Below, in pieces: positions 1 through 64,000 of a stretch of DNA of 64,000 nt. This DNA comes from Planctomycetes bacterium MalM25. GTDB taxonomy: Bacteria; Planctomycetota; Planctomycetia; Pirellulales; Lacipirellulaceae. Under the pieces are notes generated by a model that ran no database searches, was not told where the DNA came from, and worked only from the letters and a program-made list of their open reading frames with translations. The first letter of the stretch is position 1, and each line of letters starts with the position of its first letter. The DNA is taken from NCBI GenBank assembly GCA_007745835.1, contig CP036424.1:1325001-1389000 (forward strand), written 5' to 3'. Position numbers and translations under genes: made by a program.

Positions 1-1
1 C

Positions 2-871
2 GCCGCACGGCGTTACGAACGCGTGGTGCAGGTGGGCACCCAGCAACGCACGATGGAGATGGATCGCTTCGCGTGCGAGCTGGTGCGCGACGGGGGGATC
101 GGCGAGCTGCACGCGGTCGAGTGCGTGAACTACGGCAGCGCACAGCCCTACCCGGCGGAAGGTCTCCCCGAGGAGCCGGTCCCCGAGGGGATGGACTGGG
201 ACGTCTGGCTCGGCTGCGCCCCGCATCGGCCGTACAACAAGCGGCTCTGCGATTGGGTCTCCCAGAAGTCCAGTGGCTGGCAGGGGTGGCGTGACTACCA
301 CGTCGGCGGGATCGGCGGCATGGGCGCCCACTCGCTCGACATGGTGCAGTACGCCCTCGGCATGGACGACAGCGGTCCGGTCGAGTTGTGGCCCAAGGGG
401 GTCGACGCGGCGGGCATACGCCGTGTCGATTTCCGCTACGCGAACGGCGTTGAGGTCCGTTCGAGTTACCCCAGCAAGCGGCCGTTCCGGGGCCCGCGTC
501 TGGGGGCGATCTTCGTCGGCTCGAAATGCAAGATCGAGATCAACCGCAACCGCTTCGTGACCAACCCGGTCGACTTCGTCAAAGACGGCCCCCCCGCCGA
601 GCTGGCGGAGAAGTGGGAAGGGCCGGGGTGGATCGCGCGAGACCACGTCGCTGACTGGCTCGACGCGATCAAGACCCGCCGCCGACCGAACGCCGACGTG
701 GAGATCGGCCACCGCACGGCGACGGTGTACCACCTGATCAGCATCACCCGGCTGCTGAACCGTCGCCTCAAGTGGGACCCGATCGCCGAACGCTTCCCCG
801 AGGACGACGAGGCGAATGCGCTGCTCGAAATGCCTCGAAGAAAGGGCTGGGAGCTGCCGGAGGTCGTGTGA
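2..871 (+). CDS. Gfo/Idh/MocA family oxidoreductase, 5' truncated by window edge
   Basis: The reading frame is open at the left edge and ends at a TGA at 869-871, so only the C-terminal 289 residues are visible. The first residues (RVVQVGTQQR) match the conserved stretch that follows the EKP motif in NAD(P)-dependent Gfo/Idh/MocA oxidoreductases; the complete paralogue at 38142-39542 carries almost the same string (RVVQVGTQQRS). Also visible are a DWDVWLG segment and GGIGGMGAHSLDMVQYALG, the histidine-containing stretch typical of the planctomycete sugar-oxidoreductase subfamily. The Rossmann domain lies outside the window. An internal GTG at 23 could be mistaken for the start, but homology continues upstream of it. 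Substrate is not deducible; a sugar or sugar derivative is the family expectation. It ends 12 bp before a convergent gene. Confidence 0.9.
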   Translation, partial: AARRYERVVQVGTQQRTMEMDRFACELVRDGGIGELHAVECVNYGSAQPYPAEGLPEEPVPEGMDWDVWLGCAPHRPYNKRLCDWVSQKSSGWQGWRDYHVGGIGGMGAHSLDMVQYALGMDDSGPVELWPKGVDAAGIRRVDFRYANGVEVRSSYPSKRPFRGPRLGAIFVGSKCKIEINRNRFVTNPVDFVKDGPPAELAEKWEGPGWIARDHVADWLDAIKTRRRPNADVEIGHRTATVYHLISITRLLNRRLKWDPIAERFPEDDEANALLEMPRRKGWELPEVV

Positions 872-883
872 CACGGGACGGGG

Positions 884-1888
884 TCATAACCCCTCGAGCA
901 CGTTCTTGCCAATCGCCCGACCGCTCTCCTGGATCGTGTGGGCCTCCTTGAGGCTTTCCACGCTCATCTTGCCGAGGTTGTTGGTGACCGTGGAGATCAG
1001 CTCACCCCGGTCGAGCATTTCGGAGACCCGCGTGAGCAGCTCGTGCTGCTTCGCCAGGTCGGCGGTCTGGAACATCGAGCGGGTGAACATGAACTCCCAG
1101 CTGAAGTGGAGCGCCTTCTGCTTGCCCGGCAGGATGTCGAGGTGCGATGGGTCGTCGATGAACGCGACGTGACCGCGGGGTTCGATCATCTCAAGGATCG
1201 CGGGGAAGTGCCCCTCGGTCCCGGTCAGCGAAGCGACGAAGCTTGGCTGGAGATTGAGAGCGCCCATCTGATCGACCAACGATTCGCGGTGGTTGATCAC
1301 GTGGTCGGCGCCCATCTTCTCGACCCAGGCGATCGTTTCGGGGCGCGACGCCGTGGCGACGACGGTCAGCCCGGTGAGCTTCTTGGCGAGTTGGATGAGG
1401 ATCGAACCGACCCCGCCCGCACCGCCGAGGATCAGCAGGGTTTGTCCCCCGCCGGCGCCCTCTTCGATGCCCAGAGAATCGAAGAGAAGCTCCCAAGCGG
1501 TGATCGAGGTGAGTGGCAGGCCGGCTGCCTCGGCAAAGCCGAGCGACTCCGGTTTCTTGCCGACGATCCGCTCGTCGACCGCGTGCAGCTCGCTGTTCGT
1601 GCCGGGCCGCGTCAGGTCGCCGGCGTAGAAGACCTGGTCGCCGACGCGGAAGTTGCGGACCTCGGCCCCCACGTCGCGGACCACGCCCGCGGCGTCGTAG
1701 CCCAGGACCTTGGGCTCGCCCTCGGGCTCGGCGCGGACGCGGACCTTGGTGTCGACCGGGTTGACCGACACGCCCCGCACCTCGACCAGCAGGTCGCGTG
1801 GGCCGACCTCGGGCGCGGGCGCGTCGAACTCGACGAGTGAATCGGGTTCCGAGATGGGGCCGGTCTTGGGGTAGCCGATCGCTTTCAT
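884..1888 (-). CDS. Zinc-type alcohol dehydrogenase-like / quinone oxidoreductase family protein
   Basis: A 334-residue medium-chain dehydrogenase/reductase. The N-terminal GroES-like half contains [11 protein letters not shown], and the nucleotide-binding half has the glycine-rich [16 protein letters not shown] loop around residue 155. The cysteine/histidine cluster of a structural zinc site is not evident, as in the zinc-type-like branch of this superfamily, which usually works as an NADPH-dependent quinone or enone reductase in the cytoplasm. The ATG at 1888 overlaps the TGA of the upstream sulfatase in an ATGA, so translation is probably coupled. It is the last gene of a leftward operon with the beta-helix and sulfatase genes, which could mean it handles a product released by them; that is inference. 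Confidence 0.88.
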
Positions 1889-3363
1889 GGCTTTCCGTTC
1901 GTAGTTGCCGGGAAGTAATCCGGGTTCTCTTCGTCAACGAGACGTTGCAGCGTTCCGACGACCTCGGGGTGATCGGCGGCGACGTTTCGGGTTTCGTGAG
2001 GATCGTCCGCGTGGTCGAAGAGCATCGCGGCTTGCTGGTTGCTATTGTCGAACGCGGTCAGTCGCCAGCGGTCGGTACGCACGCTGATCGCGTGGCGCCA
2101 GTAGCTGGTGACGAGCGGCTTGCCCCGGTGCGACGGGTCGTCGATCGCCGCCACGAAGCTCTCCCCGTCGAGCCCAGGGGGCCGGGGCAGGCTGGCCAGC
2201 TCACAGAGTGTTGGGTAGATGTCGATGGTCGCGACCAGGGCCTCGGTCGCTTCGCCCGGGGCGGGTTGGTTGGGCCTCTTGACCATGAGGAGTGAGTTAA
2301 GTGAGCGGTCGAAGCAGCTGTGCTTGCCCCAGATCGTGTGATCGCCCAAGTGCCAACCGTGATCGCCCCAGGCGAGGACGATGGTGTTCTTGTTGAGGCC
2401 AGTCCGCTCGAGTTCGTCGAGCACTTTGCCGACCTGCGCGTCCATGTAAGAAACGGCGGCGTAGTACCCGTGCACCAGCTCGCGGGCGTACTCGTTTGAG
2501 AGCCGCTTGCCGGCTCCGCCGAATTCGCGTCCGCCCGGGTACTGACCGAAGAACTCGCGGCTGTCGTGCAGGAACGCGGGATCGACCTCGGCGGGGAGCC
2601 CCGGGTTGGGCGACAGCGGGATGGTGTCGCGGTCGTAGAGGTCCCAGTACTTCTTGGGCGCGGCGAAAGGGAGGTGCGGTTTGAAGAAGCCGACCGCCAT
2701 GAAGAACGGTTCGTCTGACCCTGCCAGGTCGCTCAGCTTGTTGACCGCCCGCCGGGCGAGGCGGCCGTCGGGGTAGTCCTCGTCCTCGACTTCGAGGCGC
2801 TCGTAGGGGGGCATCTTGTCGGCCTTGCGGTCCTTGCCGAAGGCGTAGCCGTGCACTTGGTCTTGCTTGCCCCAGCGGCTCCCTTCGTCGTCGAGGTACT
2901 CGTGCCAGCTGTGGGGTAGCTCGTGCGCGTGGCTCTTGCGCTCTTTGTCGTGGAACCAGCCCCCGCCCTGGTGGCTGATCTTCCCCATGCCGACGGTGTG
3001 GTAGCCGTGCTGCTTGAAGTGGTGGATCACCGTCTCGGGCGAGGCCGGCTCGCTGGAGCCGGCTAGCCGGCTGCCGAGGTAGTGGTGTTGGATCTCCGAT
3101 TGTCGCTTGATGTTCTTGCCCGTCAGAAGGCACGCGCGCGAGGGGCCGCAGGTCGGCACCTGCACGTAGTGGCGGCGGAACAGACGGCTCTGCGCGGCGA
3201 GCCGATCGAGGTTGGGGGTCACCATGATGGGGCGCCCGTACGCCCCGGTTTGCGGCCGCATGTCGTCGATGCAGAGGAGCAGGACGTTGGGCTGATCGGC
3301 GCCGGTGGGCGCCGCGGTGGACGCCAAGAATACCGTGGAAACGGCAAGGATCCCAGGTCGCAT
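1885..3363 (-). CDS. Secreted sulfatase, iduronate-2-sulfatase-like
   Basis: A 492-residue type I (formylglycine-dependent) sulfatase. An N-terminal hydrophobic segment ending near AAPTGA looks like a signal peptide. The mature part opens with [12 protein letters not shown] (metal-binding aspartates), followed by [11 protein letters not shown] and the maturation motif C72-G-P-S-R76, whose cysteine becomes formylglycine. Further metal and sulfate ligands are suggested by [11 protein letters not shown] and KHSCFDRS. Length and motif order fit the iduronate-2-sulfatase group, which removes sulfate esters from glycans. A GTG precedes the ATG directly; I chose the ATG at 3363 because an AGAGG element sits 5 bp upstream of it. 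It lies 30 bp after the beta-helix gene and overlaps the following dehydrogenase by 4 bp. Confidence 0.93.
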
Positions 3364-3393
3364 CACGGCCTCTTCGAGCAGGGAATGGGGTGT

Positions 3394-5697
3394 CTAGCCG
3401 CCCCCCCGGCGGCGTAGGGCCGTGACCAACCCCGCTATCAGGGTCAGCCCGAAGGCCCTCGGTTCCGGCGTCGGGGTGGCGAGTGTCGACGAGGACGTGG
3501 CGCCGTAGTGAGCCCGCCATTCGGAGTAATCGCCAGCGGACCCCTGGCTGTCTCGCCAGACGGTGTAGTCGGCGGCGTCCACACGGCCGTCCTCGTTGAA
3601 GTCTCCCGCGAGGCCGGTCGCAGGACCAACGTTCACGATCAAGTGAGCCCAGTCAATGGCCCGGTTGTTGGAGAGCACGCCGTTGAGTTGACCGTCCTGC
3701 AGGTAGTCGAGGTCGCCGACCAGTTCCAGGGTGAGCACCTGCAAGCCGCCCTCGAAGATCGGCCCCCACTCACCGGGGGCGAAGCTGAGCGGCGCCTCGG
3801 TCTGGTCGAGCCAGAGCAGATCGTCGTCGCTGCTGGCCCCGCCCCGCCGCTTCATGCCGAGGGTCAGCACCGCCGAGTTGACCTGCTCGTCCTCCGCCAG
3901 CTCGTATTCGATCGTGAAGGGGACACGCCGCCCGAAGGCGTCCTCGTCGAACGCCGCGATCGCCTGCGTGGAGTGGAACGGGTCGCTCAGCGAGCCGATC
4001 GCCGTGAGCCAGTCGGCGTCGATCGGCGGCGTGTCGGCGGCGTCGCCGGGTTGGAGCTCGTCGAAGTCGCCGACCCAGTACTCGCGCGACGCTTCGCCGG
4101 CGAAACGCTGCTCTTCAAGCTTCTGGGCGAGGTACAGGCTGTCGAGCGGGTTCTCGGGGTCGTTGAACGTGACACGCGTCCCGAAGGAGTCGATGATCGC
4201 TCCCGTCGGGTCCGGTGAGCTCGAATCGCCCGTGGCGCCGATGAGGTAGTTGTTCGCCCCCGGAGGGCTCGCGATCTGGAACTCACTGGAATTGGAGTTC
4301 CAGAGGACGGTGTGCGCGCCGCGCCAGCCGTGCGTGCCATCCCGTGAAGAGCGGCGGGCCTCGAAGCCCCCGTCGTCGTCCAGGTTGTCGTAGAGCGCTC
4401 CGGTCGAGTAGGTGGTATGCGGCCCGCTCCGCGTGAACGCGTTGGTGGACACGCCGTTGAAGAAGACGTTCGGCCCCCGGTTGAAGCCGTTGAAGGTCGT
4501 GTTGTTGATGAACGCCCGCCGCGCCGAGTCGGCCTCCAGATCGCGCATCAGGCTCAACGAGCCAGTGATGTTAAACCCGTAACGGCGGCCGCCGGTGACC
4601 ACCGAGACGGGGTCGATGAAGCGGGCGTCTTCGACGGTGATCGACCGCGAAACGATGCCGACCGAGACGGCCGAGCTCTTCAGGTGCCGCCCCGTAACGT
4701 CGCGCGCCCACGACTCTTCGGCGTGCGAGAACTGCACGAAGGTGTTGGCGTGGTCCTCGTCGTCGAACTGCGTTCGTCCGCTGTAGACGCCCGTCTCGTT
4801 CGCGTTGAAGACGCTGTCGCCCCGGATGCTCTCGATGCCCACGTGCGACACCCGGCGGTCGTTGTAGTGCTCGATCGTGCCGTTGCTGCGCGGGTCGATG
4901 CTGGCCGAGAGCGGCGCGTCGATGAAGACCCGGTCGCCCTCGATCCGCGTGACGCGGCGTTCTTGCTGGAAGGTGAAGCGGTTCTCCGAAAGGTTCCAGC
5001 CCAGGTTCTCTCCCGACGGGTCGTCGGCGAAGTGGGACGTGACGTAATCGAACCAAGCCTGGGTCGGCGTCCGCTTCACGTTGATCCAATCGCCCACCGC
5101 GTAGCCCGCCGGGTCGGCGACCCGGAAGCTCGTCGCGCCGGCGGGGACCACCTCGTCCAGGATGCCGACCGATGAGCCCTGGCGGAACAGGTTGTTGGCG
5201 TACTGATCGAAGTTGCCCACCTCGATCAGGTTGATCTGCTGGGTCGAGGTGGAACGCAGGATCGTGTTCGACGCGGGCGAGGCGTCGTCCCCCACGCCAC
5301 GCAGGATCACGCCGCTCACGCCGATCCGGAGCGTGTCGCTGATGTCGAACTGCCCGGACGCGAGCTGAACCACGCCGCGGAAGCCGGCCGCGTTGAGCGG
5401 CATCCCGGCGACCAGGTCGATGGCGGCCTGGATCCGGGCGCGGTTGTCTCCGGGGATCGGCGCGACGTTCACGACCCGGTTGGAAGGGACCAGGCTGCCG
5501 ACGTCGGGCAGCGGGGCGCCTCGCTGGTAGCCCGCCGAGGAGTAATCCAGCAGCCGGTCGCCGCGGTGGTCCATCTGGTAGAGCAGGCGTCCGCTCTGGC
5601 CGTATCGGACCCACTGGCTCGATTGGCCGAGGCTCACCGGGCCGACGAGCAATATGGCGAGCAGGGCGAGGGGGGCGCGCTGAAGGAGGGGGCGCAT
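3394..5697 (-). CDS. Exported right-handed beta-helix protein with dockerin-like repeat and PEP-CTERM tail
   Basis: A 767-residue secreted protein. The start has a signal peptide (MRPLLQRAPLALLAILLVG). Residues about 85-400 have the pattern of a pectate-lyase-like parallel beta-helix, for example GVVQLASGQFDISDTLRIG and GVILRGVGDDASPASNTIL, as in families that act on or bind polysaccharides. Near the C-terminus GDFNEDGRVDAADYTVWRD is a dockerin-type calcium-binding repeat, followed by TPEPRAFGLTLIAGLVTAL and an RRR tail, a PEP-CTERM sorting signal. Only one clear dockerin half is visible. It is the first gene of an operon with a sulfatase and a dehydrogenase, suggesting work on a sulfated or uronic-acid-containing polymer. 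I cannot assign a catalytic site, so it may be a binding protein rather than a lyase. Confidence 0.82.
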   Translation of the reverse strand: MRPLLQRAPLALLAILLVGPVSLGQSSQWVRYGQSGRLLYQMDHRGDRLLDYSSAGYQRGAPLPDVGSLVPSNRVVNVAPIPGDNRARIQAAIDLVAGMPLNAAGFRGVVQLASGQFDISDTLRIGVSGVILRGVGDDASPASNTILRSTSTQQINLIEVGNFDQYANNLFRQGSSVGILDEVVPAGATSFRVADPAGYAVGDWINVKRTPTQAWFDYVTSHFADDPSGENLGWNLSENRFTFQQERRVTRIEGDRVFIDAPLSASIDPRSNGTIEHYNDRRVSHVGIESIRGDSVFNANETGVYSGRTQFDDEDHANTFVQFSHAEESWARDVTGRHLKSSAVSVGIVSRSITVEDARFIDPVSVVTGGRRYGFNITGSLSLMRDLEADSARRAFINNTTFNGFNRGPNVFFNGVSTNAFTRSGPHTTYSTGALYDNLDDDGGFEARRSSRDGTHGWRGAHTVLWNSNSSEFQIASPPGANNYLIGATGDSSSPDPTGAIIDSFGTRVTFNDPENPLDSLYLAQKLEEQRFAGEASREYWVGDFDELQPGDAADTPPIDADWLTAIGSLSDPFHSTQAIAAFDEDAFGRRVPFTIEYELAEDEQVNSAVLTLGMKRRGGASSDDDLLWLDQTEAPLSFAPGEWGPIFEGGLQVLTLELVGDLDYLQDGQLNGVLSNNRAIDWAHLIVNVGPATGLAGDFNEDGRVDAADYTVWRDSQGSAGDYSEWRAHYGATSSSTLATPTPEPRAFGLTLIAGLVTALRRRGGG

Positions 5698-5891
5698 GCG
5701 CAGGCTCTTCTCAGGGGGTCAGCGGAGGGACGCCCCCGGGCGAAGGGGTTCCAAGCCGTCGCCCTGGGCAGAGACGCGAAAGGCTCTAGCCGAGGCGGCA
5801 CTCCGAGGATTCCGCCCCGCACCCTTCCGCATACGGGGTATGGTCCGCGAAACCCTGCCGCTTACCGGTCAATCCACGAAAAAGCGCGTGC

Positions 5892-6935
5892 TCACTGGGG
5901 CGGCGGGGGCAGCGTCAGCGACGACGCGGTCTGGCTCAGCAACTGCTGGTAGTGGTGCAGCAGGCCGTGGACCGTCTTGAACTCGGGCCGCGATGCGAGC
6001 TGGGCGTACCGCGGATCGGCCGCCACTTGGTCGAAGCGACCGGCGACCGCGGCGAGCGCCTCGGGGCTGGGGTGCCCCGATTCTTGAAAGACCTCCGCGG
6101 GCATCGACAGGTGGCTCTGCCACGCCGGGTCGAGCAGGCGGTAGAGCCGGGGCGAGAACTCGGCGAGCTGGTCGCGGATGGCGGCCTCCTCGTCGAGCGC
6201 GACCCGGCCCCCGACGACGGGCGTTGCGGTGGCGGCGGTCGGCTGCGATCCGGGTTGCGGCTGGGGTGGTTTCACCTGGGTGACCACCTTGCTGACGAGT
6301 TGCTCCGCTTCGGCGGGCACGACCGGCGCCGGCACGCCGGGCGGGCGGTAGTAGGCGGTCGTGGCGGGCTGATCGATCTTCAACACCGAACCGTCGAGCG
6401 ACACGCCGGCGAACAGGCCACGGCTCCGTGAGTAGGAATAAATCTCGGCTCCGAAGGTCGAGTCGGTCGCCGCCGCGGCCTGGCGTCCGACCGGTCCGGC
6501 GGCAGCCGCGGCGTCGGCGCCGAGGGTCAGCTTGCCGGCGAGCAGGGAGTCGATGCTTCGTTGGGTGCGGTAGATCAGGACGAGGTCGGTCGACTGAACC
6601 CCCGCCTGCCAGCCGATGTTGCCGCCGGTGATGGAGAGGAAGATCGGCGCGTGCCACACGCCCTGGCGGTCGCGGGTGACGACCACGCCGCGGCCGTAGC
6701 GGGCGCCGACGATGAAGCCCCCCTTCACAACGCGCGGGATGATCGCCACGCCCTCGGCGCCCTCAAGCATTGCCTTGGGGATGCCTTGGCCGGGGATGTT
6801 GAGCATCTCCTCAAAGACGGTGGTCGCCTCGGTGATGATCCGTTGCTCGTCGGTCGGCCCCGGGGGAGGGGGGACTTGGGCGACGAGCGGGGCGACGGCC
6901 AGGAGCGTCAGGGCGAGAGCGAGGGGGCGGATCAT
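5892..6935 (-). CDS. SYLF (Ysc84-type lipid-binding) domain exported protein
   Basis: 347 residues from the ATG at 6935, which places a signal peptide (MIRPLALALTLLAVAPLVA) at the start; an upstream in-frame start would put arginine/proline-rich residues before it. Residues about 30-220 form a SYLF domain: IPKAMLEGAEGVAIIPRVVK, then GARYGRGVVVTRD, ITGGNIGWQAGVQSTDLVL and YSYSRSRGLFAGVSLDGS are the family landmarks. SYLF domains bind phosphoinositides or other lipids in eukaryotes; bacterial members are exported and of uncertain role. The C-terminal 125 residues are helical, unrecognised, and end in a proline run. The gene stands alone, 194 bp upstream of the beta-helix operon. Confidence 0.88.
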   Translation of the reverse strand: MIRPLALALTLLAVAPLVAQVPPPPGPTDEQRIITEATTVFEEMLNIPGQGIPKAMLEGAEGVAIIPRVVKGGFIVGARYGRGVVVTRDRQGVWHAPIFLSITGGNIGWQAGVQSTDLVLIYRTQRSIDSLLAGKLTLGADAAAAAGPVGRQAAAATDSTFGAEIYSYSRSRGLFAGVSLDGSVLKIDQPATTAYYRPPGVPAPVVPAEAEQLVSKVVTQVKPPQPQPGSQPTAATATPVVGGRVALDEEAAIRDQLAEFSPRLYRLLDPAWQSHLSMPAEVFQESGHPSPEALAAVAGRFDQVAADPRYAQLASRPEFKTVHGLLHHYQQLLSQTASSLTLPPPPQ

Positions 6936-6984
6936 GGCGCGGCTGCCGGGGCGTCGGGGGTTGCGCGGGATAGGGGGTCCACGC

Positions 6985-7014
6985 AACGTATGCCGACCGG
7001 CCAGCCGCGGACAA
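6985..7014 (-). promoter_or_regulatory. Possible sigma70-type promoter of the SYLF gene
   Basis: On the minus strand TTGTCC (7014-7009) and TACGTT (6990-6985) are separated by 18 bp and lie about 50 bp upstream of the ATG at 6935. The match is partial, so this is a suggestion from sequence only. Confidence 0.35.
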
Positions 7015-7056
7015 GATCAGCTTGCCCCGATCCCCCCTCCAGGCCGCTCCGTTGGG

Positions 7057-7062
7057 TATAAT
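7057..7062 (+). promoter_or_regulatory. Consensus -10 box TATAAT upstream of a small membrane protein gene
   Basis: A perfect TATAAT in GC-rich surroundings, 69 bp before the ATG at 7131. No good -35 element is seen at the usual distance. The match and its position support transcription of the small downstream gene. Confidence 0.45.
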
Positions 7063-7130
7063 TGCGATAGAGGGCCACGCGGGGCGTGGCGGTGGTCGCC
7101 GGGCCGGCGTGGCCGCGGAGGGCCCTGACG

Positions 7131-7316
7131 ATGACACACGATAGAACCTGGCTCAGGATGCGGGCCGCGGCGTTCGCTCGGCACGGCGGCGTCGCCGGCG
7201 CCGCGGTGGTCGCGGCGGGCATCGTGACCGGCATGCCGACGCTGCTCGCGATCGGCCTGCTGGCGCTCTGCCTGGCGGCCTACGTGTCGATCTTCTCGAA
7301 AGTCGGCTCGTACTGA
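7131..7316 (+). CDS. Small hydrophobic protein, likely inner-membrane
   Basis: 61 residues from the ATG at 7131, with GGAGG about 10 bp upstream and a consensus -10 box 69 bp upstream. After a basic amphipathic start (TWLRMRAAAFARH) comes a continuous hydrophobic stretch (GGVAGAAVVAAGIVTGMPTL and LAIGLLALCLAAYVSIF) long enough for two closely packed membrane helices with a Gly-Met-Pro turn. I do not recognise a family. It is divergent from the SYLF gene, and the next gene downstream is on the opposite strand, so it appears monocistronic. A longer GTG start at 7086 is possible but overlaps the likely transcription start. Confidence 0.55.
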   Translation: MTHDRTWLRMRAAAFARHGGVAGAAVVAAGIVTGMPTLLAIGLLALCLAAYVSIFSKVGSY

Positions 7317-7435
7317 GTCACTCAACTCGATCCGCTCGGAGTCTTTGACCGCCGGCGTCCGCCGACGGGATCGGGTGAGTTGCAGACCCCGGATTGACCG
7401 CCCCCGATAAGAAAACGCCCGGTGCGAAAACAACA

Positions 7436-7463
7436 GCGGCCCGCGGTTTGAACCGCGGGCCGC
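7436..7463 (-). terminator. Perfect hairpin, likely terminator of the PEP-CTERM gene
   Basis: A 13-bp perfect inverted repeat (7436-7448 with 7451-7463) with a 2-nt centre. On the minus strand it lies about 30 bp past the stop codon at 7494 and is followed by the T-rich run TGTTGTTTTCG, as expected for a Rho-independent terminator of the leftward gene. Confidence 0.75.
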
Positions 7464-7493
7464 CGTCGTTTAATCGGATGGAAAACGGTTGCG

Positions 7494-8774
7494 TTACGCC
7501 GTGCGGCGACGCAGGCCCAACGCGGCCGCCAGGGCGACGCCCATCAGGCCGACCGACGTGGGCTCGGGAACAACCAGCTCGCCAACCGATTCGATCGCGT
7601 TGATGTCGATCACGGCGTAGGCGTTGTCGGTCAGGTTGGGGCTGATGACCAAGTCGCTCAGGGCGTGAGCGTGGTCCCAGGTGTGTCCCCCGTGCTTGAG
7701 GTAGCTCACGCCCGGCACGCCGGTCGAGGCGTCGAGCACGAACAGCTCCGAGCCGGTGGCGTAGTAGCCGTCCGGGTCGGTCGGGTCCGGCATCTGACGG
7801 ATGCTGAAGATGATCTGGTCGCCGGGGGCGCCCGTCGGGTCGCGATCGAACGTGTCGATGTCGCCGTTCACGTCTCGCACCATGAGGGCGTCGATGTTGA
7901 TGGCGGCGTCGCCGTCGATGAAGTCCGGGTAGGGCAGCACACCGGCGCCGACCGGGCCGAGCAGCGTGGTCACGGCGCCGACAATCGTAGCGTGATCGAT
8001 GTAGGGCGTGCCCGACAGGTTCCAGACGCTGGTCGCCGGGGGACCTCCCGCGGCGCCACTACCACTGAAGGCGTCGACCTCAAGCGAGTACTTATCGCCG
8101 TCGCCCTCGGTACCGGGCTCGGGGCCCCAGACCTCGACGCCGTCCACGTCACCGGGCAGCGGCATGCCGTTGATCTCACCCTGCTTGGCCCACGTGCCCA
8201 TCGTTGAAGGGGGGGCGAAGACGCCGGCCAGTTCGTACGAGAGCTCGCCCGCGCCGCCGATCACGTTGCCGTTGGAGATCGGGATCGGTCCCGCCGAGGG
8301 GACGGTCAGTGCCGAGAAGGCGCCGCCTGCGGGGCCGGGGGGGCCCCCGAAGTAGCCGCTGATCATATCGTCGTGCGAGAAGATCAGGTGCGACCGGTCC
8401 TCACCCAGATGGCGGAACAACGCATCGTTGTGGTGCGCGACCGCGTCGACTTGGTCGTCCGGCGTGTAGGTCGGCCGCGTGCCGGTGTAGTCGAGCCCAT
8501 CGGCCGTTCCGCCGATGCCGTCCCAGGCGATGATCTGCTGGGCATCGGGCACGCCGCCGCCGAGGGTCGTTGTTTCGTCGAGGTCGTGGGAGTACTCCTT
8601 GCCGAAGGTGACCGAAGGGGAGATCAGGCCGGGGCCGATCGCCGGGGTGGCGCCGGGCGGCAGGGCGACGGGGGTGTACGGGATCGTTGCGAGGGCGGGG
8701 GTCGCGCTCAGCAGGACGCCGGCGGCCAACAGACGGACACGCTTCATCAGTTCATTAGCGAATAGAACTCTCAT
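7494..8774 (-). CDS. PEP-CTERM sorting-domain protein
   Basis: 426 residues. The ATG at 8774 is preceded by AGGGAG at a 7-bp spacing; upstream in-frame codons look non-coding. A signal peptide (MKRVRLLAAGVLLSATPALA) begins ten residues in. The body is acidic and rich in Asp, Gly and Pro with no clear catalytic motif; it has the look of a structural or binding exported protein. The C-terminus is a classical PEP-CTERM signal: VVPEPTSVGLMGVALAAALG followed by LRRRTA, recognised in the inner membrane by an exosortase. No exosortase gene lies in this window. The gene is monocistronic, with a hairpin terminator after it and a promoter-like element about 265 bp before it. Confidence 0.9.
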   Translation of the reverse strand: MRVLFANELMKRVRLLAAGVLLSATPALATIPYTPVALPPGATPAIGPGLISPSVTFGKEYSHDLDETTTLGGGVPDAQQIIAWDGIGGTADGLDYTGTRPTYTPDDQVDAVAHHNDALFRHLGEDRSHLIFSHDDMISGYFGGPPGPAGGAFSALTVPSAGPIPISNGNVIGGAGELSYELAGVFAPPSTMGTWAKQGEINGMPLPGDVDGVEVWGPEPGTEGDGDKYSLEVDAFSGSGAAGGPPATSVWNLSGTPYIDHATIVGAVTTLLGPVGAGVLPYPDFIDGDAAINIDALMVRDVNGDIDTFDRDPTGAPGDQIIFSIRQMPDPTDPDGYYATGSELFVLDASTGVPGVSYLKHGGHTWDHAHALSDLVISPNLTDNAYAVIDINAIESVGELVVPEPTSVGLMGVALAAALGLRRRTA

Positions 8775-9279
8775 CGGGTGCTCCCTGTGCTGCGAGCCCT
8801 GGGTGGAGGCAGTCGCCGTCGGGGCGGGCTCAACCCCGCGGCGTGCTAGGTCAGACTTGCCTCGCGTTGCGGCGGAGCACTCCGCCACCGAACGGGGTGG
8901 CTGAGTCGCTGACCGGTAGTCAACGCGGGTGACACTCGCCAATCAGGCCCCAAGCACGGAGCCCGACACGCCTCGCCTCTGAGATTCAGAAAAATCAGAA
9001 AAGAGCTTCAGGATGAGCTTCTCGATGATTAGCGGCTGAGCCTAACGCGCTAACCGGGGACGTCAAGGAAATCTTGCCCCAAAGGGTTCTCCCCCCCAGC
9101 CGCCGGGGGGCATTCTAGCCTGCCCGCCTTGGGCGACACGTTCAAAACGTGCGTCTCGGCGTCTCGCAGGCTGGTGAGCTGCGCCTCGATCACGGTGGGA
9201 GAGCCAGGCGGTTCGCCGTGGGGTCGGCAAGCACTACAGTGAAGGGACCTGCACTCCCAACACGCCCCTGCCCACGCCG
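8775..9279. other. Divergent intergenic region between PEP-CTERM gene and hemH
   Basis: 505 bp without a credible gene. On the minus strand it holds a ribosome-binding site near 8782-8787, a TTGACG-N16-TAGGCT promoter-like element at 9066-9039, and a small inverted repeat (TTAGCG...CGCTAA) inside that spacer. No strong promoter for hemH was found. Confidence 0.5.
9039..9066 (-). promoter_or_regulatory. Possible promoter of the PEP-CTERM gene
   Basis: TTGACG (9066-9061) and TAGGCT (9044-9039) on the minus strand with a 16-bp spacer. It would give a leader of about 260 nt before the ATG at 8774. The -35 box is good and the -10 box is weak. Confidence 0.35.
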
Positions 9280-10344
9280 ATGTCAGCCGACGCCAACCCC
9301 AAAGATACTCCCTACGACGCCGTGCTCGTTGTCTCCTTTGGCGGACCCGAAGGGCCCGACGACGTGATGCCGTTCCTCGAGAACGTGCTGCGGGGCAAGA
9401 ATGTGCCGCGTGAGCGGATGCTCGAGGTCTCTGAGCACTACCAGCATTTCGGCGGGGTGAGCCCGATCAACGGGCAGTGCCGCGAGTTGATCGCCGCCCT
9501 AGAGAAGGAACTGGCCGAGCACGGTCCGCAGCTGCCCGTTTACTGGGGCAACCGGAACTGGGCGCCGATGCTGCCCGACACGCTCCGCCAGATGAAGGCG
9601 GACGGCGTGAAGCGGGCGATCGCCTTCTTCACCAGCACGTTCAGCTGCTACTCCGGTTGCCGGCAGTACCGTGAAAACATTCTGGCGGCCTGCGAAGAGG
9701 TCGGCGACGGCGCGCCGCGCGTCGATAAGCTGCGGATGCCGTACAACCACCCCGGCTTCATCGAGACCAACGCGACGAACCTCCGCGCGGCGCTCGACCA
9801 GATCCCCGCCGATCGCCGCGACGGCGCCAAGGTGCTGTTCACGGCGCACAGCATCCCGCTGTCGATGGCGGAGAACTGCAAGTACGAGCGCCAACTGACC
9901 GAGGCGAGCCGCCTCGCCGCCGAGTCGGTCGGCTGTACGAACTGGGAGCTGGTCTACCAGAGCCGCAGCGGCCCGCCCCAGCAGCCGTGGCTCGAGCCCG
10001 ATGTCTGCGACCGGATCGAGGAGATCCACAAGGAAGGAGGTCTGGACGACTTGGTGCTCTTGCCGATCGGCTTCGTCTCCGACCACATGGAAGTGCTGTT
10101 CGATCTGGACACCGAGGCGAAGGAGCTGTGCGAGAAGCTCGGCGTGAACTTCGTCCGCGCGGCGACGATCGGCACGCACCCGCGGGCGATCCGGATGATC
10201 CGCGAGCTGCTCGAGGAGCGGATCGCCACCGAGCGGGGCGAGTCGCCCGACCGGCCCGCGGTCGGGCAGTACCCGGCCAACCACGACGTCTGCCCCGCCG
10301 ACTGCTGCACCTACACCCCCCGCCGCCCGCCGGCTCGTTCGTGA
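9280..10344 (+). CDS. hemH: Ferrochelatase
   Basis: 354 residues. Inserts ferrous iron into a porphyrin at the end of haem synthesis (protoporphyrin IX in the classical route, coproporphyrin III in the alternative route). Landmarks are VVSFGGPEGPDDVMPFLENV at the start, STFSCYSGCRQYRENI near residue 125, FTAHSIPLSM with the catalytic histidine near residue 190, and PIGFVSDHMEVLFDLDTE with the conserved glutamate near residue 270. The C-terminus carries Cys338, Cys342 and Cys343 (VCPADCCTYTP), resembling the cysteine cluster that binds a [2Fe-2S] centre in some ferrochelatases; the cluster itself is inferred. Other haem genes are not adjacent; a HemY-type oxidase is at 50374-51792. Confidence 0.95.
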   Translation: MSADANPKDTPYDAVLVVSFGGPEGPDDVMPFLENVLRGKNVPRERMLEVSEHYQHFGGVSPINGQCRELIAALEKELAEHGPQLPVYWGNRNWAPMLPDTLRQMKADGVKRAIAFFTSTFSCYSGCRQYRENILAACEEVGDGAPRVDKLRMPYNHPGFIETNATNLRAALDQIPADRRDGAKVLFTAHSIPLSMAENCKYERQLTEASRLAAESVGCTNWELVYQSRSGPPQQPWLEPDVCDRIEEIHKEGGLDDLVLLPIGFVSDHMEVLFDLDTEAKELCEKLGVNFVRAATIGTHPRAIRMIRELLEERIATERGESPDRPAVGQYPANHDVCPADCCTYTPRRPPARS

Positions 10345-10353
10345 GTCGGTAAG

Positions 10354-10562
10354 CACGACGAAACGAAGGAACGACGACAAGCCGTGGCTCACGTCTCAAC
10401 CGTTTCTCACCCTCCCCTTGTGGGGAGGGGCTAGGGGAGGGGGGAATCGGGTACCCGCTTCTTCACCCCTCCCCGGCCCTCCCCATCAAGGGGAGGGAGT
10501 GTTCTCATCTTGAGCTCGGCCCAACCAACGTGGCTGCTTCGTCGCTCCTTCGTTTCGTCGTG
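10354..10562. repeat. Dispersed inverted-repeat element with nested hairpins, copy 1
   Basis: Outer 23-bp arms (10354-10376 and 10540-10562) are reverse complements at 22 of 23 positions. Inside are two more palindromes, 10411-10428 (CCTCCCC/GGGGAGG) and 10477-10497 (CCCTCCCC/GGGGAGGG), which can also pair with each other. A related element with similar outer arms is at 61647-61747. It fills the gap between hemH and the aldo/keto reductase gene. Confidence 0.75.
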
Positions 10563-10581
10563 TTAATCGAATTACCAAGCG

Positions 10582-11574
10582 ATGCCCGAACCTATCCAAC
10601 GCCCCCTCGCCGAAACCGGTCTCAAGGTGTCGCCCGTTGCGCTCGGCTGCTGGCCGATGGCGGGGGTGACGACGCTCGGCGCCTCGCACGACTCGGGGGT
10701 CGCCACCGTCCGGGCGGCGCTCGACGCGGGCGTGAGCCACTTCGACACAGCGTACGTTTACGGCCCGAACGGCGAGAGCGATCGCATCCTCGCCGAGGCG
10801 CTCGCCGGCCGGCGGGACGAGGTGGTCCTCGCGTCGAAAGTCGGCGTCCACTACGAGACCGCCGCCCCCGGCGAGAAGCCGACCATGGCGACTTGCGGCC
10901 GGCCCGAGGTGTTGAAAGCGGAGTGCGACGAGCTGCTCCGCCGGCTGAAGACCGACCGCGTCGACCTGCTCTACCTGCACTCGCCCGACCCCGACGTGCC
11001 GATCGCCGAGTCGGCCGGGGCGCTCGCGGAGCTGATGGCCGAGGGGAAGACGCTCTGCGTCGGCGCGTCGAATACGCAGCTCGAACAGACCGAGGCGTTC
11101 CACGCCGCCTGCCCGCTCTCCGCGTTGCAGCTCCCCTACAACATGCTGCAACGCGACATCGAAGAGCGGACGCTCCCCTGGGCGAGAGACCACGGCGTGG
11201 CGGTCATGGTCTACTGGCCTCTCATGAAGGGCCTGCTCGCCGGCGCAATGGGACGAGACCACACACTCGACGACAAAGACAGCCGCCGCGGCTACCCGAT
11301 GTATCAGGGGGACGAGTGGCAGCGGAACCACGACTTCGTTGAAGAGCTCCGCATGGTCGCCGACGACGCGGGCGTGACCGTCGCCCAGCTGGTGGTTCAC
11401 TGGACCCTGTTCCGCCGCGGGATCACCAGCGTGCTGTGCGGGGCCAAGCGGCCCGAGCAGATCGAGGAGACGGCCGGCGCGATGCGTTTCCAGCTGAACC
11501 CGGAGCAGCAGGAGGCGATCGCCGGAGCGATCGTGGCCCGCGGAGAGGCCGAGGGGAAGCGGTCCTTTACGTGA
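10582..11574 (+). CDS. Aldo/keto reductase
   Basis: 330 residues, full length for the NADPH-dependent aldo/keto reductase TIM barrel. The catalytic tetrad is visible: Asp and Tyr in SHFDTAYVYGPNGESD, Lys in VVLASKVG, and His in DLLYLHSPDPD. A C-terminal TSVLCGAKRPEQIEE stretch matches the cofactor-binding end of the family. The substrate cannot be read from the sequence; bacterial members reduce varied aldehydes and ketones. No Shine-Dalgarno sequence is obvious before the ATG, which lies 20 bp after a dispersed inverted-repeat element. Confidence 0.92.
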   Translation: MPEPIQRPLAETGLKVSPVALGCWPMAGVTTLGASHDSGVATVRAALDAGVSHFDTAYVYGPNGESDRILAEALAGRRDEVVLASKVGVHYETAAPGEKPTMATCGRPEVLKAECDELLRRLKTDRVDLLYLHSPDPDVPIAESAGALAELMAEGKTLCVGASNTQLEQTEAFHAACPLSALQLPYNMLQRDIEERTLPWARDHGVAVMVYWPLMKGLLAGAMGRDHTLDDKDSRRGYPMYQGDEWQRNHDFVEELRMVADDAGVTVAQLVVHWTLFRRGITSVLCGAKRPEQIEETAGAMRFQLNPEQQEAIAGAIVARGEAEGKRSFT

Positions 11575-11636
11575 GCTAGAGTTGTAGTCCCAGCCGGATT
11601 TGCGGTCACGTGCCCATATCGTGGTGGGCAGTAACG

Positions 11637-11654
11637 CCGACCAAGCCTGGTCGG
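11637..11654. repeat. Short palindrome CCGACCAAGC-type, copy 1
   Basis: Inverted repeat CCGACCA/TGGTCGG around a GC core. It shares its core with palindromes at 13118-13139, 26675-26696 and 37150-37169. Confidence 0.6.
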
Positions 11655-11708
11655 GGCTCTTGAGCTTTGGGGCTATTCCGTTCTAACTCGATCGTTTCCA
11701 ATCCAGAA

Positions 11709-12359
11709 ATGCCGCGCCTTTTATTGACCGCGTTTCGGCCGTTCGACCACTGGAATGAGAACGCCAGTTGGCTCGCTCTGCAGGCCGTGATGCGCGACCT
11801 GCCGGCCGACCTGGAGGTCACCACCCGGCTCTACCCGGTCGATTACGACGAGCTGCGTCCGCGTCTCGCAATGGACCTCGCGACCCCCTACGACGCGGTT
11901 CTGCACCTCGGCCAGGCCTCGGGCTCGGCGACGCTCCGCTTGGAGCAGTTCGCGCTCAACGCCCGCCGCGGAGCGGGCGAGCGCTCGGACCAAGCCCTCC
12001 CGCTCGAACCGGACGGCCCCGCCGCGTACCGCAGCCGCCTGCCGATGGCCGACTGGACCCGCCGCCTGCGCGACGCGGGCGTGCCGACGGAGCTTTCGCT
12101 CCACGCCGGCGACTACCTGTGCAACGCGGCGATGTACTGGTCGCATTACTTGCTCGAGGCCTCGGGCCGCGAGCCGCGCGTCGGCTTCGTCCACATCCCA
12201 ATCGATCTCTCCCAGGCGACGGCCGCTCCCCACGCGACGCCGAGCCTGCCGACCGAGCTCGCCGCGCTGGCGGTCCGGCAGATCATCAGCTGGGCGGTCA
12301 ACACGCCTCCGATCGATCACTTGGCCGACGCCCCCACCAAGATCGAGGGGCGGGCGTGA
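11709..12359 (+). CDS. pcp: Pyroglutamyl-peptidase I (peptidase family C15)
   Basis: 216 residues, the usual length. Removes N-terminal pyroglutamate from peptides in the cytoplasm. The catalytic triad is recognisable: Glu79 in TLRLEQFALNARRG, Cys138 in GDYLCNAAMYWSHY and His162 in VGFVHIPID. The start LLLTAFRPFDHWNENAS corresponds to the TGFEPF.....NPS opening of the family. The short substrate-binding loops are more divergent than in enterobacterial or firmicute enzymes, so specificity is less certain than fold. The stop overlaps the GTG start of ispD by 4 bp, an association without an obvious metabolic logic. Confidence 0.88.
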   Translation: MPRLLLTAFRPFDHWNENASWLALQAVMRDLPADLEVTTRLYPVDYDELRPRLAMDLATPYDAVLHLGQASGSATLRLEQFALNARRGAGERSDQALPLEPDGPAAYRSRLPMADWTRRLRDAGVPTELSLHAGDYLCNAAMYWSHYLLEASGREPRVGFVHIPIDLSQATAAPHATPSLPTELAALAVRQIISWAVNTPPIDHLADAPTKIEGRA

Positions 12360-13093
12360 GTCGGTTCGCCGTGCTGGTGCTGGCGGCGGGGCGCAGCTCG
12401 CGGTTCGCCGACCCGAACTACAAGAAGCCGTTCGCGATGCTCGACGGTCGCGCCGTCTGGCTGCACTCGGTCGAGCGGTTCACGTTACGCGAGGACGTCT
12501 GCCAAACGCTGGTCGTCGTCTCGCCGGAAGATCGCGAGGAGTTCCAGCGGAAGTTCGGCGCGAACCTCGCCTTTATGAACGTCACGCTGTGCGAGGGGGG
12601 CGCCGAGCGGGCCGACTCGGTCCGCGCCGGCCTGGCGAAGATCGCCGACGGGGCGACGCACGTCGCCGTGCACGACGCCGCTCGGCCCCTGGTCACCGAT
12701 AAAGAAGTCGACGCCCTCTTCGCGGCCGCCACGGAGCAGCACGCCGCGATCCTCGCGACGCCCGTCACCGCGACGCTCAAACGGGTTGAGGACCATCGGA
12801 TCACCGCCACCGAGCCACGCGAGGGCCTTTGGGCAGCGCAGACGCCTCAGGCGTTCGAGCTCGGTTTGCTCCGCCGCGCCCACGAAGCGGGCGCCGGCAC
12901 GCCAGCGACCGACGACGCCCAACTCGTCGAACGACTCGGCGACCCGGTGGCGATCGTCGAGGGCTCGCCCGAGAACCTGAAGATCACGACCCAAGAGGAC
13001 CTGAGGCTCGCCGCCGCGATCCTCGCCTCCCGCCCCCAAGCGGCCCCGAAGCGGGGGGCGAACCCCTTCGCGGACGATGATCTGTGGCGTTAG
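12356..13093 (+). CDS. ispD: 2-C-methyl-D-erythritol 4-phosphate cytidylyltransferase
   Basis: 245 residues from a GTG that overlaps the pcp stop codon (GTGA). IspD joins MEP and CTP to form CDP-methylerythritol in the non-mevalonate isoprenoid pathway. Visible signatures are VLVLAAGRSSRF with the nucleotide-binding loop, KKPFAMLDG, GGAERADSVRAGL, VAVHDAARPLV (a hallmark of IspD) and AAQTPQAFELGLLRRAHE. The C-terminal tail rich in Pro and Ala (about residues 225-245) goes beyond the usual end. It probably depends on pcp for translation initiation. Confidence 0.94.
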   Translation: MSRFAVLVLAAGRSSRFADPNYKKPFAMLDGRAVWLHSVERFTLREDVCQTLVVVSPEDREEFQRKFGANLAFMNVTLCEGGAERADSVRAGLAKIADGATHVAVHDAARPLVTDKEVDALFAAATEQHAAILATPVTATLKRVEDHRITATEPREGLWAAQTPQAFELGLLRRAHEAGAGTPATDDAQLVERLGDPVAIVEGSPENLKITTQEDLRLAAAILASRPQAAPKRGANPFADDDLWR

Positions 13094-13117
13094 CGCGGAT
13101 TGGAGTTTGCGGGGTAA

Positions 13118-13139
13118 CCCCGATCAAGCTTGGGCGGGG
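13118..13139. repeat. Short palindrome CCCCGATCAAGCTTGGGCGGGG-like, copy 2
   Basis: Imperfect 22-bp inverted repeat with an AAGCTT core, 25 bp after the ispD stop codon. It belongs to the same family as 11637, 26675 and 37150. Confidence 0.6.
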
Positions 13140-13234
13140 CTATTGGGCACGATCGGGGCTCGGTTTTCTCCCGGGACCGACCCCCCCGGGTACGCGCTAT
13201 TGCCCCTTCGGGGCTACCCTCTTGGCATTAGGTT

Positions 13235-13260
13235 GCTGACCGCTACCGCTGACCGCTGAA
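13235..13260 (+). repeat. Tandem GCTGACC heptamers immediately before tyrS
   Basis: Units GCTGACC, GCTACC, GCTGACC and GCTGA end 6 bp before the tyrS ATG. A related heptamer run lies before the ABC permease gene at 15681-15708. Confidence 0.5.
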
Positions 13261-13266
13261 AGGCAA

Positions 13267-14559
<1,293 letters not shown>

Positions 14560-14722
14560 CCGTACGGGCGGCCGCCTCTTCCGCTGACGCAACCACCTGC
14601 TTGAAAAGACCGGAACCCACCGTCATAGTGAGAGGCTCGCTCTGTCGCTCCAGGGGACGGCTAACCCCCTGCGGACAGGCGACTTACAGCAAGCGAAACC
14701 AACGCCATCTCCGAGGAACCCG

Positions 14723-15649
14723 ATGTCAGGCCCCAACGCCGGCGAAGCCGTCATCGAGACCCGCGCCCTGTCGAAGGTCTACCGTGACTTCTGGGGACGC
14801 CAGAAGGTCCGTGCCCTCAAGGCGCTCGACCTGGAAGTCTACAAGGGCGAGATCTTCGGGCTCCTGGGCCCCAACGGCTCGGGCAAGTCGACCACGATCA
14901 AGTTGCTGCTCGGCCTGCTCTTCCCGAGCGATGGCCAGGCGCTCGTCTTCGGCAAAGAGGCGACCGACGTCTCGAAGAACGAGAAGATCGGCTACCTGCC
15001 CGAGGAGTCGTACCTCTACAAGTTCCTCAACGCCGAAGAGACGCTCGACTTCTACGGCCGCCTGTTCGACATCCCCGCCGAGGTCCGCAAGGAGCGGATC
15101 GAGAAGCTCCTCAAGCTGGTCGGCATCGACCGCGCCCGCAAGCGGCAGCTCCGCGAGTACTCCAAGGGCATGACGCGGCGGATCGGTCTGGCCCAGGCGC
15201 TGATCAACGACCCGGAGCTGATCCTGCTGGACGAGCCGACGAGCGGCCTCGACCCGATCGGCACCCGGGAGATGAAGGACATGATCCTGCAGCTCCGCGA
15301 TCAGGGCAAAACGGTCGTCATGTGCAGCCACCTGCTGGCCGACGTGCAGGACGTCTGCGACCGGATCGCGATCCTCCACCAGGGCGAGCTGAAGGAGCTC
15401 GGCCGCGTCGATTCGTTGCTCACCGTCGAGGACGTCACGCAGATCCGCGGCCGCAACCTGAGCGACGACTGCAAGAACGAGCTCCGCGACGTCCTCCAGC
15501 GCCACGGCGCCGAGCTGCTGGAGATGGACAACCCGACCACGACGCTCGAGGACCTGTTCCTGTCGATCGTCCGCGACAGCGAGGCCCGACCCGGACGGCG
15601 GATCGTCCGCGACGAGGGTTCGCCGGAATCCTCGCCGAGCGACAACTGA
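14723..15649 (+). CDS. ABC transporter ATP-binding protein
   Basis: 308 residues. Complete nucleotide-binding subunit: Walker [10 protein letters not shown] at residues 49-57, signature [15 protein letters not shown], Walker [16 protein letters not shown], and the switch histidine in [11 protein letters not shown]. The architecture matches ATPases paired with ABC-2 type permeases. The 80-residue C-terminal extension after the core ([16 protein letters not shown] onward) is typical of this exporter subclass. It is the first gene of a probable three-gene operon with the ABC-2 permease and a membrane-anchored protein, 70 bp and then 4 bp overlap apart. Substrate unknown. Confidence 0.94.
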
Positions 15650-15680
15650 TCGACGCCCCTCTCTTTGTGACACCCGATTC

Positions 15681-15708
15681 GGCCGATGGCCGATAGCCGA
15701 TAGCTGAC
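15681..15708 (+). repeat. Four tandem heptamers before the ABC permease gene
   Basis: GGCCGAT, GGCCGAT, AGCCGAT and AGCTGAC in direct succession, ending 11 bp before the ATG at 15720. It resembles the heptamer run before tyrS. Confidence 0.55.
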
Positions 15709-15719
15709 AGCCCCTCCCC

Positions 15720-17561
15720 ATGGTCGTCGAGAACGAAGTCCTCCCTTACTGGCAATGGCTGTGGCGTGGCGAAGGCGCCGCGCTGGCCGATGGCGAGGGC
15801 GCGATCGTCCGCTTCGGGATCATCGTGCTCACGCTGTTCGTGCTCGCCCTGGTCGGCGGTTTCATCGTGTCGCTGATCCGCAACGGCCCGGTCAAGGCGG
15901 GCGAGCGGACCTACCGCACGCTGGTGGGGGGCATCGGCGACCTGCTGCGGATCTCGCCCACGCGTGTGTGGGCCCTCGCTTGGTTGGCGATCAAGGAGTC
16001 GCTCCGCCGGCGGGTCTGGGTGGCGCTGGTGGTGTTCGGCCTGATCCTGCTTTCCTCCAGCTGGTTCTTGGGGGCCAACTTCCGCGAGCCCGCGCCGCTG
16101 TACATCAGCCTGGTAACCGGCTGGGCGAGCCTGCTGGTGCTGCTCACGGCGTTGCTCACCGCCGCGTTCAGCCTGCCGAACGACATCAAGCAGAAGACCA
16201 TCTACACGGTCGCCACCAAGCCGGTCCGGCCGGTCGAGATCGTGCTGGGCCGCATGCTCGGTTTCACCGTGATCGGCACCGCGTTGCTCGCCGTTATGGG
16301 CGTCGGCAGCTGGTTCTTCGTGAACGGGTCGCTCGCGCACTCGCACACCATCGACAAGCAGTCGCTCACCACGCTCCGCGACGCCGACGGCGCCTCGCTG
16401 GGCCTGGAGGGCGAGACCTCGATCGACGCCTTCCACAAGCACGCGATCGACCTGGGCGCCGAGGGCGAGGGCCTCGCCCTCATGACGCACGGCCACACCC
16501 ACGCGATCGCCGGCGACGACGGCGACGCGAGCGTCAGCGAGGCTCAGGACTACCTCCGCGCCCGCGTGCCCCAGCGTGGCAAGATCAAGTTCTACAACCA
16601 GCAGGGCGTGCAGGTCTCCAAGGGGATCAGCGTCGGCAACGAGTGGGCCTACCGGAGCTTCATCCAAGGCGCCAGCCAAGCGGCCGCCGTGTGGACGTTC
16701 GAGGGGGTCAACCAATCGACCCTGTTGGAGGACGAAGAGGGGGGGCAGTACTTGCCGGTGTCCCTGATCGTGCGGGTCTACCGCTCCTACAAGGGCGTCA
16801 TCGAAGAGGCCATCCAGGGGAGCATCCAGCTCCGCAATCCCGAGACCCAGGTGAAGAGCACCCTGCGGGTCTTCCCGGCGAAGGACTTCGCCATCGACAC
16901 GTTCGACTTCGCCAACGAACAGACCGACACCGAGCAGAACGAGATCACGATCCTCGACGACCTCGTCAGCTCGGACGGCCGGGTCGAGGTCATCGTGCAG
17001 TGCCTCGACCGGGGCCAGTACTTCGGCTTCGCCCAGGCGGACTGCTTCGTGCGTCGTCCGGAGGGCTCGCCGCTGTGGAACTTCGTGAAGGGTTACCTCG
17101 CCATCTGGATGCAGATGGTGATCGTCATCGCCATCGCGGTGACCATGAGCACCTTCCTGAGCGGGCCGATCGCCATGGTCGCGGCGGTCTCGTTCATCGT
17201 CCTCGGCTTCTTCCGGGCTTACTTCTTGAAGATCGCCCTGGGCGAGTCGTACGGCGGTGGTCCGGTCGAGTCGTTCGTGCGGCTGGTGACCCAGATGAAC
17301 GTGATGTCGCCGTTCCCGGAGCGGACGTCCGGCGTCGTCGCGATGGAGGCGGTCGACGACGTCTTCCAGGGCGCGATGCGTGCGGTCTCGTACGTCCTGC
17401 CCGACTTCAGCCAGTACCTGGACCGCGTTTCGTACGTCGCCTCGGGTTTCTCGATCCCGGCCGACGCGCTGGCGCGCGACCTGACCGTCTGCCTCGCCTA
17501 CGTCGTGGGCCTGGCGATCGCCGGTTACTTCTGCTTGCGGACCCGTGAGGTGGCCAAATGA
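15720..17561 (+). CDS. ABC-2 type transporter permease with large extracytoplasmic insertion
   Basis: 613 residues. Predicted membrane helices: FGIIVLTLFVLALVGGFIVS near residues 30-55, VALVVFGLILLSSSWFLGAN near 102-122, LVTGWASLLVLLTALLTAAF near 128-152, GFTVIGTALLAVMGVGSWFF near 180-200, two around 455-505, and one at the C-terminus (CLAYVVGLAIAGYFCL). Between helix 4 and helix 5 lies a soluble stretch of about 250 residues, probably outside the cytoplasm, which begins with a histidine-rich part (THGHTHAIAGDDGD). This insertion is much longer than in ordinary ABC-2 permeases and could bind cargo or the neighbouring partner protein. Its stop overlaps the next start by ATGA. Confidence 0.85.
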   Translation: MVVENEVLPYWQWLWRGEGAALADGEGAIVRFGIIVLTLFVLALVGGFIVSLIRNGPVKAGERTYRTLVGGIGDLLRISPTRVWALAWLAIKESLRRRVWVALVVFGLILLSSSWFLGANFREPAPLYISLVTGWASLLVLLTALLTAAFSLPNDIKQKTIYTVATKPVRPVEIVLGRMLGFTVIGTALLAVMGVGSWFFVNGSLAHSHTIDKQSLTTLRDADGASLGLEGETSIDAFHKHAIDLGAEGEGLALMTHGHTHAIAGDDGDASVSEAQDYLRARVPQRGKIKFYNQQGVQVSKGISVGNEWAYRSFIQGASQAAAVWTFEGVNQSTLLEDEEGGQYLPVSLIVRVYRSYKGVIEEAIQGSIQLRNPETQVKSTLRVFPAKDFAIDTFDFANEQTDTEQNEITILDDLVSSDGRVEVIVQCLDRGQYFGFAQADCFVRRPEGSPLWNFVKGYLAIWMQMVIVIAIAVTMSTFLSGPIAMVAAVSFIVLGFFRAYFLKIALGESYGGGPVESFVRLVTQMNVMSPFPERTSGVVAMEAVDDVFQGAMRAVSYVLPDFSQYLDRVSYVASGFSIPADALARDLTVCLAYVVGLAIAGYFCLRTREVAK

Positions 17562-19315
17562 ATCAACGCAGCAGTTTTCTCCGCAAGGTCGTGTACGGCG
17601 TGCTGATCGCCGCGTTGCTCTTCCCGCTGTCGCTCCTCAGCGCGCCGGCGACGGTCGATTCGCCAGGGGGCACGCTCGCGCAGCTGCGCACGGAGCACCG
17701 CCTGAGCCAGGCGAACCTGGGCGAGATCGACCCGGCGAGCGAGACGGTCAAGCTCGCCACGCTCGGCCTGCGTGGCGTGGCCGCCCAGTTCCTCTGGCGC
17801 AACGCGATGCACTACAAGAAGGTCGAGGACTGGACCAACCTGACCGTCGCGCTCGAGCAGCTGGCGAAGCTGCAGCCGAACTTTGTGACCTTCTGGAAGT
17901 TCCAGAGCTGGAACCTGAGCTACAACGTGTCGGTCGAGTTCGACGATTACCACGATCGTTACTACTGGGTCCGCCGCGGGATCCAGTTCCTGGAGCAGGG
18001 CCTCGAGTACAACCGCGACACCCCGGCGCTGCAGTGGGAGCACGGCTGGGTGCTCGGCCAGAAGATCGGCCGCGCCGACGAGAAGGTCCAGTACCGCCGG
18101 CTCTTCAAGGCCGACGACGAGTACCACCCGGAGGACCGCCCCCCGAAGGATCGTGACAACTGGCTGGTCAGCAAGGAGGCCTACCTCGAGTCGGTCGCCG
18201 CGGTCGACGAGCGGGGCGCCGACCTCGGCAAGAAGAGCCCAAGCATCTTCTACTCCAGCGCGCCCAAGTCGCAGATGAACTACGCCGAAGCGATCGAGGA
18301 GGAGGGCCTCTTCGACCGCGGCGTCTCCGCGTGGAAGCTGGCGGGTGAAGAGTGGCGCGAGTTCGGCAATGTCCCCATCGAACACTCGACCGGCAAGATC
18401 CTGGTCTTCAACGACGAGGACTACCTCGCCGAACGCATTGAGGAGCTGGGCGAGCAGCTCGCGGGCATCGTGGATGGGGTTGAAGAGCAGATCCTCGAAG
18501 GGCTCCGGGACTCGCTGACCGACGCGCAGCGGGCGGCGTACGACAAGCCCGCCACGGACCGCTCCGAGGAGGAGTACGAGCTCGCGTACGAGGCCCAATC
18601 CGTCCTCAAGATCACCCCCGCGATGATCGCCAAGAAGGTCGGCGAAATGTCGCCCGAGAACGCGCGCCGCAGCAAGGAACTCGCCGCCGAACTAGCCGAC
18701 AAGGAGCAGACCCTCCGCTACATCCGCAACTACCAGGACACGACCAACTACGATTACTGGGCGTTGCGTTGCGAGTTCGAACAGATGAAGGCGGCGTACA
18801 CCGCCCGCTCGTCGATTTACCGCGCCCGTCGGCTGTTCCGTGAGGAGGCCGACATCGAGGGCGCCCTCGGGCTGTACGAAGAGGGTTTCCGCCAGTGGGC
18901 GAAGGTCTTCGAGGAGTACCCGGCGCTCAAGGACGGCGACGGCACCACCGGCGACGACGTGATGGTCTACATCACCGAGTACAACAACGTGCTCGAGCAA
19001 CTCGACGAGGAGATCGGCGACGACTTCCCGCTCTGGGAGATCATCGAGAACTTCGACGCCGAGCAGGTCTTCGCCTTGCAACTCCGCGAGCGCAACCAGC
19101 GCCGGCTCCAGTCCGGGATGGCGCCGCTGCCGACCCCCGCCGGCCCGACTCCCGCCGAGCCAACCACCGATGAGGACGGGGCTCCCGCGGAGGACCAAAC
19201 GTCCGCCCAGGAGGAAGCCGAGGAAGCGGAGGACGCCGGCGACGGCGAGAGCCCCTCCGCACCGGAGGCCGAAGCCGCGTCCGAGTCCGAAGAGACCGAC
19301 AGCGACGCTAGCTGA
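17558..19315 (+). CDS. Membrane-anchored helical (TPR-like) protein, partner of the ABC transporter
   Basis: 585 residues, start overlapping the permease stop (ATGA). One N-terminal hydrophobic segment (VVYGVLIAALLFPLSLLSAP) works as an anchor or uncleaved signal. Residues about 60-200 are rich in aromatic residues (AAQFLWRNAMHYKKVEDW, LQPNFVTFWKFQSWNLSYN, YYWVRRGIQFLEQGLEYN) with the spacing of helical TPR-like repeats. Two acidic helical regions follow (350-500), then a low-complexity tail of Pro, Glu, Ala and Ser from about residue 520. No enzymatic motif is visible. The tight coupling suggests a periplasmic or membrane subunit of the same export machine. I do not recognise a named family. 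Confidence 0.8.
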   Translation: MNQRSSFLRKVVYGVLIAALLFPLSLLSAPATVDSPGGTLAQLRTEHRLSQANLGEIDPASETVKLATLGLRGVAAQFLWRNAMHYKKVEDWTNLTVALEQLAKLQPNFVTFWKFQSWNLSYNVSVEFDDYHDRYYWVRRGIQFLEQGLEYNRDTPALQWEHGWVLGQKIGRADEKVQYRRLFKADDEYHPEDRPPKDRDNWLVSKEAYLESVAAVDERGADLGKKSPSIFYSSAPKSQMNYAEAIEEEGLFDRGVSAWKLAGEEWREFGNVPIEHSTGKILVFNDEDYLAERIEELGEQLAGIVDGVEEQILEGLRDSLTDAQRAAYDKPATDRSEEEYELAYEAQSVLKITPAMIAKKVGEMSPENARRSKELAAELADKEQTLRYIRNYQDTTNYDYWALRCEFEQMKAAYTARSSIYRARRLFREEADIEGALGLYEEGFRQWAKVFEEYPALKDGDGTTGDDVMVYITEYNNVLEQLDEEIGDDFPLWEIIENFDAEQVFALQLRERNQRRLQSGMAPLPTPAGPTPAEPTTDEDGAPAEDQTSAQEEAEEAEDAGDGESPSAPEAEAASESEETDSDAS

Positions 19316-19426
19316 TCCGCGTCTCGATTCGAGCCGGCCACGCCAAATGGCTGTCGTCGGCTCCGCCCGCGGGTCGATACCGAGGACGATTCTGTCTTCT
19401 CGGTCGACCTTGCGGAGTTTGACGCC

Positions 19427-20485
19427 GTGCGGAACCTGACGCGTCTATCGATGACCCTGCTAGCGGTGGCGATTTGCGCCCCGCTCGCCAACGGCGACTC
19501 TCCCGAGCAGCGCCACGTGCTGCGGATGGAGGGGGCGGGGACCAATCCGCTGCGTCCCCCCGTGGTGACGGCGGTCAGCCTGTCGGCGGACGGCAAACGC
19601 CTCGTCGCGGGCGGCGACGACCACCGCCTCCGCGTCTGGGACGCGGAGACGGGCGAACCGATCCGCACGCTCGAGGGCCACGCCGACTGGGTCCGCTCGG
19701 CCCGCTTCGCCAAGGACGCCGACCGGCTCGTCTCGGTGGCGGCCGACCACACGGTCTGCCTCTGGTCGCTGGCGGGCGAAGAGAACATGCTGTCGCGCCG
19801 GCTCGCCGGCGGGGCGCTGCAAGCGGTCGCCTGGCGGCCCGATGGGCTGGCGATCGCGACCGCCGGCTTCGGCGACAACCTCCGCGAATTCGACCTGGCC
19901 GACGATCAGGCCGACCCGACCGAACGGGCCTGTTCTTGCGAAGACACCCGCGCCCTGGCCTACTCGCCCGACGGCCGCTGGCTCGCCGCCGCGGGACGCA
20001 ACGGCGTCGTCCGCGTGTGGGATCGCGTTGCTAGCGGTCCGCCCCGTGATCTGCCGAGCGATGGCCGCCGCGTGCGGGCGCTCGTCTTCTCTCCCGACGG
20101 CGAGACGCTCGCCGCCGGGGGCGACGGGCCGACGTTGCGGTTCTGGCGGTTCGATCAGGCGACGGGCGCCTTCGGTGGCGCCACCGGCGCGCCCGAGGAG
20201 CTGCTCATCCGGCCCGGCAAGGTGCATGCCCTGGCGTTCCTGGACGACAACCTGCTATCAGTCGGCGGCGCCATGAACGACATCCGCGTGTGGGACACCG
20301 ACACCCGCTCCGCACGGGCCGTGCTGAAGGGCCACACGGGCACGGTGGCCGCGTTGTCCGCTTCGGCGGATGGGCGGCGACTGGTCTCCGGCTCGTTCGA
20401 CACGACGGTCCGCGTGTGGGACCTCGACCCGAACGCCCTGCCGGCGGCCGCGACCGCTTCGCGACCCGCCCCGACCAAACGCTGA
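19427..20485 (+). CDS. Exported WD40-repeat beta-propeller protein
   Basis: 352 residues from a GTG at 19427 with GGAG about 10 bp upstream; an ATG at 19451 is an alternative. A signal peptide is visible (MTLLAVAICAPLANG). Seven WD40 blades can be counted, for example VSLSADGKRLVAGGDDHRLR, LVSVAADHTVCLWSL, AYSPDGRWLAAAGRNGVV and LVSGSFDTTVRVWDLDP, so a complete seven-bladed propeller is likely. Such proteins are protein-interaction platforms; secreted versions are common in planctomycetes. It lies 111 bp after the ABC operon and 99 bp before the giant repeat protein gene and may be transcribed with either. Confidence 0.88.
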   Translation: MRNLTRLSMTLLAVAICAPLANGDSPEQRHVLRMEGAGTNPLRPPVVTAVSLSADGKRLVAGGDDHRLRVWDAETGEPIRTLEGHADWVRSARFAKDADRLVSVAADHTVCLWSLAGEENMLSRRLAGGALQAVAWRPDGLAIATAGFGDNLREFDLADDQADPTERACSCEDTRALAYSPDGRWLAAAGRNGVVRVWDRVASGPPRDLPSDGRRVRALVFSPDGETLAAGGDGPTLRFWRFDQATGAFGGATGAPEELLIRPGKVHALAFLDDNLLSVGGAMNDIRVWDTDTRSARAVLKGHTGTVAALSASADGRRLVSGSFDTTVRVWDLDPNALPAAATASRPAPTKR

Positions 20486-20570
20486 CGCGCACCGACCCGC
20501 GCGATCGTGGCCGGCAGGGACGCCGGCCCGCGAGACAACACAACGGACCGATCGCTTCGGCGAGGTTTTC

Positions 20571-20577
20571 AAGGAGG
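20571..20577 (+). promoter_or_regulatory. Strong ribosome-binding site fixing a GTG start
   Basis: AAGGAGG, nearly full anti-SD complementarity, 7 bp before GTG 20585. Most genes in this window lack such a site, so it is decisive for the start of the giant protein and rejects an in-frame upstream start at 20507. Confidence 0.8.
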
Positions 20578-20584
20578 AAAGCCC

Positions 20585-23500
20585 GTGGGATTGCTGAGCA
20601 CGCTCTTCGGACGCCCCGCCCGCCCGCTGACCAAAGCGCCCCGCCGCCCGCGCGTCGAGGCGTGCGAGGAACGCCGCCTGCTGGCGGCGGACGTGTTGCT
20701 GGGGTCGGTCTACCTCGAGGACGCCGTCGAGGGTGAGGACAACGCTCCCGACACGATTCAGGTCTCGTTCGAGGGGGGCGCCGCGGGCACAACGCTCGAC
20801 CGCCTCATCATCGAGGGCGACAAGCTTGAGATCGTTGGTGGTCAGCTGGTCGAAGGGGAGTACAGCATCCTCGGCCCGTCGAACGGCGACATCTTCTTCG
20901 ACACGGTGAAAGGGGGCCAAGGCTCCTTCGAGGCGTCGGGATTCAGCGTCGTGAGCACGAACGGGTTCACGATGACCGGCGTCGAGGTGCTCGACGGCGG
21001 CACCCGCATCGCCTTCGACTTCGAGGGCTTCGAGGCGGGCGAAGAGTTCGTCTTCAGCGTCGACGTTGATGAGTACGGCGTCACCGGCGGCGCGCTGACC
21101 TCGAACGCCTTCGCCGAGGGCGCCGAGTTCCAGGGCTCCGCGATGATCGGTGACTTTTCAGCGCCGGGCTTTGTCGATCTGCGCCTGATGGAACTCTACT
21201 ACGACGAGTTCGACGCCCGGTTCGCGGCGGAAGAGGCAGCCGCCGGCGCGACGCTCACGCAGCTCCCGCCCGACGACTACGACGACCCGTCCGATTCGAA
21301 GATCCCGGTCCGCACCGCCGGCGCCGTGGCGCGGGCGCCGCAGGTCGAGCTCGCCCGCATCGCCGGCTTTGTCTACCACGACCGCTCCGACGACGGCTCG
21401 AAGGACAGCGGCGAGGAGGGCATCAGCGGGGTGACGGTCGAGCTGCTCGACGCGACGAACTCGGTCATCGACACGACCACCACCGCGAGCGACGGCTCCT
21501 ACCAATTCCTCGACCTCGACGCGGGCGTTTACGGCGTCCGCGAGACGCAGCCCGCCGGCTGGTTCGACGGCCAGGACACCGCCGGCACGAGCGGCGGGGT
21601 CGTCGTCAACGACCGGATCACCGAGATCGATCTCGATTGGGGCGAACGGTCCGAGCACAACAACTTCGGCGAGCTGCTCGCCGGCTCGATCAGCGGCCGC
21701 GTCCACGCGATGAACGGCCCGGACTGCGACTTTGATGACCCGGACATCCTGCTCGCGGGCGTGACGATCGAGCTGCTCGACGCGAGCGGCGCCGTGATCG
21801 ACACGACCACGACCAACGCCCAAGGCCGCTACACCTTCGCCGGCCTCCGCCCCGGCGAGTACCAAGTGCGCGAGACGCAGCCCGACGGTTACTACGACGG
21901 CGGCGAACGCGCCGGCACGGCGGGCGGCACGCTCGCCGACGACCTGATCTCTGGCATCCAACTCGGCTCCGATCAGCAGGCGGTCAACTACGACTTCTGC
22001 GAGCACGTTGGCGCCGACCTGTCGGGCTACGTCTACCACGACCGGAGCGACGACGGGTCGCGCGATCCGGGCGAGGAGCCGATCCCCGGCGTGACGCTCA
22101 AGCTGCTGCTCGAAGATGGCACGGACACCGGCCAGCGCGCCGTGACCAACGCCAGCGGCTTCTACCAGTTCACGAACCTCGACCGCGGCAAGTACCGCGT
22201 CATGCAGATCCATCCCGAAGGCTGGATCGACGGCAAGGACACGGCGGGCACCGAAGGGGGAACCGCCGACAACCCGGGCGACATGATCCGCGAGATCATG
22301 CTCGACTTCGGCGACGACGCCCGCGAGTACAACTTCGGCGAGCTGCTTCCCGGATCGATCAGCGGGCGGGTCCACGCTTCCAACGGTCCCGATTGCGACT
22401 TCGATAACCCGGACCTCCTGCTCTCGGGCGTGACGATCGAGCTGCTCAACGAGAGTGGCGCCGTGATCGACACGACCACGACCAACGACCTCGGCGAGTA
22501 CCGCTTCGACGGCCTGAAGCCGGGCGTCTACAGCGTCCGCGAGACGCAGCCCGCCGGCTACTACGACGGCGGCGAGCGCGCGGGGACGGCGGGCGGCACG
22601 CTCGCCGACGACCTGATCTCCGCTATCGCCCTCGGCTCGGATATCGACGCGGTCAATTACGACTTCTGCGAGCACGTCGGCGCGAATCTCTCGGGCTACG
22701 TCTACCACGACCGCTCCGACGATGGCATTCGCAACGCCAGCGAAGACCCGATCGCCGGCGTCACGGTCGAGCTGCTCGGCGTGGGCGGGGCGGTCATCAC
22801 GACGACCACCACCAACGGCGACGGCTACTACGAGTTCACCAACCTCGACGCGGGCGTCTACACCGTCCGCGAGACGCAGCCCGCCGGCTGGTTCGACGGC
22901 AAGGACACGGTCGGCTCGCACGGCGGCGTGCCGTCGAACGACCTGCTGTCGGCCGTCACGCTCGATTACGGCGACAACGCCACGGAGTACAACTTCGGCG
23001 AGCTGAAGGCGGCCTCGATCAGCGGGCGCGTCCACGCCTCCGACGATCCGGACTGCGATTTCGACGAGGGTGACATCTGGCTCGAGGGCGTGACGATCGA
23101 ACTGCTCGACGTGAGCGGCGCCGTGATCGACACGACCACGACCGACTCCGAGGGCCGTTACTCCTTCGGCGGTCTCCGCCCGGGCGAGTACCAGGTCCGC
23201 GAGATCCAGCCCACCGGCTACTACGACGGATCCGAGCAGGTCGGTTCGGCGGGCGGCCTGGCGACTGATGACCTCGTGAGCCACATCCTGCTCGGCTCCG
23301 AGCAAACCGCCACGGGCTATGACTTCTGCGAGCACGTCGGCGCCGACCTGTCGGGATACGTCTACCACGACCGCTCGGACGACGGTATCCGCGGCCCGGG
23401 CGAGGAGCCGATCCCCGGGGTGACACTGAAGCTGCTTCTGGAAGACGGCACGGACACCGGCCAACGCGCGGTGACCGACTCGCGCGGCTTCTATCAGTTC

Positions 23501-25729
23501 ACAAACCTCGACCGCGGCAAGTACCGTGTGATGCAGATCCATCCCGAGGGGTGGATCGACGGCAAGGACACGGCGGGCACCGAAGGGGGCGTGGCCGACA
23601 ACCCGGGCGACATGATCCGCGAGATCATGCTCGACTTCGGCGACGACGCCCGCGAGTACAACTTCGGTGAGTTGCTGCCCGGGTCGATCGCGGGCGCCGT
23701 GTTCAGCGCGCCGGACGGAAACTGCTTCGATCACGACACGGCCGATCCGATCGCGGGCGTGACGATCGAGCTGCTCGACGCGAGCGGCGCCGTGATCGAC
23801 ACGACCACGACCGACGCCCTAGGCGAGTACCGTTTCGACGGGCTCCCGCCGGGAACCTACTCGGTGCGTGAGATCCAACCGAACAGCCATTTCGATGGCG
23901 GCGAGCAGGTCGGTGCCTCGGGCGGCGTGGCGACCGACGACCTGATCACGAGCATCGTGCTCGGCTCGGACATCGACGCGACGAACTACGACTTCTGCGA
24001 GGTCCCGCCGGCGGCGCTGTCGGGTTATGTCTTCATCGACGGCGCCCCGATCTTCTCGCTCAACGGCACGCTGCCGGGGAACTACCGCGAGCTGCGCGAC
24101 GGCACGCGAACGGCAGACGACACTCCGCTGAACCAGGTCGTCGTGCGGCTGGTGAACGGCACAACGGCTCAACCGCTTTGGGCCCTCCGCCCGGGCGAGA
24201 CGCCCGACGACGCCCCCGACGGCTACGTCGGCGTCGAGACGTTGCCCGGCATGTACCCGGGCCGCGCGATCGAGACCCTTACCGACGCCCGAGGCTACTA
24301 CGAGTTCCTCGGCCTGCCGAGCGGTTCGTATGGCGTGATCGAGATCCAGCCTGAGGGGCTGTTCGACGGCCAGGACACGGCCGGCAGCACGGGGGGCGCG
24401 CCGAGCAACCCGCTGTCGTACGGTGACTCGGTGCGCGTCGTGCCGTTCGGCTCGTCGACCGACAACGACCAGATCACCGACATCAAGCTGACGCCGGGCG
24501 ACTTCTCGGTGGAGAACAACTTCAGCGAGGTCGATACGACGCCCGGCTGGATCCCGCCCGAGACCCCGGTCGCGCCGCCGGTCTTTACGCCGCCCGTGGC
24601 GATCACGCCCGGCTCGGCGCTCGATCCGCTGCCGCTTCCGCCGCCAGAGCGTCCCACGCAGGAGCTGTTCGGCGGCACGAGCGGCGTGGGCTACACGTGG
24701 CACCTGAGCGTGATCAACGCCGGCTCGCCGCGCGAGTTCGTCGACGGCGAGGCGCCGATGCGTTTCGCCTCGAAGTCGACCGACGACGCCTGGAGCGGCG
24801 CCGAGCGCGACGCGGAAGCCCTGCGGAAGGCGAAGTGGCGGCTCCTGGCGAGCGACGTCGAGGACGCCGAGCTGAGCGAGTCGCTCTTCGGCTCGGAGGA
24901 CGCGATCCCGGTCTCCGGCGACTGGGACGGCGACGGCGTCACGGACATCGGCGTCTTCATCGACGGCGACTGGTACCTCGACCTGGACGGCGACGGCCGC
25001 TGGAGCGCCGGTGACCTGTGGGCGCAGCTCGGATCGGAGAACGACCTACCGGTCACCGGCGACTGGGACGGCGACGGCAAGACCGACATCGGCATCTACG
25101 GCCCCGCCTGGCCCCGCGACCCGCACGCCGTGCGGCACGAGCCCGGCCTGCCGGACGCGGAGAACTTCCCCGGACCGATCGCCGGCAAGGCGAAGAACGT
25201 CCCGCCGATCGAAGAAGAAGCGACCAGCGGCGCCCGCTTGCTGGCGAAGCTGCGGGCGTCCATCGGCCAGCGTCGCACGGACCTGATCGATCACGTCTTC
25301 CACTTCGGCGCGCCGGGCGACGCCCCGGTCGCGGGCGACTGGAACGGCGACGGCATCCGCACGATCGGCGTTTACCGCGACGGTTACTGGACGCTCGACA
25401 CGAACGGCGACGGCCGCCTCGACGACACGGATCGTCAGGTCGCCCTCGGCCGACCCGGCGACACGCCCCTGGTGGGCGACTTCGACGGCAACGGCGTTGA
25501 TGACCTGGGCGTTTACCGCGGCGGCGTCTGGTTCATCGATCCGGACGGCGACGGCGAGCTCGAAGAGCTCCGCTTCGCGGCGACCGATCAGGCCCTCGCG
25601 GAGACCGTCGAGGGCAAACCGATCGTGGGCGACTGGGACGGCGACGGGAGCGACGAGCCCGCTGTCTACAGCCCGGCCGACGGCGCCGAAGAGCCGGATG
25701 TCCGCGTGTCGCAGCGCAAGGCGGGCTGA
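20585..25729 (+). CDS. Giant exported SdrD B-like repeat protein with C-terminal Asp-rich repeats
   Basis: 1714 residues from a GTG at 20585, chosen because AAGGAGG lies 7 bp upstream. The N-terminus carries RVEACEERRLLAADVLLG, the LLAAD-type motif of large extracellular planctomycete proteins. After a beta-rich N-terminal region (about 40-250) come nine SdrD B-like/Cna-B domains of about 110 residues (256-1319), each with a VELL or VTLKLL strand, DTTTT or equivalent, and a final ETQP/EIQP. The C-terminal part (about 1439-1702) has five repeats of the DWDGDGVTDIGVFIDGDW type, an FG-GAP/calcium-binding-like propeller signature. No PEP-CTERM or LPXTG signal is seen at the end (RVSQRKAG), so the attachment mode is unclear. 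Likely a cell-surface adhesin or matrix protein. Confidence 0.92.
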   Translation: MGLLSTLFGRPARPLTKAPRRPRVEACEERRLLAADVLLGSVYLEDAVEGEDNAPDTIQVSFEGGAAGTTLDRLIIEGDKLEIVGGQLVEGEYSILGPSNGDIFFDTVKGGQGSFEASGFSVVSTNGFTMTGVEVLDGGTRIAFDFEGFEAGEEFVFSVDVDEYGVTGGALTSNAFAEGAEFQGSAMIGDFSAPGFVDLRLMELYYDEFDARFAAEEAAAGATLTQLPPDDYDDPSDSKIPVRTAGAVARAPQVELARIAGFVYHDRSDDGSKDSGEEGISGVTVELLDATNSVIDTTTTASDGSYQFLDLDAGVYGVRETQPAGWFDGQDTAGTSGGVVVNDRITEIDLDWGERSEHNNFGELLAGSISGRVHAMNGPDCDFDDPDILLAGVTIELLDASGAVIDTTTTNAQGRYTFAGLRPGEYQVRETQPDGYYDGGERAGTAGGTLADDLISGIQLGSDQQAVNYDFCEHVGADLSGYVYHDRSDDGSRDPGEEPIPGVTLKLLLEDGTDTGQRAVTNASGFYQFTNLDRGKYRVMQIHPEGWIDGKDTAGTEGGTADNPGDMIREIMLDFGDDAREYNFGELLPGSISGRVHASNGPDCDFDNPDLLLSGVTIELLNESGAVIDTTTTNDLGEYRFDGLKPGVYSVRETQPAGYYDGGERAGTAGGTLADDLISAIALGSDIDAVNYDFCEHVGANLSGYVYHDRSDDGIRNASEDPIAGVTVELLGVGGAVITTTTTNGDGYYEFTNLDAGVYTVRETQPAGWFDGKDTVGSHGGVPSNDLLSAVTLDYGDNATEYNFGELKAASISGRVHASDDPDCDFDEGDIWLEGVTIELLDVSGAVIDTTTTDSEGRYSFGGLRPGEYQVREIQPTGYYDGSEQVGSAGGLATDDLVSHILLGSEQTATGYDFCEHVGADLSGYVYHDRSDDGIRGPGEEPIPGVTLKLLLEDGTDTGQRAVTDSRGFYQFTNLDRGKYRVMQIHPEGWIDGKDTAGTEGGVADNPGDMIREIMLDFGDDAREYNFGELLPGSIAGAVFSAPDGNCFDHDTADPIAGVTIELLDASGAVIDTTTTDALGEYRFDGLPPGTYSVREIQPNSHFDGGEQVGASGGVATDDLITSIVLGSDIDATNYDFCEVPPAALSGYVFIDGAPIFSLNGTLPGNYRELRDGTRTADDTPLNQVVVRLVNGTTAQPLWALRPGETPDDAPDGYVGVETLPGMYPGRAIETLTDARGYYEFLGLPSGSYGVIEIQPEGLFDGQDTAGSTGGAPSNPLSYGDSVRVVPFGSSTDNDQITDIKLTPGDFSVENNFSEVDTTPGWIPPETPVAPPVFTPPVAITPGSALDPLPLPPPERPTQELFGGTSGVGYTWHLSVINAGSPREFVDGEAPMRFASKSTDDAWSGAERDAEALRKAKWRLLASDVEDAELSESLFGSEDAIPVSGDWDGDGVTDIGVFIDGDWYLDLDGDGRWSAGDLWAQLGSENDLPVTGDWDGDGKTDIGIYGPAWPRDPHAVRHEPGLPDAENFPGPIAGKAKNVPPIEEEATSGARLLAKLRASIGQRRTDLIDHVFHFGAPGDAPVAGDWNGDGIRTIGVYRDGYWTLDTNGDGRLDDTDRQVALGRPGDTPLVGDFDGNGVDDLGVYRGGVWFIDPDGDGELEELRFAATDQALAETVEGKPIVGDWDGDGSDEPAVYSPADGAEEPDVRVSQRKAG
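21349..24540 (+). repeat. Array of nine SdrD B-like domain repeats inside the giant gene
   Basis: Units of roughly 330 bp alternate between a YVYHDRSDDG type (units 1, 3, 5, 7) and a GRVHASNGPDCDF type (2, 4, 6) with a conserved Cys near each end; units 8 and 9 are more divergent. Units 3 (from 22010) and 7 (from 23339) are nearly identical over more than 100 residues and lie 1329 bp (443 codons) apart, pointing to a block duplication or gene conversion. Confidence 0.85.
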
Positions 25730-25769
25730 GCCGTTCCTTGAGCCGCAGGCGCTAGCCTCGGGCACCGCC

Positions 25770-25940
25770 TTAGGACGCCTTCAGCTCGGTCATCTCCGCC
25801 TTCAGCTGCGTGATCTGTTGCTCCAGCTGGGTGACCTCGTTGGGGTCGTCCATCTGCTGCTTCGCGCCGTTGAGCTGCTGCTGCAAGTGATCGAGTTTCT
25901 TGCGGATCACTTCGAGGCGTTTCTTGGCTTTCTTGTCCAT
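25770..25940 (-). CDS. Small coiled-coil protein
   Basis: 56 residues from the ATG at 25940. After a basic start (MDKKAKKRLEVIRKKLDHLQ) the sequence is almost wholly heptad-patterned (LEQQITQLKAEMTELKAS), so it should form a coiled coil, probably a homodimer or a partner helix. The basic head and acidic/neutral tail suggest contact with nucleic acid or membrane lipid, but no family is recognised. It follows the small membrane protein gene at 25952-26512 by 11 bp and is likely co-transcribed with it. Such tiny genes are easily missed; coding is supported by the clean heptad pattern and the tight spacing. Confidence 0.65.
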   Translation of the reverse strand: MDKKAKKRLEVIRKKLDHLQQQLNGAKQQMDDPNEVTQLEQQITQLKAEMTELKAS

Positions 25941-25951
25941 AGCGAGATGAG

Positions 25952-26512
25952 TCACTCGGTGATATCGATCGGGTCGTCGGCGAAGGCGGGCGCCTCGTCG
26001 GCGGTGGGGACGGACACGCGGGCGTCGGGCAGATCGCGGAACGATCGGAGCATGCCGCCCAGCAAGAAGATGAGCAGGCCGAGCGCCAGGGCGAGGTTGA
26101 GCCACTTCCGCAGCGAGCCCCGCATCTTGTCGGCGAGCGTCGTCTTGCCCGCGACGAACGCCATGATCGCCATCAGGCCGATCGCTAGCAAGAACTTGGC
26201 GCCGAACAGCGGGTGATAAAGGCCCGGCAGGTTCTTGTAACCGATCATCACGAGCACCAAGTTGTACGTGCCGCTGATCAGCAGCAGCCCGGTGCAAGCT
26301 CCCACGCAGGCCGCCCACGCCTTCCGTCGGCCGGCGAAGAGGGCCGCCTCGGCGTCGCCGTCCGGCTCGGCGGGGGCGAGGACGAAACGCATGTAGATCA
26401 GCCCCCCGAGCAGCGTCGCGGCGCTGGTCGTGTGGATCACCCGCGAGAGCAGTCCCAGGAAGTAACCGCCATCCATCGTCAGCGCGGCGTCGGCGAGCAG
26501 GGGGGCTTCCAT
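25952..26512 (-). CDS. Four-helix membrane protein, CopD-like
   Basis: 186 residues from the ATG at 26512. Four hydrophobic segments are visible: LLSRVIHTTSAATLLGGLIY, GACTGLLLISGTYNLVLVMI, FGAKFLLAIGLMAIMAFVAG and LALALGLLIFLLGGML. A histidine lies inside the first helix (SRVIHTTSA) and another in YHPLFGAK, resembling the CopD-type membrane proteins that carry metal or haem ligands in helices; this is a resemblance and not a firm assignment. The C-terminus is acidic and cytoplasmic or periplasmic. It is probably in an operon with the small coiled-coil gene downstream. A longer upstream frame looks non-coding. Confidence 0.75.
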   Translation of the reverse strand: MEAPLLADAALTMDGGYFLGLLSRVIHTTSAATLLGGLIYMRFVLAPAEPDGDAEAALFAGRRKAWAACVGACTGLLLISGTYNLVLVMIGYKNLPGLYHPLFGAKFLLAIGLMAIMAFVAGKTTLADKMRGSLRKWLNLALALGLLIFLLGGMLRSFRDLPDARVSVPTADEAPAFADDPIDITE

Positions 26513-26674
26513 AGCGGTTCTCCGAGGGCAAGGGCTGGAAAGGGATCGTAGGAGCCCGGGCTCCAGCCGTCCACGGGGCAAGAGCCCAACAGTCGTGCGA
26601 ACTCGGCTACGCAGAGCCCCAAGAGACGCAGAGCCGCCATAGACCGAGTCCGGATCGCTCCAAGCCCGGATAGC

Positions 26675-26696
26675 CCCGACCAAGCGTGGTCGGGGT
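26675..26696. repeat. Short palindrome CCCCGACCAAGCGTGGTCGGGG, copy 3
   Basis: A 22-bp inverted repeat with 10-bp arms around GC, in the convergence-free gap between cca and the CopD-like gene. Same family as 11637, 13118 and 37150. Confidence 0.7.
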
Positions 26697-26713
26697 TACT
26701 CGCCCAGCACAGC

Positions 26714-27922
26714 TCAATCCTCCAACAGATTCAAAGCCGCTTCCTTAGAGTCAACAAGCCCATCAAGCTGGGCAGCTCGCACACGGCTCAACAGCCGCGA
26801 AAAATCGGGCCCCGGTTTTAGACCCGCTGCGATCAGGTCGGCGCCCAACAACAGGGGCTCCGGGTTCAGTCGCTCGGCCGGCCAAGCGAGGCGTTCCACG
26901 CAGAATGCTTGGACCGCGTCATCGGCGCCATCGGCTCGTCGCAGAGCGGCCAACGCAACGCCACCTTCGGCGGCGAGCAGGGGTTGGACGGCGGACCACG
27001 GCTTCGTGTCAGCGTCGTCGAGGCCGCCGTGGTGTTCGACCAGCCAGGCCGCCAGGTCGATCTCCTTGTTGGTCCAGCGGAGCGAGCGCCCGATCGCCGC
27101 GACCTCGCTCGGTTCGACCGCGCCGGCGAGCAACGCCGCCAGGGCGACGGGCGCCGTGGCGTCCGGCAGGCGTTCGAGCCGCTCCGCAGCGCGATCGAAC
27201 GCTGCGGGCGCCTCCGCCAAGGGCGGCAGGACGTGCGGCAGCAGCTGAGTCTCTTTGAGCAAACGGAGCGCCCGCGGCGGGTCGGTCTCGCTCAGCATCC
27301 GCTTCACCTCAGCGCCGATCCGCTCGGGGCTTACGTCGGAGATCGCCGCCGCGTGCCGACGGATGGCGTCGGCGGTCGCCGGGTCGAGCTCGAACCGGAG
27401 CGACGCCGCGAAACGGACCGCGCGGAGCATCCGCAGGCGGTCCTCCGCGAAGCGCTCGTCCGCCACGCCGATGGCGCGAACCACCTGAGCGTTGAGGTCC
27501 TGCTCACCGCCGACGTAGTCGATCACCCGATCGTCGATCGGATCGAAGAAGAGCCCGTTGATGGTGAAGTCCCGCCGCGAGGCGTCCTCCTCGGCGGAGG
27601 TGAACTCGACGTGCCCCGGACGCCGGCCGTCCTGGTAGCCCCCCTCGGTGCGGAACGTGGCGATCTCGATCTGGCCCGCCGGCTTGGGTCCCAGCACCGT
27701 GATCACGCCGAACGCGGCGCCGACGGCGATCGTCTGGCGTTTGCCGAAGACCTCACGCACCCGGTCGGGCGGGGCGTCGGTGGCGACGTCGTAGTCCTTG
27801 GGCGTCTTGCCCAGCAGCGCGTCGCGCACGCAACCGCCCGCCCACAGCGCCTCGTGCCCCGCGTCGCGCAGCTTGCGGACCGTTTCGAGGGCGAAATCGC
27901 GTTGGGCGGCGGGGTCGCTCAC
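26714..27922 (-). CDS. cca: CCA tRNA nucleotidyltransferase / poly(A) polymerase family
   Basis: 402 residues from a GTG that overlaps the upstream helicase stop (GTGA). Class II nucleotidyltransferase: LWAGGCVRDALLGKTPKDYD gives the GG...R and DxD catalytic features, followed by IEIATFRTE, RRDFTINGLFFDP and the RNA-binding neck EDRLRMLRAVRFAASLRFE. The enzyme adds or repairs the CCA end of tRNAs; poly(A) polymerases share this core and cannot be excluded by sequence alone. No HD domain is evident in the C-terminal 150 residues. Consistent with need, the tRNA-Leu gene in this window has no encoded CCA. Confidence 0.93.
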   Translation of the reverse strand: MSDPAAQRDFALETVRKLRDAGHEALWAGGCVRDALLGKTPKDYDVATDAPPDRVREVFGKRQTIAVGAAFGVITVLGPKPAGQIEIATFRTEGGYQDGRRPGHVEFTSAEEDASRRDFTINGLFFDPIDDRVIDYVGGEQDLNAQVVRAIGVADERFAEDRLRMLRAVRFAASLRFELDPATADAIRRHAAAISDVSPERIGAEVKRMLSETDPPRALRLLKETQLLPHVLPPLAEAPAAFDRAAERLERLPDATAPVALAALLAGAVEPSEVAAIGRSLRWTNKEIDLAAWLVEHHGGLDDADTKPWSAVQPLLAAEGGVALAALRRADGADDAVQAFCVERLAWPAERLNPEPLLLGADLIAAGLKPGPDFSRLLSRVRAAQLDGLVDSKEAALNLLED

Positions 27923-30900
27923 GGCGTGTCGGCTTGGGCTGCGGCGAGTCGGGCGTCGGTGATCGCTTGGGTGATCTGCGAAATCGAGGCGGCGTGGGCC
28001 GCGTCGTCCCAGGCCATCTCGTGAGCCACGCCCGGCGAGAGGAACGCCAGCGTGATCGACGCGGGGCGTTCGCCGGTCGCGGCCTCGACGGCGTGGGCGT
28101 AGACGGCCATCTGCAAAGCGTACCGTTCCGCTTCGGCAGGGACAGCCGCGGCGGCGATCCCGTTCGTCTTGTAATCGACGATCCGCCACCCGCCCGCGTC
28201 GCGGGTGAGGCAGTCGAGGTAGCCGCGGAGCAGGGCGGGGGTCTCGGTGTGGGGCCAGCGGAGGGTGAACTCGACCTCGCGATCGAGCCGCTCCGCGTCG
28301 CGCATCGCCGACCAGGTTTCCGAAGCGACGAAGCCACGCACCAGCTCGATCGCCCGGTCGCCCGCCTCGTCCGCGTGGCGGCGGAGGTGCTGCGGCGCGA
28401 GCGAGCGGGCCAGCTGGCCGATCTTGCGATCGATCGCCCCATCGGTTGGTTCAAGCCGCTCGAGGATCGCGTGGACCAGCGTGCCGAGCCCCGCCGGATC
28501 GATCGCCGTGTTACGGTCCGATGAATCGTCGGCTTCGGCGGGCGCCGTATAGGTTCGCAATCGCCCGCTCAAACGCGAGACCGAGAAGGTCACCAGCTCG
28601 TTCGGATCGATCCTCACTTGCTCGGCGAGTGGCGAGGCGACGCTGGCCGAAGACGACGCGGCCGCTTCGAGCGATTCCGCGAAGGTCGGCCCGCTGCGAC
28701 GCTCCTGCTTCGCGGGCGCAGCGGTGGTTGGTGTGGGCACCGCTACGAGCGGTAGCTCGTTGATCTCGGGCGGCTCCAGCAGCTCACCCGTAGCCAAGTC
28801 AAACCGCTCGGTCAGCCGCTTCATCCAGCGGTTCTGGATCGGCGCGTCGGCGTCCCAGCAGCTCGACAAGATCAGCCGGTCCGCGGCCCGCGTGCACGCC
28901 ACGTAGAACAGACGGTCGGTTTCGGCCTCCTCCTCGGGCAGCTCGGCGGCCCGCCAGAAATCGAGCCCGACCGGCGACTCGTCGTCGCGGCGGGTCGAGT
29001 CCTTCGGCAGCTTCACGAGCGGGCCGAGGCGCGGGTCGAAGGTCGCTTGCGTGCGGTCGTGCTGCTTCTTCCGGTTGAGGTCGGGCAGCACGACGATCGG
29101 GAACTCGAGGCCCTTCGACGCGTGAACCGTCATCAGCCGGACGACGCTCGCGTCGCCCGCGGTGGTGGCGGCCAACGCCTCTTTCGGCGGCTGGTTGATG
29201 AACTCGGTCAGCCGCGCGACCAGGCCCCGCAGCCCCGAGCCGCTGGCGTCGGCACGGCGCGCCTGCTCGTGCAGCTTCTCGAGGTTCGCCTGCTTGCGTG
29301 GTCCGAGGAACTCGGCGAGTAGGGCGGCGTCGTAGCCGGTCGCCTCCCACGCTAGGCGGAGCAGCTCCGCCGCGCCGACTCGGTCCTTCTCACGCCGCAG
29401 CATCCGCAGCGTCTGGGCGGCGTGGGCGACGGCCGCTTGCTGCGTGGCGTCGATCTCTTCGAGGGGTGAACGCCGCATGAGGCCGACGTTCAACCCGCCC
29501 CGGCGGGTGAGCAGGTAGAGCGTCTCGTCTTGCAGGCCGAACAGCGGGCTCCGCAGGGCGCCGGCCAGCGCGATCTCGTCGCACTCGCTCAGGATCGCGC
29601 GGAGCAGGTTGAGCACATCGTAGACCTCCTGCTGAGCGTAGAAGGCGTGGCCGCCGACGAGGTAGTAGTCGAGCCCCGCCTCGCGGAGCGCCTCCTCATA
29701 GACCGCCACGTTGCTCAGCGCGCGGAACAGCAGCGCGAAGTCGCCCGGCTGGGCGCCGGCGTCGCACAGCTCGCGGATGCGGCCGGCGATGACGCGGGCT
29801 TCGGCGTGCCGCTGGGCGTCGGCGTTGGCGTCGTCCTCAGGCGGCGGAGTCCAGAGGAACTCGGCGGCGGGCCCTTCGGTCGGTTGCTCGCGGTGCGCCC
29901 GCAGCGGGGCGTAGTCGTCGCCGAACACGGGGCCGAACAGCCGGTTCACAAACGCGAGCACCGCGGGCGTGCTGCGGAAGTTGCGTGACAGGGTCAGCCG
30001 CCCCTCGGGGGGCGTCGCCTCGCGGCGGCGGCGGAAGACGTCCGGCGCCGCGCCGCGGAAGCGGTAGATCGACTGCTTGAAGTCGCCGACGAAGAAGACC
30101 CGCCCGCCCCCCTCGGCGGCGATCGCCTCGACCAGTTCGGCCTGCAGCGGGTCGGTGTCCTGGAACTCGTCGACCAGCAGCACGCGGACCTTGCCCGCGA
30201 CTCGTGATCGCGCGTCAGCCAAGTCCGGCGCGGTCAGCAGGCGGTGGGCCTCGACCAGCAGGTCGTCGTTGTCCAGCACACCCCGTTCGCGCTTCGCGCC
30301 GCGGTATCGGCGGGCGGCGTCGGCGGTGAGGCGGTGCAGGCGGAGGCCGAGCTCCGCGGTGCGGTGCATCGACTCCGGGTCGCCGGCCCGGCGTTGCTTC
30401 TTGAGCTTCGCCTCAAGCTCTTTGCGGACCCCCTTGTAGCGATCAAACGCCTCTTTGTTGGGCCAGTCCTTGGCGGTGGAGATCGGTTTCTTCGTGCCGG
30501 GGATGTAGTAGCCGAGCAGCGGCTGCAAGCGTTTCAGGGCGTCGTCGGCGTCGGACGCCTCGTCGGCGAGCGTGTCGAGCGTCTCGCCCAAGTCACGCAG
30601 TCGCTCGATGAACTCGGGCTTCGTCGGCGTGGCGGCCTCGATCAGTTCGTTCAGCTCGCGCATCAGCGGGTCGGCGAGCAGGTCGGCTGCGTAACGCGGC
30701 GCGATTTGCTCTCGGTAGAACGCCCGCCACGCCTCCACGAGCCGTTCGGGGGTCGCCCGCTTCCAGCGGCCGAAGTCGGCGTGGTCCGCCGAGTCGATCA
30801 TCGCCCGCACACGCGACCGCAGGCCCGCGACGTCGAACTCGGCGGCGGCGTCGATCAGGTCGTCGTCGAGTTGGCCCTCACGCGGGGCGAGGCGGGCGCG

Positions 30901-31356
30901 GATCGCGTCGTCGACGCACGCCGACTTGAGCACCTCGGCCTCGGCCGGGTCGAGCACGGTGTACGCCGGGTCGATCCCCAGTTCGATCGCGTGGTCGCGG
31001 ATCAGCCGGCTGGCGAAGGCGTGGATCGTGGAGACCCGCGCCCCCTCCAGGCCCCGCAGCAGCGAGCGCCAGCGGGCCGCTTCGTCGCCGGCGGTCGCTT
31101 GCAGCCGCTCGCGGCACTTCGCGCGGATGCGGCCGCGCATCTCGCGGGCGGCGGCGTCGGTGAAGGTGATGGCGACCAGCTCATCGAGCCCCGCCGGCTC
31201 GCCCCACGCCGGGTCGAGGTGCGACAGAAACCTCTCTGTCAGCACGAACGTCTTGCCGCACCCGGCGCCGGCGTCGACCGTGACCGGGGCGTCGCGCGTG
31301 GTGAGGGCGGCCCGTTGCTCCTCGGTGTACTCGACTCGTTTTGTTGACTGGCTCAC
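27919..31356 (-). CDS. addA: UvrD-family helicase-nuclease, AddA-like
   Basis: 1145 residues from a GTG overlapping the upstream stop (GTGA). ATPase motifs in order: Walker A DAGAGCGKT at residues 28-36, motif II VLLVDEFQDTDPLQ, motif III/IV LTLSRNFRSTPAVL, motif V MTVHASKGLEFPIVVLPDL and motif VI RLFYVACTRAADRLILS. The C-terminal 200 residues hold a RecB-type PD-(D/E)XK nuclease: RGYLDCLTRDAGGWRIVDYK. It is partnered by the AddB-like protein encoded just upstream. Together such subunits process double-strand breaks to give 3' tails for recombination. Motif pattern is complete, so an active enzyme is likely. Confidence 0.93.
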   Translation of the reverse strand: MSQSTKRVEYTEEQRAALTTRDAPVTVDAGAGCGKTFVLTERFLSHLDPAWGEPAGLDELVAITFTDAAAREMRGRIRAKCRERLQATAGDEAARWRSLLRGLEGARVSTIHAFASRLIRDHAIELGIDPAYTVLDPAEAEVLKSACVDDAIRARLAPREGQLDDDLIDAAAEFDVAGLRSRVRAMIDSADHADFGRWKRATPERLVEAWRAFYREQIAPRYAADLLADPLMRELNELIEAATPTKPEFIERLRDLGETLDTLADEASDADDALKRLQPLLGYYIPGTKKPISTAKDWPNKEAFDRYKGVRKELEAKLKKQRRAGDPESMHRTAELGLRLHRLTADAARRYRGAKRERGVLDNDDLLVEAHRLLTAPDLADARSRVAGKVRVLLVDEFQDTDPLQAELVEAIAAEGGGRVFFVGDFKQSIYRFRGAAPDVFRRRREATPPEGRLTLSRNFRSTPAVLAFVNRLFGPVFGDDYAPLRAHREQPTEGPAAEFLWTPPPEDDANADAQRHAEARVIAGRIRELCDAGAQPGDFALLFRALSNVAVYEEALREAGLDYYLVGGHAFYAQQEVYDVLNLLRAILSECDEIALAGALRSPLFGLQDETLYLLTRRGGLNVGLMRRSPLEEIDATQQAAVAHAAQTLRMLRREKDRVGAAELLRLAWEATGYDAALLAEFLGPRKQANLEKLHEQARRADASGSGLRGLVARLTEFINQPPKEALAATTAGDASVVRLMTVHASKGLEFPIVVLPDLNRKKQHDRTQATFDPRLGPLVKLPKDSTRRDDESPVGLDFWRAAELPEEEAETDRLFYVACTRAADRLILSSCWDADAPIQNRWMKRLTERFDLATGELLEPPEINELPLVAVPTPTTAAPAKQERRSGPTFAESLEAAASSSASVASPLAEQVRIDPNELVTFSVSRLSGRLRTYTAPAEADDSSDRNTAIDPAGLGTLVHAILERLEPTDGAIDRKIGQLARSLAPQHLRRHADEAGDRAIELVRGFVASETWSAMRDAERLDREVEFTLRWPHTETPALLRGYLDCLTRDAGGWRIVDYKTNGIAAAAVPAEAERYALQMAVYAHAVEAATGERPASITLAFLSPGVAHEMAWDDAAHAASISQITQAITDARLAAAQADTP

Positions 31357-34300
31357 GACTCGCCCCCTTCCGTGGCGGGCGCCTTGCCGAGGCTCCGCGC
31401 TTGCGCGACGCGGCAGACGGTCTTGTATTCGCAGCGCTCGCCGCAGTGCTCGTCCCGGTTGTGCATCGGGAAAGCGCCGTGGCGGACGTCGTGGACGATC
31501 TGCTCGCACCGGTGGCGGACGGCGTCGACGACTTCGTTCCACTCGTCGGAAGGCTGCACGCGGCCGTCCTCGAAATTCACGAGCGGCAACTCCCGGTCCG
31601 ACGGCGCGACGAAACCCTTCTGCCGCACGCCCCAGTAGCCCGCGGCGACCGGCACGGCGTCGTCGAGCAGCAGCTCCTGCGCCGCAAGGGCGTACAGCAC
31701 CGGCTGGAGTTGCTCGCCCTGCTCGATCTGGTCACGCGTTGACTTGAGCTGCTTGGAGGTCTTGTAGTCGATCACACTGAAGAGCGTCTGCTCGCCCCGC
31801 CGGGCCGTGTCGATCCGGTCGATGCGCCCGGTCAGCTTCAGCACCTCGCCTCCGGGCAGGGTGAGCTCGAAGACACGGTCCGTGCTGCGCTGGTCCTCGG
31901 CGCCGTCGTCGGCGGTCGCCGGGCCGAAGCGGACCTCGAGCAGCGTCGGCGTGAGGGGCGTGTCGAGTGACGACCAACGCTGCTGGTCGTGGAACTTACG
32001 CTGCTGCTCCGCGTACAGGGCGGCCCAGTCGTGCGTCTGGCGCGCCTCGATGGCGGCCAGCGCCGCCTCGTGCTGCGGGAGCTTGCCCGTGTCGCAGAGC
32101 GTGTCGATCTGCGCGGCGAGGCGCTCGGACAGCTCGTCCGGGGGGACATCGCGGAGCGTCTGACCGGCGGGCAGACCGCCGGCGATCGCGGTGAGGCACT
32201 CGGCGAGGGCGTCGTGCATTAGGCGGCCGCGGCGGCGATGATCGACGCCGAGCGCCAGCTCGCCCGCCTCGTCGAGCATCAGCCCGTGGCGGGCGAAGAA
32301 CTTGTACGGGCAGGTCGCCATCAGTTCGAGCTGGCTGGCGCTCCACAGGTGCTCGGGCCCGTAGCGTTCGCCGAGCGAGTTCGCGCCCGCCGCACCGGCG
32401 AAGACGCCCTCCCAGGGGCCGAACGCCTCGCCGCGAGCGCGGGCGTCGATCGCGGCCAGCGAGTTGAGCAGCGCTCCACCATCGATCGCGGAGTAGCTCG
32501 ATAGCTTTCCCGATTCACCCGCTTCGGCGTCGGCGACCGCCGCCAGGCGTTGTTCACGACGCGACGTGGCGGGCTGTCCCGGATCGAACGGCGCGAGCAG
32601 CGGCGGCTCGCCGAGCCGGGGGGCGCCGTCGGCGAACAGGCGTTCGACCTCGGTCACATAGGGCGAGGGGAGCAGCGGCTGCGCGGCGTCGTCGAGCGCG
32701 GCGTAGGCGAAGGCGAGGCCCTCGCTCGGCGTGGCGCACAGCTCGCGGAACTGGAGCATCGCCGCGGTGGCGTCGCCCGAGTCCGCAGCGAAGGCGGATT
32801 CGTCGGCGTCGATCACGATCAGGTGGCGGCAGGCGAGGCCGGTCGCCGTCGGCGCGCCGACGATCCGCACCCTCCCCTCCGAGGCGTCGCGCCGCGGCAG
32901 GCGGAGCTGTTGGCCCCACGATCGCAGCAGCTCAAGCATCCCGCGGCGGCGGATCCGCCGTTGCGCGCGGCCGCGCCAGTCGGTGAGCCCATCGATCGAG
33001 GCGGCCGCCTCCTCCAGAGCGTCGCCCGCGGCGCGGTCCGTCTCATCCCCTGAGTTGGTGAGCCCCGGGTGACCCAGTCGCTTGAAGGCGGCGTCGAGCG
33101 CATCGAACCATTCGAGGGGTGTCCCCTCCTCAGGCAAGGCTTCGAAGGCGGCGTCGAGCCGTTCGAAGAGCCCCACCGCGGCGTTCGCCGCGGCGCCGAG
33201 GCGGTCGAGCCGCTCGCTCGGGCTGGCCAGCGAGGCGAGCGCCTCCGCTTGGCGACGCAGGTACTTGGCCCCAGACGGCACCTGCAGCTCGCGGACGAAC
33301 CACTCGGTCGCCGCGCGCGGCGAGGCGAACCGCTCGGGGGGCTTGTCGGCGTCGAGTGCAGGGAGGTCCGTCCGGCCGAGCAACGCGAGCAGTGGCTCGA
33401 AGGCGCCGTCGGAACTGGCCAGCGCGAGCAGGTCGACCACCGCGCCCCACAGCCCGGCGGAACTGAGCCGTGGCGCCGCATCGACCGAGCAGGGGACGCC
33501 CGCTTCGACGAGCGCCTCGCGGTAACGCGGCCACGAGGCGTCGAGCCTTGGCGCGGCGAGCACGACTTCGTGCGGCCGCACTCCCTCCTCGACGAGCAAC
33601 CGCTTGACCCGGCGGGCGACGCGGCGCGCCGTGTCGTGAGCGCTGTCCCCCGCCAGCACTCGCACCCCCGCGGTGTTATCGAACTGTGGGGGGCTGTCCT
33701 CGAAGAGATGTTCGCGGACGTGAACAAGGGCTGCTGGCTTCTTCTGCGTTGGTCCCGCGCCTGATTCTAAAGCGTGGTCATCAACGCCGAGCAAGTCGAC
33801 CCACCATGCACGAACGCCCGGAGCGTCGCCCGGCAGGGCGACGACGATCTCCTCGGCACGCGCTGCGAGCGCTTGGACGAGCCGCGAATCGATCGGCGCA
33901 AGGTCCGCGGACAGGTCGAGCAGCAACCGTTGGGGCGCCGCCGGGCTTTGAGGCGTCGCCTCGATCGCCGCGAGGACGACGCCCTCGTCGTCGAGCAGGT
34001 CGTGCTTGCCGAGCGCGCCGAGGTAGTCGCGGTAGAGCCGCGCCAGCACGCTGCCAGCGGCGCGGCCCTCGGAGCGGGCCAGCGCGCCGGGCGCCTCGTT
34101 CGCGGTGATCCCTTCGCGGCGGAGCTCGCGGAATCGAGAAGCCAAGAACGCGACCAGGCCGGGCGACTCGATCAGCTCCTCTAGGGGCCCGAGCGCGTCC
34201 CGATGGTTGGCCAGCGCGGCGAACTCGGCGATCAGGGCGTGCCGGGCGGCGGGCGTGAGGGGCAGCTTCGGGGGCAGGTCGCGGGTGAGCGTCGTCGCGG

Positions 34301-34538
34301 CCTGGCGGAGCGTCATCACGCCCCCCGGCAGCCTCCCCGGCTCGCCGGCGTGGAGCCGAGCCCGCCGGATCGACCCGACTGCCGCGGGCGTCGGAGCGAG
34401 CCACCAAGAGACCGGCGGGCCCGCATCCCCGCGAAAAAAGCGGAGCATGGCCTCGCGGCGTTCCGCCGGGTCGCCAACAACGGCGTGGACCGTTCGGTCG
34501 GGCTGCGGCCGGGCTTTTTGGGGCTTGTCGGCGGACAT
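31353..34538 (-). CDS. addB: AddB-like nuclease subunit (PD-(D/E)XK with putative Fe-S cluster)
   Basis: 1061 residues from the ATG at 34538. The N-terminal two thirds is divergent, helicase-like but without an intact Walker A, as in AddB. The nuclease domain is clear: LMATCPYKFFARHGLML, LKLTGRIDRIDTARRG, and FSVIDYKTSKQLKSTRDQIE with the D...DYK catalytic core. Cysteines suited to a [4Fe-4S] cluster are the Cys in ATCPYKF and, at the end, HCGERCEYKTVCRVAQ. The last three have C-x3-C-x5-C spacing, where C-x2-C-x5-C is the common pattern. It starts the operon addB-addA-cca, with both junctions being GTGA overlaps. Confidence 0.88.
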   Translation of the reverse strand: MSADKPQKARPQPDRTVHAVVGDPAERREAMLRFFRGDAGPPVSWWLAPTPAAVGSIRRARLHAGEPGRLPGGVMTLRQAATTLTRDLPPKLPLTPAARHALIAEFAALANHRDALGPLEELIESPGLVAFLASRFRELRREGITANEAPGALARSEGRAAGSVLARLYRDYLGALGKHDLLDDEGVVLAAIEATPQSPAAPQRLLLDLSADLAPIDSRLVQALAARAEEIVVALPGDAPGVRAWWVDLLGVDDHALESGAGPTQKKPAALVHVREHLFEDSPPQFDNTAGVRVLAGDSAHDTARRVARRVKRLLVEEGVRPHEVVLAAPRLDASWPRYREALVEAGVPCSVDAAPRLSSAGLWGAVVDLLALASSDGAFEPLLALLGRTDLPALDADKPPERFASPRAATEWFVRELQVPSGAKYLRRQAEALASLASPSERLDRLGAAANAAVGLFERLDAAFEALPEEGTPLEWFDALDAAFKRLGHPGLTNSGDETDRAAGDALEEAAASIDGLTDWRGRAQRRIRRRGMLELLRSWGQQLRLPRRDASEGRVRIVGAPTATGLACRHLIVIDADESAFAADSGDATAAMLQFRELCATPSEGLAFAYAALDDAAQPLLPSPYVTEVERLFADGAPRLGEPPLLAPFDPGQPATSRREQRLAAVADAEAGESGKLSSYSAIDGGALLNSLAAIDARARGEAFGPWEGVFAGAAGANSLGERYGPEHLWSASQLELMATCPYKFFARHGLMLDEAGELALGVDHRRRGRLMHDALAECLTAIAGGLPAGQTLRDVPPDELSERLAAQIDTLCDTGKLPQHEAALAAIEARQTHDWAALYAEQQRKFHDQQRWSSLDTPLTPTLLEVRFGPATADDGAEDQRSTDRVFELTLPGGEVLKLTGRIDRIDTARRGEQTLFSVIDYKTSKQLKSTRDQIEQGEQLQPVLYALAAQELLLDDAVPVAAGYWGVRQKGFVAPSDRELPLVNFEDGRVQPSDEWNEVVDAVRHRCEQIVHDVRHGAFPMHNRDEHCGERCEYKTVCRVAQARSLGKAPATEGGES

Positions 34539-34644
34539 CCTTGATCGGCCGGGCTTGGCGTGGCTTGGTGCAGAGAGGGGGGGCTGGCGGCGCAGGATTA
34601 TACGGCCTCGGCGCAGCCTCCCCACCAGGGAGGGGGCGCTTTTG

Positions 34645-34674
34645 TTGACAAGGCTTTCAGAATAGAGCTAAACT
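34645..34674 (+). promoter_or_regulatory. Sigma70-type promoter for the DUF1559 gene
   Basis: TTGACA (34645-34650), 18-bp spacer, TAAACT (34669-34674). The perfect -35 box is the best promoter seen in this window. Predicted transcription start near 34681, giving a leader of about 200 nt. Confidence 0.65.
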
Positions 34675-34744
34675 CCTGGTGGAACAGAGGTTCGTGCTTT
34701 CGGCTACGGTGTCATGCCTAGTCGGCGCGAGTAGGCCGAGCGTT

Positions 34745-34778
34745 CAGGTTCTTCTCCCCGCGAGAAGGGCTGAACCTG
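34745..34778 (+). promoter_or_regulatory. Hairpin in the 5' leader of the DUF1559 gene
   Basis: CAGGTTC (34745-34751) pairs with GAACCTG (34772-34778), and CTTCTC (34751-34756) with GAGAAG (34762-34767), giving a two-tier stem-loop in the transcribed leader. No T-run follows, so it is not a simple terminator; it may stabilise the mRNA or regulate translation. The role is inferred. Confidence 0.4.
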
Positions 34779-34883
34779 CGGTCCAATTTCTGTTTTGCTC
34801 AGAGGCTATTCGACTCGGATCCAACCGTCCTATCGGGCGGCGATCTTATCCCTTTCTTTTTTTGTTTTACCCGGAGGTTTCCC

Positions 34884-36140
34884 ATGAGAACGCAAGAGCG
34901 TTCCCCGCGAGGTTTTACCCTCGTGGAGCTGCTGGTCGTGATCGCGATCATCGGCATCTTGGTGGCGCTGCTGCTGCCGGCCGTTCAGGCCGCCCGCGAA
35001 GCGGCCCGCCGCAACCAGTGCTTGAACAACATCAAGCAGATCGGTTTGTCGCTGCACAACCACCACGACACGCGTCAGAGCTTCCCGCTCGCCTCGACCC
35101 GCCCCGTGTTCAGCTCGGGCGGAACCCACACGATGTACAACGGCGCCTACGACGAGACCGCGAATAACCCGGCAGACACCGTCGATGGTTACAGCTGGCT
35201 GGTGAAGCTGCTGCCGTTCATGGAAGAGAACGTGCTGTACGACAAGATCTCGCAGCAGACCCGCAACTTCTCGCGCGGCGCCTACCACCAGCAGAACACG
35301 GTTTCCGCCGACGATGGCAACACGGCTCCGGGCGCCAACAACCCGTACTTCTGGGAAGTGCAGATCGAGAACCTCCGGTGCCCCAGCTTCGACGGGGACG
35401 AGACTGCCGGGGCCGATAACGAGACCCTCAACACCAATGCGGGCGCCGCGGCGGGTAACTACGTCGCGCTCGCGGCGACCCACTACACCCCCGGTGGTGG
35501 TTCGGCTCCGACCTCCTTGGCGGGCACTTCGCCGACCACCGGTTCGGTTGGCACCGGCAATGAGTGCAACAGTGGCTCCTACTGCGGCAACGGCATCTTG
35601 GCCTTCCCGGGTGTCACGAGCAGCAAGGTCACCAAGAAGGGTTACGCGTTCCGCAGCATGAGCGACGGCACCTCGAAGACCGCCGTCTTCACGGAGTCGC
35701 GTGAGCAGGATTGGGCTGCTTGGTATAGCGGTCTCGCCGCTTACACGACTGGTGTCGGCATCAACCGCGGCCCGAACGCGGTCCAAGACCGTCCCGTTGG
35801 CGTTAACACGACAAACACCAACAACACGACTTCTTTGTTTAATCGTGGCTGGACGTTCCAGATCGCCAACCGTGAAGGCCTCACCGCGATCAACCAGGGC
35901 TCGAACAAGAGCACCGATCAGGAGAAGCTGAAGTACTACTCGGGCGAGGGCAACTGGCCCCACGATGGCCGAAACCAAGCCAACAACACTCGCAAGTGGG
36001 GCCCCAGCGCGCTCCACCCGGGCGTGGCTCTGCACGGCTTCGGTGACGGTCACTCCGGTGCTATCCAGCAGGATATCGACGGCGACCTCTACCTCGCTCT
36101 GATCACCCGCAACGGTGGCGAGCCCGCCAGCCCGGACTGA
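34884..36140 (+). CDS. DUF1559 prepilin-like exported protein
   Basis: 418 residues. The N-terminus is a type IV pilin/pseudopilin signal: basic leader, then [20 protein letters not shown] with cleavage and methylation expected after the Gly, then [20 protein letters not shown], the well-known DUF1559 opening. The mature domain has [20 protein letters not shown] and a conserved C-terminal [10 protein letters not shown] segment of the DUF1559 H-x-G type. Planctomycetes encode dozens of these; their function is not established, though pilus-like or surface filaments are assumed. Expression should be high: near-consensus promoter, GGAGG ribosome-binding site 8 bp before ATG and a strong terminator. 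Codon use fits the host. Confidence 0.96.
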
Positions 36141-36168
36141 TCCTGGCGGGTTAATCGATTCTCTACGA

Positions 36169-36209
36169 CCGCCGCGGAGGCCAGCCGGCCTCCGCGGCGG
36201 TATTTTTTT
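36169..36209 (+). terminator. Rho-independent terminator of the DUF1559 gene
   Basis: 14-bp perfect stem (36169-36182 with 36187-36200), 4-nt loop, followed by TATTTTTTT. It lies 28 bp after the stop codon and is the strongest terminator in the window. Confidence 0.95.
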
Positions 36210-36305
36210 AGCGGTTTCGACATTGGCTTCGCCATGATCTCGCCGTGCTGAGTCTCTAGCGGTCTCGACCTGGCTTTGCCATGATCTCGCCACGCGGGAT
36301 CTTTG
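36210..36305. repeat. Two degenerate 48-bp tandem repeats
   Basis: Copies start at 36210 and 36258 and share AGCGGT(T/C)TCGAC and GCCATGATCTCGCC. They lie between the DUF1559 terminator and the rhodanese gene. A similar GGCT(C)CGCCATGA string also occurs at 36965-36980. Confidence 0.6.
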
Positions 36306-36378
36306 TGCTTATACGAACTCGTTGATAGAGGTCGCCACGTTTGGGCGACGGCAGTTAGACGGACAAGAGGTTGGTTGC

Positions 36379-36711
36379 GTGTCGGACACTCCCTTAGAAA
36401 TCACCTGCGAAGACCTCCACGCTCGGCTCGAGGCGGGCGAGGCGATTGAGCTGATCGATTGCCGCGAACCGCACGAGCATGAGATCGTGCGGTTACCGGG
36501 CGCCCGGCTGATCCCGATGGGGACGATCCCCGCGGCGGCCGAGGACCTAGCCACCCTGGAGGGGCCGGTGGTGGTTTACTGCCACCACGGGATGCGGAGC
36601 GCCCAGACGGCCCAGTGGCTGCGTGAGCACGGCCTGCCCGCGGCCCAGAGCCTGGCCGGAGGGGTTGATGCGTGGGCGGTGCGGATCGATCCGAACCGGC
36701 CGCGGTATTGA
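36379..36711 (+). CDS. Single-domain rhodanese-like protein
   Basis: 110 residues from a GTG at 36379, preceded by AGAGG at 8 bp; an upstream in-frame ATG at 36322 lacks such a site. One rhodanese domain: AIELIDCREPHEHEIVRLPG at the start, PMGTIP, and the active-site loop VVYCHHGMRSAQTAQWL, where the Cys would carry the persulfide. The loop C-H-H-G-M-R-S is the variant common in rhodanese domains of planctomycetes and other bacteria attached to, or acting beside, sulfur-transfer enzymes. Complete and probably active as a sulfurtransferase, acceptor unknown. It precedes the tRNA-Leu gene by 104 bp. Confidence 0.93.
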   Translation: MSDTPLEITCEDLHARLEAGEAIELIDCREPHEHEIVRLPGARLIPMGTIPAAAEDLATLEGPVVVYCHHGMRSAQTAQWLREHGLPAAQSLAGGVDAWAVRIDPNRPRY

Positions 36712-36815
36712 TCCCGGGCCCGAACCCACGGCGAGACTTTTGCGTCCTCCCCTTGCATCCCAAGCCCCGGGGTGGCACGATAGATTGCTCGCCTAACGGC
36801 GAGACGATTCCACAC

Positions 36816-36899
36816 GCCGCCGTGGCGGAATTGGCAGACGCGCATGGTTCAGGTCCATGTGCCCGCAAGGGCGTGGAGGTTCGATTCCTCTCGGCGGCA
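36816..36899 (+). tRNA. tRNA-Leu (anticodon CAG)
   Basis: 84 nt, class II with a long variable arm. Acceptor GCCGCCG (36816-36822) pairs with CGGCGGC (36892-36898). Anticodon stem CATGG/CCATG holds loop TTCAGGT with CAG at 36850-36852. Variable arm GCCCGCAAGGGC, T arm GGAGG-TTCGATT-CCTCT. CCA is not encoded. A six-T run follows directly (36901-36906), suitable as a terminator. Confidence 0.97.
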
Positions 36900-37210
36900 C
36901 TTTTTTCTGCGGCTCGACTCGGCTGACGCCGAGATCTCGCTGCCGCTTGCCTACTGCGGCTCAGCATGGCTCCGCCATGACTTTGTTGCGGCTGGTCCTG
37001 TGGCAGCTTGTCATACTGACGCCACGTCGCGGTCTTTCTTCCGACTCAGGCTGGCGATCCCACAGCTCGCTTACGGGCTGTCTGAGCCGAGCCGTTCGCT
37101 GCCCTGCTACCGCATCCCGGGCGCGTGGCGTAGCCTTTGAGCAGGCAACCCCGACTAAGCTTGGTCGGGTTTTTTCTTGCAGCACGCTCTCAGATCTTGG
37201 TGGGCCTTCC
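36900..37210. other. Non-coding gap between tRNA-Leu and the FAH-family gene
   Basis: 311 bp. It holds the T-run after the tRNA, a GC-rich stretch with no credible gene although one frame stays open, and a palindrome plus T-run terminator at 37150-37175. Confidence 0.6.
37150..37175 (+). terminator. Family palindrome plus T-run acting as terminator, copy 4
   Basis: CCCGACTAAGC/TTGGTCGGG (37150-37169) followed by TTTTTT to 37175. It is the only one of four family palindromes with a T-run, so here it looks like a working terminator, 36 bp before the FAH start. Confidence 0.7.
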
Positions 37211-38050
37211 ATGCGCATTGTTCGTTATCAATTGGCTCCGAACGCCGCGGCCACCTACGGCGTGCTCCACGAGAGTGGCGGGGTGACCCGGGCCGAGGGC
37301 GACCCCTTCGAGGGGGGGCTCACGGACACCGGCGAGTCGGTCGAGCCGCCCGAGTTGCTCGCGCCGATCGCGCCAGCGGCGATCCTTTGCATCGGTTTGA
37401 ACTACGCGGCGCACGCCGCCGAAGGGGGGAGGCCCGCTCCGGAACGCCCCGTGCTGTTCATGAAGACGCCCTCCGCGACTCAGCGCCCGGGCGGGCCGAT
37501 CTTCTTGCCGCGTCGGTTAGAGAGCACGCGTGTCGATTACGAGGCGGAGTTGGGGGTCGTCATCGGCAAGCCGTGCAAGAACGTCTCGCGCGAAGAGGCG
37601 CTCGACTTCGTGCTCGGTTACACGTGCGGGAACGATGTCTCCGCCCGCGACTGGCAACGCGGCGGCGGGGGCGGGCAGTGGTGCCGCGGGAAGACCTTCG
37701 ACACGTTCGCGCCGCTCGGCCCCTGCCTGGTGACCGCCGACGAGCTCGACCCGTCCGACCTGCGGATCACGACCACGGTCAGCGGCGAGCGGATGCAGGA
37801 CTCGCGGACGAGCGACATGATCTTCGACGTGCCGACTCTCCTCGAGTTCCTCAGCGGCAGCGTCACGCTCGCCCCCGGCACGGTGGTCCTCACGGGCACG
37901 CCGCAGGGCGTCGGCTTCGCCCGCACCCCGCCCCGCTGGCTCACGCCGGGCGACGAGGTGACGGTCGAGATCGAGGGGATCGGCCGGCTGACCAACCCGG
38001 TCGTCGCAGAGGAGGCCTCGCCGATGAGCCATTGGGCCCTCGGGGACTGA
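37211..38050 (+). CDS. Fumarylacetoacetate hydrolase (FAH) family protein
   Basis: 279 residues from the ATG at 37211. The family core is clear: ILCIGLNYAAHAAEGG, PVLFMKTPSATQRPGGPIFL, the metal-binding YEAELGVVIGKPCKN, GYTCGNDVSARDWQ, GKTFDTFAPLGPCLV, and FDVPTLLEFLSGSVTLAPG with VVLTGTPQGVGFAR. FAH-family enzymes hydrolyse C-C bonds of 2,4-diketo acids or decarboxylate/isomerise related acids (acylpyruvase, 2-keto-3-deoxy acid dehydratase-like). Its neighbour 91 bp downstream is a Tat-exported oxidoreductase, so a role in sugar-acid breakdown is plausible. The exact reaction is not deducible. The first 60 residues form the usual small N-terminal domain. Confidence 0.92.
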   Translation: MRIVRYQLAPNAAATYGVLHESGGVTRAEGDPFEGGLTDTGESVEPPELLAPIAPAAILCIGLNYAAHAAEGGRPAPERPVLFMKTPSATQRPGGPIFLPRRLESTRVDYEAELGVVIGKPCKNVSREEALDFVLGYTCGNDVSARDWQRGGGGGQWCRGKTFDTFAPLGPCLVTADELDPSDLRITTTVSGERMQDSRTSDMIFDVPTLLEFLSGSVTLAPGTVVLTGTPQGVGFARTPPRWLTPGDEVTVEIEGIGRLTNPVVAEEASPMSHWALGD

Positions 38051-38141
38051 GCGATTCGGGTGGTGTAAAAGGGGTCACGTTGGACGTCTCTAAGAGCGAG
38101 GTTGATTCCGCAGAAACCGAGACGCCCCCGAGAGCCGAAGC

Positions 38142-39542
38142 ATGTCTGGCGGTACGAAATCCACTCTTGGAACCAACCGCTTCACGCCCACAAGGCGCCA
38201 AGTCTTGCGGGCGGGCGCGGCGGCGGGCGCCCTGTCGCTCGCGGGTCGCGCCAGCGCCGCCCCGGCTCCCGAGAAGGTCCGCATCGGTCTGATCGGTTGC
38301 GGCCCGCAGGGGCACAACTCGATGCGGTTCACGACCGATTGGTTCGACACGGTCGCGGTCTGCGACGTCGATCGGCTCCGCCGCGAGCGGTCGAAGGAGT
38401 TGCTAACGGGCGGCAAGGGGGAGGCGTACGACGACTACCGCGCGATCCTCGACCGCGACGACCTCGGCGCCGTCTACATCGCAACGCCCGACCACTGGCG
38501 TGCGAAGATCCTCATCGAGGCGATGCACGCCGGCAAAGACATCTACGCCGAGAAACCGCTGACGCTCACCATCGACGAGGGCCGGCTGGTGCAGGAGGCG
38601 CAGCGGCAGACCGGGCGCGTGGTGCAGGTCGGCACGCAGCAGCGCAGCAAGTTCGAGCACTTCACGTCGGCGATCGCCGTCGTCCAGTCGGGCCGACTCG
38701 GCAAGATCAAGCGGATCCAGGCAGCCATCGACGGGGGGGCCACCTGCGGCGCGCTGCCCGCGGTCGCGCCCCCCGCGGAACTCGACTGGGACCGTTGGCT
38801 CGGCCCCGCGCCGGTCGCGGAGTACCGCCACCTCAGCCAGCCGCCGGCGGCCGACGGTCGCGAGCGCTGGCAGGGGAACTGCCACGGCAACTTCCGCTGG
38901 TGGTACGAGTACTCGGGCGGCAAGATGACCGACTGGGGTGCGCACCACGTCGATATCGCCTGCTGGGCCCTGGAGGCGAACGGCCAGAGCACCACGCCGA
39001 TCCGTTTCTCGGGCATGGCGAAGATGCCGGTCGGCTACCGGGACGGCTACCCGACCGAGAACGACCGATACAACGCGACCCACGCCTTCAAGATCGACGT
39101 GCAGCTCGAGGACGACGTCGAACTCGTTATCCGGCACGACACGGGCAACGGCGTGCTGATCGAGGGGGAGAAGGGTCGTCTCTTCGTGAACCGGGGCAAG
39201 CTCACGGGCAAGCCGATCGAAGAGCTCGCCGACAACCCGCTGCCGAGCGACGCGCTCGATCGCGCGTACAAGGGGATGGCTCGGACCAGCACCTACCACA
39301 AGGCGCACTGGCACAACTTCTACCGCTGCATCCAGGACCGCCGCGAGCCGATCTCGGACGTCAAGTCGCACCTGCGGGCGCTCAACATCTGTCACCTCGC
39401 GAACCTCGCCGCCCGGTTGGGCGACGGAGGCGCGGCACGTCCCTTGGCGTGGGACGACGCCGCGCAACGCGTCGTCGGCGACGAGCAGGCGAACGCCCTG
39501 CTGAAACGCGAGCCGCGCGCCGGGTACGAGATCGAGGTCTGA
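38142..39542 (+). CDS. Tat-exported Gfo/Idh/MocA family oxidoreductase
   Basis: 466 residues with a twin-arginine signal (TRRQVLRAGAAAGALSLAG, residues about 17-38). Rossmann fold: VRIGLIGCGPQGHNSM; then YIATPDHWRAKILIEAMHAG, the EKP motif (YAEKPLTLTIDE) and RVVQVGTQQRSKFEHFTSA. A C-terminal WGAHHVDIACWALEANG holds the conserved histidine seen as HSLDMVQYALG in the truncated paralogue at the left edge. Exported members oxidise or reduce sugar derivatives in the periplasm with a tightly held NAD(P). The stop codon shares one base with an ATG at 39542, and a ThuA-like protein follows. Confidence 0.95.
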   Translation: MSGGTKSTLGTNRFTPTRRQVLRAGAAAGALSLAGRASAAPAPEKVRIGLIGCGPQGHNSMRFTTDWFDTVAVCDVDRLRRERSKELLTGGKGEAYDDYRAILDRDDLGAVYIATPDHWRAKILIEAMHAGKDIYAEKPLTLTIDEGRLVQEAQRQTGRVVQVGTQQRSKFEHFTSAIAVVQSGRLGKIKRIQAAIDGGATCGALPAVAPPAELDWDRWLGPAPVAEYRHLSQPPAADGRERWQGNCHGNFRWWYEYSGGKMTDWGAHHVDIACWALEANGQSTTPIRFSGMAKMPVGYRDGYPTENDRYNATHAFKIDVQLEDDVELVIRHDTGNGVLIEGEKGRLFVNRGKLTGKPIEELADNPLPSDALDRAYKGMARTSTYHKAHWHNFYRCIQDRREPISDVKSHLRALNICHLANLAARLGDGGAARPLAWDDAAQRVVGDEQANALLKREPRAGYEIEV

Positions 39543-39577
39543 TGTTCGGCTTTGAAAATCCGCTTCTAGGAGCCACG

Positions 39578-40585
39578 GTGCGCTACGCTCTCTTCATTGC
39601 TTGCTTCGCTTCGCTGTTGGTCTCCCCTCACGAAGCGACATCGGCCGAGTACCTCACGCCGCGTGGCCGCCCGCCCGCGGGCTGGACGCGTCTGGAGTGG
39701 CCGGAAAAGCGGGCGATCCTGTTCGGGCAGTTCGCACCGACCGACGGGGAGAAGCAGGCGATCGACGCGGCGATGCCGACCGGCGCAGCGCCCCCCGTCG
39801 ATCCGCCACGGGTGTTGATCTTCTACCGCTGCCAGTACCCGCACGCCTCGATCGCCACGGGTGTGTACGCGCTGGAGCAACTCGGCGAGGCGACCGGCGC
39901 CTTCCGGCCGACGCTCTCGGAGGACCCGGCCGATTTCAACCCGGCGACGCTCGCCGAGTTCGACGCGGTCCTGCTGATCCACACGACCAGCTACGACCGG
40001 ACGATCGGCCCGTCGGGGCAGGCGGCGCTCGCCGACTTCATGCAGCGGGGCAAGGGGCTGGTTGGCATCCACGCCGCGGCGGACGCCAGCGCGGGGTGGT
40101 CGGTCGGAGCCGACCTGATGGGGGGCGTCTTCCGAGGCCACCCTTGGCTGCCGCGGGATGAGTGGGCGATCAAGCTCGAGTCGCCCGATCACCCGCTCAA
40201 CGCCGCGTTCGGAGGAGAGGGTTTCTGGCTCGCCGACGAGATCTACATCTACCGCCCCGGCACCTTCTCACGAACGCGCTCGCGCGTGCTGCTCAGCCTC
40301 GACATGGCGCAGGCCCACAACCGGGAGAGCAAGCAGATCCCCGAACGGATGCTCGGGCACGTGAGCGAGAGCGGCGACTACCCGATCGCCTGGCTGCATG
40401 AACGGGGCGGGGGACGCGTGTTCTATTCGAACTTGGGCCACAGCGCGGCCACTTTTCGCGAACCCGCGGTGCTCCGGCACTATCTGGATGGTGTGCTCTA
40501 CGCGTGCGGCCGGCTGTCGGCCGACGCGACCCCCTCCGCGGAGCTCAGCGAGACGGCCACCGCTCCGGCGCCCGATCGCGAGTAG
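39578..40585 (+). CDS. Exported ThuA-like domain protein
   Basis: 335 residues from a GTG at 39578, chosen because TAGGAG is 5 bp upstream and a signal peptide follows at once (VRYALFIACFASLLVSPHEA); an ATG at 39542 is the alternative. ThuA-like class-I glutamine-amidotransferase fold: RVLIFYRCQYPHASIATGVY, DAVLLIHTTSYDRT, MQRGKGLVGIHAAADASAGW, and GGRVFYSNLGHSAATF. ThuA members are linked to conversion of 3-keto-sugars and trehalose-type disaccharides. The gene overlaps its oxidoreductase neighbour in transcription, so the pair likely acts on the same sugar outside the cytoplasm; substrate unknown. Confidence 0.9.
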   Translation: MRYALFIACFASLLVSPHEATSAEYLTPRGRPPAGWTRLEWPEKRAILFGQFAPTDGEKQAIDAAMPTGAAPPVDPPRVLIFYRCQYPHASIATGVYALEQLGEATGAFRPTLSEDPADFNPATLAEFDAVLLIHTTSYDRTIGPSGQAALADFMQRGKGLVGIHAAADASAGWSVGADLMGGVFRGHPWLPRDEWAIKLESPDHPLNAAFGGEGFWLADEIYIYRPGTFSRTRSRVLLSLDMAQAHNRESKQIPERMLGHVSESGDYPIAWLHERGGGRVFYSNLGHSAATFREPAVLRHYLDGVLYACGRLSADATPSAELSETATAPAPDRE

Positions 40586-40615
40586 CCCGCTCCAACCCTG
40601 CGACGAGGCCACGGT

Positions 40616-41119
40616 GTGAAGACGATCCAACTCGTGCGGCTCGACCCGGCGATCGAGCAGGCGGTCCACGAAGACCCCGGTTTCTTTGAGGCCATGGTCG
40701 AGGAGGACTGGCCGAAGCTCGCCGGCGTCGTTCAGAGACATGTCGGCCACACGCTGACCGCCGAGCCGGTCAGCATCGATGAGCTGGCGTGGGGCGGGTA
40801 CTTTGTCGTCCAGGCCGAAACCCGCGAGGTGCTCGGCACGTGCGCCTTCAAGGGGGAGCCCGACGAGTCGGGCGCGGTCGAGATCGCCTACCTCACGTTC
40901 CCCGAGCACGAGGGCCAAGGCTACGCGACCGCGATAGCGAGCCGGCTGATCGCCCTCGCCACCGAGTCGCCCGCGGTCCGGCGGGTGATCGCCCACACCC
41001 TGCCGGGGAAGAACGCCTCGACACGGGTCTTGGAGAAGGCGGGGCTGGCGTTCACGGGCGAGGTCGTCGATCCGGAGGACGGCGCCGTGTGGCGTTGGGA
41101 ACGGGCGGTTGGCGACTAA
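40616..41119 (+). CDS. GNAT family N-acetyltransferase
   Basis: 167 residues from a GTG at 40616. GNAT fold: EVLGTCAFKGEPDESGAVEI (beta4 region), AYLTFPEHEGQGYATAIASR with the acetyl-CoA pyrophosphate loop E-G-Q-G-Y-A-T, and NASTRVLEKAGLAFTGEV, the C-terminal strand motif. It resembles the RimJ/RimL-like subgroup that modifies small molecules or N-termini. Acceptor unknown. It follows the ThuA-like gene by 30 bp and could belong to the same transcript, though no shared pathway is evident. Confidence 0.92.
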   Translation: MKTIQLVRLDPAIEQAVHEDPGFFEAMVEEDWPKLAGVVQRHVGHTLTAEPVSIDELAWGGYFVVQAETREVLGTCAFKGEPDESGAVEIAYLTFPEHEGQGYATAIASRLIALATESPAVRRVIAHTLPGKNASTRVLEKAGLAFTGEVVDPEDGAVWRWERAVGD

Positions 41120-41351
41120 TAGGCAGCGAGTGTCTGCGAGAGTGGGTGATGTAGGCATGCGGGTAGAGCTGGAATCCATGAGCATGCTGCTGCGACGCCT
41201 CTGGGGTGGTTGGGCATGAAAAAGCGCTTGCAGACGCTTCCGAGCCCATGCTTCGTTGACACTCCCCATTTATCGCGATAGGGTGCGAGTAGGGGCTTGT
41301 CCGGTCGGTGCGTGCTAGGCACGCAACGACCTTTACTCGTGAGTGCGTCAC

Positions 41352-42065
41352 ATGAGGTCGGTTTGTTCTTGTTGTGTGTCAGCAGTTCTGGGATTGTCGC
41401 GCGCGCTGTTGGCTGCTGATGCTGAAGCCAATGTAATAAGCATTGATGCAGTTCACCCAGAATCGGGATCGATTTCGAGTCGCGATGTAGGTTTCACTTT
41501 CGTGCAGGCTGTTGAGTTTGGCTTTGAATCCGTTGACTTTTCAGAGCTTGGGGAAACCGCCTTTCGTTACACATTCAAAGCCCCTGCAGGAAAGCAGTTC
41601 GCTGCAAACATGCCTGCGGGATCGAGTCTGTTCTTCGATGCCCGCTTTGATCTCTTTATTGCGGGCGAGTACACAGACAGCTCTCCCAAGCTGACTTTCG
41701 AAGAATACTCAGGATCTTCGGTCTCGCTCCAAAGGTCAGAGGTCGAGATGCCTGCCGCTACTGATTTAGGCACTAAAGTGTTCGCGATTTATGATGTGCT
41801 GGAGGATGCAAGTTTTACTTTCACTGCCTTCACGGTCGAATCGGTGATTCCCGCGGACTACGACGAGTTGGTGGAGTTCGGCACAGGCGATGTCCAGTTC
41901 TCACGCTTAGGGGCATTCTATCCACTTAGCTTGTTGCCTTCTGGTGCCCACGACCCAAGCTTATTTCTTCTAGTGGATACAGCCGTTGTTCCCGAGCCGA
42001 CTGTGTTATGCAGTCTGGCGTTGACTGTCGCCCTTGTGGTGTCAGCTCAACGTAATTGCGTGTAA
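41352..42065 (+). CDS. Low-GC exported PEP-CTERM-like protein
   Basis: 237 residues from the ATG at 41352 (a GTG at 41343 is also possible). The protein starts with Cys-rich and hydrophobic residues (VCSCCVSAVLGLSRALLAAD) that may work as a signal peptide and ends with VVPEPTVLCSLALTVALVVS, then AQRNCV, a PEP-CTERM-like signal whose basic tail is weak. The middle is rich in Phe, Ser and Glu with no recognised domain. Base composition is near 50% GC against about two thirds for the neighbours, and codon use differs, so it was probably acquired. Flanks of 140-230 bp on each side are also lower in GC. Confidence 0.7.
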   Translation: MRSVCSCCVSAVLGLSRALLAADAEANVISIDAVHPESGSISSRDVGFTFVQAVEFGFESVDFSELGETAFRYTFKAPAGKQFAANMPAGSSLFFDARFDLFIAGEYTDSSPKLTFEEYSGSSVSLQRSEVEMPAATDLGTKVFAIYDVLEDASFTFTAFTVESVIPADYDELVEFGTGDVQFSRLGAFYPLSLLPSGAHDPSLFLLVDTAVVPEPTVLCSLALTVALVVSAQRNCV

Positions 42066-42205
42066 GGCATGCTCATCGTAAGGATCGAGCTAGTCTGCGG
42101 GCGGGTGGAGGTGTCGTTCTCGGTAGGGAAGTACTCGGATCATCTGCCTGCAGGGCTCTAATGAGGGCTTCTGCTTCGTAGAGCGCCTCTGACACTCGTC
42201 GCCCA

Positions 42206-43330
42206 TCAGCCTCGCGTTAGCGTGAGCAACGCCACCTCGGGCGGGCAGTTGTACCGCAGCGGGAAGAGTGAGCCCGAGCCGCGGCCGACGTGCATCACGC
42301 TGCGGCCCCGGCGGAACGTGCCGTCGGCGTAGCGGACGCCGTGGCGGCTGGGGCAGAGCAGGGGGCCGAGCAGCGGGAAGCAGACCTGCCCGCCGTGCAC
42401 ATGGCCGGCGAGCGTGAGGTCGACGCCTGACTTCACCGCCCAACCGAAGCGGTCGGGCGTGTGGGCGAGGCAGAGGATGAAATCCTCGTCGCCGGTGAGC
42501 GGGGGCGCCTGCGGGAACCAGGGGCGTTCGTCGCCGCAGACCGTGAAACGGACGCCGCGCTGCTCCGCCTCGAGGGCGCAGCCGCTCGCGTCGATCAGGC
42601 CGGCCTCGTCGAGGCGTTGGCGGGTGAGGTTGGCGTCAATCTTCGCGTCGTGGTTGCCGAGGATGTAGTAGACGCCGGCCTTCGCTTCGAGCCGGCCGAG
42701 CGTCTCGGGGATCCACTCCAGCTGCGGCGTGTGCTCGATCAGGTCGCCCGTCAGGAAGACGAGGTCGGGCTGCCAGGCGTTGACCGCCTTCACGACCTGC
42801 TCGAAGTAGCCGATCGCCAGCCGCCCCGACATGTGCAGGTCGGTCAGGTGCGCGATCCTCATGCCCTCGAGATCGAGCGGCAGGCGTTCGAGCGGCAGGG
42901 TGAGCTCTTCGAGCTCGACTTGCAGGAGCCGGTTCCCCGGCAGGTTGGCGAGCGTGTCGAGCACCCCACCGGCGGTCGCGCGGTCGCCGAGCCGCTCGCG
43001 GACGTCGAGCGTCGTCGCGGCGGTGCGCTTCGTGCGGCGATCTCGCAGTGGGTCCCAGGGCATCGCGACGCGGCTCACGAGCACCACGGCCAGCACCACG
43101 AGGCTGAACCAAGCGTAGCCGGTCAGCCAAGCCGGGAGGCTCAATTGCGATTCGGTGGTCAGGAGCTGATAGGCGGCGACGATTGGAATCGAGGCGACAC
43201 CGACGCCGCAGGCCTGCGTGAGACCGTCGATCACCGCGCGTCGCCAGCCGACGCCGTGGAGGCGGTTGACCAGCTCGACCCAGAAGAGGCCGTGCCCGAC
43301 GAAGGCGAGCGTCCAGAAGGCGAAGTCCAT
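42206..43330 (-). CDS. Membrane-associated metallophosphoesterase
   Basis: 374 residues from the ATG at 43330; a GTG at 43387 would add 19 residues. The N-terminal third is hydrophobic with about three membrane helices (FAFWTLAFVGHGLFWVELVN, VGVASIPIVAAYQLL, WFSLVVLAVVLVSRVAM). The calcineurin-like domain is complete: RIAHLTDLHMSGR (D-x-H), LVFLTGDLIEH (GD), YYILGNHDAKID (GNHD), LCLAHTPDRF and LTLAGHVHGGQ (GHxH), giving a di-metal site. Such YkuE-like enzymes act on phospholipid or UDP-sugar derivatives at the membrane surface; this substrate is inferred. The 3' end lies close to a low-GC region. Confidence 0.9.
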   Translation of the reverse strand: MDFAFWTLAFVGHGLFWVELVNRLHGVGWRRAVIDGLTQACGVGVASIPIVAAYQLLTTESQLSLPAWLTGYAWFSLVVLAVVLVSRVAMPWDPLRDRRTKRTAATTLDVRERLGDRATAGGVLDTLANLPGNRLLQVELEELTLPLERLPLDLEGMRIAHLTDLHMSGRLAIGYFEQVVKAVNAWQPDLVFLTGDLIEHTPQLEWIPETLGRLEAKAGVYYILGNHDAKIDANLTRQRLDEAGLIDASGCALEAEQRGVRFTVCGDERPWFPQAPPLTGDEDFILCLAHTPDRFGWAVKSGVDLTLAGHVHGGQVCFPLLGPLLCPSRHGVRYADGTFRRGRSVMHVGRGSGSLFPLRYNCPPEVALLTLTRG

Positions 43331-43392
43331 CTCGCGCGTCGTGGCGTGGAGGGGCGAATCCGGGTCCGCCGATCGGCCCGCGAGCACAAGCT

Positions 43393-43549
43393 TAGAGCGT
43401 GTTCAGTTAATCGTAGTGAGTTGGTCGTGGGCGAGGCGAGCTGGGCAAGGCGACCGAAGCAGGTAAAGCGGGCTTTGTCGATGCAGGTCAACGCCGCCCA
43501 ACGAAGCCGCAGCCCGGCCAACCGCTATGAGTAACTGAAGCACGTTCTA
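43393..43549. repeat. 157-bp imperfect palindromic element (MITE-like)
   Basis: Terminal repeats TAGAGCGTG-TTCAGTTAA (43393-43410) and TAACTGAAGCACGTTCTA (43532-43549) are imperfect reverse complements, and the inner parts also pair over much of their length. The right terminus supplies the stop codon (TAG on the minus strand) of the PAS-GAF-REC gene. It looks like a small dispersed hairpin element; no coding capacity is credible. Confidence 0.7.
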
Positions 43550-45412
43550 GGTCGCGGATTCGCCGCGGTCCGCCTTGTCGACCGAGGACTGTTCGGTGGC
43601 GACCTGCTCGACCGTTTCGAGCAGCTGGTCGAGGCGGAACGGCTTGAAGAGCACCGCCTTCAAGCCCGCCTGGCGGGCCTTCACGATCACGTGGCCCGGG
43701 TCGTAGCCGAAGCCGGTCATCAGGATGAGCGGCGGGGCCTGGATCTGCTCGGCGAGCTTGAGCAGGAGCTCGTAGCCGGTCAGGTCGGGCAGGCAGATGT
43801 CCGAGAGGATCGCGTCGTAGGGCATGCAGCCGGCTCTCCCCGACAGGGAGTGGCGGGCCATGGCGACCGCCTCGGCGCCGTCGTGGGCGCTCTCGACGAT
43901 GCAGCCGTACTTCTCGAGCAGCTCGTGGGCGGCGGAGCGGACCGTCTCGTCGGCGTCGGCGACCAGCACGCGCTTGCCGACCAGCAACGGGCGTTGCTCG
44001 ACCCGCACACAAGCGGGACGCGCCTCGGTGGGGGCCATCGATTGGCCCACCTTCTGGATCACCTGCTTGATGTCGCGGGCGTTGAGCAGGATCCGCTGGA
44101 GACGCTCGACCACTTCGGCCTCGTCGCCCGAGTAGCTCTCGATCAGGTTGACCGCGTCGTTCAGGATGTCGTCGACCGGCATCGCGACCGCGGAGTGGAT
44201 CGCCTCGATGCTGGCCATCGCCGTGGTCGCCTTCTCGGCGGCCAACAGCTGCATCGTGTTGAGCGACGCGGCGACGTCCCGGGCGAAGATCTCCAGGAAC
44301 TGCCGGTCGCTCTCGGTGAACGCGCCCGAGTCGGGCGACTCGACGTTGAACGTGCCGATCACGTCGTCGTGCAGCAGCAGCGGCACGGTGAGCGAGCTGC
44401 GGGCGTCCTGGGCTCCCTCGATGTAAAGCGGGTCCTCGCTGGTGTCCTCGCAGAGGTAGCTCTTGCCGGTCGAGGCGACGAAGCCCGTGACGCCGTTGCC
44501 GGTGGTCTCGCACCGCAGGGGGCGCTCCTCGGCTTCGGGCTTGATGCCCAGGGCGAGCAGCGGGGTCAGCTCGCCGGTCTCCTCGTCGAGCGTGCGGATC
44601 TCGACGACGTCGTAGTGCAGCACGTCCTGCGTGCAGTGCAGGATGTTGTCCTTGAGCAGCTCGATCCGCTCGTCGATCTCCATCTCCGCCACTTCTTCGG
44701 GCGTGAGATCGGCCAGCTCGATGCCCGCCTGGTGGATGGCGGCCAGCTTCTGCTGCTGCAGCTGCTCGGCGGTGACGTCGCGGAGCGTGACGATCAGGTG
44801 GTCGGGTTGTTCACCCGTGTAGTGCTCGACCGGGGCGGCGTTCAGACGGTAGTACTTGGCGTCGTCGCACCGCAGGGTGGACGAGGTCGGCGTGCCGCGC
44901 GTGAAGGCGGCGTCGAGCGGCTTGAACTCGGGGCCGAGGATCTCGGGCGCTCCGAGCACCGTGTAGAACGACTCGCCGACGACGGTCTCTCGGCGGGTCC
45001 ACTCGCGGAGCCGACCGTTGCTCCACACGATGTGGTTCTCACGGTCCAGCAGCACCACACCGTCCGGCATACCGCGCAGCATCTGCACGTTGTGGATCAG
45101 CTGGGTCGCGTCGGCGCCCGGACCGAAGTGCTGCGCTTCGGCGTAGACGCCGCCGTACTCGCCCGTGGCGAGCCGGCTGGCGGCGCGGGCCAGCGAGCGG
45201 ACCGGGGTGACGTCGAAGCCCTCGCCGAGCCGTTCGGCCAGCTGCTCGGCGGTCGCTTTCTCGCCGCAGAGGCAGAGCACCTTCTGGAGCCCTTCGGACG
45301 CCTTCTGGACACCGTCCGGCCGATCGCCCGAGGGGGCGGTCGTTTGCGAAGAAGCCGTTCCGCCGGTCGTTGCAGACGACTCGGCGCGAGTGGTCGTGCC
45401 GGAGTGGGACAC
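43547..45412 (-). CDS. PAS-GAF-REC signalling protein without a kinase ATPase domain
   Basis: 621 residues from a GTG at 45412; start uncertain because no clear ribosome-binding site is seen and the region before it looks non-coding. After a Thr/Ser-rich start comes a divergent receiver-like segment (about 35-100), a PAS domain (GVVLLDRENHIVWSNGRLRE), a GAF domain (about 230-385) with FVASTGKSYLCEDTSEDP and VPLLLHDDVIGTFNVESPD, a helical linker with IHSAVAMPVDDILNDAV that resembles a dimerisation helix, and a C-terminal receiver (VLVADADETVRSAAHELLEK; DAILSDICLPDLTGYELL; AVLFKPF) with the acceptor Asp and conserved Lys. No HATPase domain is present, so it cannot autophosphorylate as a kinase. 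Confidence 0.88.
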   Translation of the reverse strand: MSHSGTTTRAESSATTGGTASSQTTAPSGDRPDGVQKASEGLQKVLCLCGEKATAEQLAERLGEGFDVTPVRSLARAASRLATGEYGGVYAEAQHFGPGADATQLIHNVQMLRGMPDGVVLLDRENHIVWSNGRLREWTRRETVVGESFYTVLGAPEILGPEFKPLDAAFTRGTPTSSTLRCDDAKYYRLNAAPVEHYTGEQPDHLIVTLRDVTAEQLQQQKLAAIHQAGIELADLTPEEVAEMEIDERIELLKDNILHCTQDVLHYDVVEIRTLDEETGELTPLLALGIKPEAEERPLRCETTGNGVTGFVASTGKSYLCEDTSEDPLYIEGAQDARSSLTVPLLLHDDVIGTFNVESPDSGAFTESDRQFLEIFARDVAASLNTMQLLAAEKATTAMASIEAIHSAVAMPVDDILNDAVNLIESYSGDEAEVVERLQRILLNARDIKQVIQKVGQSMAPTEARPACVRVEQRPLLVGKRVLVADADETVRSAAHELLEKYGCIVESAHDGAEAVAMARHSLSGRAGCMPYDAILSDICLPDLTGYELLLKLAEQIQAPPLILMTGFGYDPGHVIVKARQAGLKAVLFKPFRLDQLLETVEQVATEQSSVDKADRGESAT

Positions 45413-45844
45413 GCGTGGGCGCCCGTTCGCTTGTGGTTGGGAGGGGGGGTGAAGCTTGGTCGGGCACGCCGGCTTTGGCCGGGTCCCCACGGTTGTTCTC
45501 CGGGATCGGCGTCCGTTCGGCGATTTTCTGACGGTCTTCGGTCGGCGGCCGAAGTCGGGACCTAGTCCACAACTCCAACCTCTACCGAGTATACGGACCC
45601 TTGCTGAGGGGAACAACACAACAGTCACGGGTTAATACGCACAATCGGCCGGCCCGGGTCGAGCGATCAAGGCCCCTTGTCCGAATGCGGCGACTCTGCG
45701 GCCACCGCCCCCCCGGCTGGCGCGGATGTGCCGATCGCACGTTGCGGCTGACGGCGGCGGCTTGGCGGCTTAGACTGCTGGGCTCGCGATCCGCCCCCCG
45801 CCCCGGCTCTCCCACGCCGGGCCCCCGTCCCCGCCCCTCCCGCC
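45413..45844. other. Divergent intergenic region between the PAS-GAF-REC gene and typA
   Basis: 432 bp. It contains a promoter for the leftward gene (45588-45616) and pyrimidine-rich sequence just before typA. The PAS-GAF-REC frame stays open as far as 45628, but the added residues are arginine/proline-rich and look like chance. No clear promoter for typA was found. Confidence 0.5.
45588..45616 (-). promoter_or_regulatory. Promoter of the PAS-GAF-REC gene
   Basis: Minus-strand TTGTTC (45616-45611), 17-bp spacer, TATACT (45593-45588). Good -10 and spacing; the implied leader is about 170 nt to GTG 45412. Confidence 0.5.
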
Positions 45845-47743
45845 ATGCCCGCCGACCGCCCCGATTCCACGCCCGCTGAGGGTATCCGCAACGTGGCGAT
45901 CATCGCCCACGTCGACCACGGGAAGACGACCCTCGTCGACCAACTGCTATACCAGTCGGGCCGCTACCGCCAGGCGGAGCTGGACAAACTGGCGGGGGGG
46001 CAGCACGGCCTCGTCTTCGATTCGAACGACCTGGAGCGTGAGCGCGGCATCACGATTTTCAGCAAGAACTGCGCGATCGAGTACGAGTCGCTCGCCGGCA
46101 AGCGGCTGCGGATCAACCTGATCGACACCCCGGGCCACGCCGACTTCGGGGGCGAGGTCGAGCGGGTGCTGATGATGGCGGACGGCTGCCTGCTGCTGGT
46201 CGACGCCTTCGAGGGCCCGATGCCGCAGACGCGGTTCGTGCTGCAGAAAGCGCTCGCGCAGGGGCTGCGGCCGATCGTTGTGGTGAACAAGATCGACCGC
46301 CCCGACGCCCGCCCCGACGAGGTGGTCACCGAGGTCTTCGACCTGTTGGTCGATCTCGGCGCCGAGGACGACGTGCTCGACTTCCCGGTGGTGTTCGCCT
46401 CGGGCAAGGCGGGCTTCGCCAGCCTGTCGCCGACCGAGCGGCCCGAGGGGATGCGCGACCTGCTCGAGCAGATCGTCGAGCACGTCCCCGCGCCCAGCGG
46501 CAAGCCGGACGAGCCGACGCAGATGATGGTCACCACGATCGAGTACTCCGACTACGTCGGCCGCATCGCCGTGGGCCGGGTGCTCGCCGGTTCGGTCACC
46601 GACCGCCAGCGCGTCGCGGTGATCGACCGCGACGGGGAGGTCACCCAGCAGCAGATCAACCAGCTCTTCACCTTCGAGGGGCTCGGCAAGGTCGAGACCG
46701 AGCGGGTCGATTGTGGCGACCTGTGCGCGATCGTCGGGCTCGACCCGATCGGCATGGGCTACACGGTCTCCGCCGTCGAGACGCCGCGCGCCGCCGCCGC
46801 GGTGAAGATCGACGAGCCGACCATCAACATGACGTTCCGCGTGAACGACGGCCCGCTCGCCGGGCGCGAGGGGGACCACGTCACCAGCCGCAAGATCGGC
46901 GAGCGGCTGGATAAGGAGCTGCGGAGCGACGTCGCCCTGCGTGTCGCCCCGGGCGAGACGATGGAGCAGTACCGGGTCTCCGGCCGCGGGCTGATGCACC
47001 TGGGCATCCTCATCGAGAACTTCCGCCGCGAGGGCTTCGAGCTCTGCGTCGGCAAGCCGCAGGTCGTGACCCGGCAGGAGGAGGGCAAACGGCTGGAACC
47101 GGTCGAGCTGCTCGTGGTCGATGTGCCCGAGGAGTTCGAGAACGCGGTCATGTCGCTCGTCGGCGATCGGCGGGCCCAGGTCTTGAAGATGGGCAAGAAG
47201 ACCAGCGGCGCCGCGTTCACGCACCTGGAGTTCTCGATCCCGTCGCGCTCGCTGATCGGCCTGCGGACTCGCCTGCTGGCCGCCACGCAGGGCAACGCGG
47301 TGGTGCACCACACGGTGCTCGGCTTCGAGCCCCCGCGGGGCGACGTGAAGCTCCGCCCGAACGGGGTGCTGATCGCCCACGAATCGGGCCAGGCGACCGC
47401 CTACGCGATGGACGCGCTGGACGACCGGGGCGTCTTCTTCATCAAGCCGGGCGACACCGTCTACGAGGGGCAGGTCGTCGGCGAGAACTGCAAGTCGGGC
47501 GACCTCGTGGTCAACGTGGTGAAGGGCAAGAAGCTCACCAACATGCGGGCCGCCGGCAAGGACGATAACAACGCCGTCCGCCCGCCACGCGACATGTCGC
47601 TCGAGGCCTGCCTCGAGTACATCGACGACGACGAGCTGGTCGAGGTCACCCCGACCGGCGTCCGCATGCGGAAGATCCTGCTCAAGGAATCCGACCGCCG
47701 CCGCGTGGCGCGGCGTGGCGCGGCGGCGGCCACCTCGGCATAA
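45845..47743 (+). CDS. typA: Ribosome-associated GTPase TypA/BipA
   Basis: 632 residues, a translational GTPase that binds the ribosome and supports assembly and stress growth. G motifs: IAHVDHGKTTLVDQLL (G1), RERGITIFSKN (G2 region), LIDTPGHADFGGEVERVL (G3), VVNKIDRPDARP (G4) and VVFASGKAGFASL (G5). The C-terminal TypA-specific domain is complete: GRGLMHLGILIENFRREGFE, LIGLRTRLLAATQGNAVVHH and LTNMRAAGKDDNNAVRPPRD. Single rightward gene, divergent from the PAS-GAF-REC gene. The C-terminal Arg/Ala tail is longer than in enterobacteria. Confidence 0.97.
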   Translation: MPADRPDSTPAEGIRNVAIIAHVDHGKTTLVDQLLYQSGRYRQAELDKLAGGQHGLVFDSNDLERERGITIFSKNCAIEYESLAGKRLRINLIDTPGHADFGGEVERVLMMADGCLLLVDAFEGPMPQTRFVLQKALAQGLRPIVVVNKIDRPDARPDEVVTEVFDLLVDLGAEDDVLDFPVVFASGKAGFASLSPTERPEGMRDLLEQIVEHVPAPSGKPDEPTQMMVTTIEYSDYVGRIAVGRVLAGSVTDRQRVAVIDRDGEVTQQQINQLFTFEGLGKVETERVDCGDLCAIVGLDPIGMGYTVSAVETPRAAAAVKIDEPTINMTFRVNDGPLAGREGDHVTSRKIGERLDKELRSDVALRVAPGETMEQYRVSGRGLMHLGILIENFRREGFELCVGKPQVVTRQEEGKRLEPVELLVVDVPEEFENAVMSLVGDRRAQVLKMGKKTSGAAFTHLEFSIPSRSLIGLRTRLLAATQGNAVVHHTVLGFEPPRGDVKLRPNGVLIAHESGQATAYAMDALDDRGVFFIKPGDTVYEGQVVGENCKSGDLVVNVVKGKKLTNMRAAGKDDNNAVRPPRDMSLEACLEYIDDDELVEVTPTGVRMRKILLKESDRRRVARRGAAAATSA

Positions 47744-47876
47744 CCGGCGTGACCGGACCGGATCGCTCGGGTCTTGCGCTTCGGTCTCCCGTGGTCGCCA
47801 TCGTGAGCTAGCCTTGCGCGAAGGCGCTGCGGCCACCTGGGAGCCGCCGCCGGGAAACGTTGGGGCGTCGCTCGCC

Positions 47877-48674
47877 ATGACACGTCTGCGCACACGGGCC
47901 GCTTCGCGCGGCATCTCGAAAGTCGAACTGCTCGCTTGCCTGCTGGCGGTGGCCGGCGGGGTCTGGATCGGCGCTTCGTATGTCGGTCTCAACCTGAACC
48001 AAGCGGCCTACGACGCGCTCGACGAGACCGAGCTGCTCACAAGGATCCCCGAGGATTGGCGCCCGCCGAACCCGGAGTGCCCCGACGGCGACTGCCCGAG
48101 CGAAGAGGAGATCCGCAGCGGGCAAGTCCAAGAACTCCGCTCACAACTCGACGGCCTCCGCAGCGAGGTCGATCTGATCACCGGCGGCGTCGAGCCCCTG
48201 CCGCAGGGCGAGTCGACGCTCACCGACGAGCTCCGCGCCGCCCGCGACACCACGCTCCCCTACTGGAGCGCCCTCCGCGAGGTGGTCACCGAGGTGACCG
48301 CCCTGCAAGCCCGCGTCGCCCCGCTCCGTGAGGCCGATCAGTACGCCCGGGGCCTGTCGGTCCGCCGACGGGCGATGGAGTACGGCCTCGAGGCGGTCCG
48401 TCTGCTCGATCCCGAGGGGGTCGACCCCCAGGCGGTCGAGGCCGCGGGGCGGGTCGCCGAGTGGTTCGAGCACGGCGCCGAGACCATCGGATCGGCGGTC
48501 GAGATCCGCTCGCGTCAGCAGGTCGGCGGCCGGTCGGTGACCGGCGTCGAGCTCTGGCGGAGCCTGGAGGTCGACTTGGCGAAACGGACCGAGCTGGTCC
48601 GCCGCAAGACCCGCGAAACGGCCGGTTACCTCACCAGCCGCTATTTCGTCGAGTTTCCACTACTGGACCTTTGA
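47877..48674 (+). CDS. Membrane-anchored coiled-coil protein of unknown function
   Basis: 265 residues from the ATG at 47877. N-terminal anchor SKVELLACLLAVAGGVWIGA after a basic start (RLRTRAASRG), then an acidic spacer with three Cys-containing residues (NPECPDGDCPSEEE), and a long helical region with heptad-like spacing (VQELRSQLDGLRSEVDLI, LREVVTEVTALQARVAPLRE). The rest is helical and charged, ending SRYFVEFPLLDL. No known family is recognised. The gene lies between typA (133 bp upstream) and the DLF-repeat/SHD1 gene (134 bp downstream), and all three read rightward. It may be an envelope structural protein. Confidence 0.75.
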   Translation: MTRLRTRAASRGISKVELLACLLAVAGGVWIGASYVGLNLNQAAYDALDETELLTRIPEDWRPPNPECPDGDCPSEEEIRSGQVQELRSQLDGLRSEVDLITGGVEPLPQGESTLTDELRAARDTTLPYWSALREVVTEVTALQARVAPLREADQYARGLSVRRRAMEYGLEAVRLLDPEGVDPQAVEAAGRVAEWFEHGAETIGSAVEIRSRQQVGGRSVTGVELWRSLEVDLAKRTELVRRKTRETAGYLTSRYFVEFPLLDL

Positions 48675-48808
48675 TCACTCGGGGCGTTTATTGCTGCTGC
48701 ACCCGGCCCAAGCTAGTATGAATGGTTGGGCGCAGACGCGCTATCTCGCCCGAAGCCTCGATTTCCCCCCGCCTGACACCGGGCGTTGACCCGCTACCCG
48801 AAGCCACG

Positions 48809-50377
48809 ATGAAGAACCTCGCCTACCGCTTCTTGACCTGCAGCCTGGCTCTGCTGCTCGCGATCAACACGGCCGCCGCCGGCCAATGGATCCGCTCCTG
48901 CTGGGACGCGCCCGCCTGCGGCCCGATGGTGGCTTGCGAAGCTTCGTGCGAGCCGGTCGCCTGCTGTCCCGTTGAGACCTGCTGCGAGCCCGCCCCCTGC
49001 GAGCCGGTCGGTTGTGGCGGCTGTGGCGCCGTCGAAGCCGTGAGCGACTGCGGATGTGGGTCGGTCGGCAGCGAGACGGTTGTCTACGAATCGACCCCCA
49101 CCCCGGCCGAAGCGGTTACACCGCCGGCGCCGACCGAGGTCTACGAACCGGCCCCCGCCGCGGCGTTCGGCGGCGGTTTCCGCAGCGACAACGCCGCACC
49201 GGTCGAAGCCCCCGCCGAAGCCGCTCCCAACGGCGACTGGAACGCCGGCTTCGAAGAGCCCGTCGCTGAGCCCGCCCCCGCGCAGCCCGCCGAGCAACTG
49301 TTTGTTGAACCCGCCCCGGTCGAAGAGCCGGCGGACGACTTGTTCGCGGATCCCGCTCCCGCGCCGGCCGAGCCGATCGCCGCGCCCGCCGTGGCCGCCC
49401 CGGTTGAGGAGCCCGCCGACGACCTGTTCGCCGAGCCGGCGGCCGAAGAACCGATGGAGGAAGACACGCTGTTCGGCGCTCCCGTTGAGGAAGAGCCCGC
49501 CGAAGACCTGTTCGCCGAGCCCGCCGCGGAACAGCCGACGGATGAGGACACTCGGTTCGAGGCCCCCGCCGAAGAGCCGGCCGACGACCTCTTCGCTGAG
49601 CCCGCCGCTGAAGAACCCGCTGACGATCTGTTTGGCGCTGAGGAAGAGCCGATGGAGGACGAGGGCGATCTTTTCGCTGAACCCGCCGCGGAGGAGCCCG
49701 CCGAGGACCTGTTCAGTGAGCCCGCGGCCGAAGAGCCCGCTGACGATCTGTTCGGCGCCGAGGAAGAGCCGATGGAAGAGGACGCCGGTGATCTGTTCGC
49801 CGAGCCGGCCGCCGAGGAGCCGGCCGACGACCTCTTCGCCGAGCCCGCCGAGGAAGAGCCCGCCGACGACTTGTTTGGCGCCCCCGAGGAGGAGGCCGCG
49901 GACGATCTCTTTGGCGCTGAGGAAGAAGAGCCCATGGAGGATGACGGCGGTCTGTTTGACGAGCCCGCCGAAGCCGTCGAAGACGCGGCCGATGACCTGT
50001 TTGCACCAGAGGAGGCGGAGCCGACCGACGCCGATGCCGAAGGAGACTTGTTCGACTTCGGCTCGATCCTCCGCGAGCCGGGCGGTGTCGACAGCGCGGC
50101 GCAGCGCACCTGGGTCGATAACTCGGGACGCTTCTCGACGGTCGGCCGTCTGTTGGCGATCGACGGCAGCGTCGTCCGCCTGGTCAAGAAGAACGGCGCC
50201 GTGGCGACCGTGCCCCTGTCGCGCCTGAGCCAGTCGGACCTCGAGTTCGTCAGCCGCCAGTCGGTCGCGATGCACCAGGCCCGCGAGCACGCCATCGCCC
50301 GCGGCGCCACGCCCGGCGACGACGCGAAGCAGGCCCGCACCGCCGACGAGCTCCCGCTCCGCACCGCTCAGCTTTAA
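48809..50377 (+). CDS. Exported Cys-rich / acidic DLF-repeat / SHD1-domain protein
   Basis: 522 residues from the ATG at 48809. Regions in order: signal peptide (MKNLAYRFLTCSLALLLAIN); a cysteine-rich segment of about 55 residues (from SCWDAPACGPMVACEASC to DCGCGS) that could form disulfides; a Pro/Ala/Glu linker; an acidic array (about 185-415) of roughly 17 units of the form EEPADDLFAEPAA, 14 with the motif DLF; and a C-terminal SHD1-like domain (RTWVDNSGRFSTVGRLLAID, LVKKNGAVATVPLSRLS). SHD1 is the short beta-rich fold of yeast Sla1 that binds NPFxD motifs and is common in planctomycete exported proteins. Function unknown. It ends in a 4-bp convergent overlap with the HemY-type gene. Confidence 0.85.
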   Translation: MKNLAYRFLTCSLALLLAINTAAAGQWIRSCWDAPACGPMVACEASCEPVACCPVETCCEPAPCEPVGCGGCGAVEAVSDCGCGSVGSETVVYESTPTPAEAVTPPAPTEVYEPAPAAAFGGGFRSDNAAPVEAPAEAAPNGDWNAGFEEPVAEPAPAQPAEQLFVEPAPVEEPADDLFADPAPAPAEPIAAPAVAAPVEEPADDLFAEPAAEEPMEEDTLFGAPVEEEPAEDLFAEPAAEQPTDEDTRFEAPAEEPADDLFAEPAAEEPADDLFGAEEEPMEDEGDLFAEPAAEEPAEDLFSEPAAEEPADDLFGAEEEPMEEDAGDLFAEPAAEEPADDLFAEPAEEEPADDLFGAPEEEAADDLFGAEEEEPMEDDGGLFDEPAEAVEDAADDLFAPEEAEPTDADAEGDLFDFGSILREPGGVDSAAQRTWVDNSGRFSTVGRLLAIDGSVVRLVKKNGAVATVPLSRLSQSDLEFVSRQSVAMHQAREHAIARGATPGDDAKQARTADELPLRTAQL

Positions 50378-51792
50378 GAAGCTATCCGCTCAAGCACCCG
50401 CTCGGCCGCTTGCTCGCCCGAGTGGACGCACTGCGGCACGCCGACGCCGCGGTAGGCGGCGCCGGCCAGTTCGACGCCGAGCGACTGCGCCCGCGCTTCG
50501 ATCCGCTGGACGAGGCCCAAGTGCCCCACGTGGTACTGCGGCATGCGCCGCGGCCAGCGGGCGATGCGCGTCAGGCTCGCTTCGCCGGTGAGGCCGACCA
50601 GTTCGCCGAGCTCCTCGCGGACCAGGCTCACGAGCCCGGCGTCGTCGCGGTCGGCGAGCTCTGGCTGCAGCGCCCCGCCGACGAACGCTCGGATCAGCAC
50701 CCGCCCGTCCGGCGTGCGGCCGGGGAACTTGTAGCTGGCGAAGCTCGCGGCGATGAGCCGGCGGCCCTCGACCTGGGGCACGACGAAGCCGAAGCCGTCG
50801 ATCGGCCGCGTGACCTGCCCCGCCTCGACGACGAGGCAGACGACCGAGCAGCCCGCGTACTCGACCTGACTCAGCAGGTCGGCAAGCTCCGTGTCGGCCG
50901 TTCGCAACGCCTGAGCCGCGGGCGCCGCGGGCAGGGTGACGATCAGCTCGTCGTAAACGCCCCGGTCCTCGCCCCCTTCGCCGGCCAGTCGCCACGCGCC
51001 GTCGGCGTCGCGCTCGATCGTTTGGACGCTCGCGTTGGTGGCGATCCGCTCCTTCGGTAAGCGAGCCTCGATCGCGTCGACGAGCTGCTGCATCCCCGCG
51101 CGGGGCGCGACGAACAGCCCGTAGCGGGCGCCGCTCTCGCTCCGCTCGGCGGTCGCCGAACGCTTCGACAGCGCTGCCCTCGTGAGGCTGCCGTGCTCGC
51201 GCTCCTGGCGGACGAACTGGGCCATCGTGGCGTCCATGCTCAGCCGCTCCGGGTCGGCCGTGTAGATGCCCGCCACGAGCGGCTGCACGAGCCGCTCAAA
51301 GGCTTCCTTCCCCAGCCGCCGACGGGCGAACGCGGCGACGCTCTCGTCGGCCTTGTCGCGGCGCGTCGGCACGAGCCCCTCGGCCGCCAGCCGCGCCTTG
51401 CCCAGCGGGCTGAGGATCGGCGAAGCGAGGATCGGCCACGCCCGCTGCGGCGACATGAGGACAAAGCCCTCGGGCACCCGGCGGATGCGGCCGTTGCTGA
51501 CGACCAGCGCTCGCCGCCGGGCCGGATCGGTCGGCAACAGCTCCTCCTCGAGCCCGACCCGCCGGCAGAGATCGGTCGCCCACGGGTCGCGCGTGAGGAA
51601 GTTATCGGCCGACAGCTCGATCAGACAGTCCCGGTCGCGAACCGTCTCCAGCACCCCGCCGACGCGCGGGCTCGCTTCGAGCAGCCGCCAATCGACCGCC
51701 ACGCCGGACTCCTCAAGCCGCAACGCGGCGGCGAGTCCGGTGATTCCGCCGCCGAGGATGGCGACGCGTCGTTGGGGAGGCGAATCGGGCAC
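50374..51792 (-). CDS. hemY: Protoporphyrinogen/coproporphyrinogen oxidase, HemY-type
   Basis: 472 residues from a GTG at 51792. FAD-dependent flavoprotein that oxidises a porphyrinogen with oxygen. The FAD-binding start is RRVAILGGGITGLAAALRLE, then RVGGVLETV, LSADNFLTRDPWATDLCRRV and the family landmark LVQPLVAGIYTADPERLSMD. A C-terminal PQYHVGHLGLVQRIEARAQ and VGVPQCVHSGEQAAERVLE complete the FAD site. The name covers both protoporphyrinogen- and coproporphyrinogen-type enzymes; which applies is not readable here. It joins hemH at 9280 as the second late haem gene. Converges with the SHD1 gene by 4 bp. Confidence 0.92.
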   Translation of the reverse strand: MPDSPPQRRVAILGGGITGLAAALRLEESGVAVDWRLLEASPRVGGVLETVRDRDCLIELSADNFLTRDPWATDLCRRVGLEEELLPTDPARRRALVVSNGRIRRVPEGFVLMSPQRAWPILASPILSPLGKARLAAEGLVPTRRDKADESVAAFARRRLGKEAFERLVQPLVAGIYTADPERLSMDATMAQFVRQEREHGSLTRAALSKRSATAERSESGARYGLFVAPRAGMQQLVDAIEARLPKERIATNASVQTIERDADGAWRLAGEGGEDRGVYDELIVTLPAAPAAQALRTADTELADLLSQVEYAGCSVVCLVVEAGQVTRPIDGFGFVVPQVEGRRLIAASFASYKFPGRTPDGRVLIRAFVGGALQPELADRDDAGLVSLVREELGELVGLTGEASLTRIARWPRRMPQYHVGHLGLVQRIEARAQSLGVELAGAAYRGVGVPQCVHSGEQAAERVLERIAS

Positions 51793-51952
51793 GGCGGGAG
51801 CGGGGCGGGGCGACGGTGAAGACGCCCTCCAGCCTACCGGCTAGCGTGGTCCGACAGCAGTCCCGACGCCAAACGTCTGAAACTCACAAGAGACGCCCAA
51901 TGACGACGCCTCATTTGCAGGTTTGCGAACCAGAGAATCTGCGGGGGTCTGC

Positions 51953-51958
51953 TACAAT
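51953..51958 (+). promoter_or_regulatory. -10-like box before the low-GC orphan gene
   Basis: TACAAT, 46 bp before ATG 52004. No matching -35 box is seen. Confidence 0.3.
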
Positions 51959-52003
51959 TCGACGCAGTGACAGCCAGAAACGAGCGGTTTGAAGTCCGAC
52001 GCC

Positions 52004-52573
52004 ATGAAGAAGATTAAAACTCGCGAACAATTTGAGGCAGCTATCCAAGCCCTTGTTGGTCTAGAGCTCGCGGACGTGACTTACTATGAGATCGAGTACG
52101 AGACCCAAAAACGATGCTATCTTCACCAGCCGAATATCGGCCACTTTCTCGACTTCGGCGTTGAGTTCCGAATGGCTTGTGGGAGTTACCGTTCTTTCCT
52201 GTGGGACGGCACGTTTTACCAATACGGGATTGGATTGTTCCCCCATAAAGCGAGTCTTGAGGTAAGCACGCAGCGACAGTGGGTTGTCTCTGACACCCGC
52301 GAATGGTGCCAATTCCTTGGTTCTTCAGTAGAGTCCGCAAGAGTCTATTGGTCGTGGGTTGCTAAGTCCCCCGCAACCCCAGAAGCCTACAGGACGTACT
52401 ATCCCCAAGATATTGAGTTGGCTTTCACATGCGGAAAGCACATCTACCTTTCTGCATCCCAATACTCAGACAATTCTGATTCGCTGTATGGGATGTCGGA
52501 CGATATCCTTGTCGTCTTCGACGAGTCAGCAGCGAAGAAATACTGCGTTGGCCCACACGGTATTGATGCGTAG
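52004..52573 (+). CDS. Low-GC hypothetical protein
   Basis: 189 residues from the ATG at 52004 (TTG at 51989 adds five). No signal peptide or membrane helix; the protein looks cytoplasmic. The sequence starts MKKIKTREQFEAAIQALVG and is rich in aromatic residues (YYEIEYETQKRCYLHQPNIG, QRQWVVSDTREWCQFLGSS). I recognise no family; size and character recall the small immunity- or orphan-type proteins found near mobile islands, which is only an analogy. GC is near 48% and codon use differs sharply from neighbours, so acquisition is likely. It lies alone between two leftward genes. Confidence 0.6.
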   Translation: MKKIKTREQFEAAIQALVGLELADVTYYEIEYETQKRCYLHQPNIGHFLDFGVEFRMACGSYRSFLWDGTFYQYGIGLFPHKASLEVSTQRQWVVSDTREWCQFLGSSVESARVYWSWVAKSPATPEAYRTYYPQDIELAFTCGKHIYLSASQYSDNSDSLYGMSDDILVVFDESAAKKYCVGPHGIDA

Positions 52574-52661
52574 CCTGCACGGCGTAAGCAACTGCATAAG
52601 GTGTGACCCACATTGGCCGCTAAGCGTGGCCGGCGCTAGGGCGTCTCGAGTGGCCACTGAC

Positions 52662-53609
52662 CTACCAAGACCCGCCGCGGTGGGACCAGCCCCATTGGCT
52701 GTCGGGCCTTCCGCCGAAGCGCCATTCGAGGCCGCAGGTGAGCGAGAAGTTGTTCAGGGTGGACGTCTCGTTCTGGCCGAGCGCCAGGTTGTCCATGAAC
52801 TCCAGCCGCCACGCCAAGTGACGCCGCAGCTGGTACTTGAGGCCGACGCCGAAGGGGATCGTCATCAGCATGTCGTGCTGGGTGCGGCCCAGGTCGTTGG
52901 TGTACTCAATGTCCGTCAGGCCGACGCCAATCCGCCAGTACGGCCGCATCCGCGAGTCGCCCCACGGGTAGTACAGCACGCTCAGGTCGGTGACCAGCAG
53001 GTTGTCGTCCGACTCGACCGCGGTCTGCAACGTGTTGAGCAGCTCGGGCGTCGACCAGGCGACGCGCACCTGCGAGCCCCAGTAGTGGTCCCAGTCCCAA
53101 CCGAGGCCGATCGCGCCGATCAGGTCGTTGTTCGCTCGGACGTTGGCCGCGGGTCGATCGCCCATCAGCAGCAGGCCGCCGTCGAGCGACAGGGCGTAGG
53201 GGCGGTTGAGCCAGCTCGTGCCCCGCAGCGGCGTGCCCGGGCCCATCGCGCGACCGTGGGTCGAACTGTGCCGGAGGTCGCACTGCCGAAGCAGCCAGTG
53301 ACGCTCGCGCGGGCCGTCGTGCCAGGGACCACCGACCGAGTCGCCGCAGCCCGGGCCGTAGCAGCCGTCGGGCGCTGTCTGGCCCGGGTCCATACGGGGT
53401 CCGAAGCCGATCACGCCCCCCTCGTCGGCGGCGGGGGCGTTCCAGGGCGGTTGCTGCGTGGGGGCGGAAGCGTTCGCCGGGGCCCGCAGCGGGTTGGCGG
53501 GGACGCTCTCCGCCGTCGTCTGCGCGCAGGCGAACCGTGGGGTCAGAAAGCCCAGCAACGCGGCGAGGGCCAGCGTCGTGAGTCGGCGTGATGAGGGGGC
53601 TCCATCCAT
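52662..53609 (-). CDS. Outer-membrane beta-barrel-like exported protein
   Basis: 315 residues from the ATG at 53609. Signal peptide (LTTLALAALLGFLTPRFACA) then a low-complexity Pro/Ala part with a Cys pair (DGCYGPGCGDS). From about residue 130 there are alternating hydrophobic strands typical of a small outer-membrane barrel: YALSLDGGLLLMGDRPAAN, LIGAIGLGWDWDHYWGSQ, VTDLSVLYYPWGDSRMRPY, MLMTIPFGVGLKYQLRRH and LAWRLEFMDNLAL, ending with Phe-Gly-Gly and SHRGGSW. Such opacity-like proteins have no enzymatic role. Leftward and separate from the DUF1573 gene by 89 bp. Confidence 0.75.
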   Translation of the reverse strand: MDGAPSSRRLTTLALAALLGFLTPRFACAQTTAESVPANPLRAPANASAPTQQPPWNAPAADEGGVIGFGPRMDPGQTAPDGCYGPGCGDSVGGPWHDGPRERHWLLRQCDLRHSSTHGRAMGPGTPLRGTSWLNRPYALSLDGGLLLMGDRPAANVRANNDLIGAIGLGWDWDHYWGSQVRVAWSTPELLNTLQTAVESDDNLLVTDLSVLYYPWGDSRMRPYWRIGVGLTDIEYTNDLGRTQHDMLMTIPFGVGLKYQLRRHLAWRLEFMDNLALGQNETSTLNNFSLTCGLEWRFGGRPDSQWGWSHRGGSW

Positions 53610-53698
53610 AAGCGGGGCGGAGCGTAGAGCGTTGGGCCCGACCTGGCAAGATCGACGCGCAGGCCCCCGCCGATAGCGGCGCCAGCGGTTGGGCCGCC

Positions 53699-54766
53699 TC
53701 AGCGCGCCGAGACCGCGTGGCTGTCGGGGGTGGTCTCCGTCGACGAGCCCTGATCGGCCGCGGTGGCGGACGAGGGGGTCACGGTGGCGTAGGCGGTGCT
53801 CGTGGTGGTGAAGCTGTCGCCCAGGTCGGTGCGGATGACGATCGGCGCCTTGAGCCGGCGGGCCTCGCCACCGGAGACGAAGCGGAGCGTGACGATCTGC
53901 TTGGTGCCGGGGGTGTCGGCGGTCTCGAACTCGAAGCACTCGTCCTCGCACTTCACGTCGGTAACCCGGAACGGGCGTTTGCCGCGGACGAGCAGCCGCT
54001 TGGTGACCGTTTCACCTTGGGGGACGTCGCCCAGCACCAGCGTCGCGGGGGCGACCGTCAGCTCGGGGCGGACTTCGGCGGTCACGCCGATCGGGATCCG
54101 CGGGTTCGAGCGGTCGTTGGTGATCAGCACCAGCTGGGTCTTCAGGAAGCCGGCGGGGGTCGATTCGCGGAGCCGGACGTTCAGGTCGTAGATCACGCGG
54201 CCGCGGCCGCTCCGCTCGCGTTCGATCAGCTCGGCCTCCAGGTGGTCGTAGCTGGAGCGGACGTCGTCGATCTTCCAGCCGGAACGGCCCGCGTAGCTGA
54301 CCGAGACCTTCTTCTCCTGGAGCGTGCCCTGATCGAACTGGCCGAAGTCGGCCGAGCCGGGCTCGAAGACCACGTCGCCGCGGATGTTGCCCTTCACGCG
54401 GACCTGCACCTGAGCCGGGTACGGCTTGGTGATCTGCACCGTCAGCGTGGCGCCGTGGTCGCCCGTGAAGGTGCGGGTGTTGAACTTCGCGACGATGTAG
54501 CCCCGCTCGTGCGTCTTGATGACGGGGTGCTCGAGCGAGGCGCTCGTGCAGCCGCAGCTGGAGCGGACGCTGCCGAGGACGACGTCCTCCTTGTAGATGT
54601 TCTTGACCGGGAACCTGAAGATCGTGTCCGAACCGCGGGCGACGACGCCGAAGTCGTGCTCCTTCTCGTCGAACATCTTGCGGGCCCAGTCCTGGGCGGT
54701 CGCGACGCTGGCGAGCGAGGCGAACACGAGGGTGGCGACGACGGTCTTGGCGAGAGGGCGGAACAT
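53699..54766 (-). CDS. DUF1573 exported protein
   Basis: 355 residues from the ATG at 54766; the signal peptide (KTVVATLVFASLASVATAQ) fixes this start. The DUF1573 immunoglobulin-like unit is clear at the N-terminus: KEHDFGVVARGSDTIFRFP, VRSSCGCTSASLEHPVIKTH and YIVAKFNTRTFTGDHGATLT. Further immunoglobulin-like segments follow to about residue 330, and the last 25 residues are Ser/Thr-rich low complexity. Planctomycetes and Bacteroidetes encode many; function unknown, perhaps structural or binding at the surface. Cysteines SCGCT and CEDECFEF could form disulfides. Confidence 0.92.
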   Translation of the reverse strand: MFRPLAKTVVATLVFASLASVATAQDWARKMFDEKEHDFGVVARGSDTIFRFPVKNIYKEDVVLGSVRSSCGCTSASLEHPVIKTHERGYIVAKFNTRTFTGDHGATLTVQITKPYPAQVQVRVKGNIRGDVVFEPGSADFGQFDQGTLQEKKVSVSYAGRSGWKIDDVRSSYDHLEAELIERERSGRGRVIYDLNVRLRESTPAGFLKTQLVLITNDRSNPRIPIGVTAEVRPELTVAPATLVLGDVPQGETVTKRLLVRGKRPFRVTDVKCEDECFEFETADTPGTKQIVTLRFVSGGEARRLKAPIVIRTDLGDSFTTTSTAYATVTPSSATAADQGSSTETTPDSHAVSAR

Positions 54767-55110
54767 GACGGGGGCGCCTCGCGTGGGGGGCTTCAAGTCG
54801 ATTGGCAGGGTGTCGGCGCGTTGCGCCCTTACAGCTTGTGGCAAAAGTAGCTTCTTGGGCAATCCGCATCGGGCTGTGAGGCGATTTTCGTCGCGAAATA
54901 TCACCGCGTAGACCGGGCGCCCCTGAGGATTGGAACGATTGAGACGCCGCGCGCGCACGCCAAATCTCCCAAATCGCCCCTCCGACCCGGCCGCCGACGC
55001 TTTTCACCCCGGGGGGGCGGTGCGACCGAAGCTAGCGGCGCGTATAACCGGCGTCTGACGAGCGGTCGACGCCGCGAAACGCCACAGAGCCCTTCCCCCG
55101 AATCGCCACT
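54767..55110. other. Divergent intergenic region between DUF1573 gene and tyrA
   Basis: 344 bp, no credible gene. TATAAC near 55039-55044 could be a -10 box for tyrA, but no good -35 is seen. Confidence 0.45.
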
Positions 55111-55971
55111 TTGCCCAGTCCGCCGTACCGCCGAGCCGCCGTCGTTGGCGTTGGGTTGATCGGGGGATCCGTTGCGCGGGCGCTGCGGGAACGGGAGCTG
55201 GCCAAGAAGGTTGTCGGCGTTGTCCGCACCGTCGAACGGGCCGAGCAGGTCCGCGGTTTGGGGCTCGTCGACGAGGCGACCGACTCGCTCGAGGCGGGCT
55301 GCGGCGGGGCCGACCTGGTGGTCGTCGCCACGCCGGTCGACCAGATCGCCCGATTCGCCTGCCTGGCGGCCCAGCACGCGGCGCCGGACGCCCTGGTGAC
55401 CGACGGGGGCAGCACGAAGCGGGTGATCGTCGAGGCGGTCGCGGCCCATTGGCCGGCGGACGGCGACGGCCTGGCGTTCGTCGGCGCGCACCCGCTCGCG
55501 GGCGACACGCAGACCGGCCCCGAGGCGGCCCGGGCCGACCTGTTCGACGGGGCGGTCACCGTCCTCACGCCGACCGACGCCACCCCGCCCGAGGCGCTCG
55601 CCGCCGCGCGGGCGTTGTGGGAGGGGCTCGGCTCGCGGGTCGTGGAGATGTCGCCCGAGCGGCACGACGAGCTGCTCGCCCGCACCAGCCACGTGCCGCA
55701 CGTGGCGGCGGCGGCGGTCGCCTCGACCACGCCGAGCGAGGCGCTCGCCCTCGCGGCTTCGGGCTGGGCGGACACGACACGCGTCGCCGCCGGGTCGGCC
55801 TCGCTGTGGCGCGAGATCTTGCTCGCCAACGCCGCGCCGATCGCCGGCGGGCTGCGCGACCTTGCGAAGGAACTAGAAGCTTACGCCGCCGCCCTCGACG
55901 CGAGCGACGGCGACACGATCGAGCGACTGCTCGAAGCCGGGAGAGAACGACGCGATGCTCTGGGAAGTTGA
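55111..55971 (+). CDS. tyrA: Prephenate/arogenate dehydrogenase
   Basis: 286 residues from a TTG at 55111 (no ribosome-binding site seen; the start is uncertain). The enzyme oxidatively decarboxylates prephenate or arogenate for tyrosine synthesis. NAD(P)-binding loop [64 protein letters not shown], with the conserved H-P-L-A-G; and [15 protein letters not shown] with the catalytic histidine region. The C-terminal helical dimer domain is present and there is no ACT domain. It overlaps purL by 17 bp, so purine and tyrosine genes share a transcript. Confidence 0.93.
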
Positions 55972-58900
55972 TGTCTTGCCCGCCGACAACCGTCCCGACC
56001 GGGCGGCCGAACGCCTCCTCGACGCGGCGCGCCACGCCGGGTTCGACGGCCTGGAGGTCGCGACCGCGCGGGGCTTTCTGATCGAGGGCGAGGCGCTCGA
56101 CCAGGCCGCCGCCGAGGCGATCGCCGACCGCGTGCTCGCCGACACGGTCGTCGAGTCCCGCCGTGTCGACGCGGTCGACGCCGCGCCACTCGCCGCCCCG
56201 CCGGCGCGGCTCGGCGGCGCGGAGGCGACGCTCGTCCACGTGCTGCCGAAGGTCGGCGTTACCGACCCGACCGCCCAGAGCGCCGAGGGGGCGATCGCCG
56301 ATCTCGGCCACCCGGGCGTGCGTGTCCGCACGCTCAGCAAGCATTGGATCGCGGGCGAGGGCGCCGAGCGTTTCCTCGAAGCGGGCCGCAAGCTGCTGGC
56401 GAACGACGCCATCGAGCAGCTCGTCGTCGGCCCCTTGGGCATCGATCACCTCGCGACCGGCGCGCCGTATGAGTTCGAGCTGAAGCACTGGCCGATCGCC
56501 GACCTGGACGACGCCGGCCTGATAGAACTGAGCCGAGCCAACACGCTCTCGTTCCAGCTCGCCGAGCTGCAAACGATCCAGCGGTGGTTCGCCGAGCAGG
56601 GCCGCGAGCCGACCGACATCGAGCTGGAGACCCTCGCCCAAACGTGGAGCGAGCACTGCAGCCACAAGACCCTCGCCGGCCGCATCGCCTACACCGACGA
56701 GAACGGCGAGCGGCGGTACGAGAGCATGCTGAAGGAGACCATCTTCGCCGCCACCAACGCGCTGCGCAAGCGGTGGGGCGACGATCCCAATAAAGAAGAC
56801 TGGTGCGTGAGTGTCTTCCGCGACAACGCGGGCATCGTCCGCTTCGACGAGACCGATAACGTCTGCTTCAAGGTCGAAACGCACAACCGCCCCAGCGCGC
56901 TCGAGCCGTACGGCGGAGCCAACACGGGCCTCGGCGGGGTGATCCGTGACACGCTCGGCACCGGCCTCGGCGCGAAGCCGATCGCCTCGACCGACGTCTT
57001 CTGCTTCGCCCCCCCCGAAACAGAAGACCTCCCCCCCGGCGTGCTCTCGCCCCGGCGGGTGATGCACGGCGTCGTCGCGGGCGTGCGGGACTACGGCAAC
57101 CGGATGGGCATCCCGACGGTCAACGGCGCGATCTGTTTCGACCCACGGTACGTCGGCAACCCGCTCGTGTTCTGTGGCAACGTCGGCCTGATCCCGCACG
57201 AGATGTCGTTCGGCGAACCCAAACCGAACGACCTCGCGGTGACGATCGGTGGGCGCACCGGACGCGACGGCATCCACGGCGCCACCTTCTCCAGCGCCGA
57301 GCTGACGCACGAGAGCGAGTCGCTCTCCGGCGGCGCCGTGCAGATCGGCAACGCGATCGAGGAGAAGAAGGTCGCCGACGTGCTCCTCGAAGCCCGCGAC
57401 CGGGCCCTCTACAGCGCGGTCACCGACTGCGGCGCCGGCGGGTTCAGCAGCGCCCTCGGCGAGATGGGCGAGGAGATCGGCGCCGAGGTCTGGCTCGAGA
57501 AAGCGCCGCTCAAGTACGAGGGGCTCTCTTACACCGAGATCTGGATCTCCGAGGCGCAGGAGCGGATGGTCGTTTCGGTGCCCGAGGAGAAGTGGCCCGA
57601 GCTGCGCGACCTGTGCGCCTCGGAGGGCGTCGAAGCGACCGCCATCGGGCGCTTCACGCCGACCGGCAATCTGACGCTCAAGTACGAAGACAACGTCGTC
57701 GGCGAGCTGCCGATGTCCCTCCTGCACGACGGACGCCCGCCGGTCGTCCGCGAAGCGAAGTACGAGCCCGCGCCCGCCACGCCCATGGCCCCGCCACGCG
57801 AGGACGACCTGACCGACTCGCTGCTGAAGGTGCTCGGCTCGCTCAACGTCGCGAGCAAGGAGTGGGTCATCCGCCAGTACGACCACGAGGTCCAGGCGGG
57901 CAGCGTCGTGAAGCCGTTGGTCGGCGTGCAGTCCGACGGGCCCGGCGACGCTGCGGTCGTACGCCCCAAACTCTCCAGCCGTCGCGGGCTGGTGATCGGC
58001 TGCGGACTCAATCCGTACTACGGCGACCTCGACCCCTACCACATGGCGGCCAGCGCCATCGACGAGGCGATGCGGAACTGCGTCGCGGTGGGGGCCGACC
58101 CGAGCCGCGTCGCGCTGCTCGATAACTTCTGCTGGGGCGACTGCGAGAAGTCGGCCACGCTCGGCGGGCTGGTCCGGGCGGCGATCGCCTGCCACGACCT
58201 GTCGCTGGTTCTCGAAACGCCCTTCGTCAGCGGCAAGGACAGCCTCAACAACGAGTTCAGCTACATCGACTCGAGCGGCGCGAAGCAGACGATCGCCATC
58301 CCGCCGACGCTCTTGATCAGCGCCATGGGCCAGATCGACGACGTTGCCCAATCGGTCACGATGGACCTCAAGCGGCCCGAGAGCCTGCTCTACCTCGTCG
58401 GCGTCACGCACAACGAGCTCGGCGGGTCGCACTTCGGCCTGGTCAACGACCTGACCGGCGGCGAGGTTCCCAAGGTCGACCCGGCGCACGCCAAGGCGAC
58501 CTTCGCCGCGCTGCATCGCGCCATCGCGGGCGGCACGGTCCTCGCCTGCCACGACCTCAGCGAAGGGGGCCTGGCGGTCGCGCTGGCCGAGATGGCCTTT
58601 GCCGGCGGTGTGGGCGCCGAGGTCGACGCGGCCGATATGCCGCTCGCCGATGACAGCTACGCCGACGACTACGCCCGCCGCGCCGCCGCGCTGTTCGGCG
58701 AGTCGAACACGCGCTTCCTGTGTGAGGTCGCGGAGGCGGACGCCGGCCGCTTCGCAGCCGCCCTTGGCGACACGCCGCACGCGGTGATCGGCCGCACCCA
58801 CGACATCGACGGGGTGCGCCTCAAGTGGAACGGCGCCCCGGCGATCGGCGCCGACCTCGGAACTTTGAAAGAGGCCTGGCAGGCGCCGTTACGCTGGTAG
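55955..58900 (+). CDS. purL: PurS-PurL fusion, phosphoribosylformylglycinamidine synthase
   Basis: 981 residues from the ATG at 55955, with GGGAGAG about 10 bp upstream. Converts FGAR to FGAM in purine synthesis, using glutamine from PurQ. The first about 80 residues are a PurS-like domain ([20 protein letters not shown]) that is normally a separate gene. Then come a second PurS-like segment ([20 protein letters not shown]) and the PurL core: [78 protein letters not shown], and [19 protein letters not shown], with ATP- and Mg-binding residues. No glutaminase domain is attached, consistent with PurQ downstream. Start overlaps tyrA. Confidence 0.95.
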
Positions 58901-59198
58901 GAGATGGGGGGATGGCTAGCCGGAGGGTTGGTCGCCGGGTGAGTTCCGGATCGAGGAGGGCTGAATGAGTTCGGTTAGGGATGAGGGGATGTCAACTCGG
59001 TGCTGAGCATCAGGCGGCTTCGGTTCTCGGAGAGGAGTGAACGTTCTACTCGGTGCTATTAGCCTCCATCTAAATCCAACCAACTTGTTCAGCCGCAAGA
59101 GATCACGCTACCGAACGACCATCCCCCTCTCCCCAATCGTCCCCCTCATCTCCCTTCCTAAACGTCCCCTAAGTAACGTCCTCCTGTAAGCATCCCCC
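58901..59198. other. Gap between purL and purQ
   Basis: 298 bp without a credible gene. G-rich runs at 58905-58990 are partly complementary to C-rich runs at 59121-59156, so the transcript may fold across the gap. Such a long spacer between purL and purQ is unusual and might hold a separate promoter, which I did not find. Confidence 0.5.
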
Positions 59199-59978
59199 AT
59201 GGCGACCCCCAAAGTCCTCGTCCTCCGCTCGCCCGGCACGAACTGCGATGAAGAGACCGCCGAGGCGTTCCGCTTGGCGGGCGCTCAGGCCGAGCGCGTC
59301 CACGTGAACCGGCTGCTCGAGGCGCCCTCGCTGCTGAACGACTACCAAGCGCTCGCGCTGCCGGGCGGGTTCAGCTACGGCGATGATATTTCGGCCGGGC
59401 GGGTGCTCGGCAACCAGTTGCGGCTGACCCTTTCGGAGCCCCTCCAGCGGTTCCGCGACGCGGGCAAGCTCGTGCTCGGGATCTGCAACGGCTTCCAGGT
59501 GCTCATCAAGACCGGCCTCCTCGATCTCGACGACGACGCCGGCCCCCAAGCGACCCTCACCTGGAACGACCACGGCCGCTACGAGGCCCGCTGGGTGAAC
59601 CTGAACGTCACACCCGGCGAGTGCGTCTTCTTGCGCGGCATGGACGGGGCCGAGATGCCGATCGCCCACGCCGAGGGGAAGATCGCCGTCCGCGACGACG
59701 CGGCTTTGGACGGGCTCAAATCAAGCGGTCGCCTCGTGCTGCAATACGCCAATGAGGACGGCTCCCCGGCTGACGGCTTCCCCGCGAACCCGAACGGCGC
59801 CGCCGCGAACGCCGCGGGCCTGACCGACTCGACCGGCCGCGTCCTCGGCCTGATGCCCCACCCGGAACGCTTCCTCGACGCGACCCAGCACCCGCAATGG
59901 ACCCGCCGCGACGTCGACCCCAACTCACCGGGGGACGGGCTGCGGTTGTTTAGGAACGCGGTGGAGTACTTTGAGTGA
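59199..59978 (+). CDS. purQ: Phosphoribosylformylglycinamidine synthase, glutaminase subunit
   Basis: 259 residues. Class I glutamine amidotransferase that gives ammonia to the PurS-PurL enzyme. VLVLRSPGTNCDEETAEAF is the family start; ALPGGFSYGDDISAGRVLGN forms the oxyanion region; VLGICNGFQVLIKTGLL has the nucleophilic Cys; and GLMPHPERFLDATQ has the catalytic His-Glu pair. A complete set of catalytic residues is present. Downstream the host-like sequence ends and the low-GC ankyrin gene begins 32 bp later on the other strand. Confidence 0.97.
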   Translation: MATPKVLVLRSPGTNCDEETAEAFRLAGAQAERVHVNRLLEAPSLLNDYQALALPGGFSYGDDISAGRVLGNQLRLTLSEPLQRFRDAGKLVLGICNGFQVLIKTGLLDLDDDAGPQATLTWNDHGRYEARWVNLNVTPGECVFLRGMDGAEMPIAHAEGKIAVRDDAALDGLKSSGRLVLQYANEDGSPADGFPANPNGAAANAAGLTDSTGRVLGLMPHPERFLDATQHPQWTRRDVDPNSPGDGLRLFRNAVEYFE

Positions 59979-60374
59979 GATAGGCGTATAACGCACAAAT
60001 TACGCGGTAACTAGTTCCATCCAGTTCCAGGCTGCTGTCTGAATGCTGTAAGGACGTGCTTCAAGCCGTGCTCATCAACCGAACTCTTGGCTAGGTCTTC
60101 AGCCGTTAAGCCCAGGTCGTCAGTCGCGCCCGTGTCGGCACCGGCGTTAATCAGGCCGCTCACAATTACAGCGCTAACGGCGTTGCCCTCGTAGACAGCG
60201 AAATGTAGAGGAGTCATGCCGTTTTGACCTGCTAGATTGACATCCGCGCCTCGGGAAACAAGCGTCGCGACGATGGACGGCATGTTTGCATGGCATGCGA
60301 CATGTAGGAGGTTGACGCCAATCTCGCCACATTCATCGATTGATTCCGGGTGGCTGGTCAGGAAATCGCTCAGC

Positions 60375-60383
60375 TTTTCCAGG
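60375..60383 (+). repeat. Target-site duplication, left copy
   Basis: TTTTCCAGG directly before the left end of the element. It is identical to 61428-61436; 9 bp is the length that IS903-group elements generate. Confidence 0.9.
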
Positions 60384-61427
60384 GGCCTTGCTGAACAACC
60401 CCTTGAAACGCCGCGTAGATCGCCGTGGACGGAGTCCCATCTCTCATCTGACGGAGCGAACGATGCCAGCAGGCGCAGCGGAGCCGCGTAAGAAGCGTTA
60501 CGAGGTCAAGAACTGGAAGCGGTACAACGAGGCACTCGTGAACCGGGGCGACTTCACGTTCTACTTCTCTGAAGAAGTCGTGGACGCTTGGGAGCACGAG
60601 AACGAGGCGAAGAAGAACGGCCGCCCGTTCACCTACAGCGACGTGGCGATCGAGACCCTGCTGACGATCCGCGAGCTGTTCCGCCTGCCTTACCGGCAGA
60701 CCGAGGGCTTCGGACGAGCGTTGGCTAAGCTCCTCGACGCGGGCGTCGCGATCCCGCACCATACGAGCCTCGTGAAGCGTGCCGCGAAGCTGAAGGTCTC
60801 GATCGACATCGACCCAGCGAAGGGGCCGATCGACGTGGTGGTCGATAGCACGGGCCTGAAGGTCTTCGGAGACGGCGAGTGGCATCGCAAGAAGCACGGG
60901 GTCGATAAGCGTCGCACGTTCCGCAAGGTCCACCTGGCGGTCGATCCGGCGAGCCACGCAATCGTCGCTCAGCTGCTGACCGAGTCGAGCATGCATGACG
61001 CCACGCCGGTGAAGCCGCTGCTGGAACAAGTCGAGCAAGAGGTCCAGACGTTCTACGGCGACGGGGCGTACGACACGTGGGCCGTCCGCGAGCACCTCGA
61101 AGAAGAGCGTATCCACCAGATCATCCCGCCGCGGAAGAACGCGGTGATCCGTCAGCACGGCAACTCGTCGGCCGACCCGATCGAACGCGACGAGTGCCTC
61201 AGGCAGATCCGCCGCGACGGCAAGAAGAGCTGGAAGGAGGCGATCGGCTATCACCGACGCAGCCTCGCCGAGACGGCCATGAGCCGGCTGAAGGGTGCCT
61301 TCGGCGACCGGCTGAAGAACCGAGAACCCCGCAACCAAGCCACCGAACTCGCCCTACGCTGCAAGATACTCAACGCCTTCGTCGCAATCGGTATGCCTCT
61401 CAACATCTGGGGTTAGGAAGCAAGGCC
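60384..61427 (+). mobile_element. IS5-family (IS903 group) insertion sequence, complete
   Basis: 1044 bp with one transposase gene. Terminal inverted repeats of 19 bp: GGCCTTGCTGAACAACCCC at 60384-60402 and the reverse complement of 61409-61427, 15 of 19 identical. The ends resemble the GGCTTTGTTGAAT start of IS903. A 9-bp duplication TTTTCCAGG flanks it. It sits inside the ankyrin gene in the opposite orientation. Transposase and both ends are intact, so the element could still be mobile. Confidence 0.95.
60463..61416 (+). CDS. IS903-group transposase
   Basis: 317 residues from the ATG at 60463, with GGAG 7 bp upstream; an in-frame upstream start at 60340 lies outside the element and is rejected. 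DDE residues are visible: Asp128 in VVVDSTGLKVFGDGEW, Asp200 in YGDGAYDTWAV and Glu270 in IGYHRRSLAETAMSR. The opening NWKRYNEALVNRGDFTFYF and HLAVDPASHAIVAQLL fit IS903 transposase from start to end. The stop codon is inside the right inverted repeat. The GC content is higher than in the interrupted gene, similar to the host, so it could be a resident family. Confidence 0.95.
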   Translation: MPAGAAEPRKKRYEVKNWKRYNEALVNRGDFTFYFSEEVVDAWEHENEAKKNGRPFTYSDVAIETLLTIRELFRLPYRQTEGFGRALAKLLDAGVAIPHHTSLVKRAAKLKVSIDIDPAKGPIDVVVDSTGLKVFGDGEWHRKKHGVDKRRTFRKVHLAVDPASHAIVAQLLTESSMHDATPVKPLLEQVEQEVQTFYGDGAYDTWAVREHLEEERIHQIIPPRKNAVIRQHGNSSADPIERDECLRQIRRDGKKSWKEAIGYHRRSLAETAMSRLKGAFGDRLKNREPRNQATELALRCKILNAFVAIGMPLNIWG

Positions 61428-61436
61428 TTTTCCAGG
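61428..61436 (+). repeat. Target-site duplication, right copy
   Basis: TTTTCCAGG directly after the right end, identical to 60375-60383. Confidence 0.9.
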
Positions 61437-61600
61437 TCACCTTCTACGACTGCTCGGCTCATCTCGTCTATTCGGTTCATCTGCATACTTTGTAGTGAAA
61501 TGTCGGGCCACATGCATGCGATAAAACAGCGTCGATTTGCAGTGTAGCTGTAGTTCAGCTGTGGCTCATCTCTCCCTCTCTGAGAATTAGTCAGCAACGG

Positions 61601-61630
61601 GTAACCCAGGTTCGATTCCCCTGGGCTACC
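61601..61630 (+). other. tRNA 3'-end-like fragment
   Basis: CCCAGG (61605-61610) and CCTGGG (61620-61625) form a stem around a loop beginning TTCGATTC, followed by CTACC, as in a T arm and acceptor 3' strand. The loop is 9 nt, not 7, and I cannot find a matching 5' half, so this is at most a tRNA remnant. Confidence 0.35.
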
Positions 61631-61646
61631 TCACAGGTGGCTTCAT

Positions 61647-61747
61647 TGAACACGACGAAACCAAGGAACGAAGAAACACGACGGTCGGTTAGCGCTTCGG
61701 CGTCGCCTTGCCAGTTGAGCCGTCGTTCCTTCGTTTCTTTGTGTTCA
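61647..61747. repeat. Dispersed inverted-repeat element, copy 2
   Basis: 25-bp arms (61647-61671 and 61723-61747) match as reverse complements at 22 of 25 positions and share AACGAAGGAACGA with the element at 10354-10562. The central 51 bp differs from copy 1. Confidence 0.7.
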
Positions 61748-61906
61748 GCGAACCCCGGCGAATCGGCCTGCTTTGCCGATCGTCCTTGACCGTCTGCGGC
61801 CAAAGTCAAGCACGTTCTTGACCACGTGCGCTGACCCGAATTGTTTTTGTGGCGCCCTTCTCAATCGCGGGTTTGGGGCCAAAAACGGGTGGTTCGCTTC
61901 CAACAA

Positions 61907-64000
61907 TTACTTGGTGGTGGTCGCCTGACGCTTCGCGACGCCGGTCGGCTCGATCGCGCGGAGCATGAGGCCGTCGACGTCGGCGACGACGCGGCCCGCG
62001 GTCGCGAGCGTGAGGCCGATCGTCGTGTCGACGCGGGTTGCGCGGAGCAGGCGGAACGGCTTCCACTCGCCCGCCGTGTCGCCGATTCTTAAGGACAATT
62101 CGACGCCGCCGAGCGAGTCGGTCACCACCAGGGCGCCGCCCGCCCCTTCGACACGGGCCCAGCCGGTCACCTCGACCGTCTGCGAGGCGAGCAGGTCGAG
62201 GTCGGGGGACTCGATCCGGGCGCCGACCGCGGCGCCGCGGAGCCGCAGCACCCGCTCGCCGTGGACCGCGTCGGGGTCGCCCGCCAGCTCGACGGTGGCG
62301 TGCTCGCCGTCGGACGTGGGCCGGGTGTGCCGCCAGCCGTGGGTGCGGAGCTCGTCGATGTCCTCGAAGCTCCCGCCGAACAGCCGGTTGGGGCCGCGCG
62401 GGCTGGCGGCCAGGAGCTGGGTCATGCGGAAGTGGTCGGTCAGCGTGCCGGGCAGCACCGCGAGCGGCGTGCTGTCGAGGATCGTGCCGGTTTGGGCGAT
62501 CCGGCGGCGCTGGTTCTCCGCTTGGGAGATGAGGGCGAGCACGCCGTGGGCCGCGTCGTACGCGGCGGCGTGGTCGCGGCGTGAGGCAGCGAGCTGCGCC
62601 TCGGCGAGGAGGCCGTCGGCGCGGCGGCGGCGCTCGGGGGTGAGCGCCTCGGACTGGGTGAGGCTGGTCGCCGCAATCGTGGCGAGGTTCTTGGCGGCCG
62701 CCTGGGACGATTGGGCGGTGTAAGCGCGGAGCGATCGGACGACCCGCGGGTCGTTGCTCACGAGCAGGTCGCCCGGTTTGGCTCCGCCGGGCCGCCGGGC
62801 GCCGGCGCCACCCGCTTCGCGGGCCGCCTCCCAGGTGTGCAGGCCGGCGGGGGTCATGCGGAGGACGCGGGCGGTGGTGCTGAGGCCGGGCAGGAGGAGG
62901 GTCGGCGCGCCGGTGTCGGACGGATCGAGCAGCGAGTCGATCGCCGCCAGCCGCACGCCGCCCCGGTCGAGCAGCACGCCCGGGTCGGGGGTGAGGGGGT
63001 AGGTTGCGCGCGAGCCGACGAGCCACGGTTCGAGGAGCCGCAGCCGGCGGTTGATCGCCTCGACCCAGCCGGCGGCGGCGAGCGTGGCGTCGTCGGCGCC
63101 GTCGAGCCGCTGGGCGGACGTGAACAGCACACCGTTCGCGCCGCGGCGGATCGCTTGCTCGACACGCCGGGAGACGTCGCCCGGCGGCAGCCAAGTCGGC
63201 GCGACGCCGTCGCCCAGCAGGGCGTCGAGCTGGCCGGCGACGGCGTCGCCCACGTCGAGCGGCGCCACCGCCAGGAGGGGCGTGCCGGGCGGGACGCTCG
63301 CTTCCAGGTCGGTCGCTTCGGGCGGGGGCGAGATCCGGCTGGTCTCGGTCTGCAGCAGCAGGCCGTCGACGACCCGCGACCAGGCCGCCGCCCCCTGGCC
63401 GACGTGCGCCAGCACGGGGCGGGCCGCCGAGCCGCGCAGCTCGCGGACCGCTTCGATCTTGGCGAGCGCCGGGTCGAGGTCGCGCTCGGTGAGCGGGCCT
63501 TCGAGCACCCAGGCGAGCACGCGATCGGTCGACGGGTACGCCCTCGCTTCGGCCGGCGAGGTCGGCGGGGGGCAGAGCAGCCGCAGACGGTAGTGGGCCG
63601 CTTCGGCGAGGGCTTGGGGCGTGGGCGTTCGGTCGAGCCAGACCGTGTTCACGCCGCGCGACGCGAGCGATTGGAACGATTCGCCCCGCCAACGCCAGAT
63701 GCGCGGGAAGTAGAGCTCGTCGTCGACGCGGAAGCCGTCGCTGTGCAGGGTGACACGGGTGAGGCGCACGCGGCCGCCCGGCTTGCTGGCGGGCTGCTCG
63801 GGGTCGGCCGCTCTGGCGACCACGCCGACGGGGGTGCGTTGCAGGGGGGTGACCAGCGACTTCGCGCTGACCTCCCGGACCCAGGCGGGCGAGGGTCTGC
63901 CCGTGCCGGGGAGCACCAGGGCGAGCCGGCTGACGTAGGCGCCGCGTGGGTTGATCGGCTTGCCCCGGTTCGCCAGTCGCCAGACGCGGACCTCGCGCTG
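61907..64000 (-). CDS. Large exported or surface protein of unknown family, 5' truncated by window edge
   Basis: The frame is open to the right edge (QREVRVWRLANRGKPINP onward), so the N-terminus is outside; 697 residues are visible. Central segments (LYFPRIWRWRGESFQSLASR, GVNTVWLDRTPTPQALAEAA, VLAWVLEGPLTERDL) have a TIM-barrel, glycosidase-like look without clear catalytic motifs. The C-terminal 150 residues (FGGSFEDIDELRTHGWRHTR, VHGERVLRLRGAAVGARIES, LLASQTVEVTGWARVEGAGG) resemble a carbohydrate-binding beta-sandwich. A GTG at 63914-63916 lies mid-gene and is not the start. Role unknown; possibly a large planctomycete polysaccharide-related protein. Confidence 0.75.
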   Translation of the reverse strand, partial: QREVRVWRLANRGKPINPRGAYVSRLALVLPGTGRPSPAWVREVSAKSLVTPLQRTPVGVVARAADPEQPASKPGGRVRLTRVTLHSDGFRVDDELYFPRIWRWRGESFQSLASRGVNTVWLDRTPTPQALAEAAHYRLRLLCPPPTSPAEARAYPSTDRVLAWVLEGPLTERDLDPALAKIEAVRELRGSAARPVLAHVGQGAAAWSRVVDGLLLQTETSRISPPPEATDLEASVPPGTPLLAVAPLDVGDAVAGQLDALLGDGVAPTWLPPGDVSRRVEQAIRRGANGVLFTSAQRLDGADDATLAAAGWVEAINRRLRLLEPWLVGSRATYPLTPDPGVLLDRGGVRLAAIDSLLDPSDTGAPTLLLPGLSTTARVLRMTPAGLHTWEAAREAGGAGARRPGGAKPGDLLVSNDPRVVRSLRAYTAQSSQAAAKNLATIAATSLTQSEALTPERRRRADGLLAEAQLAASRRDHAAAYDAAHGVLALISQAENQRRRIAQTGTILDSTPLAVLPGTLTDHFRMTQLLAASPRGPNRLFGGSFEDIDELRTHGWRHTRPTSDGEHATVELAGDPDAVHGERVLRLRGAAVGARIESPDLDLLASQTVEVTGWARVEGAGGALVVTDSLGGVELSLRIGDTAGEWKPFRLLRATRVDTTIGLTLATAGRVVADVDGLMLRAIEPTGVAKRQATTTK

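What the first reader, a model, noticed from the sequence alone, without database searches (positions are those of the whole stretch)
48809..50377. SHD1 protein with 14 DLF motifs and a Cys-rich head
One exported protein joins a signal peptide, a segment of many Cys, an acidic array with 14 DLF motifs, and an SHD1-like domain. In eukaryotes SHD1 binds NPFxD and DLF-type short linear motifs are bound by endocytic adaptors, so a protein carrying both a motif array and a motif-reader-like domain in planctomycetes is striking. The analogy to trafficking is speculative, since the protein is predicted to leave the cytoplasm; self-assembly of the array by SHD1 is a simpler possibility.
Basis: inference. 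Interest (0 to 1): 0.6.

Follow-up and report, generated by a model that had tools for sequence, protein, structure and literature searches.

The report
Exported bacterial SHD1 motif-array protein
A single-copy exported protein of Pirellulales bacteria joins a cysteine-rich head, a disordered acidic chain of repeated Asp-Leu/Pro-Phe motifs and a genuine yeast-Sla1-type SHD1 domain, so it may carry both a docking domain and its own docking sites, probably as a cell-envelope scaffold rather than as part of any endocytosis.

Summary
ORF 48809-50377 (+) encodes 522 aa: a Sec-type signal peptide, 13 Cys in residues 31-83, 14 DLF motifs (0.17 expected after shuffling), and a C-terminal SHD1 domain (Pfam 43.9 bits). 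The domain's AlphaFold model (core pLDDT 93-98) matches yeast Sla1 SHD1 (2hbp) first among 350,542 PDB chains. It is not an isolated oddity. About 60 relatives across the order Pirellulales share the same order of parts, and 58 of 61 carry D[L/P/I/F/M]F motifs. Sampled SHD1 proteins of other architecture carry no DLF. Motif number varies (0-22), but the last motif, next to SHD1, keeps its Phe in at least 90% of sequences. In some Pirellulaceae many repeats read DPF, a weak variant of the NPFxD signal that SHD1 reads in yeast. The array-family SHD1 has its own conserved residues (Arg447, Arg/Lys464, Arg472). Modelling showed no internal motif docking; binding is untested. I favour an envelope scaffold: disulphide-bonded heads, flexible motif chain, SHD1 caps that bind motifs in cis or trans. 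An endocytic role is not supported. I found no description of this family in the papers I could search.

The parts
48809..50377 (+). CDS of the SHD1 motif-array protein, 522 aa plus stop
   Evidence: array and head single copy in the genome
48809..48880 (+). signal peptide, residues 1-24, predicted cut AAA|G
   Evidence: inspection of sequence; the same n/h/AxA pattern recurs in relatives
48899..49057 (+). Cys-rich head, residues 31-83, 13 Cys, ending SDCGCG
   Evidence: relatives average 9.6 Cys in this part versus 0.25 in the array; no Pfam family
49337..50053 (+). acidic Pro/Ala/Glu array with 14 DLF motifs, residues 177-415; predicted disordered
   Evidence: C-terminal half modelled, pLDDT 50-60 and no secondary structure
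50045..50053 (+). last DLF motif (residues 413-415), its Phe kept in >=90% of relatives
50054..50086 (+). conserved lead-in DFGSILREPGG, confidently modelled together with the domain
50093..50260 (+). SHD1 domain, residues 429-484
   Evidence: Pfam 43.9 bits; 2hbp match by sequence and fold
50261..50374 (+). C-terminal helix end and tail ending LRTAQL (many relatives: RTAQR)
47715..48674 (+). upstream neighbour conserved in several genomes, 319 aa, one N-terminal TM-like segment, no family
50374..51792 (-). convergent neighbour, flavin amine oxidoreductase (HemG/protoporphyrinogen oxidase-like)
   Evidence: next to the array gene in most same-family genomes
52662..53951 (-). outer-membrane beta-barrel protein (PF13505), conserved in the neighbourhood of several relatives
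53699..55003 (-). open frame of a DUF1573 protein, conserved in the neighbourhood of several relatives

Best explanation
An exported cell-envelope scaffold protein. The Cys-rich head forms disulphides, within or between chains. The acidic, disordered chain presents many D-[L/P]-F motifs. The C-terminal SHD1 domain binds such motifs, with the last conserved motif acting as a cis cap or pseudo-ligand and the others available to SHD1 domains of other copies, so that the protein cross-links into a multivalent network in the periplasm or wall. Shown: export-type signal sequence, head, array, SHD1 fold, conservation across the order, single copy. Inferred: disulphides, motif binding, network, location.
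For: SHD1 fold and Sla1 match. Same architecture in about 60 relatives; D[L/P/I/F/M]F in 58 of 61, and no DLF in 19 sampled SHD1 proteins of other architecture. In the own genome the array occurs only in this gene, so no separate bearer of DDLF arrays was found. Last motif Phe >=90% conserved and the segment directly after it ordered with the domain. Array-family SHD1 has distinct conserved positions R447, L459, R/K464, R472, and all 31 proteins with >=4 motifs keep at least 3 of 4 basic positions (447, 460, 464, 472) while all 10 that have lost two or more have <=3 motifs. Array repeats become DPF in some Pirellulaceae, a known weak variant of the yeast NPFxD signal (PMC7889276). Cys confined to the head.
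Against: AlphaFold leaves internal motifs undocked, though a monomer run without peptide is a weak test. The acidic +2/+3 residue of NPFxD is not enriched family-wide. Overall charge of the domain does not differ clearly from other SHD1 (p=0.07) nor track motif number. The basic-position/motif association rests on few clades (mainly two genera) and was found after looking. Three relatives have no motif. Sla1 itself has Glu or other residues where this family has Arg.
Confidence: 0.37

Rival explanations
1. SHD1 is only the anchor: it binds another envelope component (a wall peptide or an outer-membrane protein), while the D-[L/P]-F array recruits a different, unidentified reader.
For: SHD1 occurs in many planctomycete proteins without DLF, so its usual ligand cannot be this array; secreted bacterial SH3-fold domains are proposed to bind wall peptides (PMC5906684); an outer-membrane beta-barrel gene lies nearby in several genomes.
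Against: Array-family SHD1 has its own conserved residues, and in the own genome the array is not found in any protein without SHD1.
Confidence: 0.3
2. The array is a sticker-and-spacer polymer that coheres through its Phe residues (FG-repeat-like, [D/G]-L-F-G) without any SHD1 recognition; head and SHD1 merely anchor the two ends.
For: Gly follows Phe in 56% of cases (12.8-fold); one orthologue reads GLFG nearly throughout (L030); Pfam Nucleoporin_FG matches 10 of 36 relatives, and the whole query above cut-off.
Against: The Pfam match is most likely compositional; a strongly negative spacer should oppose cohesion; Asp at -3 and -2 is as conserved as the Gly, which stickers alone do not need.
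Confidence: 0.15
3. The array is a low-complexity acidic spacer or divalent-cation binder in which DLF drifted and was copied by repeat slippage.
For: Imperfect DNA tandem periods; motif number varies widely, even within the genus (14, 14, 13, 3).
Against: Nine codon spellings for 14 DLF and the same D-D-L-F-G context in 61 relatives with diverged spacers; Phe of the last motif >=90% kept.
Confidence: 0.13
4. A trafficking or endocytosis-like adaptor related in function to Sla1.
For: Same domain family and similar motifs.
Against: Predicted export; order-restricted; evidence against endocytosis-like uptake in planctomycetes (PMC5394234); none of Sla1's other domains are present.
Confidence: 0.02

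Closest known systems
Yeast Sla1 SLA1 homology domain 1 (PF03983, PDB 2hbp)
   Same: Domain sequence (E=0.0012), predicted fold (rmsd 1.2 A over 52 residues; VIA Z 7.8 over 59), W, D, G and L-S-x-x-D core residues; NPFxD/DPF-class ligands known
   Different: Bacterial and predicted exported; own motif array in the same chain; Arg where Sla1 has Glu (447); none of Sla1's other domains; motif binding not tested
Other planctomycete SHD1 proteins (N-terminal or internal SHD1)
   Same: Same domain, same genomes
   Different: No DLF array, no C-terminal placement, different SHD1 residues at 447, 459, 462, 464, 472, 478
Eukaryotic DPF/NPF/DLF endocytic motif arrays (for example AP180, epsin, Eps15; from general knowledge)
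   Same: Disordered acidic chain with repeated D-x-F motifs
   Different: Those are cytoplasmic and bind clathrin/AP-2; this is a bacterial protein predicted exported
FG nucleoporins (PF13634)
   Same: Phe-Gly spaced in disordered low-complexity sequence; Pfam match in some relatives
   Different: Strongly acidic spacers, Asp-rich motif, signal peptide; match probably compositional

Membership tests
SHD1 domain family (PF03983) | profile match over the curated cut-off | tested here: met
   43.9 bits vs 23.7; 36 of 36 relatives scanned match
SHD1 domain family (PF03983) | SHD1 fold as in Sla1 2hbp | tested here: met
   pLDDT 93-98; Foldseek rank 1; VIA Z 7.8, next 5.6
SHD1 domain family (PF03983) | binding of NPFxD-type peptides | not testable with these tools
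   needs purified domain and peptide; monomer fold gave no internal docking
Sla1-type endocytic adaptor | other Sla1 domains (SH3, SHD2) in a cytoplasmic protein | tested here: not met
   only SHD1 and a Nucleoporin_FG match; signal peptide by inspection
NPFxD ligand class | Asn/Asp-Pro-Phe core | tested here: inconclusive
   D-L-F in the query (Leu for Pro); DPF in some relatives, 11% Pro at -1 overall
NPFxD ligand class | acidic residue at +2/+3 | tested here: inconclusive
   12 of 14 in the query, but 150 of 341 family-wide, about background
FG nucleoporin repeat (PF13634) | profile match not explained by composition | tested here: inconclusive
   37.0 bits vs 32.2 on the whole protein, under cut-off on the C-terminal 240 aa; 10 of 36 relatives at E<=0.001

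The most novel reading that the evidence does not exclude
Probability: 0.27. Interest if true: 0.75.

Novelty: new variant of a known kind. Interest (0 to 1): 0.52.

Why it matters
SHD1 domains are common in planctomycetes, yet I found no paper that gives them a function there. This family puts a candidate ligand next to the domain in the same chain, conserved over a whole order, so the ligand of bacterial SHD1 becomes a direct peptide-binding test. If it binds, it would suggest a role for a single-copy envelope protein of a group whose cell wall is poorly understood and give a bacterial parallel to a fungal recognition system.

Tried and rejected
Endocytic adaptor: export signal, no other Sla1 domains and published evidence against endocytosis argue against. 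Charge complementarity of domain and array: no clear signal. Internal motif docking by AlphaFold: none seen. Cys head: no Pfam family; the one weak own-genome match (E=0.02) overlaps longer plausible ORFs on the other strand and is probably chance. Other DDLF arrays in the genome: none; 9 of 24 exact DDLF/DDFF-[G/A]-type DNA hits lie in this gene and the rest are scattered. NCBIfam: nothing useful. The structural paper on Sla1 SHD1 (Mahadev 2007) is not held, so its contact residues could not be mapped. A first domain-charge comparison with badly framed windows was redone on an alignment.

Full report
WHAT IS THERE. The ORF at 48809-50377 (+) encodes a 522-residue protein. Residues 1-24 look like a Sec signal peptide with an AAA|G cut (by inspection; no predictor available). 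Thirteen Cys fall in residues 31-83, fourteen DLF motifs between residues 177 and 415, and Pfam SHD1 at 429-484 with 43.9 bits. Shuffling the array gives 0.17 DLF on average, 3 at most, in 20,000 trials; 14 are present, written with nine codon spellings.

SHD1 IS REAL. phmmer against PDB sequences returns one hit, Sla1 SHD1 2hbp, E=0.0012. An AlphaFold model from 61 relatives has pLDDT 93-98 over the core, four strands and a C-terminal helix. Foldseek ranks 2hbp first of 350,542 chains (rmsd 1.2 A over 52 residues, 33% identity), and VIA-align gives Z 7.8 for 2hbp, with the next entry (Hfq) at 5.6. W435 and D477 are invariant over all array-family and other SHD1 sequences compared.

A FAMILY, NOT A ONE-OFF. 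SHD1 occurs in 52 of 59 relatives' genomes and in none of 14 control genomes. A profile of the extended domain finds matches in 150 of 196 genomes of the order, many of them to the SHD1 core alone; outside the order the hits listed are essentially to the core only. Named carriers are Pirellulales: Aeoliella (Lacipirellulaceae), Stieleria, Rhodopirellula, Rubripirellula, Roseiconus. Reading the ORFs shows the same order of parts in about 60 relatives: signal peptide, Cys head (mean 9.6 Cys, against 0.25 in the array), Pro/Ala/acid array, C-terminal SHD1. D[L/P/I/F/M]F occurs in 58 of 61. Nineteen sampled SHD1 proteins of other architecture have no DLF. Motif number ranges from 0 to 22 and differs within the genus (14, 14, 13, 3 DLF), but the Phe of the motif just before SHD1 is kept in at least 90% of 61 aligned sequences. 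Around Phe the family consensus is D-D-[L 59%, P 11%]-F-G-x-P. In some Pirellulaceae many repeats are DPF (L090: 13 DPF and 9 DLF).

NEIGHBOURHOOD. The gene converges on a HemG-like oxidoreductase gene in most same-family genomes, and an outer-membrane beta-barrel gene and a DUF1573 gene follow in several. An upstream 319-residue protein with one TM-like segment is also conserved in several. These neighbours suggest, but do not prove, an envelope role.

DOES SHD1 READ THE ARRAY? For: yeast SHD1 reads NPFX(1,2)D, and DPFxD, NPF and DPF are weaker versions of that signal (PMC7889276), close to D-[L/P]-F. Array-family SHD1 differs from other SHD1 of related genomes at a small set of positions (R447 where the others mostly have Glu or Thr, L459, R/K464, R472, N438, L478). 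All 31 proteins with four or more motifs keep at least three of four basic positions, and all ten that lost two or more have at most three motifs (Fisher p=0.0003). This last result is post hoc, and the ten come from few genera, so I give it little weight. The array is single-copy in the genome. Against: AlphaFold on 240 residues leaves the internal motifs disordered (pLDDT 50-60) with only the segment around the last motif rising (block mean 81). The acidic +2/+3 residue is not enriched across the family (150 of 341). Domain charge shows no clear link to the array. The question is open.

MECHANISM. My preferred reading is an exported scaffold: heads joined by disulphides, flexible motif chains, SHD1 caps that bind motifs in cis (the conserved last one) or in trans. 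The planctomycete envelope has long been described as having a proteinaceous layer (PMC3422733), though peptidoglycan has since been found in several species (PMC5394234). Steps shown: parts, fold, conservation. Steps inferred: disulphides, binding, network, location. Rivals are SHD1 as anchor to another envelope ligand, an FG-like cohesive polymer, and a plain acidic spacer. An endocytic adaptor is unlikely: the protein is predicted exported, none of Sla1's other domains are present, and endocytosis-like uptake was not confirmed in planctomycetes (PMC5394234).

NOVELTY. Full-text searches found no study of SHD1 function in planctomycetes; one paper mentions SHD1 in passing as part of secreted bacterial proteins (PMC5906684). 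Subscription papers were not searched, so an earlier description cannot be excluded. The domain family is known; the combination with head and motif array is, as far as I can tell, a new variant.

Noticed in passing
window 48794-50290, - strand: A 498-aa open frame runs antisense through the array gene; typical of high-GC repeated coding sequence and probably not a gene.
   Followed up: no
window 47715-48674 (+): 319-aa protein, N-terminal segment GISKVELLACLLAVAGGVWIGASYVGLNL (pilin-like look) then probably helical; conserved upstream of the array gene in three named-collection loci at 33-39% identity, no Pfam family.
   Followed up: partly
L030 and L013 (same gene, G027): The orthologue's repeats read GLFG nearly throughout (DDGLFGAPADEP), like FG-nucleoporin GLFG repeats.
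   Followed up: partly
L090 (G179), L123: Pirellulaceae relatives in which part or most of the array is D-P-F or another D-x-F rather than D-L-F.
   Followed up: partly
L047 / L017 (G034): An SHD1 domain joined to a thioredoxin-like domain (by eye) in an exported-looking protein, another SHD1 architecture in the same group.
   Followed up: no
L125, L100, L104: Relatives with Cys head and SHD1 but no D-x-F motif, possible losses useful for testing what the array does.
   Followed up: partly
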